Source: a virus
Virus record (IMG/VR): IMGVR_UViG_3300042695_000005
Location: 1-22,761 of that record
Strand: one strand, 5' to 3'
DNA: 22,761 bases
This document shows positions 1 through 22,761 of the stretch, piece after piece; the first letter of the stretch is position 1; each line of letters opens with the position of its first letter. The notes under the pieces are model-generated. The model saw nothing but the letters and a program-made list of their open reading frames with translations. It was not told the DNA's origin and did no database searches. Position numbers and translations under genes: made by a program.

Positions 1-1
1 C

Positions 2-217
2 CGATTAGCTTTTGCTGCGTTTGTTGATAACAATGCAGACAAACTACAAGAGTGGCTAGATGCTATTGCCACTAATGATAAGCATGGCCCTAAAGTAGCG
101 TTTGATTGCTTAATGCAGGTAGCTGAGTTCCATGTACCTAAACTAGCCCGTACTGAGGTAGTAGGCGTAGAAGATGAACCAGTCAAACATATTCACGAAC
201 ATAGCTTCTTAGATTGA
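2..217 (+). CDS. Terminase small subunit-like protein, 3' part only
   Basis: An open frame enters from the left edge and ends with TGA at 215-217; 71 residues are visible. The C-terminal part contains a run around 'VAEFHVPKLARTE', which resembles the C-terminal region of small terminase or DNA-binding packaging proteins encoded directly before TerL in many podoviruses. Small terminases recognise viral DNA and hand it to the large subunit at the portal. The stop overlaps the TTG start of TerL (TTGA, 214-217), suggesting translational coupling. The N-terminal DNA-binding part lies outside the window, so the assignment rests on gene order and this short family-like stretch; another small conserved protein is possible. 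Confidence 0.6.
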   Translation, partial: RLAFAAFVDNNADKLQEWLDAIATNDKHGPKVAFDCLMQVAEFHVPKLARTEVVGVEDEPVKHIHEHSFLD

Positions 218-1563
218 AAGAAGTTAAGCACCAATACCGCTATCCTTACAAGGCACGGGAAGCGTTCTTAGACTTTCACAAGCGTGAACAACGCTGGGCT
301 GTTCTAGTCTGTCACAGAAGGGCAGGAAAGACCGTAGCGACCATTGCGGACATTATCCGTAGGGCAGTCATGGAAAAGAAAGAAAACGCTAGGTACGCTT
401 ACATTGCCCCTTTCTACGCACAAGCCAAGAATATTGCTTGGGATTACTTACTTAGGTTTGCAGAGCCATCCATAGTTAAAGCCAATCAATCTGAGTTATG
501 GGTAGAACTGGTCAATGGGGCTAAGATCAGACTATTTGGTGCTGACAATCCTGATGCCCTGCGTGGACTGTACCTTGATGGCGTAGTGTTAGATGAGTAT
601 GCCGATATGAAACCTAGGCTTTGGGGTGAGATTGTGCGCCCATTACTTACAGATCGCCAAGGCTGGGCTACCTTTATTGGTACGCCTAAAGGCCATAATG
701 CGTTCTATGACATATACAACGAAGCCCAAAAGAACCCGAATTGGTATGTTAAGACCCTAAGAGCCGACCAGTCAGGACTACTGCCTGAAGCTGAATTACT
801 GGATGCACAGGCTACTATGTCAGACAACCAATACGAACAAGAGTTCCTGTGTAGCTTTGAAGCAGCCATTCTTGGTGCGTTCTATGGTCAGGAAATGCGT
901 AGAATCACCGATCTTGAGCGTATTACTACCGTAGACTATGACCCGATGTTTCCCTGCCATACGGCTTTCGATTTGGGTTTTAACGATTCAACGAGTATTT
1001 GGTGGTTTCAGGTGGTTTATGGAGAGATACGGGTACTCGATCATCACTCTAGTAACGGTCAAGCTATACCGTTTTACACCATGCTGTTAGACCAAAAAGC
1101 AGACGAATTTGGGTACAAATATGGCTATCATTACCTGCCGCATGATGCTAGAGCAAAAACACTAGCAAGCGGTGGTAAGAGCATAATTGAGCAAATTGCT
1201 GCAAAAATTGACATAAAACATCTAAAAATCGTACCAAATCTGTCATTACAAGACGGAATACAAGCAACACGACTTGCATTAACTCGCTGTTGGTTTGATA
1301 ATAGATGTGAAGAAGGAATCGAATGTTTGCGTCAATATCAGCGAGAATGGGATGATGATAAAAAAGTATTTCGGGATCGCCCAAAACACGATTGGACTAG
1401 CCACTCAGCAGATGCGTTCCGCTATCTCAGCATTGTATGGAAAGACGAGGACAGCCCTATCCTCAATGATTCAAGAGTTAAAGGACTTCATGTCGGGCAA
1501 ACGGATGTGACCCTGAACGAAATGTGGAAATCTACCCCCAAGATCACGAATACTAGGATATAA
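214..1563 (+). CDS. terL: Terminase large subunit (DNA-packaging ATPase/nuclease)
   Basis: This 449-residue protein is the packaging motor that translocates and cuts phage DNA at the portal. The ATPase domain shows a Walker A motif CHRRAGKT (33-40), a Walker B motif VVLDE (124-128, with D127 and E128), and a coupling-type motif IGTPKG (155-160). The RNase H-like nuclease domain shows FDLGFNDST (D253 and D258), an acidic position in LPHDAR (D311), and the C-terminal HSADAFRY (D400). The length is normal for the family. The start is TTG at 214, overlapping the stop of the preceding gene; no nearer ATG would keep Walker A with a normal N-terminal arm. The portal gene follows after 2 bases. Identification is secure; only the start is open to argument. 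Confidence 0.95.
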   Translation: MKEVKHQYRYPYKAREAFLDFHKREQRWAVLVCHRRAGKTVATIADIIRRAVMEKKENARYAYIAPFYAQAKNIAWDYLLRFAEPSIVKANQSELWVELVNGAKIRLFGADNPDALRGLYLDGVVLDEYADMKPRLWGEIVRPLLTDRQGWATFIGTPKGHNAFYDIYNEAQKNPNWYVKTLRADQSGLLPEAELLDAQATMSDNQYEQEFLCSFEAAILGAFYGQEMRRITDLERITTVDYDPMFPCHTAFDLGFNDSTSIWWFQVVYGEIRVLDHHSSNGQAIPFYTMLLDQKADEFGYKYGYHYLPHDARAKTLASGGKSIIEQIAAKIDIKHLKIVPNLSLQDGIQATRLALTRCWFDNRCEEGIECLRQYQREWDDDKKVFRDRPKHDWTSHSADAFRYLSIVWKDEDSPILNDSRVKGLHVGQTDVTLNEMWKSTPKITNTRI

Positions 1564-1565
1564 GC

Positions 1566-3857
1566 ATGGAACACACTTACGAAGATTGGTATAACTGCAT
1601 CGCCCAGTACGAGCGTACATTTAAGGAATGGGAAGGTCGTGCCGATAAGATCGTTAAGCGATATCGCGACGAATCCCGTAGCCGAAACAACCCAAATGCT
1701 AAGTTCAATATCCTATGGAGCAATGTTCAAACCATTACCCCAGCCGTATTTGCAAGACTGCCAAGACCTGATGTAAGCCGTAGATTCCGTGATAACGACC
1801 CTATTGGTCGTGTAGCGTCAATGATGCTAGAACGGGCATTAGAGTACGAAATTGAGCATTATCAAGACTATGCCAGCGCAATGAAGCAAGCGGTTCAAGA
1901 CCGTTTACTTGGTGGGCGTGGTACGGCATGGGTTCGTTACGAGCCGCATATTGTTGGTCAAGCTGCTGGAATGGGCGATGGCGCACCTGACGATGGTTTC
2001 CAAGTTACCGAAGATACAGACGAAGCAGAAACCGAAGGCGGCATTTACCGTGAGAATGAGGAACGCATTGAGTATGAGTGCGCTCCAGTCGATTATGTGT
2101 ATTGGCGTGACTTTGGACTTACCGTTGCCCGTACATGGGAAGAAGTAACCGCAGTATGGCGCAAAGTCTATATGGAACGGGCCGCCCTTGTAGAACGCTT
2201 TGGCAAAGAACTAGGCGGTAAAATTCCACTTGATACCAAGCCTGAAACATCTAAAGCATTTAATGAAAAGATGGGTGAAATGGCACGGGAAGCCCTGATT
2301 TATGAAATTTGGGATAAAACTACAGGTCAAGTAATTTGGCTATCCAAGTCGATGGGCAAAGTTCTTGATACCCGTGACGATCCGTTGCAGCTTGAGAACT
2401 TTTGGCCCTGCCCAAAACCTATGTTCTCTACCCTTACAACAGATAGCTTAATCCCTGTACCTGATTTTGTTCTATACCAAGACCAAGCCCGTCAGTTAGA
2501 TACGCTGGCAGATCGTATTGATGGCTTCATTCAAGCCCTTAAAGTGCGTGGCGTTTACGATGCAGCCGAGCCAAGTCTTGCCCGTTTGTTTACCGAAGGC
2601 GAGAACAACGCATTGTTACCCGTTAAGAACTACGGTGCATTTAGCGAAAAAGGTGGCTTACAGGGCGCAATTAACCTTGTAGACATTCGCCCAATCGCTG
2701 AAGGCTTGCAGATGGCTTATCAGGCTATGGATCAAGTTAAGGGTCAAATCTACGAGATCATGGGCATTGCTGATATTCAGCGTGGTCAGACCGATCCTAA
2801 TGAAACCCTTGGCGCACAGATTATTAAGTCGAACAACGCTTCAGGGCGTTTAAAGACAATGCAGCACGATGTAGTGAACTTTGCTACTGCCCTGTTACAG
2901 ATCAAAGCACAGATTATTTGCCAGCACTTTACCGATGACACCATCGTTAAGATTAGCGGTGCAATGCAATTATCCGTGCAAGATCAACAATTTATCCCGC
3001 AAGCCCTTGCATTACTGAAAGACGAACCTGCTAAAAACTTCCGTATTGAAGTAACTACGGATTCCATGATTTATCAGGATGAGCAACAGGAAAAGCAGGA
3101 TCGGGTAGAGTTTCTAACCGCAGTTAGTCAGTTTATTCAAACCGCATTACCAGTCGCACAGGGCGTTCCTGAACTTACCCCACTACTTATGGAAATGCTG
3201 AAGTTTGGCGTAACAGCGTTTAAGGCTGGTAAAGGCTTAGAAGGACTGATTGACGAAACAGCAGATAAGTTCCGTCAGCAAGCACAGGCGCAAGAAGGCC
3301 AACCCAAGCCGCCAAGCCCTGAAGAACAGAAGATGCAGATGCAAATGCAAATGGAACAAGCCAAGATGCAAGCCCAAGCACAGTCTAAACAGGCTGAAAT
3401 GCAGATGGAAATGCAGATGGAACAGCAAAAAATGCAGATGCAGATGGAACTGGAGAAGGCTAAACAAGAGTATCAAGCCCAAGAAAACCAGCTTAAATTC
3501 CAGCTTGAAGAACAGCGCAATATGATGGATCGTGAGATGGAGATGAAGGTCGCTCAGATGAAGATGAACACCGAGCGCAATACCCAAGTCTTACTAGCCC
3601 ACATAAATAACGGGGCAAAGATCGAAGTTGCTCGTATTGGTTCAGATGAATCTAGCGGTGAACAAGCCTATATGACAGAAATGGATATGGCTGAATCTAT
3701 GAAACACCCATTGCAGCCTATTGCCGATGCGATTGGACAGAGCAATCAACAAATGACATTGGCTTTATCTGACTTAATCAACACCATAAACGAGAATCAA
3801 AACCGACCTAAGACGGTAATTCGTGGCCCTGACGGTAAAATCGCTGGGGTTCAATAA
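1566..3857 (+). CDS. Portal protein (head-tail connector)
   Basis: This 763-residue protein lies directly after TerL and has the features of podoviral portals: a basic N-terminal helical region with 'NPNAKFNILWSNVQT' and 'RLPRPDVSRRF' near residues 40-80, an amphipathic core, and a long helical C-terminus. It would form the dodecameric ring through which DNA enters and leaves and to which TerL and the tail adaptor bind. Residues from about 588 are extremely rich in Met, Gln, Glu and Lys, with QM/EM repeats predicting a long coiled coil or barrel-like helix. The length matches P22-type portals with C-terminal barrels rather than the shorter T7 type. The stop shares one base with the next ATG (TAATG, 3855-3859). 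Confidence 0.9.
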   Translation: MEHTYEDWYNCIAQYERTFKEWEGRADKIVKRYRDESRSRNNPNAKFNILWSNVQTITPAVFARLPRPDVSRRFRDNDPIGRVASMMLERALEYEIEHYQDYASAMKQAVQDRLLGGRGTAWVRYEPHIVGQAAGMGDGAPDDGFQVTEDTDEAETEGGIYRENEERIEYECAPVDYVYWRDFGLTVARTWEEVTAVWRKVYMERAALVERFGKELGGKIPLDTKPETSKAFNEKMGEMAREALIYEIWDKTTGQVIWLSKSMGKVLDTRDDPLQLENFWPCPKPMFSTLTTDSLIPVPDFVLYQDQARQLDTLADRIDGFIQALKVRGVYDAAEPSLARLFTEGENNALLPVKNYGAFSEKGGLQGAINLVDIRPIAEGLQMAYQAMDQVKGQIYEIMGIADIQRGQTDPNETLGAQIIKSNNASGRLKTMQHDVVNFATALLQIKAQIICQHFTDDTIVKISGAMQLSVQDQQFIPQALALLKDEPAKNFRIEVTTDSMIYQDEQQEKQDRVEFLTAVSQFIQTALPVAQGVPELTPLLMEMLKFGVTAFKAGKGLEGLIDETADKFRQQAQAQEGQPKPPSPEEQKMQMQMQMEQAKMQAQAQSKQAEMQMEMQMEQQKMQMQMELEKAKQEYQAQENQLKFQLEEQRNMMDREMEMKVAQMKMNTERNTQVLLAHINNGAKIEVARIGSDESSGEQAYMTEMDMAESMKHPLQPIADAIGQSNQQMTLALSDLINTINENQNRPKTVIRGPDGKIAGVQ
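3328..3470 (+). repeat. Low-complexity Met/Gln/Glu codon repeat in the portal gene
   Basis: A stretch of imperfect ATGCAG/ATGGAA/ATGCAA hexamers encodes alternating Met-Gln and Met-Glu pairs in the portal C-terminus. It is a coding repeat, likely an extended helix, and creates long spurious open frames on both strands. Confidence 0.85.
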
Positions 3858-5506
3858 TGCCGATAACAGTCAAGCATTTAAAGGTATCAACCGTTCCCGA
3901 TGCAGGGGATGACACCCTCGTAGAACCGTCAGATTGGAACGCAGACCATACGCTTACTGGTTTGGGTACGATGGCAGAGCAAAACGCCAATGCCGTAGCC
4001 ATTACAGGCGGTACGATTAGCGGTGTAACCATTCCAGCTTCTAACATTACGGGTACGCTTGGCGTTTCCAATGGCGGTACAGGTGCATCGACTTTGACTG
4101 GCTATGTTAAGGGCGCAGGAACAACTCCATTAACTGCATCGGCTACCATTCCAAACACGGATATTACGGGTCTAGGCACGGCTTCCACTAAAGATGCAGG
4201 CGCAGCCAACGGTGTAGCTACCCTTGATGCAGGCGGTAAAGTACCTGTTTCTGAACTCCCTGCCGCAGTCTTGGGCGCACTTAGTTATCAAGGAACATGG
4301 GATGCAAGCACTAATACCCCTACCCTTACTTCTTCTGTTGGTACTAAAGGTTATTACTATGTGGTAAGCGTTGCTGGTAATACTAACCTTAACGGCATTA
4401 CTGATTGGCTTGTGGGCGATTGGGCAGTATTTAATGGATCTATTTGGCAAAAGGTGGACAACACCGAAACCGTAACTAGCGTAAATGGACAGACGGGCGC
4501 AGTCGTATTAACAACTACCAACATTGCCGAAGGTACAAACCTTTATTACACGGATGCACGGGCTAGGGCAGCAATTAGCGCAGGTACAGGCATTAGCTAT
4601 GACAATGCCACAGGCGTAGTAACAAACGCTGCCCCTGACCAAACAGTAGCTTTGACCGATGGTACGGCTATTGATGTAACAGGTACATACCCCAATTTCA
4701 CCATTAACAACACCGCACCTGACCAAACCGTAGTTTTAACGGCTGGAACGGGCATAAGCACTAGCGGTACTTACCCTAACTTCACCATTACCAACACTAG
4801 CCCATCTTTGGGTGGTGATGTAGTTGGGCCAGCAAGTGCAACGGATAACGCAGTAGCAAGATATGACACCACAACAGGCAAATTACTGCAAAACAGCCTA
4901 GTAATTATTGATGATACTGGCAGCGTAACAGGCGTAAATGCCCTAACCGCCCAAAGTTTGACTGTAAACAATAACGCTACTTTTGGCACTAGCAACAGCG
5001 ACACAATTAATTTTGTCGGGCGCATAAATTCCGACTTTGACCCCGCAACTGATAATACTTACGATTTGGGCCGTGTTGGACATGAATGGCGAGATTTGTA
5101 CATTGATGGAACAGCCAACATTGACAGCTTAATTGCTGACACGGCTGACATCAACGCTGGAACTATTGACAACACAACAATAGGGGCAACAACTCCTCAA
5201 AATGGTAGTTTTGTTAATTTAAGCGTAACAGGCACAACCAGCTTTGATGGTTCGCAAGGCACAAGCGGTCAAGTTCTAACATCCGCAGGTACAGGCAATA
5301 CGCCCACTTGGACTACCCCAACTACGGGTACTGTTACTTCAATTACTGCTGGAACAGGTTTAACTGGCGGCACAATCACGACTTCAGGAACAATTGCCAT
5401 TGATTCTACTGTCGTTGTAACATCGGGCAGTTATGCTGATCCCGCTTTCATAACCAGCCTTGCTGGTAGTAAAATCACAGGAACAATAGACGGTGGAACT
5501 TTCTAA
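3857..5506 (+). CDS. Tail fibre/virion appendage protein
   Basis: This 549-residue protein is rich in Thr, Gly, Asn, Ser and Ala and made of short beta-forming repeats such as 'NITGTLGVSNGGTGAST', 'TNIAEGTNLYYTDARARAA' and 'TAGTGLTGGTITTSGTIAI', which are typical of trimeric phage fibres. A 'YQGTWDAST...GYYYVV...DWAVFNGSIWQKV' block near residues 144-196 is a small beta domain often seen in fibre shafts. Residues 320-357 are a linker also found in the next gene. There is no C-terminal S74 chaperone; it ends with DGGTF. It probably builds an appendage for host attachment. The ATG overlaps the portal stop by one base. The N-terminus ('MPITVKHLKVSTVPDA') would be the virion-attachment end. Receptor and exact position are unknown. 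Confidence 0.8.
   Translation: MPITVKHLKVSTVPDAGDDTLVEPSDWNADHTLTGLGTMAEQNANAVAITGGTISGVTIPASNITGTLGVSNGGTGASTLTGYVKGAGTTPLTASATIPNTDITGLGTASTKDAGAANGVATLDAGGKVPVSELPAAVLGALSYQGTWDASTNTPTLTSSVGTKGYYYVVSVAGNTNLNGITDWLVGDWAVFNGSIWQKVDNTETVTSVNGQTGAVVLTTTNIAEGTNLYYTDARARAAISAGTGISYDNATGVVTNAAPDQTVALTDGTAIDVTGTYPNFTINNTAPDQTVVLTAGTGISTSGTYPNFTITNTSPSLGGDVVGPASATDNAVARYDTTTGKLLQNSLVIIDDTGSVTGVNALTAQSLTVNNNATFGTSNSDTINFVGRINSDFDPATDNTYDLGRVGHEWRDLYIDGTANIDSLIADTADINAGTIDNTTIGATTPQNGSFVNLSVTGTTSFDGSQGTSGQVLTSAGTGNTPTWTTPTTGTVTSITAGTGLTGGTITTSGTIAIDSTVVVTSGSYADPAFITSLAGSKITGTIDGGTF
4814..4927 (+). repeat. Fibre linker module, copy 1
   Basis: Encodes residues 320-357 of the first fibre protein, beginning GDVVGPASATDNA. 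By my count 28 of 38 residues are identical to the copy at 5672-5785, so it is a shared module between adjacent fibre genes. Confidence 0.85.
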
Positions 5507-5508
5507 GG
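5495..5508 (+). repeat. GGAACTTTCTAAGG 3'-end repeat, copy 1
   Basis: This 14-base string encodes the last residues Gly-Thr-Phe, the TAA stop, and an AAGG that can serve as ribosome binding site for the next ATG at 5516. The same 14 bases end the distant fibre-like gene at 20643-20656. Confidence 0.8.
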
Positions 5509-5515
5509 AATCATT

Positions 5516-7186
5516 ATGCCAACAATATTAAAGACTAAAAACAGCGTTACTACTACGGTAGTGCCGACTACATTACAACAGGGTGAACTTGCGGTAAACA
5601 TTACCGATAAGAAATTATGGGTAGGTAATGCCGCAACAACCCCAGTACAACTGTTGGGTGCTGGCGTAACTGGAGATGTTGTAGGCCCTGCTTCTGCTAC
5701 AGACAACGCTATAAGTCGCTTTGACGCAACAACTGGCAAGCTAATTCAAAATTCATTAGTAACAGTTAGCGACACAGGTGCTATTTCTGCCCCTGTTGAT
5801 GCTTCTATATCAGGTCTTACTGTTGGTAAGGGTGGTTCTGCAATAGGAACTAATACTGCCGTAGGTGATAGAGCGTTAAACGCAAATACAACTGGCTCAG
5901 ACAGCGTTGCTGTTGGAACTTTGGCTTTATTTACAAACACAACTGGTGCTTCTAATAGTGCTGTAGGTCGTGATGCTTTACGCTTTAATACTACTGGCGG
6001 TTCAAATACCGCTTTAGGTAATAGTGCTTTATTATCAAACACCACAGCATCTAATAACACCGCAGTAGGTTATCAAGCTGGGTATAGTAATACGACTGGT
6101 ACAGCAAATACTTATTTAGGTCGTGTAGCTGGATATACAGGAAGTACCGCTAGTGCCAACACTATGATTGGTATGAATGCTGGTTTTGCTACAACTGCAA
6201 GTAATAATACTTTTGTTGGTGCTACAACAGGAACATCAAATACAACAGGTCAATATAATATTGCTGTTGGTGGTACTGACGAAGCAACTGTATTTTCAGC
6301 ACTTAGAAGTAATACTACTGGTTCATTCAATACTGTATTGGGTGCTGGTGCATTAGGACAAAACACCACCGCATCTAATAACACAGCAGTAGGCTACCAA
6401 GCTGGATATAGTAATACTACTAACGCAGACAACACATATATTGGTAGACAAGCAGCTTACAATGCAGTCAGCCAACAAAATGTAATTATTGGTTCGCTTG
6501 CTGGCTTTGGAATTGTTGCACAAGGTGGTCAAACAATAGTTGGCTACCAAGCAGGATATTCTAATGTGGGAACAGGTAGCACTTTAATTGGCTACACAGC
6601 AGGATATAACAGTACTGGTACGCAAAATACTTTTGTCGGTTCATTTAACGGAACTAATGGCTGTGGTTACTTAATGACCACAGGTTCTGACAACACTATT
6701 CTTGGTGGTTTTAACGGCAACCAAGGCGGTCTAGACATCCGTACAGCAAGTAACCACATTGTGTTATCGGATGGTGATGGAAATCCAAAAATTTATCATA
6801 CTTCTGCAGCTTTATATGTGCAAAGTGTTTATGACAATACAACAGCTGTTTCTGCCAATGTGTGCGTAGCATCCAATGGCGGTATTTCAAGGGCAACTTC
6901 AGCACTTAAATACAAACAAGATGTTAGAGATTTACCTTCTATTGACATCAATAAATTTAGACCAGTAGTTTATAAATCTAAATGTGAAAATGATGACCAA
7001 ACTAAAGACTATTTTGGATTTATTGCTGATGAGGTTGATGAAGCTGGAATTAAAGAATTAGTGCAATACGGTGCAGAAGGTGAAATTGAAGGCTTTTCTT
7101 ATGACCGAATGACTGCTGTATTGGTTAAAGCAATTCAAGAACTTAAAGCAGAAGTAGATTCCCTTAAACAACAATTAGGAAAATAA
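5516..7186 (+). CDS. Trimeric fibre with YadA-like head repeats and C-terminal S74 chaperone
   Basis: This 556-residue protein has three parts. Residues 1-50 form an N-terminal base with 'GELAVNITDKKLWVG', a style seen at virion-proximal ends of phage receptor-binding proteins. Residues 53-90 are the linker shared with the preceding fibre. About 105-400 are tandem repeats of the type NTAVGxxAgxxNTTG, like the left-handed beta-roll head of YadA-type trimeric adhesins. From residue 462 it ends with an intramolecular chaperone of endosialidase (peptidase S74): SALKYK supplies the Ser-x4-Lys catalytic pair (S462, K467), followed by 'YFGFIADEVDEAGI' and a C-terminal helical arm. Such domains trimerise the fibre, then cleave themselves off just before the serine. 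It is probably the main receptor-binding fibre. AAGG at 5505-5508 precedes the ATG. Confidence 0.88.
   Translation: MPTILKTKNSVTTTVVPTTLQQGELAVNITDKKLWVGNAATTPVQLLGAGVTGDVVGPASATDNAISRFDATTGKLIQNSLVTVSDTGAISAPVDASISGLTVGKGGSAIGTNTAVGDRALNANTTGSDSVAVGTLALFTNTTGASNSAVGRDALRFNTTGGSNTALGNSALLSNTTASNNTAVGYQAGYSNTTGTANTYLGRVAGYTGSTASANTMIGMNAGFATTASNNTFVGATTGTSNTTGQYNIAVGGTDEATVFSALRSNTTGSFNTVLGAGALGQNTTASNNTAVGYQAGYSNTTNADNTYIGRQAAYNAVSQQNVIIGSLAGFGIVAQGGQTIVGYQAGYSNVGTGSTLIGYTAGYNSTGTQNTFVGSFNGTNGCGYLMTTGSDNTILGGFNGNQGGLDIRTASNHIVLSDGDGNPKIYHTSAALYVQSVYDNTTAVSANVCVASNGGISRATSALKYKQDVRDLPSIDINKFRPVVYKSKCENDDQTKDYFGFIADEVDEAGIKELVQYGAEGEIEGFSYDRMTAVLVKAIQELKAEVDSLKQQLGK
5672..5785 (+). repeat. Fibre linker module, copy 2
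   Basis: Encodes residues 53-90 of the second fibre protein and matches 4814-4927 at the protein level (28 of 38 identical by eye). The DNA has diverged more than the protein, mostly at third positions, so the duplication is not recent. Confidence 0.85.
5828..6715 (+). repeat. Tandem YadA-like head repeats (coding)
   Basis: A run of degenerate units of roughly 40-50 bases encodes the beta-roll of the fibre (about residues 105-400). Two units are nearly identical in DNA: 6038-6097 and 6362-6421 differ at 6 of 60 positions by my count and lie 324 bases (108 codons) apart, so unequal recombination between them would delete or add sequence in frame. Confidence 0.8.
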
Positions 7187-7187
7187 A

Positions 7188-7403
7188 ATGTTAGAACTTA
7201 CCCCTGAACAAGAAGTAGCAAGAGCATATTCGGCAGCAATGGATAGCGTTAATTTATTATCTGCTGGTAAGCCTGAAGATATGACTGATGAAGATTGGGC
7301 TGATACCGTTAAGCGGAACAAAGACCACCTCGCCATACAAATTGCTAAAGGTGACTACTACGCTGGCTACGACTTAACACCGTTTGAACAGGCAGTAGCA
7401 TGA
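7188..7403 (+). CDS. Small acidic protein of unknown function, next to fibre gene
   Basis: This 71-residue protein is not recognised as a named family. It is acidic in the middle ('GKPEDMTDEDWADTVKRNK') and appears mainly helical, with no membrane segment or cysteine. The ATG lies one base after the fibre stop and the TGA overlaps the next ATG (ATGA, 7400-7403), so it is translated with its neighbours. Small proteins directly after S74 fibres are often fibre-associated or assembly factors, but nothing in the sequence proves this. Confidence 0.7.
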   Translation: MLELTPEQEVARAYSAAMDSVNLLSAGKPEDMTDEDWADTVKRNKDHLAIQIAKGDYYAGYDLTPFEQAVA

Positions 7404-7552
7404 TTAAGCTAGAACTTGACATTAACGCTGTTAATTTCATTCTGCAAACGCTAGGTGAACTTCCCACTAAGACTGGTGCATGGGAACTTGTAAAGCAGAT
7501 TAAAGAACAAGCTGATCCAAAAGTGCCTAAAGAACCCGAAGTAGTCCAGTAA
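7400..7552 (+). CDS. 50-residue conserved-type phage protein, unknown function
   Basis: A short gene starting MIKLELDINAVNFIL and ending with TAA at 7550-7552. Both ends overlap neighbours: ATGA at 7400-7403 with the gene before and TAATG at 7550-7554 with the gene after. It reads as a short strand, a central amphipathic helix ('NAVNFILQTLGELPTKTGAW') and a charged tail with Lys-Pro. Proteins with this beginning and length recur as hypothetical genes in podoviral structural regions; no function is known to me. The exact stop/start overlaps on both sides are strong evidence that it is real. Confidence 0.75.
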   Translation: MIKLELDINAVNFILQTLGELPTKTGAWELVKQIKEQADPKVPKEPEVVQ

Positions 7553-8031
7553 TGTTTGCATCGGCTTTTCAGGCTAATGCGTTTCAAAACAACGCCTTTC
7601 AAGTCTATGTTCCCCCAACCCCTACCAGTAACCTAACTGGTGGGGATGATGCAAGCTGGACACCTGAAGAATTAAAACGAATCCGCAAGCTATCTGCAAA
7701 AATAGCTGAACGGCAGCGTTTACTTGAAAAAGCCACTAAAGATGCTAATGCTTCACGCAAGCAAGCATTTAAAGATTTAATTGACCCTGTTGCAAAAGTT
7801 AAGCAACCTAAAGTACAATCCAAACAAGAGGTTAAAGCTGATATACCGTTAGCTGAAACAGAAGAATTACAGCGGTCTATAAGCTACCTTGAACGACAAC
7901 GGGATAATATCCTTCAAGCGGTAGCTTACAGAAACCAGCAATATCTCATTCAAGAGCAATTGCGAGTAATGGAAGCCAAACGACTTGCCGAAAAAGATGA
8001 TGAGGATGGAATTTTAGCGTTGTTTTTATAA
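7552..8031 (+). CDS. Coiled-coil protein with AFQxNAFQ N-terminal repeat, unknown function
   Basis: This 159-residue protein begins with a short tandem peptide, AFQANAFQNNAFQ (residues 5-17), then a proline-rich linker (VPPTPTS) and two long charged helical stretches, about residues 37-85 and 103-150, likely coiled coils. AFQ-type N-terminal repeats occur on small phage structural-region proteins and may be a docking peptide, but this is inference. It ends with a hydrophobic ILALFL. The ATG overlaps the previous stop (TAATG). The Shine-Dalgarno-like GGAGAAGG for the following unit begins just after its stop. Confidence 0.7.
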   Translation: MFASAFQANAFQNNAFQVYVPPTPTSNLTGGDDASWTPEELKRIRKLSAKIAERQRLLEKATKDANASRKQAFKDLIDPVAKVKQPKVQSKQEVKADIPLAETEELQRSISYLERQRDNILQAVAYRNQQYLIQEQLRVMEAKRLAEKDDEDGILALFL

Positions 8032-8032
8032 A

Positions 8033-8062
8033 GGAGAAGGCGATTACTTGCCTGAAACATGA
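8033..8062 (+). promoter_or_regulatory. Strong RBS and 4-codon leader frame before the glycosyltransferase
   Basis: GGAGAAGG (8033-8040) is too far (18 bases) from the glycosyltransferase ATG at 8059, but is ideally placed, 7 bases away, for a TTG at 8048. That TTG opens TTG CCT GAA ACA TGA, whose TGA (8060-8062) overlaps the ATG (ATGA). Ribosomes could load at the strong site, translate four codons and re-start on the glycosyltransferase. It may equally be a relic of an older start. Confidence 0.45.
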
Positions 8063-8952
8063 CAGCATATAGACAGTACAAAAAAGGTGTAGATTTACTA
8101 CACATGGGGCATTTCCAAGCTGGATTTCGCCTATTTGAGTTCCGTTGGCATCCTTTGGTGATGCAGGCAACTGGTGAAAACTGGCAAAAATGGATAAAAG
8201 CACCCAAATGGGATGGTGAAAGGCTTATTGGTAAGCACATTACTGTCCAAATGGAACAGGGATATGGCGATATTATCCAATTTGCACGATTTTTACCTAT
8301 GCTCAAGGCTTGGGGAGCTAAGACTTTAAGTGTTATGTGCCATGAATCCATGATGCAGCTACTTGGAACGATGGATTGCATAGATTACATTTCTTGCTCT
8401 AAGACAGCAGGCCCACCATTAGAAGCAGATTACTGGATTGGGTCTATGTCCTTACCCCATTTTGCGACTTATGCACCCCCTTTTGTCAAACAATCCTTTC
8501 CTGTTACAACCCAAAAGATTGTTGGCTCTGAAGGGTATTTTGAGGCTAGACCATCCAATATTGAACGCAAAGTAGGGGTAAATTGGTCTGCATCTAATGG
8601 CCCATTGCACTACACCAAGTCAATTCCCCTAGAAACCATGCGAGAACTGGTTGGTGATGATATTTACTCACTCCATATAGAACTAGACGATGTGTTTGAC
8701 CCATTACCTAATGACGGATGGAAAAAGAACTTTTACAAGACTGCCTGCCACATGAAGGCGATGAAAGCAGTAGTAGCACCTGATACTGCCACCGCACATT
8801 TAGCTGGTGCATTAGGTGTAAAGTGCTTTTTATTGCTGCCAGACCATGATTACATCTGTTGGCGTTGGAAAAACGCAACATGGTACGATTCAGTAGTAAC
8901 CCTTAGAAAAGAAGAATGGCATTTATTACCTTCATTATTGGAGAACCTATGA
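8059..8952 (+). CDS. TPR/GT9-like glycosyltransferase encoded by the phage
   Basis: This 297-residue protein matches the pattern of tetratricopeptide proteins fused to a heptosyltransferase-like (GT9, GT-B fold) domain. Residues 3-32 form one TPR-like helix pair ('YKKGVDLLHMGHFQAGFRLFEFRW'-type, with the final W). The catalytic part shows EQGYGDIIQFARFLP (66-80), VGVNWSA (162-168) and a nucleotide-sugar-binding motif PDTATAHLAGALG (241-253), followed by the 'LLLPDHDYICWRW' region usual for the family. Bacterial relatives carry many TPRs; this copy keeps about one. There is no membrane segment, so it acts in the cytosol. Possible targets are virion proteins or host surface glycans; the sequence does not say which. 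A stop codon lies just upstream in frame, so ATG 8059 is the first ATG. Its stop overlaps the next ATG. Confidence 0.82.
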   Translation: MTAYRQYKKGVDLLHMGHFQAGFRLFEFRWHPLVMQATGENWQKWIKAPKWDGERLIGKHITVQMEQGYGDIIQFARFLPMLKAWGAKTLSVMCHESMMQLLGTMDCIDYISCSKTAGPPLEADYWIGSMSLPHFATYAPPFVKQSFPVTTQKIVGSEGYFEARPSNIERKVGVNWSASNGPLHYTKSIPLETMRELVGDDIYSLHIELDDVFDPLPNDGWKKNFYKTACHMKAMKAVVAPDTATAHLAGALGVKCFLLLPDHDYICWRWKNATWYDSVVTLRKEEWHLLPSLLENL

Positions 8953-9326
8953 TTTGCCCTAAATGCGGATATTCCAAAGGAAACCATGTTGAAGCCAAAC
9001 AAACGGATGAGGAATTTTTCCTAGAATGGTGGACACCTACTATTGGCTTAGAAGCCGCCAAAGCATCGTGGCTTGATAAAGTAGCCATGAAGTCTAGGGT
9101 AGCCCCTATGGTAATGCCTGACATTGCAGGACACATTAGCATGGCTGATGGTACATGGGTAGGCAGCCGATCCGCACACCGTGAGAACCTAAAGCGTAAT
9201 AACTGCGTGGAAATAGGCGATGCTGTGCCAATGCAGCAAAAAGCCCCTGAAATTAGCCGCAAAGATCAAGAAGCCCGTAAACGGCAGATTGCTGAAATTA
9301 CTTATTCCAAACTTAACTACAGGTAA
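8949..9326 (+). CDS. Small CxxC protein, conserved phage type, unknown function
   Basis: A 125-residue protein starting MICPKCGYSKGNH. I chose ATG 8949 over an in-frame ATG at 8916 because TTGGAG (8938-8943) sits 5 bases upstream and the ATGA overlap with the glycosyltransferase stop is typical of this genome. Only one CxxC pair (residues 3-6) and one later cysteine are visible, so a complete zinc ribbon would require dimerisation. The C-terminal half, with 'PDIAGHISMADGTWVGSRSAHRE' split by my reading into a strand and 'SRSAHRENLKRNNCVEIGD', resembles a small protein found just before scaffold/capsid genes in many podoviruses. Its role there is unknown. Confidence 0.75.
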   Translation: MICPKCGYSKGNHVEAKQTDEEFFLEWWTPTIGLEAAKASWLDKVAMKSRVAPMVMPDIAGHISMADGTWVGSRSAHRENLKRNNCVEIGDAVPMQQKAPEISRKDQEARKRQIAEITYSKLNYR

Positions 9327-9330
9327 AACT

Positions 9331-10419
9331 ATGTCAGATGACCGCAGAGAATTACTAGAAGCAGCCTTAGACCAAGCCGAAGATGGCACTTTAGAAGCCC
9401 CTATTGAAAAGGAGATTGAAGTAAATGACGATCCAATCCAAGCCGAAAACGCCAACGAAGAAAGTGGCAGCGAAGAAATTAGTCGTGACGAAAAAGGTCG
9501 CTTCAAAAGCCAAGAAGCCAATACCGAGCAGGATTCCGCTGAAGAATCTGACATGGTGGGACAAGCTAGTGATGTTTCTGACGAGGAAATAAAACGCCCT
9601 ACTACTTGGAAAAAAGAGTATGTCGAGGTATGGAACAAGATGCAGGAAGGCAAACCGTTAGATAAAGCGGAGTTTGCTAAGTTTGCTGAATATGCAAACC
9701 AACGGGAATCCGAGTACAAAAAAGGTGTTTCTGCCTACAAAGCAGAAGCCGACAATGCACGGCAACTTACGGAAGCGATTGGCCCTTACATTCCTGAACT
9801 GCAAGCACAAGGTATTCATCCCGTTGCTTGGATCAACAATCTAGGTCGGGCGCACATGATTTTAAGCAAAGCACCATATCAAGAGAAGGTGCAGATGTTC
9901 CATAGACTTGCACAAGATTATGGAATACAATTAAATCAAGACGCAGTTCAGATGCCTGAACAAGCGTATGTAGATCCGTATCAGCAACAGTTAATGCAAC
10001 AACTTCAAGCTACACAGCAACAAGTTTATCAACTGTCAGCGATACGGGAGCAAGAAGAAAATGCTCGATTGAGCCAAGAAATCAATCGGGTAAGTAGTGA
10101 CAGAGAGCGGTTTCCGCACTTTGACATGGTACGGGAAGATATGGCTCAACTACTTGAGCGAGGTTTAGCCCCAAACCTAGAAACGGCTTATGCCAAAGCG
10201 GTGCGTATGAATGACGAAGCGTACAAACTAGAGCAAGATAAACTCTTGAAATCAGTTGGTTCACAAGCGTCTAAGGCACAGCAAGTAGCTAAAGCTAAAG
10301 CAACTGCTGTTAGTCCACGATCCGTTACTCCTAGCGGTCAAGTGAAAAGCACAGATGCAAAGGATAGACGATCCTTGCTGATGGCTAATTTAGCCGATGC
10401 AGAGGGTGGTCGGGTTTAA
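9331..10419 (+). CDS. Capsid scaffolding protein
   Basis: This 362-residue protein directly precedes the major capsid gene. The first 75 residues are strongly acidic, followed by 'RDEKGRFKS', helical regions, a Gln-rich coiled coil about 210-255 ('YQQQLMQQLQATQQQVYQL'), and a basic Lys/Ala-rich C-terminus (about 315-350) that would bind the capsid protein. Acidic helical proteins with basic tails in this position are phage scaffolds; they shape the procapsid and are lost on packaging. I chose ATG 9331 (AGG at 9321-9323, 7 bases upstream) rather than an in-frame ATG at 9220, which would add 37 basic residues inside the preceding gene. No protease motif is visible. Confidence 0.82.
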   Translation: MSDDRRELLEAALDQAEDGTLEAPIEKEIEVNDDPIQAENANEESGSEEISRDEKGRFKSQEANTEQDSAEESDMVGQASDVSDEEIKRPTTWKKEYVEVWNKMQEGKPLDKAEFAKFAEYANQRESEYKKGVSAYKAEADNARQLTEAIGPYIPELQAQGIHPVAWINNLGRAHMILSKAPYQEKVQMFHRLAQDYGIQLNQDAVQMPEQAYVDPYQQQLMQQLQATQQQVYQLSAIREQEENARLSQEINRVSSDRERFPHFDMVREDMAQLLERGLAPNLETAYAKAVRMNDEAYKLEQDKLLKSVGSQASKAQQVAKAKATAVSPRSVTPSGQVKSTDAKDRRSLLMANLADAEGGRV

Positions 10420-10430
10420 CTTAATCTAAT

Positions 10431-10445
10431 AAAGGAAATATCATG
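10431..10445 (+). promoter_or_regulatory. Ribosome binding site of the major capsid gene
   Basis: AAAGGA (10431-10436) lies 6 bases before ATG 10443. The context AATAAAGGAAATATCATGGCAT is almost repeated before the next gene (11439-11459), suggesting a duplicated high-output initiation region for the two most abundant head proteins. Confidence 0.75.
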
Positions 10446-11426
10446 GCATTCGCAAATAGCGCAATCACCGATATTATCGCTACCACCATTCAAAGTCGTA
10501 GCGGAGTATTGGCAGATAACTTGACACAAAACAATGCAATTCTTCAGCGTCTTAACTCCAAAGGGAATGTACGGCCTTTTTCAGGCGGTAATGTAATCCT
10601 TGAGGAAATTATGTACAACGATCCAGCGACTAACAATGCTAATAGCTATAGCGGCTATGAAGTATTGAATATTACGCCTGATAGCCCTATCTCTGCGGCT
10701 CAGTTCAGCATTACTCAGTATGCTGATTCTGTGACAATGAGCGGTCTAGAAATGTTGCAAAACAGCAGCAAAGAAGCAATCATTGACCTTTTAGATGGTC
10801 GTATGCAAGTTTCTGAAGCCCGTCTGTTGAACCGCATTTCGGGTGACTTGTATGGTGACGGAACTGGTAACGGTGGTAAGAACATTACTGGATTGGCCGC
10901 TGCCGTTTCAACTTCACCAAACTCAGGCACATACGGTGGAATTAACCGTGCAAACTGGGAATTTTGGCGTAACCAAGCAACTACTGGTGCTAACGATGCT
11001 GCAACAATCCAAGCTGCTATGACAACTGCTGCTATCAAATCTGTTCGTGGTAATGATAAGGTTGACCTTATTATTGCTGGTAACACTTTGTATCAGCGTT
11101 ATGTAGCTTCTTTGCAAGCAATTCAGCGTATTGCTGGTGTAGACGAAGGTGCAGCAGGTTTCGCATCACTCAAGTTCTACGGTGGCGGTATGTCTGCTGA
11201 TGTGGTACTGGGTGGTGGTATTGGCGCACAAGAGAACGCATTGTATATGTACCTCTTGAACACCGATTACATCTTCTTCCGACCACACAAAGAGCGTAAT
11301 TTCGTTCCTATTGGTGGTGAGCGTCAGTCGATTAACCAAGATGCAATCGTGAAGCTGTATGGTTGGGCCGGCAATTTAACCTGCTCCAACGCTTCATTGC
11401 AGGGCATTTTGACTGGTTCAGCTTAA
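10443..11426 (+). CDS. Major capsid protein (HK97-fold type)
   Basis: This 327-residue protein follows the scaffold and has a strong ribosome binding site. It begins MAFANSAITDIIATTIQSRS, contains an E-loop-like region around 'NVRPFSGGNVILEE' (42-55), the motif TYGGINRANWEFWR (163-176) seen in one lineage of HK97-fold capsid proteins, and a C-terminal domain with 'YIFFRPHKERNFVPIG' near 275-291. It assembles into the icosahedral shell. Length is in the usual range. No N-terminal prohead-protease delta domain is apparent, consistent with a separate scaffold. The next gene, a probable decoration protein, follows after 27 bases with a near-copy of the same initiation region. Confidence 0.9.
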   Translation: MAFANSAITDIIATTIQSRSGVLADNLTQNNAILQRLNSKGNVRPFSGGNVILEEIMYNDPATNNANSYSGYEVLNITPDSPISAAQFSITQYADSVTMSGLEMLQNSSKEAIIDLLDGRMQVSEARLLNRISGDLYGDGTGNGGKNITGLAAAVSTSPNSGTYGGINRANWEFWRNQATTGANDAATIQAAMTTAAIKSVRGNDKVDLIIAGNTLYQRYVASLQAIQRIAGVDEGAAGFASLKFYGGGMSADVVLGGGIGAQENALYMYLLNTDYIFFRPHKERNFVPIGGERQSINQDAIVKLYGWAGNLTCSNASLQGILTGSA

Positions 11427-11440
11427 TCAACCGACTAAAT

Positions 11441-11456
11441 AAAGGAAATTATCATG
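11441..11456 (+). promoter_or_regulatory. Ribosome binding site of the decoration-type gene
   Basis: AAAGGA (11441-11446) is 7 bases before ATG 11454 and the surroundings copy those of the capsid gene, including the ATGGCAT start. High translation is expected. Confidence 0.75.
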
Positions 11457-11750
11457 GCATATTCAACTCTCCCCATCGCTGGGATTAATTTAGACAGCAT
11501 CCAGTCTGCAGCCGACATCGCAGCTTACGGTGAGCCAGTAGACTTTGGCCCACTTGGCACACAAACTTTCGCTTCTGATGGTTTGCGTTATGTTTGGGCT
11601 GAAGCTGCTGCTACTATTGCCCCAAGCACGACTGTTTGCAACATCGACACAACAGCCTTTACTGTTGCCGCTACTGGTGGAGCTTATATCTCCCCAGCAG
11701 TTTCAATGGTTTCAGGTGACTACGGTTGGTTTGGCAAGGCTAGTGTTTAA
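11454..11750 (+). CDS. Probable capsid decoration/cement protein
   Basis: A 98-residue protein immediately after the major capsid gene and before a terminator. It is small, beta-rich and Ala/Thr-rich, without cysteine pairs or membrane segments, and has the 'SDGLRYVWAEAAATIAPSTTVC' style seen in head decoration proteins, cut here at the cysteine. Such proteins sit on the capsid surface and stabilise it against internal pressure. Position, size, strong ribosome binding site and the shared terminator with the capsid gene all suggest an abundant head protein. A direct family match cannot be shown by eye, so the role is a good inference rather than proven. Confidence 0.65.
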   Translation: MAYSTLPIAGINLDSIQSAADIAAYGEPVDFGPLGTQTFASDGLRYVWAEAAATIAPSTTVCNIDTTAFTVAATGGAYISPAVSMVSGDYGWFGKASV

Positions 11751-11772
11751 TAGCAAAATGTAGTAAAAACAG

Positions 11773-11801
11773 GGGGTTACCTTAATCGGTAGCCCCTTTT
11801 T
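11773..11801 (+). terminator. Rho-independent terminator after the head genes
   Basis: GGGGTTACC (11773-11781) pairs with GGTAGCCCC (11788-11796) as a 9-bp stem with one G-T wobble and a 6-base loop TTAATC, followed by five T and then CCTTTT. It is the only clear intrinsic terminator in the window and would separate the abundant head messages from the tail genes or reduce read-through. Confidence 0.88.
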
Positions 11802-11836
11802 CCTTTTAACAACCTAATACCTTAGGAGAATTAAAA

Positions 11837-12487
11837 ATGGCTTTACCTTCAGATACACAAGGAGCAGATTCACGCCTACAAGTACGCTTTTACAAGAAAT
11901 CCGTACAACAAGAGCAGGAATCAATAGACGCTGGCAGACCAATTTACAAAGACTTTGACTTTGTACATATCTGCGTTGCTGGCGATACCCTAACCGAAAT
12001 CGACACTTATGCGTTGCAAAACCATAAGCAGCGTTTCCCTATTCAATGGGCTAATTACATGAATAGACAGGGAGCGCATGATGAGGAAGTGGTTGGAACG
12101 CCTTTAACGGAATGGCCTTTAGTATCAAAAAGCCAAGCCGAAGAATTAAGGGCAATTAAGTTCCAAACGGTAGAATCTATTGCACACGCTTCAGATCAAC
12201 AGTTACAGCGTATGGGCATGATTGCAGGTATGTCACCTTATGCGTTCCGTGACAAGGCAAAGGCATTTTTAAATCTAGCGACAACGGCAGCGGAAACCGA
12301 TAAGCGTGAACATGAAATTAACGCTTTGAAGGAAGAACTTGCCAAAAAGGAACTAGAAACTGCTAAAATAAAAGCAGAAACAGATGCGAAGTTAGCCTTA
12401 ATGCAAGAGCAAATGGCTACTATACTTGCTGCTGTTGGTGAAAAGAAACCCCGTAAACAGAAAACGGTAGCCACAGAGGAAGCCTAA
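11837..12487 (+). CDS. Conserved phage virion-region protein with C-terminal coiled coil
   Basis: A 216-residue protein recognised only as a type often found between capsid and tail-adaptor genes. The N-terminal half has 'RLQVRFYKKSV' and 'GRPIYKDFDFVHICVAGD' (about 13-52), then a 'VGTPLTEWPLVSKSQAEEL' stretch (86-104) leading into a helix-hairpin-helix-like region about 105-150 (ELRAIKFQTVESIA...RMGMIAGMSPYAF), and a Lys/Glu/Ala coiled coil about 155-200. The end is basic (KKPRKQK). Function is unknown; a structural or head-completion role is suggested by position. AGGAGA (11823-11828) precedes the ATG. The next gene starts directly at 12488 after the TAA. Confidence 0.75.
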   Translation: MALPSDTQGADSRLQVRFYKKSVQQEQESIDAGRPIYKDFDFVHICVAGDTLTEIDTYALQNHKQRFPIQWANYMNRQGAHDEEVVGTPLTEWPLVSKSQAEELRAIKFQTVESIAHASDQQLQRMGMIAGMSPYAFRDKAKAFLNLATTAAETDKREHEINALKEELAKKELETAKIKAETDAKLALMQEQMATILAAVGEKKPRKQKTVATEEA

Positions 12488-13390
12488 ATGTCATCCAACC
12501 TACTCCAATTAGTCCAGCAAGTTACCGCTGAACTTAACCTTGCCGTACCGACCTATGTGGTTGGTAACACTAGCCAAGATGTGCAACAAATTCTTGCGTT
12601 AATGAATCGTGCTGGATATGACCTTATTAAAGAGCATAATTGGCAAGCATTGGAGTTGGAGTACCGTTTCTACACAACAGCAATAACCACAACTGGTGAC
12701 ACTATTGCCAACACTTACGATCTATTAAATGTTGGTGATGTCACAGGTTTGGACAATACCTACTCTATTGTAGGCACAGCTATTCCCCAAGATACCTATG
12801 TAGAATCGGTTACAGGATCAACAGTAACAACCAGTCAGTTAGCTTCTTCAACTTCTATAGGCGGCACGGTTACTTTTAGCAAGACCAAGTATCCGTTGCC
12901 ACCTGATTACGAAACCGTTACAGACAATACCCATTGGGATAAGACAAAACATTGGCAAATGTTAGGCCCTGTTGATGCCCAGCAATGGCAATGGCTTAAA
13001 TCAGGCTATATTTCGACTGGCCCACGGGTTCGTTGGCGTATTCTTGGCGATGAATTTCAAATTTGGCCGCCTTACAACACCCTTGAATATCTAGGCTTTG
13101 AGTACCGTTCTAAAGGGTTTGTACGCAGCGCAACAGGCGATGTAAAAAATAGCTTTACAGCCGATAGCGACACAACCGTATTAGATGATTCTGTCATTGC
13201 AATCCTGACTAAACTCAAATACTTCCAAATTAAGTCGTTTGACACTACTTCATTGCAGCAGGATTACCAGCGTTATCTCAGCATTGCCAAGGCAAACGAC
13301 AAAGGATCGGCTACATTATCTTTTGCACCGCAACCAAGTGCCGTGCTTATTGGCTGGGCAAACATTCCCGATACTGGCTACGGCAGTTAA
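12488..13390 (+). CDS. Head-tail adaptor, P22 gp4-like tail accessory protein
   Basis: A 300-residue protein with the outline of the gp4/gp11-type adaptor that binds under the portal ring: an N-terminal helical part (about 1-55, 'LMNRAGYDLIKEHNWQALE') followed by 'YPLPPDYETVTDNTHWDKTK', 'WQMLGPVDAQQWQWLKSG' and 'GDEFQIWPP', a characteristic order in this family. About residues 66-132 form a Thr/Ser/Val-rich insert ('VGTAIPQDTYVESVTGSTVTTS'-like, here broken at the 20th residue) resembling a small beta module common in phage proteins. It begins directly after the previous stop and is followed 2 bases later by the nozzle gene, the normal order in P22-like short tails. Confidence 0.82.
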   Translation: MSSNLLQLVQQVTAELNLAVPTYVVGNTSQDVQQILALMNRAGYDLIKEHNWQALELEYRFYTTAITTTGDTIANTYDLLNVGDVTGLDNTYSIVGTAIPQDTYVESVTGSTVTTSQLASSTSIGGTVTFSKTKYPLPPDYETVTDNTHWDKTKHWQMLGPVDAQQWQWLKSGYISTGPRVRWRILGDEFQIWPPYNTLEYLGFEYRSKGFVRSATGDVKNSFTADSDTTVLDDSVIAILTKLKYFQIKSFDTTSLQQDYQRYLSIAKANDKGSATLSFAPQPSAVLIGWANIPDTGYGS

Positions 13391-13392
13391 TC

Positions 13393-15402
13393 ATGGCGGT
13401 AGCTAAACGGTTTTCTGCCAATACGACTTCTGTGCCTTCCCCTATTGGTGGTTGGAACGCTAGGGATTCGCAAGCAAACATGAATCCAATGGATGCTATT
13501 CAGCTTGTAAACTGGTATCCAACACCAACCGATGTAACAATGCGTAAGGGCTGGACACAATTTAGCTTGCTAACAACGCCTACTGGCGCAGTAAGTATTA
13601 GCACAATTACCCGTGTCAGTTTAGTTGCTACGCTTACTACTTCTACAGCACACGGACTTACGACTGGAAAACAAGTCGCTATTTCAGGCTGCACACCTGC
13701 CGAATACAACGGTGTATTTACTATTACCGTAGTTAATAGCACTTCATTTACCTACACAATGGCGGCTGTACCTAGCGGTAGCGCATCAGTAGTCGGTAGC
13801 TATGAAATAGGCATTACGACTGCTGTCAATACTTTGATGAACTATACGGAAATAGGTGGTTACAAGCTATTTGCCGCAGCAGGTGACAAGATATACGAAA
13901 CATCCGTAAACCCTGCGGTTCGTGTATTTACTGGTTTAAATAGCGATAAGTTGCAATCGGTCAATCTTTCTAACACCGCAGGTAAGTTTTTAATAGCCTG
14001 TAACGGGGTTGATCCTGTAAGTATTTATGACGGTACACGCTGGTTTTTTGTAGCTACAACCACAACTGCCCAAACAATTAGCACTATTACAAGGGGCGGT
14101 ACAGGCAATCTGACAGCTACTCTGACTACGGCTGCACCGCATGGGTTGGTAGACGGTAATCGAGTAACTATCTCAGGTGCTACAGAATCCAACTATAACG
14201 GCACTTATGTTATTGATGTAACGGGTGCTTCAACCTTTACTTACACAATGGCTACTGCCCCTACCGCAGATGCTACGGTAGTAGGAACATATACCGTTAT
14301 TGGAATTACAGGGGTTAATTCAAATACATTTATCAATGTCAATTTGTTTAAAAACCGCTTGTATTTCACCCAAAAAGACACTTTAGCTTGCTGGTATTTA
14401 GACCCTGATGCCATTGGTGGCCTTGCTTCTCCCCTTTATTTTGGTGGCATTGCCCGTAATTCAGGCTTTTTGCAAGCAATGGGTACTTGGACACTTGATG
14501 CAGGTCAAGGAGCAGACGATTACGCTGTATTTGTAACCAGTATGGGCGAAATTATTGTTTATAACGGTACTGACCCTGATGATGCAACTACTTGGGCTCT
14601 AAAAGGCGTATGGCAGCTAGGTCAAACCTTTAGCCGCAGGTGCTTTTACAAGTTTGCAGGTGATTTATTGCTATTAACGCAAGACGGATTAGTACCGTTA
14701 GCGTCTGCCCTGCAATCTAGCCGCCTAGACCCCCGTGTAAACCTTACCGATAAAATTTATTTTGCTGTAAGCCAAGCTGCAAGCCTATATAAAGACTTGT
14801 TTGGTTGGCAAATTAATTATTACGCTAGTTCAAATATGCTTATTTTGTCTATTCCTACCAGTACGGGAATGGAACAGTTTGTCATGCACAACATTACAAA
14901 AGCATGGGGCAGGTTTACTGGTATTCAGGGCTATTGCTGGGAAGTATCAGGCGAAGCCGAGATGCACTTTGGCGGTGATGGCTATGTAGGTCTGTTTTAC
15001 GATGGTTATTCAGACAATGGCACAAACATTACTGCTACCGCACAGCAAGCCTACAGCTATTTTGAAAGCCAAGGGCAATTAAAGCGTTTTATGATGGTTA
15101 GACCAATCCTACAGTCTACAGGCGGTGTACCCAATGTCGTATGCGGTCTAAGCGTGGATTTTGACACCCAATCCCAGCTAGGGCAGGTGCAGTTTAACCC
15201 AAGTACCCTTAGTGACGGTGTTTGGGATGCGTCAAAATGGGATAACGCCAACTGGTCAGGTGGCTTAATTACTACTAAAATTTGGCAAGGCGTTACAGGT
15301 TTAGGCTTTGCAGGATCAATTAACTTGAATGTGGCAAGTAGGGGTATTGAACTGCATTGGGCTAGTACCGACTATGTAATGGAGCGTGGGGGCGTACTGT
15401 AA
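13393..15402 (+). CDS. Short-tail nozzle/DNA-stabilisation protein, gp10-like
   Basis: A 669-residue protein starting with 'SPIGGWNARDSQANMNPMD' (16-34) and 'NWYPTPTDVTMRKGW' (40-54), the signature opening of gp10-type nozzle proteins that prolong the tail channel below the adaptor. The rest is mostly beta strand with many aromatic and Gly residues, as expected for a beta-propeller-like fold. Two similar modules interrupt it at residues 69-137 and 229-300. Its C-terminus ('GLGFAGSINLNVASRGIELHW') is compatible with a beta fold. It should seal the tail after packaging and hold or guide fibres. The gene after it begins directly at the stop. Confidence 0.85.
   Translation: MAVAKRFSANTTSVPSPIGGWNARDSQANMNPMDAIQLVNWYPTPTDVTMRKGWTQFSLLTTPTGAVSISTITRVSLVATLTTSTAHGLTTGKQVAISGCTPAEYNGVFTITVVNSTSFTYTMAAVPSGSASVVGSYEIGITTAVNTLMNYTEIGGYKLFAAAGDKIYETSVNPAVRVFTGLNSDKLQSVNLSNTAGKFLIACNGVDPVSIYDGTRWFFVATTTTAQTISTITRGGTGNLTATLTTAAPHGLVDGNRVTISGATESNYNGTYVIDVTGASTFTYTMATAPTADATVVGTYTVIGITGVNSNTFINVNLFKNRLYFTQKDTLACWYLDPDAIGGLASPLYFGGIARNSGFLQAMGTWTLDAGQGADDYAVFVTSMGEIIVYNGTDPDDATTWALKGVWQLGQTFSRRCFYKFAGDLLLLTQDGLVPLASALQSSRLDPRVNLTDKIYFAVSQAASLYKDLFGWQINYYASSNMLILSIPTSTGMEQFVMHNITKAWGRFTGIQGYCWEVSGEAEMHFGGDGYVGLFYDGYSDNGTNITATAQQAYSYFESQGQLKRFMMVRPILQSTGGVPNVVCGLSVDFDTQSQLGQVQFNPSTLSDGVWDASKWDNANWSGGLITTKIWQGVTGLGFAGSINLNVASRGIELHWASTDYVMERGGVL
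13597..13803 (+). repeat. Inserted beta module in nozzle gene, copy 1
   Basis: Encodes residues 69-137, starting ISTITR and containing 'TAHGLTTGKQVAISGCTPAEY', shown here at 20 residues as AHGLTTGKQVAISGCTPAEY, then FTYTMAAVPSGSASVVGSY. It matches the style of a small beta domain (the type annotated UBA_E1_FCCH in phage proteins). Confidence 0.75.
14077..14292 (+). repeat. Inserted beta module in nozzle gene, copy 2
   Basis: Encodes residues 229-300, again starting ISTITR and containing APHGLVDGNRVTISGATESN, then FTYTMATAPTADATVVGTY. The order and spacing of the HGL, SG, YNG and FTYTMA elements match copy 1, so the two arose by duplication or by two insertions of the same module. Confidence 0.75.
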
Positions 15403-15834
15403 TTGCGTAGGGTTATTACTGATAATCAATCTCATTTAAAGGCTTGGATTAGTGGGGTTTTGGGCATAAATTTTGACGAAAATACCACTTGCATTGGGCA
15501 GGAAATAGACGGTGAAGTAAAGGCGGTAATTGCTTATACAAACATACAAGATAAATCTTGCTGTATGCACGTTGCGGCAATTCAAGACGGCTGGATTAGT
15601 AAAGATTTGTTATGGGCGGCTTTTGATTACCCCTTTAATAAACTAAAAGTAAAGGTTATACTAGCGGCAGTAGCTTCAACTAACGAAGAAGCGTTAAAAT
15701 TAGACCGACACCTTGGTTTTATTGATAAAGCATATATTGAAGATGCCCATTTAGATGGGGATTTAGTTATATTAGCAATGTGGCGTGAAAACTGTCGATG
15801 GCTCGGCATAAACGCCCCAATAAAAGGAGCATGA
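15403..15834 (+). CDS. GNAT-like acetyltransferase-fold protein
   Basis: A 143-residue protein with a GNAT-like layout: a strand region 'EVKAVIAYTNIQDKSCCMHV' (about 37-56), a helix, the strand 'KVKVILAAVAST' (81-92), then a helix 'NEEALKLDRHLGFI' (93-106) and 'LDGDLVILAMWRENC' near 118-132. The 'A...N..A..L...LGF' pattern is the usual C-terminal part of GNAT enzymes that bind acetyl-CoA. Small GNAT-like genes often sit between tail and internal-virion genes of podoviruses, where they may be virion components rather than enzymes. It starts with TTG at 15403 immediately after the nozzle stop; only purine-rich GGAG/GGGGG lies upstream. The substrate is unknown. Confidence 0.72.
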   Translation: MRRVITDNQSHLKAWISGVLGINFDENTTCIGQEIDGEVKAVIAYTNIQDKSCCMHVAAIQDGWISKDLLWAAFDYPFNKLKVKVILAAVASTNEEALKLDRHLGFIDKAYIEDAHLDGDLVILAMWRENCRWLGINAPIKGA

Positions 15835-15835
15835 T

Positions 15836-17215
15836 ATGGGTGGCGGTGGCGGTCTTTTAAGTCCAGTAACAAATTTAATATTTGGGAAACCCCCAAGCGC
15901 ACCCCCACCCCCTGATTATCGTGGTGCAGCGCAAGAAACTGCGGCTGGCAACCTTGATGCAGCTAGAGCAGCAGCAGCGGCAAACCGTGTAAATCAAGTT
16001 ACCCCTTATGGAAACCTTGATTACAGGGTTAGTGGTTTTGACCCATACGGCAACCCTACTTGGACTGCTACTACAAGTCTTTCTGATGTTGGTCAGCAAC
16101 TTTTAAACAATCAAAATGCTGCTAGTTTGGGTTTAGGTTCTGCAATTACTTCCCAGCTAGGTCAAGTACAAGATGTGATGGGGCGCGGATTTAACCCCAA
16201 TACCCCAGCCATTCAATATGGCGGTCAAGCCCCAACGCTAGGTCAAGTTGGTCAAGCAGGACAAGCGCAAGGCATGGGCAATGCTCCTACTTTACAAACA
16301 GGTCTTGACTATCAAGGCATGGAAGGCTGGGACAAGGCTACTGCGTTGCTAAATCAGCGTTTGCAACCACAAATCCAACAAAGCGAAGAACGCTTACAAG
16401 CCCAATTAGCCAATCAAGGTATTGCACAAGGCACAGAAGCGTATAACCGTGCTATGGCTTTACAAGGTCAAAAGACTAATGATTTGCTTACGCAAGCACA
16501 ATTGGCTGGTCAAAATGTTCAGCAGAATATGTTTGGTCAAGCCTTGCAAGGCGGTCAATTTGCTAACCAAGCAATGCTCGGACAAAACCAAGCGCAACTT
16601 GGCAATGTGGCTCAAAGCAATCAAGCCTTACAGCAAAACTACGCTAACCAATTGGCAGCGCAGCAACAAAACAACGCTGCAATGCAACAAATGTTTGCAA
16701 ATCAACAAGCTGGTGCTGGTTTAAGCAATCAAGCACAGCAACAGGCTTATAACCAAGCCCTTACCCAATACAATATGCCGCTTAATACTTTAAGTGCATT
16801 GCGTACTGGCGCACAGGTGCAAAACCCATCGTTTATTAATGCACCACAGCAAGCCACTACAAGTGGTGCAGATATTTTAGGTGCGACAGGCATGGACTAT
16901 AACGCCCAAATGGGCGGTTTTAACGCTCAAGCAGCCGAACGCAATAACATGATGCAAGGGTTGTTTTCATTAGGCGGTGCAGCATTGATGTCAGACATTC
17001 GCACCAAAGAAAACATTAAACAAATATATTGGCTGCCTAACGGCTTGCCAGTTTACGAATACGAATACAAGCCTGAGTTTAAAAACCATCCTTTAGCTGG
17101 ACATGGCAAGTTTATTGGTGTTATGGCGCAAGAAGTTGAATTGGTGCAACCTGAAGCAGTTATTACCAATGCAGATGGTATCAAAATGGTTAATTACGGA
17201 GTGTTAAATGGATAA
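15836..17215 (+). CDS. Gln/Ala-rich virion protein with shortened C-terminal S74 domain
   Basis: A 459-residue protein in three parts. The N-terminus (MGGGGGLLSPV, then 'KPPSAPPPPDYRGAAQET') and 'VNQVTPYGNLDYRVSGFDPY' (52-71) are typical of a family encoded before ejection proteins in environmental podoviruses. About 95-360 is rich in Gln, Ala, Asn and Gly and mostly helical. The C-terminus from residue 386 is an S74 chaperone: SDIRTKENI has the Ser-x4-Lys pair (S386, K391), followed by 'GKFIGVMAQEVELVQPEAV' and 'VNYGVL'. It stops about 20 residues earlier than the fibre's S74 domain and lacks its helical arm. It may be processed during assembly. AAAAGGAG (15822-15829) is a good ribosome binding site. 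The last 8 bases overlap the next gene. Confidence 0.78.
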   Translation: MGGGGGLLSPVTNLIFGKPPSAPPPPDYRGAAQETAAGNLDAARAAAAANRVNQVTPYGNLDYRVSGFDPYGNPTWTATTSLSDVGQQLLNNQNAASLGLGSAITSQLGQVQDVMGRGFNPNTPAIQYGGQAPTLGQVGQAGQAQGMGNAPTLQTGLDYQGMEGWDKATALLNQRLQPQIQQSEERLQAQLANQGIAQGTEAYNRAMALQGQKTNDLLTQAQLAGQNVQQNMFGQALQGGQFANQAMLGQNQAQLGNVAQSNQALQQNYANQLAAQQQNNAAMQQMFANQQAGAGLSNQAQQQAYNQALTQYNMPLNTLSALRTGAQVQNPSFINAPQQATTSGADILGATGMDYNAQMGGFNAQAAERNNMMQGLFSLGGAALMSDIRTKENIKQIYWLPNGLPVYEYEYKPEFKNHPLAGHGKFIGVMAQEVELVQPEAVITNADGIKMVNYGVLNG

Positions 17216-17507
17216 CAACTATTTCACTAATGTAGGCTCTTATATGCAGCCTGTTGATCCTAACGAACTAGCTAGACTAAATCCAGTTTTTCAAAACATT
17301 GGGATGCAACAAGCCAATCAAAATGCGGCAATGCAACAAGCCAATCAACTTACACAGCAAGCAGGCCAAACCCAGCAAGGCGGTGGAATGAATCCAATGG
17401 CTATGGCAATGATGTTGCGTAAAAAAAGCCCAAGTGCGCCTGTAACAGATTACAGCCAGCCTATGCCTAATTATTTAGACCCAGCATACCAACAGGCAGG
17501 ATATTAA
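17208..17507 (+). CDS. Small Gln/Met-rich protein, unknown function
   Basis: A 99-residue protein starting MDNNYFTNVGSYMQPVD, with a repeated 'MQQANQ' in the middle (about 33-47), a Gly/Met patch and a Pro/Tyr-rich end. It lacks recognisable domains. Its ATG lies inside the final codons of the S74 gene (8-base overlap), and the next gene begins one base after its stop. The Gln-rich composition resembles its neighbours, so it may be a virion component working with them; this is inference. Confidence 0.7.
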   Translation: MDNNYFTNVGSYMQPVDPNELARLNPVFQNIGMQQANQNAAMQQANQLTQQAGQTQQGGGMNPMAMAMMLRKKSPSAPVTDYSQPMPNYLDPAYQQAGY

Positions 17508-17508
17508 T

Positions 17509-18753
17509 ATGGCTATTGGAACATTACCCCCTGAACTGTTTGAGCAACAGCAGCAACTAAACCGCCAGCAACAAATGGCGCAGTTGCTTATGCAACAAGG
17601 TCAACAAATGCCACAAAGCCAAATGGTTAGTGGTCGTTATGTTGCCCCAAGCATTTTTCAAAATTTAGCCCCTTTATTTCAGACCTATATGGGTCAAAAA
17701 TTGTCTGAAAAAGGCGATAAACAAGCATTAGAATTAGCCGCTAAATTGCGTCAGCGTTATGGTGATGAAGTAAAAGAGTTCCGCAATCTTATGCAAGGCA
17801 GAGAACAGCTTGCGCCTGAACAGGCAGGGCCAACCCAAACTGGTCAACCCATTCCACAAGAAATGGTACGAAGCGCACCTAATGTACAAGGTGCTTACGA
17901 CTTTGCTGCAAGTGCATATAACCCTGCATTGCAAGCTGCTGGATTAAGAAAACTGACAGAAGGCCCAATAAAAGTAGGCGTAGAAGATACTTTAATTGAT
18001 TTAGTCACAATGAAGCCTGTATTTACTGGTGCTGGAAAACCCCGTGCGCCATTGCAAATTGATACTGGTACTGCTATTGAATTGCGTGATCCTCGTGATC
18101 CAACGGTGGTATTACAGCGTATTCCTAAGTCGCAAATGCCTACTGCTGGTCAAGTAGTTGAAACTGCAAATGGCCCAATGATTGTTAATACTCGTACAGG
18201 TGACGCTACTCCAATTATGGCTGGTGGACAGCCTTTAGCACCTAAATTAACTTCTGAACAATCAAAAGACATTACTGCGGTTAATCAACAAAGAGCAACT
18301 ATTGACGGTGCTATTGCTGATGTTGAAAAAAATAAATCAGCATTTAGCTTTGGTCGTGGTGTAGCGCAAAATGTTCCTTATGGCGAATCCATTGCAGGTA
18401 GATTTGAAAAGCCTGAAGATACACAAGCCCGTGCTTATGTATTTAACAATGTGTCATCCGTAATTAAAGAACGAGCAGGTACAGCCCAAAGCGCACAAGA
18501 ATTACAAAGACTTAACTCTTTCTTGCCAGCTACGACTGACAATGCCGATCAAATTGTTTCTAAGCTAAAAGGGTTTAAACAATACCTTAATGACTTTGAA
18601 AAAGGTACTAGAGTATCTCCATCTAGCAAACCTGAAGCACCTAAATCAACTTCATTTTCTAGTGATGCTGATTTACAACAAGCAATTACAAGTGGTGCTT
18701 TGAAAAAAGGCGATAAAGTAACTGTTAATGGTGTAACTGGAACTATTCAATAA
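17509..18753 (+). CDS. Putative internal virion/DNA-ejection protein
   Basis: A 414-residue protein. The start is Gln-rich and helical (residues 9-37), followed by 'YVAPSIFQNLAPLFQTYMGQ' (44-63), a helical region to about 110, a beta-rich middle (about 150-240, with 'GTAIELRDPRDPTVVLQRIP') and a helical part about 250-365. The end, 'SDADLQQAITSGALKKGDKV', is a small strand-rich tail. In podoviruses this position, after the nozzle and before a second large hydrophobic/Ala-rich protein, is that of internal proteins ejected to form a channel across the host envelope. No lytic transglycosylase motif is visible. The assignment rests on position and composition. Confidence 0.65.
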   Translation: MAIGTLPPELFEQQQQLNRQQQMAQLLMQQGQQMPQSQMVSGRYVAPSIFQNLAPLFQTYMGQKLSEKGDKQALELAAKLRQRYGDEVKEFRNLMQGREQLAPEQAGPTQTGQPIPQEMVRSAPNVQGAYDFAASAYNPALQAAGLRKLTEGPIKVGVEDTLIDLVTMKPVFTGAGKPRAPLQIDTGTAIELRDPRDPTVVLQRIPKSQMPTAGQVVETANGPMIVNTRTGDATPIMAGGQPLAPKLTSEQSKDITAVNQQRATIDGAIADVEKNKSAFSFGRGVAQNVPYGESIAGRFEKPEDTQARAYVFNNVSSVIKERAGTAQSAQELQRLNSFLPATTDNADQIVSKLKGFKQYLNDFEKGTRVSPSSKPEAPKSTSFSSDADLQQAITSGALKKGDKVTVNGVTGTIQ

Positions 18754-18754
18754 T

Positions 18755-20383
18755 ATGAAATTTGTACCTGATACTCAACAAGCACCACGCTTTGTTCCTG
18801 ATGAGGTAGCCGCACCTGCATCAACAGCTTATGCTGGCCCAGTCATAGAAGAAAACCCAGTATGGGCTTCTACAGGTGGTGGTGCTGCTATGGGTAGACC
18901 ACGCATGATGAACCGTACTAATGTTCAAGCACAACCAAGACCTTTAGAATCAGCTTTAGCTGGAATGACTAAATCTGCTATTGATCCACTTGTTGCTGGA
19001 GCGCAATTAGTTACTGGTGGCAATTTAGGTACAAGTCAATTAGCCCAAAATCTTGATAAACAAGCAGATGTTTATTACGAAGCCAACCCTATATCTTATG
19101 GTGCTGGTCGTGTAGCTGGTGCAGTAGCCCCTGCCGCAGCCATTACTCGTGGTGCTGGCATGATTCCTAGTTTTGCTAGGGCAAACCCTATTGTTCAAGG
19201 CTCTGCTCTTGGCGCAACATCAGGTTTAATCACACCTATAAACACAGGTGAAACTGGCGCAGATATGTACGGTAATGTTGCCAAGAATGTGGCTGTAGGT
19301 ACGGCTTTTGGCGGTGCTGTTCCTGTTATTGGTTCTATTCCATCTATGTTGCGTGGCAAAGCACCTAGCCCACAAATGGTTGATTCTATTACTAGAGCAA
19401 GAGAATTAGGCTATGTAATACCACCAACCCAAGCTAATCCTAGTATGTTAAATCGGATTATGGAAGGCGTTGCTGGAAAAATTAGCACGGCTCAAAACGC
19501 TAGTGCTAGAAACCAAGAAATTACCAATAAATTAGCCGCTAAATCATTAGGTTTGGCTGACGATACTGTTATTACTCCGCAAGTGTTATCAGATTTGCGT
19601 ACTACGGCTGGAAACGCATATACCAATCTAGGTTTGGCAGGTCAAGTTGTAACGGATAAATCTTATATCAATGCTTTAGATGACATAGCAAAACCGTTTG
19701 TTGTTGCTGCAAAAGGCTTTCCTGATGCGCCACCAAGCCCAGTTTTAAACTTAGTTCAATCTTTAAAATCCCCCAGTTTTGATGCTACTGCGGCTATTGA
19801 AAAAGTTAGACAGTTAAGAACGGCTGCTGATGACGCATTTAGAAGTGGCAACACAGACATAGGTCAGGCTTCTAAAAAAGCCGCTGCTGCTATTGAAAAC
19901 GCATTAGAAGGTCATTTATCTAAAACAAATCAAACTGATTTATTAAGTAAATTTAGAGATGCACGGCAGTTAATTGCTAAAACTTATTCTATTGAAAAAG
20001 CGGCAAATACAACTACTGGAACTATTGATGCTAAAAAGTTAGCTGCTCAATTACAGCGTGGCAAGCCTTTATCAGGCGAATTAAAAAGCATTGCTCAGTT
20101 TAGCCAAGCATTTCCAAAAGCAAGTCAAGCTACAGAAGCTATGGGCAGTTTGCCGCAATTAAGCCCATTAGATTATGCTGCTGGATTAATTGGTGGCGTA
20201 AGTACAGGTGGTGTTGGCGCAGGTGCAATATTGGCTAGACCAGCTTTAAGAGCAGCGGCATTATCTTCTCCTGTTCAAAACCGTTTAATACCAAGCACAG
20301 CCGCACCATTTTTAACGCCTGAACAGCGTAACTTGGCTAGATTATTAACATTGCAAGGCGTTCAAGGAGCAATAAATGAGTAG
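18755..20383 (+). CDS. Putative internal virion/DNA-ejection protein with Gly/Ala-rich hydrophobic segments
   Basis: A 542-residue protein. It begins MKFVPDTQQAPRFVPDEV, with a FVPD peptide repeated at residues 3-6 and 13-16. Residues about 65-200 hold several Gly/Ala-rich hydrophobic stretches ('GAGRVAGAVAPAAAITRGAG', 'NVAVGTAFGGAVPVIGSI') that could insert into membranes, as expected of ejected proteins. The rest is mainly helical and charged, ending with another hydrophobic patch about 478-500 ('AAGLIGGVSTGGVGAGAILA'). No enzyme motif is seen. The ATG follows the preceding stop by one base and has only a weak GGAA upstream, so coupling is likely. The final 8 bases overlap the next gene. 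Confidence 0.65.
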   Translation: MKFVPDTQQAPRFVPDEVAAPASTAYAGPVIEENPVWASTGGGAAMGRPRMMNRTNVQAQPRPLESALAGMTKSAIDPLVAGAQLVTGGNLGTSQLAQNLDKQADVYYEANPISYGAGRVAGAVAPAAAITRGAGMIPSFARANPIVQGSALGATSGLITPINTGETGADMYGNVAKNVAVGTAFGGAVPVIGSIPSMLRGKAPSPQMVDSITRARELGYVIPPTQANPSMLNRIMEGVAGKISTAQNASARNQEITNKLAAKSLGLADDTVITPQVLSDLRTTAGNAYTNLGLAGQVVTDKSYINALDDIAKPFVVAAKGFPDAPPSPVLNLVQSLKSPSFDATAAIEKVRQLRTAADDAFRSGNTDIGQASKKAAAAIENALEGHLSKTNQTDLLSKFRDARQLIAKTYSIEKAANTTTGTIDAKKLAAQLQRGKPLSGELKSIAQFSQAFPKASQATEAMGSLPQLSPLDYAAGLIGGVSTGGVGAGAILARPALRAAALSSPVQNRLIPSTAAPFLTPEQRNLARLLTLQGVQGAINE

Positions 20384-20654
20384 AAACGGATCGGGTACAT
20401 ATACCCTACCAGCAGGTAATCCAGTCGTAACTGGCACAACTATTACTTCTAGCTGGGCTAATACATCGCTGTCAGATATTGCTGCTGCCCTGACACAATC
20501 GGTAGCCGCAGACGGTCAAACCCCAATGACGGGCGCATTAAACATGACCAACAACCTGATTGAGAATGTGGCAGACGCTACTGCAAGCGGTGATGCAGTT
20601 TCCCTTAACTTTTTGCAAACTGGTACTTATACCGTAAATTGCGGAACTTTCTAA
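20376..20654 (+). CDS. Very short fibre-type protein (N-terminal domain only)
   Basis: A 92-residue protein starting MSRNGSGTYTLPAGNPVVTG, with TTITSSWANTSLSDIAAALT and 'DGQTPMTGALNMTNNLIENV', cut to 20 as GQTPMTGALNMTNNLIENVA. This matches the N-terminal module that starts many podoviral tail fibres, where the repeat '...MTGALNM.NN.I.NVADAT..GDAV' leads into a longer receptor-binding part. Here it ends after about 90 residues with NCGTF, so it is either a minimal fibre/adaptor protein or a trimmed fibre. AAGGAG (20364-20369) is a strong ribosome binding site. It overlaps the ejection gene by 8 bases. Confidence 0.75.
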   Translation: MSRNGSGTYTLPAGNPVVTGTTITSSWANTSLSDIAAALTQSVAADGQTPMTGALNMTNNLIENVADATASGDAVSLNFLQTGTYTVNCGTF

Positions 20655-20656
20655 GG
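20643..20656 (+). repeat. GGAACTTTCTAAGG 3'-end repeat, copy 2
   Basis: Identical in all 14 bases to 5495-5508 and in the same place: last codons Gly-Thr-Phe, TAA, then AAGG that serves as ribosome binding site for ATG 20665. Confidence 0.8.
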
Positions 20657-20664
20657 TGCAAGTT

Positions 20665-20895
20665 ATGGCGTTTGAGATAGACCCAGTTAAATATGGGGTA
20701 CTTTGGCAAAAAGTCGAAGATTACGAGCGTAAGTTCGATTCTATGGAAAAGAAAATTGATGCTATGGACAACGATGTTAAAAAACTTCTTGCTATGGCTG
20801 AACGGTCAAAAGGCAGTCTTTGGGCGTTAATGGGCGTTGCTTCCGTTGTTGGTGGGGCATTAAGTTTAATTACTGATTTCTTTTTTAAAAAATGA
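20665..20895 (+). CDS. Small coiled-coil protein with C-terminal membrane segment (lysis-associated)
   Basis: A 76-residue protein starting MAFEIDPVKYGVLWQKVEDY. Residues about 12-47 form a heptad coiled coil ('MEKKIDAMDNDVKKLLAMAE'), and about 52-73 a membrane segment ('LWALMGVASVVGGALSLITD'). This is the layout of XhlA-like or accessory holin proteins. I prefer ATG 20665 to an in-frame GTG at 20656 because AAGG (20653-20656) is 8 bases upstream of the ATG. The stop overlaps the next ATG (ATGA). Placed at the head of a lysis cassette, it may anchor or control the holin; the exact role is unproven. Confidence 0.72.
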   Translation: MAFEIDPVKYGVLWQKVEDYERKFDSMEKKIDAMDNDVKKLLAMAERSKGSLWALMGVASVVGGALSLITDFFFKK

Positions 20896-21245
20896 ACGAA
20901 CAAATTGAATCTGCAAAAGAAGTTGCTGGTAAATCTATCGGCAAACAAGGCCTTTTCTACATTACCTTTATTGTGGTGATTGGTGTAGGTGCTTCAATTG
21001 TGCTTGAAGAAGGCAAAATGGCTGCGGTAATGGGTTTGCTTGGTGCTTCCCTTACTGCGCTTATATCCATGCTTAATGGCGTTGCTGGGGCTACCCCAAA
21101 ACAAGAAAAGCCTGAGTTTGAGATTATGAAGCAGCTTATTGAGCGTTTAGACAAGATGGCTGACCGTGACCCAATGAGCGTAGCTGTAGACGGTGATAAG
21201 GTTTTGGTTCGCAAGGGTGATAACGAAACCGCAATCGGGAGATGA
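20892..21245 (+). CDS. Small two-membrane-segment protein, possible holin
   Basis: A 117-residue protein with two hydrophobic segments, about residues 20-38 ('GLFYITFIVVIGVGASIVL') and 43-66 ('MAAVMGLLGASLTALISMLN'), and a charged C-terminal tail from about 70 ('KQEKPEFEIMKQLIERLDKM', then basic and acidic residues). A short loop with Glu-Glu-Gly-Lys separates the segments. Two-segment small proteins next to endolysins are often holins or antiholins. It sits between the coiled-coil membrane protein and a 3TM-type holin, so its role could be holin partner or regulator. Start ATGA overlap at 20892-20895 makes the frame convincing. Confidence 0.7.
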   Translation: MNEQIESAKEVAGKSIGKQGLFYITFIVVIGVGASIVLEEGKMAAVMGLLGASLTALISMLNGVAGATPKQEKPEFEIMKQLIERLDKMADRDPMSVAVDGDKVLVRKGDNETAIGR

Positions 21246-21246
21246 T

Positions 21247-21651
21247 ATGTTGGGACTAGATACCATTGTTGGCGTAGGAATGAAGCTGATTGACAAGCTG
21301 ATACCTGATCCCCAAGCTAAAGCCCAAGCCCAGTTAGAACTAGCCAAACTTGCCCAAGATGGCAAACTGGCTGAAATACAAGCAGACACCGCAGAATCCC
21401 AAGAAGTAACCAAAAGAGCGCAAGCGGATATGGCAAGCGATAGCTGGCTATCCAAAAACATTCGCCCCATGACTTTAATCTTTATTCTTGGTGGTTACTT
21501 TGTATTTGCCATGATGAGTGCTTTTGGCAATAACGCTAATGAAAAGTATGTAGAACTATTAGGCCAATGGGGGATGCTGGTCATGTCATTCTATTTTGGC
21601 GGCAGAACTCTTGAAAAAATCATGGACATGAAAGCCAAAAAAGATGCTTGA
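21247..21651 (+). CDS. Holin, 3TM (GTA-type) family-like
   Basis: A 134-residue protein starting MLGLDTIVGVGMKLIDKLIP, then DPQAKAQAQLELAKLAQDGK, a long amphipathic helix, and two hydrophobic segments at about 76-95 ('PMTLIFILGGYFVFAMMSAF') and 106-122. The N-terminus and layout agree with the holin-of-3TMs family (type PF11351), including the 'KLIDKLIPDP..K...QLEL.KL' opening. It would permeabilise the inner membrane to release the endolysin. I chose ATG 21247, just after the preceding stop, rather than an in-frame ATG at 21193 inside the previous gene. The last 8 bases overlap the endolysin start, so the two are coupled. Confidence 0.75.
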   Translation: MLGLDTIVGVGMKLIDKLIPDPQAKAQAQLELAKLAQDGKLAEIQADTAESQEVTKRAQADMASDSWLSKNIRPMTLIFILGGYFVFAMMSAFGNNANEKYVELLGQWGMLVMSFYFGGRTLEKIMDMKAKKDA

Positions 21652-22231
21652 AGCGCAGTTATTAGCTTTAGGCATTGAAGGCAAGTGGTTTGAGCCATTG
21701 CAAGAAACCTTTGAAAAGTACCAAATAAACACCCCAAAGCGTCAAGCCTGTTTTATTGGTCAATGTATGCACGAATCAGGCGGGTTTAAATTCCTGAAAG
21801 AGAACCTGAACTATTCGGCTAAAGCGTTAATGGCTACATGGCCCAGCCGTTTTCCTGACGCTGATACGGCAGAAAAGTATGCCCGTCAGCCTAAAATGAT
21901 TGCCAATAAAGTGTATTCGGGCAGGATGGGAAACACCGAAGATGGTGACGGTGCTAAGTTTATTGGGCGTGGATTGATCCAATTGACTGGCAAAGACAAC
22001 TATAAAGCCTTTGGAGATGCGATTGGCGAGGACTTGGTAGCTAACCCACAGCTTGTAGAAGAACCCCGCTATGCGGCTCTTTCTGCTGGGTGGTTTTGGA
22101 ATAAGCGTGGCTTAAATGCCCTAGCAGACGCTATGGATGTTACAACCCTGACCGTAAGAATCAATGGCGGCAAGATTGGCATTGATGACCGTATCGCTAA
22201 GATCAATAAAGCCTTAGACATACTGGCTTAA
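21644..22231 (+). CDS. Endolysin, GH19 chitinase/lysozyme-like
   Basis: A 195-residue muralytic enzyme with a single GH19 domain: CMHESGGF (41-48) carries the expected general-acid Glu44, a 'NYSAKALMATWPSRFP' region follows (55-71), and GNTEDGDGAKFIGRGLIQLT (96-115) is the signature around the substrate cleft, with Glu99 as possible second carboxylate. 'AGWFWNKRGLNALAD' and 'TLTVRINGGKIGIDDR' complete the usual C-terminal half. It cleaves peptidoglycan glycan strands. No signal peptide or cell-wall-binding domain is present, so it depends on the holin for export. The ATG lies inside the holin's final codons. Its stop overlaps, tail to tail, with that of a minus-strand gene. Confidence 0.92.
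   Translation: MLEAQLLALGIEGKWFEPLQETFEKYQINTPKRQACFIGQCMHESGGFKFLKENLNYSAKALMATWPSRFPDADTAEKYARQPKMIANKVYSGRMGNTEDGDGAKFIGRGLIQLTGKDNYKAFGDAIGEDLVANPQLVEEPRYAALSAGWFWNKRGLNALADAMDVTTLTVRINGGKIGIDDRIAKINKALDILA
22228..22231. other. Palindromic TTAA giving overlapping stop codons on both strands
   Basis: Plus-strand TAA (22229-22231) ends the endolysin; on the minus strand TAA (22230-22228) ends the facing gene. The two coding frames therefore overlap by 4 bases with no room for a terminator between them. Confidence 0.9.
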
Positions 22232-22578
22232 TCGGCAGTTAATTCTTTTAACTCAAACAAGCAATCCCGTTCAGGGAACACCGCAATATAAAGCCTAGCA
22301 AGGTAAGGCGATACATTGTTGCTAATCTTAAATGGCTTGGGGTTCATTGGACTTCTGTTTTGCGCTTCAGAGATAGCTGATTCATGCCGTAAATACGCAC
22401 ATAAATCCCTTGCTGAATGGTGTCTGCGCCCTGATCCCCAAACCCGATTTGCTTCATGGAAAAATGCCACAATAATGTGCCAATTTTTAGGCATCCATTC
22501 GTCAAAACCAAGCCTGTAGTTATCAGGCTGGCTATTGACTATATCAATCAGGCGTTGTTTTTTATCTTCTGCAAGCAT
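22228..22578 (-). CDS. Conserved-type phage protein, unknown function (convergent gene)
   Basis: A 116-residue protein on the minus strand starting MLAEDKKQRLIDIVNSQPDN. The core 'IIVAFFHEANRVWGSGRRHH' with SARDLCAYLRHESAIS, then FKISNNVSPYLARLYIAVFP and a FEL near the end, matches a short hypothetical protein found in many phages; its role is unknown to me. An upstream TTG at 22608 could extend it by 10 residues, but ATG 22578 lies one base after the stop of the gene before it (22582-22580), the spacing seen throughout this genome, so I prefer it. It converges on the endolysin and belongs to another transcription unit, perhaps early or replication genes. Confidence 0.78.
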   Translation of the reverse strand: MLAEDKKQRLIDIVNSQPDNYRLGFDEWMPKNWHIIVAFFHEANRVWGSGRRHHSARDLCAYLRHESAISEAQNRSPMNPKPFKISNNVSPYLARLYIAVFPERDCLFELKELTAD

Positions 22579-22579
22579 A

Positions 22580-22759
22580 TCAATCCAATGTGCAGATGAT
22601 AGATACAAAAACCGTTGCGACCAGCGTACAACAATAAATTAGGTCGGCAATGCGCTGTCGTTTAGCCTGTTTATTGTCACCAATAAGCCAACCCTGAATA
22701 GCAAGCATATCGTCATCTTGCTCAACATAGTATGGCTTTTGGTAATACTTGCCAATCTG
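22580..22759 (-). CDS. C-terminal part of a membrane-anchored-looking protein, unknown function
   Basis: An open minus-strand frame enters from the right edge and ends with TGA (22582-22580), one base before the ATG of the next minus-strand gene. Fifty-nine residues are visible: a polar, acidic start ('YYQKPYYVEQDDDMLAIQGW'), a basic patch 'KQAKRQRIADL', and a final hydrophobic stretch 'IYCCTLVATVFVSIICTL' that could be a C-terminal membrane anchor with positive residues on its inner side. An ATG at codon 18 could begin a shorter protein. The other two frames here contain stops. No family is recognised. Confidence 0.6.
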   Translation of the reverse strand, partial: QIGKYYQKPYYVEQDDDMLAIQGWLIGDNKQAKRQRIADLIYCCTLVATVFVSIICTLD

Positions 22760-22761
22760 AA

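Follow-up and report, generated by a model that had tools for sequence, protein, structure and literature searches.

A GT9-like glycosyltransferase gene that co-varies with the gene of a small putative head protein in HTVC010P/Mx8-like podophages

The DNA analyzed here, called the window throughout, is the 22,761-nt stretch formed by positions 1 to 22,761 of IMG/VR virus record IMGVR_UViG_3300042695_000005. Its plus strand carries a run of genes in the order cc159, GT, zn136, scaffold, major capsid protein (MCP) and hd98, closed by a terminator-like hairpin. The first of these, cc159 (7552-8031), encodes a coiled-coil-like protein upstream of GT and abuts zn136 in several phages that have no GT. 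GT (8059-8952) encodes a predicted TPR-trimmed GT9-like glycosyltransferase of 297 aa, consisting of a hairpin (residues 3-30) and then a GT-B domain. It is followed by zn136 (8949-9326), which encodes a small zinc-ribbon-like protein (MICPKCGYSKG...), by a putative scaffolding protein gene (9319-10419), assigned by position and composition with no family match, and by the gene for an Mx8-like MCP (10443-11426; phrog_9953, E 1e-94; 48-53% identity to Mx8, Mx9, and BUCT555). Directly after MCP lies hd98 (11454-11750), the gene of a putative head or decoration protein of 98 aa. An intrinsic-terminator-like hairpin with 11 pairs and a T-rich tail (11771-11798) comes right after hd98 and is a possible end of a transcript running from GT to hd98; the total hairpin count from a terminator scan of the window was no better than in shuffled sequences.

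GT is embedded in a structural gene block, as the original prediction had it, with the scaffold and capsid genes beside it. The stop/start coupling that was also proposed holds downstream only, where the GT stop and the zn136 start overlap in ATGA (8949-8952) ahead of the scaffold gene; upstream, a 27-nt gap separates the cc159 stop (8031) from the GT start (8059). The fibre genes, with their high content of Thr, Ser, and Asn, had been described as adjacent to GT and were found to be nearby rather than adjoining, about 0.9 kb upstream and earlier. An S74 (endosialidase chaperone) domain lies at the end of two proteins, one a fibre protein (5516-7186; weak match, E 0.006) and the other a virion structural protein (15836-17215; E 8e-9). 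Among the tail-region genes there is also an acyl-CoA N-acyltransferase (15403-15834; phrog_4470), and a GNAT gene is similarly placed in Stenotrophomonas phage BUCT555. The affinities of the virion block are mixed, with a terminase (214-1563) closest to that of Pelagibacter phage HTVC010P (42%) and an MCP closest to that of Myxococcus phage Mx8 (53%).

More than 300 IMG/VR contigs carry GT, and its position next to the scaffold-capsid genes recurs in hundreds of contigs from HTVC010P/Mx8-like podophages. Among capsid-baited loci that extend far enough upstream, 38 of 40 have it, and it is retained alongside very different fibre sets. Hundreds of homologues keep the same length and frame. In relatives without the gene the flanking genes abut, and neither tblastn nor a profile search found a trace of it there. 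The GT-bearing phages appear to be an abundant group, mostly from lakes, a habitat taken from the group and not from the window's own record.

The GT open reading frame is genuine: it runs uninterrupted through its 297 codons, a dN/dS of 0.06-0.13 indicates purifying selection, and all three motifs quoted in the original prediction are conserved among homologues. Across 56 phage and bacterial proteins, E66, Q67, G68, G70, D71, R77, W176, H247, R269, W270, W275, and Y276 are invariant and D242-T243 nearly so, with no loss of motif residues. The motifs of GT9 enzymes, a catalytic Asp near the N-terminus and a D-T/S-x-x-x-H donor-site motif, are thus present as E-Q-G-x-G-D71 and D242-T-x-x-x-H247. 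We take D71 and D242/H247 to be the equivalents of WaaC D13 and D261/H266, and the enzyme is presumably active.

A structural model was generated with AlphaFold2 from an alignment of phage and bacterial sequences (pLDDT 91.1, pTM 0.90), which replaced a shallow phage-only alignment (pLDDT 67, loose matches). In it, a single TPR-like hairpin, made of helices at residues 3-15 and 19-30, leads into a GT-B domain, the fold that had been predicted. When the model was compared with solved structures using Foldseek, the best matches were GT-B enzymes at TM 0.5-0.56, led by the GT9 structure 3tov (5.5e-7) and including WaaC (5e-6), TibC (6.5e-5), and WaaF (TM 0.56). By analogy with these nearest structures, a nucleotide-heptose donor is suggested and no more.

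Family assignment by profile was less clear-cut. GT9 (PF01075) was indeed the sole family to appear in a Pfam scan, at 14.4 bits under a curated cut-off of 22, and the copy in the window therefore falls short of formal membership. PF01075 was matched by 14 of 15 homologues (best E 1.2e-4). Bacterial relatives likewise score just under the cut-off, and for this reason the family is described here as GT9-like and not formally as PF01075. Among viral structure models, a phage protein 52% identical to GT already carries a family 9 annotation, and the family is therefore not new; a search of open-licence papers found no study of it.

The bacterial relatives themselves are TPR-glycosyltransferases related to PF01075. 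A first profile search of genome contigs with the phage GT profile gave no match, and the relatives were recovered by tblastn of a divergent GT homologue against plasmids, over 91-100% of the query and with E-values down to 1e-29. They are homologous over the whole phage protein (the last hairpin and the GT-B domain), share its motifs, and are 27-32% identical to it. As judged from these alignments, the phage protein is the C-terminal part of the bacterial family. In those examined, TPRs take up 116-425 residues ahead of the corresponding point, whereas phage GT keeps a single hairpin, with no TPR array in the model and no Pfam TPR match; both the TPR-glycosyltransferase origin and the trimming to about one repeat had been anticipated. 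The phage protein further differs in a shorter loop around residue 216, in SLH or SLN where the bacterial proteins have SLQ, and in its place in a virion block.

The surroundings of such relatives vary. On a Burkholderia ambifaria plasmid (L173:3167-7167), a TPR-glycosyltransferase and a second TPR protein are encoded next to each other and beside a gene annotated as a superinfection immunity protein. Flagellin genes adjoining bacterial TPR-glycosyltransferases were considered as a hint to a protein acceptor and dropped, having been found at just 2 of 88 loci. Marine virus AG-345-E08, which has a TPR-glycosyltransferase relative, also has genes (L084:21174-24027) for relatives of dTDP-glucose dehydratase and of the HldE heptose kinase/adenylyltransferase, all below the curated equivalog cut-offs; the HldE-related proteins hint weakly at an ADP-heptose-like donor.

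The other gene of interest, hd98, encodes a putative virion protein, to judge from its position and from a weak PHROG match (phrog_26298, virion structural protein, E 6e-4), which 6 of 12 homologues share. In Mx8, a second major virion protein is encoded at the same position after MCP; no sequence similarity between the two was detected, and a relationship by sequence was rejected. No solved structural relative of hd98 was found.

It is hd98, not mentioned in the original prediction, that co-varies with GT. In partial Mantel tests with the GT similarity matrix of 110 phages, hd98 gave r 0.39 (p 0.001), compared with 0.20 for zn136, 0.13 for scaffold, and 0.09 for MCP, and GT was tied more to hd98 than to any other gene despite the three genes between them. 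Among pairs of phages with close backbones, median hd98 identity was 0.87 when GT identity exceeded 0.9 and 0.63-0.66 when it was below 0.7, while scaffold and capsid stayed alike. Fibre-region similarity showed no relation to GT type (by a crude k-mer measure, partial r 0.05, against 0.39 for hd98), which speaks against the fibre target that had been put forward.

The window itself illustrates the exchange. Compared with an L004-like lineage it is 93-98% identical in GT and 87-97% in hd98, and only about 58% in scaffold and about 83% in MCP; compared with its backbone relatives L176 and L179, it is 98% identical in MCP, 54-57% in GT, and 47-55% in hd98. Breakpoints in the DNA fall near 8000, 8950, 11480, and 11700. 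Judged from these identities, the window is a recombinant, with GT and hd98 from the L004-like lineage and zn136, scaffold, and capsid from another. The arrangement recurs in two other contigs, L001 (identical) and L003, making an assembly error less likely.

The presence of GT follows hd98 as well as its type. An initial test that pooled GT-, MCP-, and hd98-baited loci gave 2 changes of GT presence on the hd98 tree and 7-8 elsewhere; it was discarded as proof because pooling can create an association (the GT-less phages had come to light mainly via the hd98 bait). In order to avoid this sampling bias, capsid-baited loci only were used, giving 111 distinct phages, 10 of them without GT. On the hd98 tree of this set, GT presence required 4 changes, compared with 9-10 on the MCP, scaffold, zn136, g216, g300, and cc159 trees and a shuffle mean of 9.7. 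Trees of portal, g669, GNAT, and g459, which cover fewer phages, were at shuffle level. An IQ-TREE phylogeny of hd98 for a subset gave 5 changes. Grouping the GT-less phages as one clade was not rejected by hd98 in an AU test on a 56-phage subset (p 0.43), and was rejected by MCP (2.9e-5), zn136 (2.7e-38), and scaffold (4e-37). These counts are to be read with trees of a 98-aa protein that are weakly resolved and with GT-less phages that are few. In the whole contigs of eleven GT-less phages, which may be fragments, no GT was found elsewhere.

Within hd98, GT similarity is associated more with the C-terminal half (rho 0.68) than with the N-terminal half (0.40), and the sister phages L495 (with GT) and L497 (without) are 96% identical in the N-terminal half and 73% in the C-terminal half. 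The segment that best tracks GT presence is residues 51-80 (11604-11693, plus strand), with 2 changes, a value reached in 0 of 1000 shuffles for a segment that was picked after inspection. Position 67 is the sole position in this segment with Ser or Thr in all GT-bearing phages; it is a candidate acceptor at most, since 83% of GT-less phages have Ser or Thr there too. Arg45, present in 97 of 99 GT-bearing and 2 of 10 GT-less phages, was rejected as an acceptor because L495 and L497 go the opposite way.

Residues 52-54 also differ between the two groups. In GT-less phages they often form N-x-S/T (N in 23 and S/T in 25 of 29, a set partly baited with hd98), as noted for L211, L212, L329, L364, and L497, and in GT-bearing phages they are small residues (GAA, GVA, AAT). 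One exception, L525, has no GT and yet has a GGA like that of GT-bearing phages. The N-x-S/T motif was rejected as an acceptor of GT because it occurs in phages that lack the enzyme and not in those that have it.

The pairing with hd98 suggests that the phage sugars its own shell. Co-variation of this kind is evidence of a functional tie and not proof of an enzyme-substrate relation; on a case for the acceptor that is genetic, we lean modestly toward a TPR-trimmed GT9-like enzyme that glycosylates hd98 within or near residues 51-80, the two forming a matched pair. GT would be a soluble GT-B enzyme of the TPR-GT9-like type that has lost its TPR array, would be made together with the head proteins, and would add a sugar to hd98 before or during head assembly; the shell would therefore carry a glycan. 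Enzyme and acceptor would both be swapped between phages by recombination, and phages without GT would carry another type of hd98. The glycan would probably alter the particle's outside contacts, such as sticking, proteases, grazers, or binding to other surfaces. We give roughly even chances to the wider formulation of a one-enzyme, one-acceptor cassette, in which GT serves a dedicated head protein, the pair is exchanged together, and the enzyme is lost along with the acceptor type, leaving sugar-coated and bare shells.

The main rival, which takes up the host-surface target of the original prediction and which we consider unlikely, is that GT alters a host surface glycan, against superinfection or against re-adsorption to debris, and that hd98 is a surface-binding head protein. 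The same genetics would be expected: with hd98 matched to that glycan, the two genes would be coupled and would co-vary with no enzyme-substrate tie. Surface-binding head proteins exist, T4 Hoc being an example, and WaaC and WaaF, the closest solved structures, act on lipopolysaccharide (LPS). Alteration of the host surface alone, however, does not predict pairing with a head protein; the fibres, as the main host-recognition proteins, show no co-variation with GT by the crude k-mer measure, and a gene in the head block is expected to be expressed late.

More improbable still is that GT and hd98 are two often-exchanged modules under a common pressure of host range or environment, with no direct molecular link. 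Both are swapped between lineages, phage genomes are mosaic, and the neighbours cc159 and zn136 vary too, but these other variable genes and GNAT do not track GT presence, nor does the fibre region track GT type. Moreover, the signal is concentrated in one part of hd98 and ties GT presence and absence, not type alone. Decoration of a tail fibre has very little in its favor: the Thr/Ser/Asn-rich genes do lie upstream, and TPR-glycosyltransferase relatives in cyanophages S-SRM01 and BUCT-ZZ01 are near tail-fibre genes, but GT is kept with very different fibres and does not co-vary with them. That GT is an inactive remnant or a structural relic is hardly credible, since a short protein under the Pfam cut-off and without the TPR array, to which substrate binding is ascribed, nonetheless has motif residues invariant from bacteria to phages, a low dN/dS, and hundreds of homologues of unchanged length and frame.

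If glycosylation of hd98 by GT is correct, capsid glycosylation by phage enzymes, documented mainly in actinobacteriophages, would extend to small HTVC010P-related podophages, in which one enzyme would act on a small acceptor that is open to testing. GT-less relatives that occur naturally with another hd98 type would offer a ready comparison for the effect of a sugar coat in water, and presence/absence combined with co-exchange in metagenomes would be a culture-free way to seek the targets of glycosyltransferases.

Several known systems resemble parts of this proposal, and a search of open-licence papers for glycosylation of phage decoration proteins by a glycosyltransferase returned nothing relevant by title. 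The GT9 heptosyltransferases WaaC and WaaF share the GT-B fold and are the best solved matches, but are 11-14% identical to GT and have the LPS core as their acceptor. The autotransporter heptosyltransferases TibC and Aah (BAHT) are WaaC-related GT-B enzymes that modify a protein, and TibC was matched by Foldseek. TibC assembles into dodecamers, and its structure includes a beta-barrel at the N-terminus, a hairpin thumb, and an iron finger with four cysteines (PMC4358343); in GT there is no N-terminal barrel in the model, no Cys among the invariant residues, and no recognizable TibC insertion. The closest likeness in bacterial viruses is that of actinobacteriophages (Che8 and others), whose own glycosyltransferases put glycans on capsid proteins, with MCP as the reported target (Freeman et al. 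2023, cited in PMC11256854); here the small protein after MCP is implicated instead, the enzyme is GT9-like, and the glycan is proposed. Chlorovirus PBCV-1 likewise modifies its own virion shell with virus-encoded cytoplasmic glycosyltransferases (PMC7019647), using at least eight putative enzymes for N-linked glycans in an algal virus, as against the single gene considered here.
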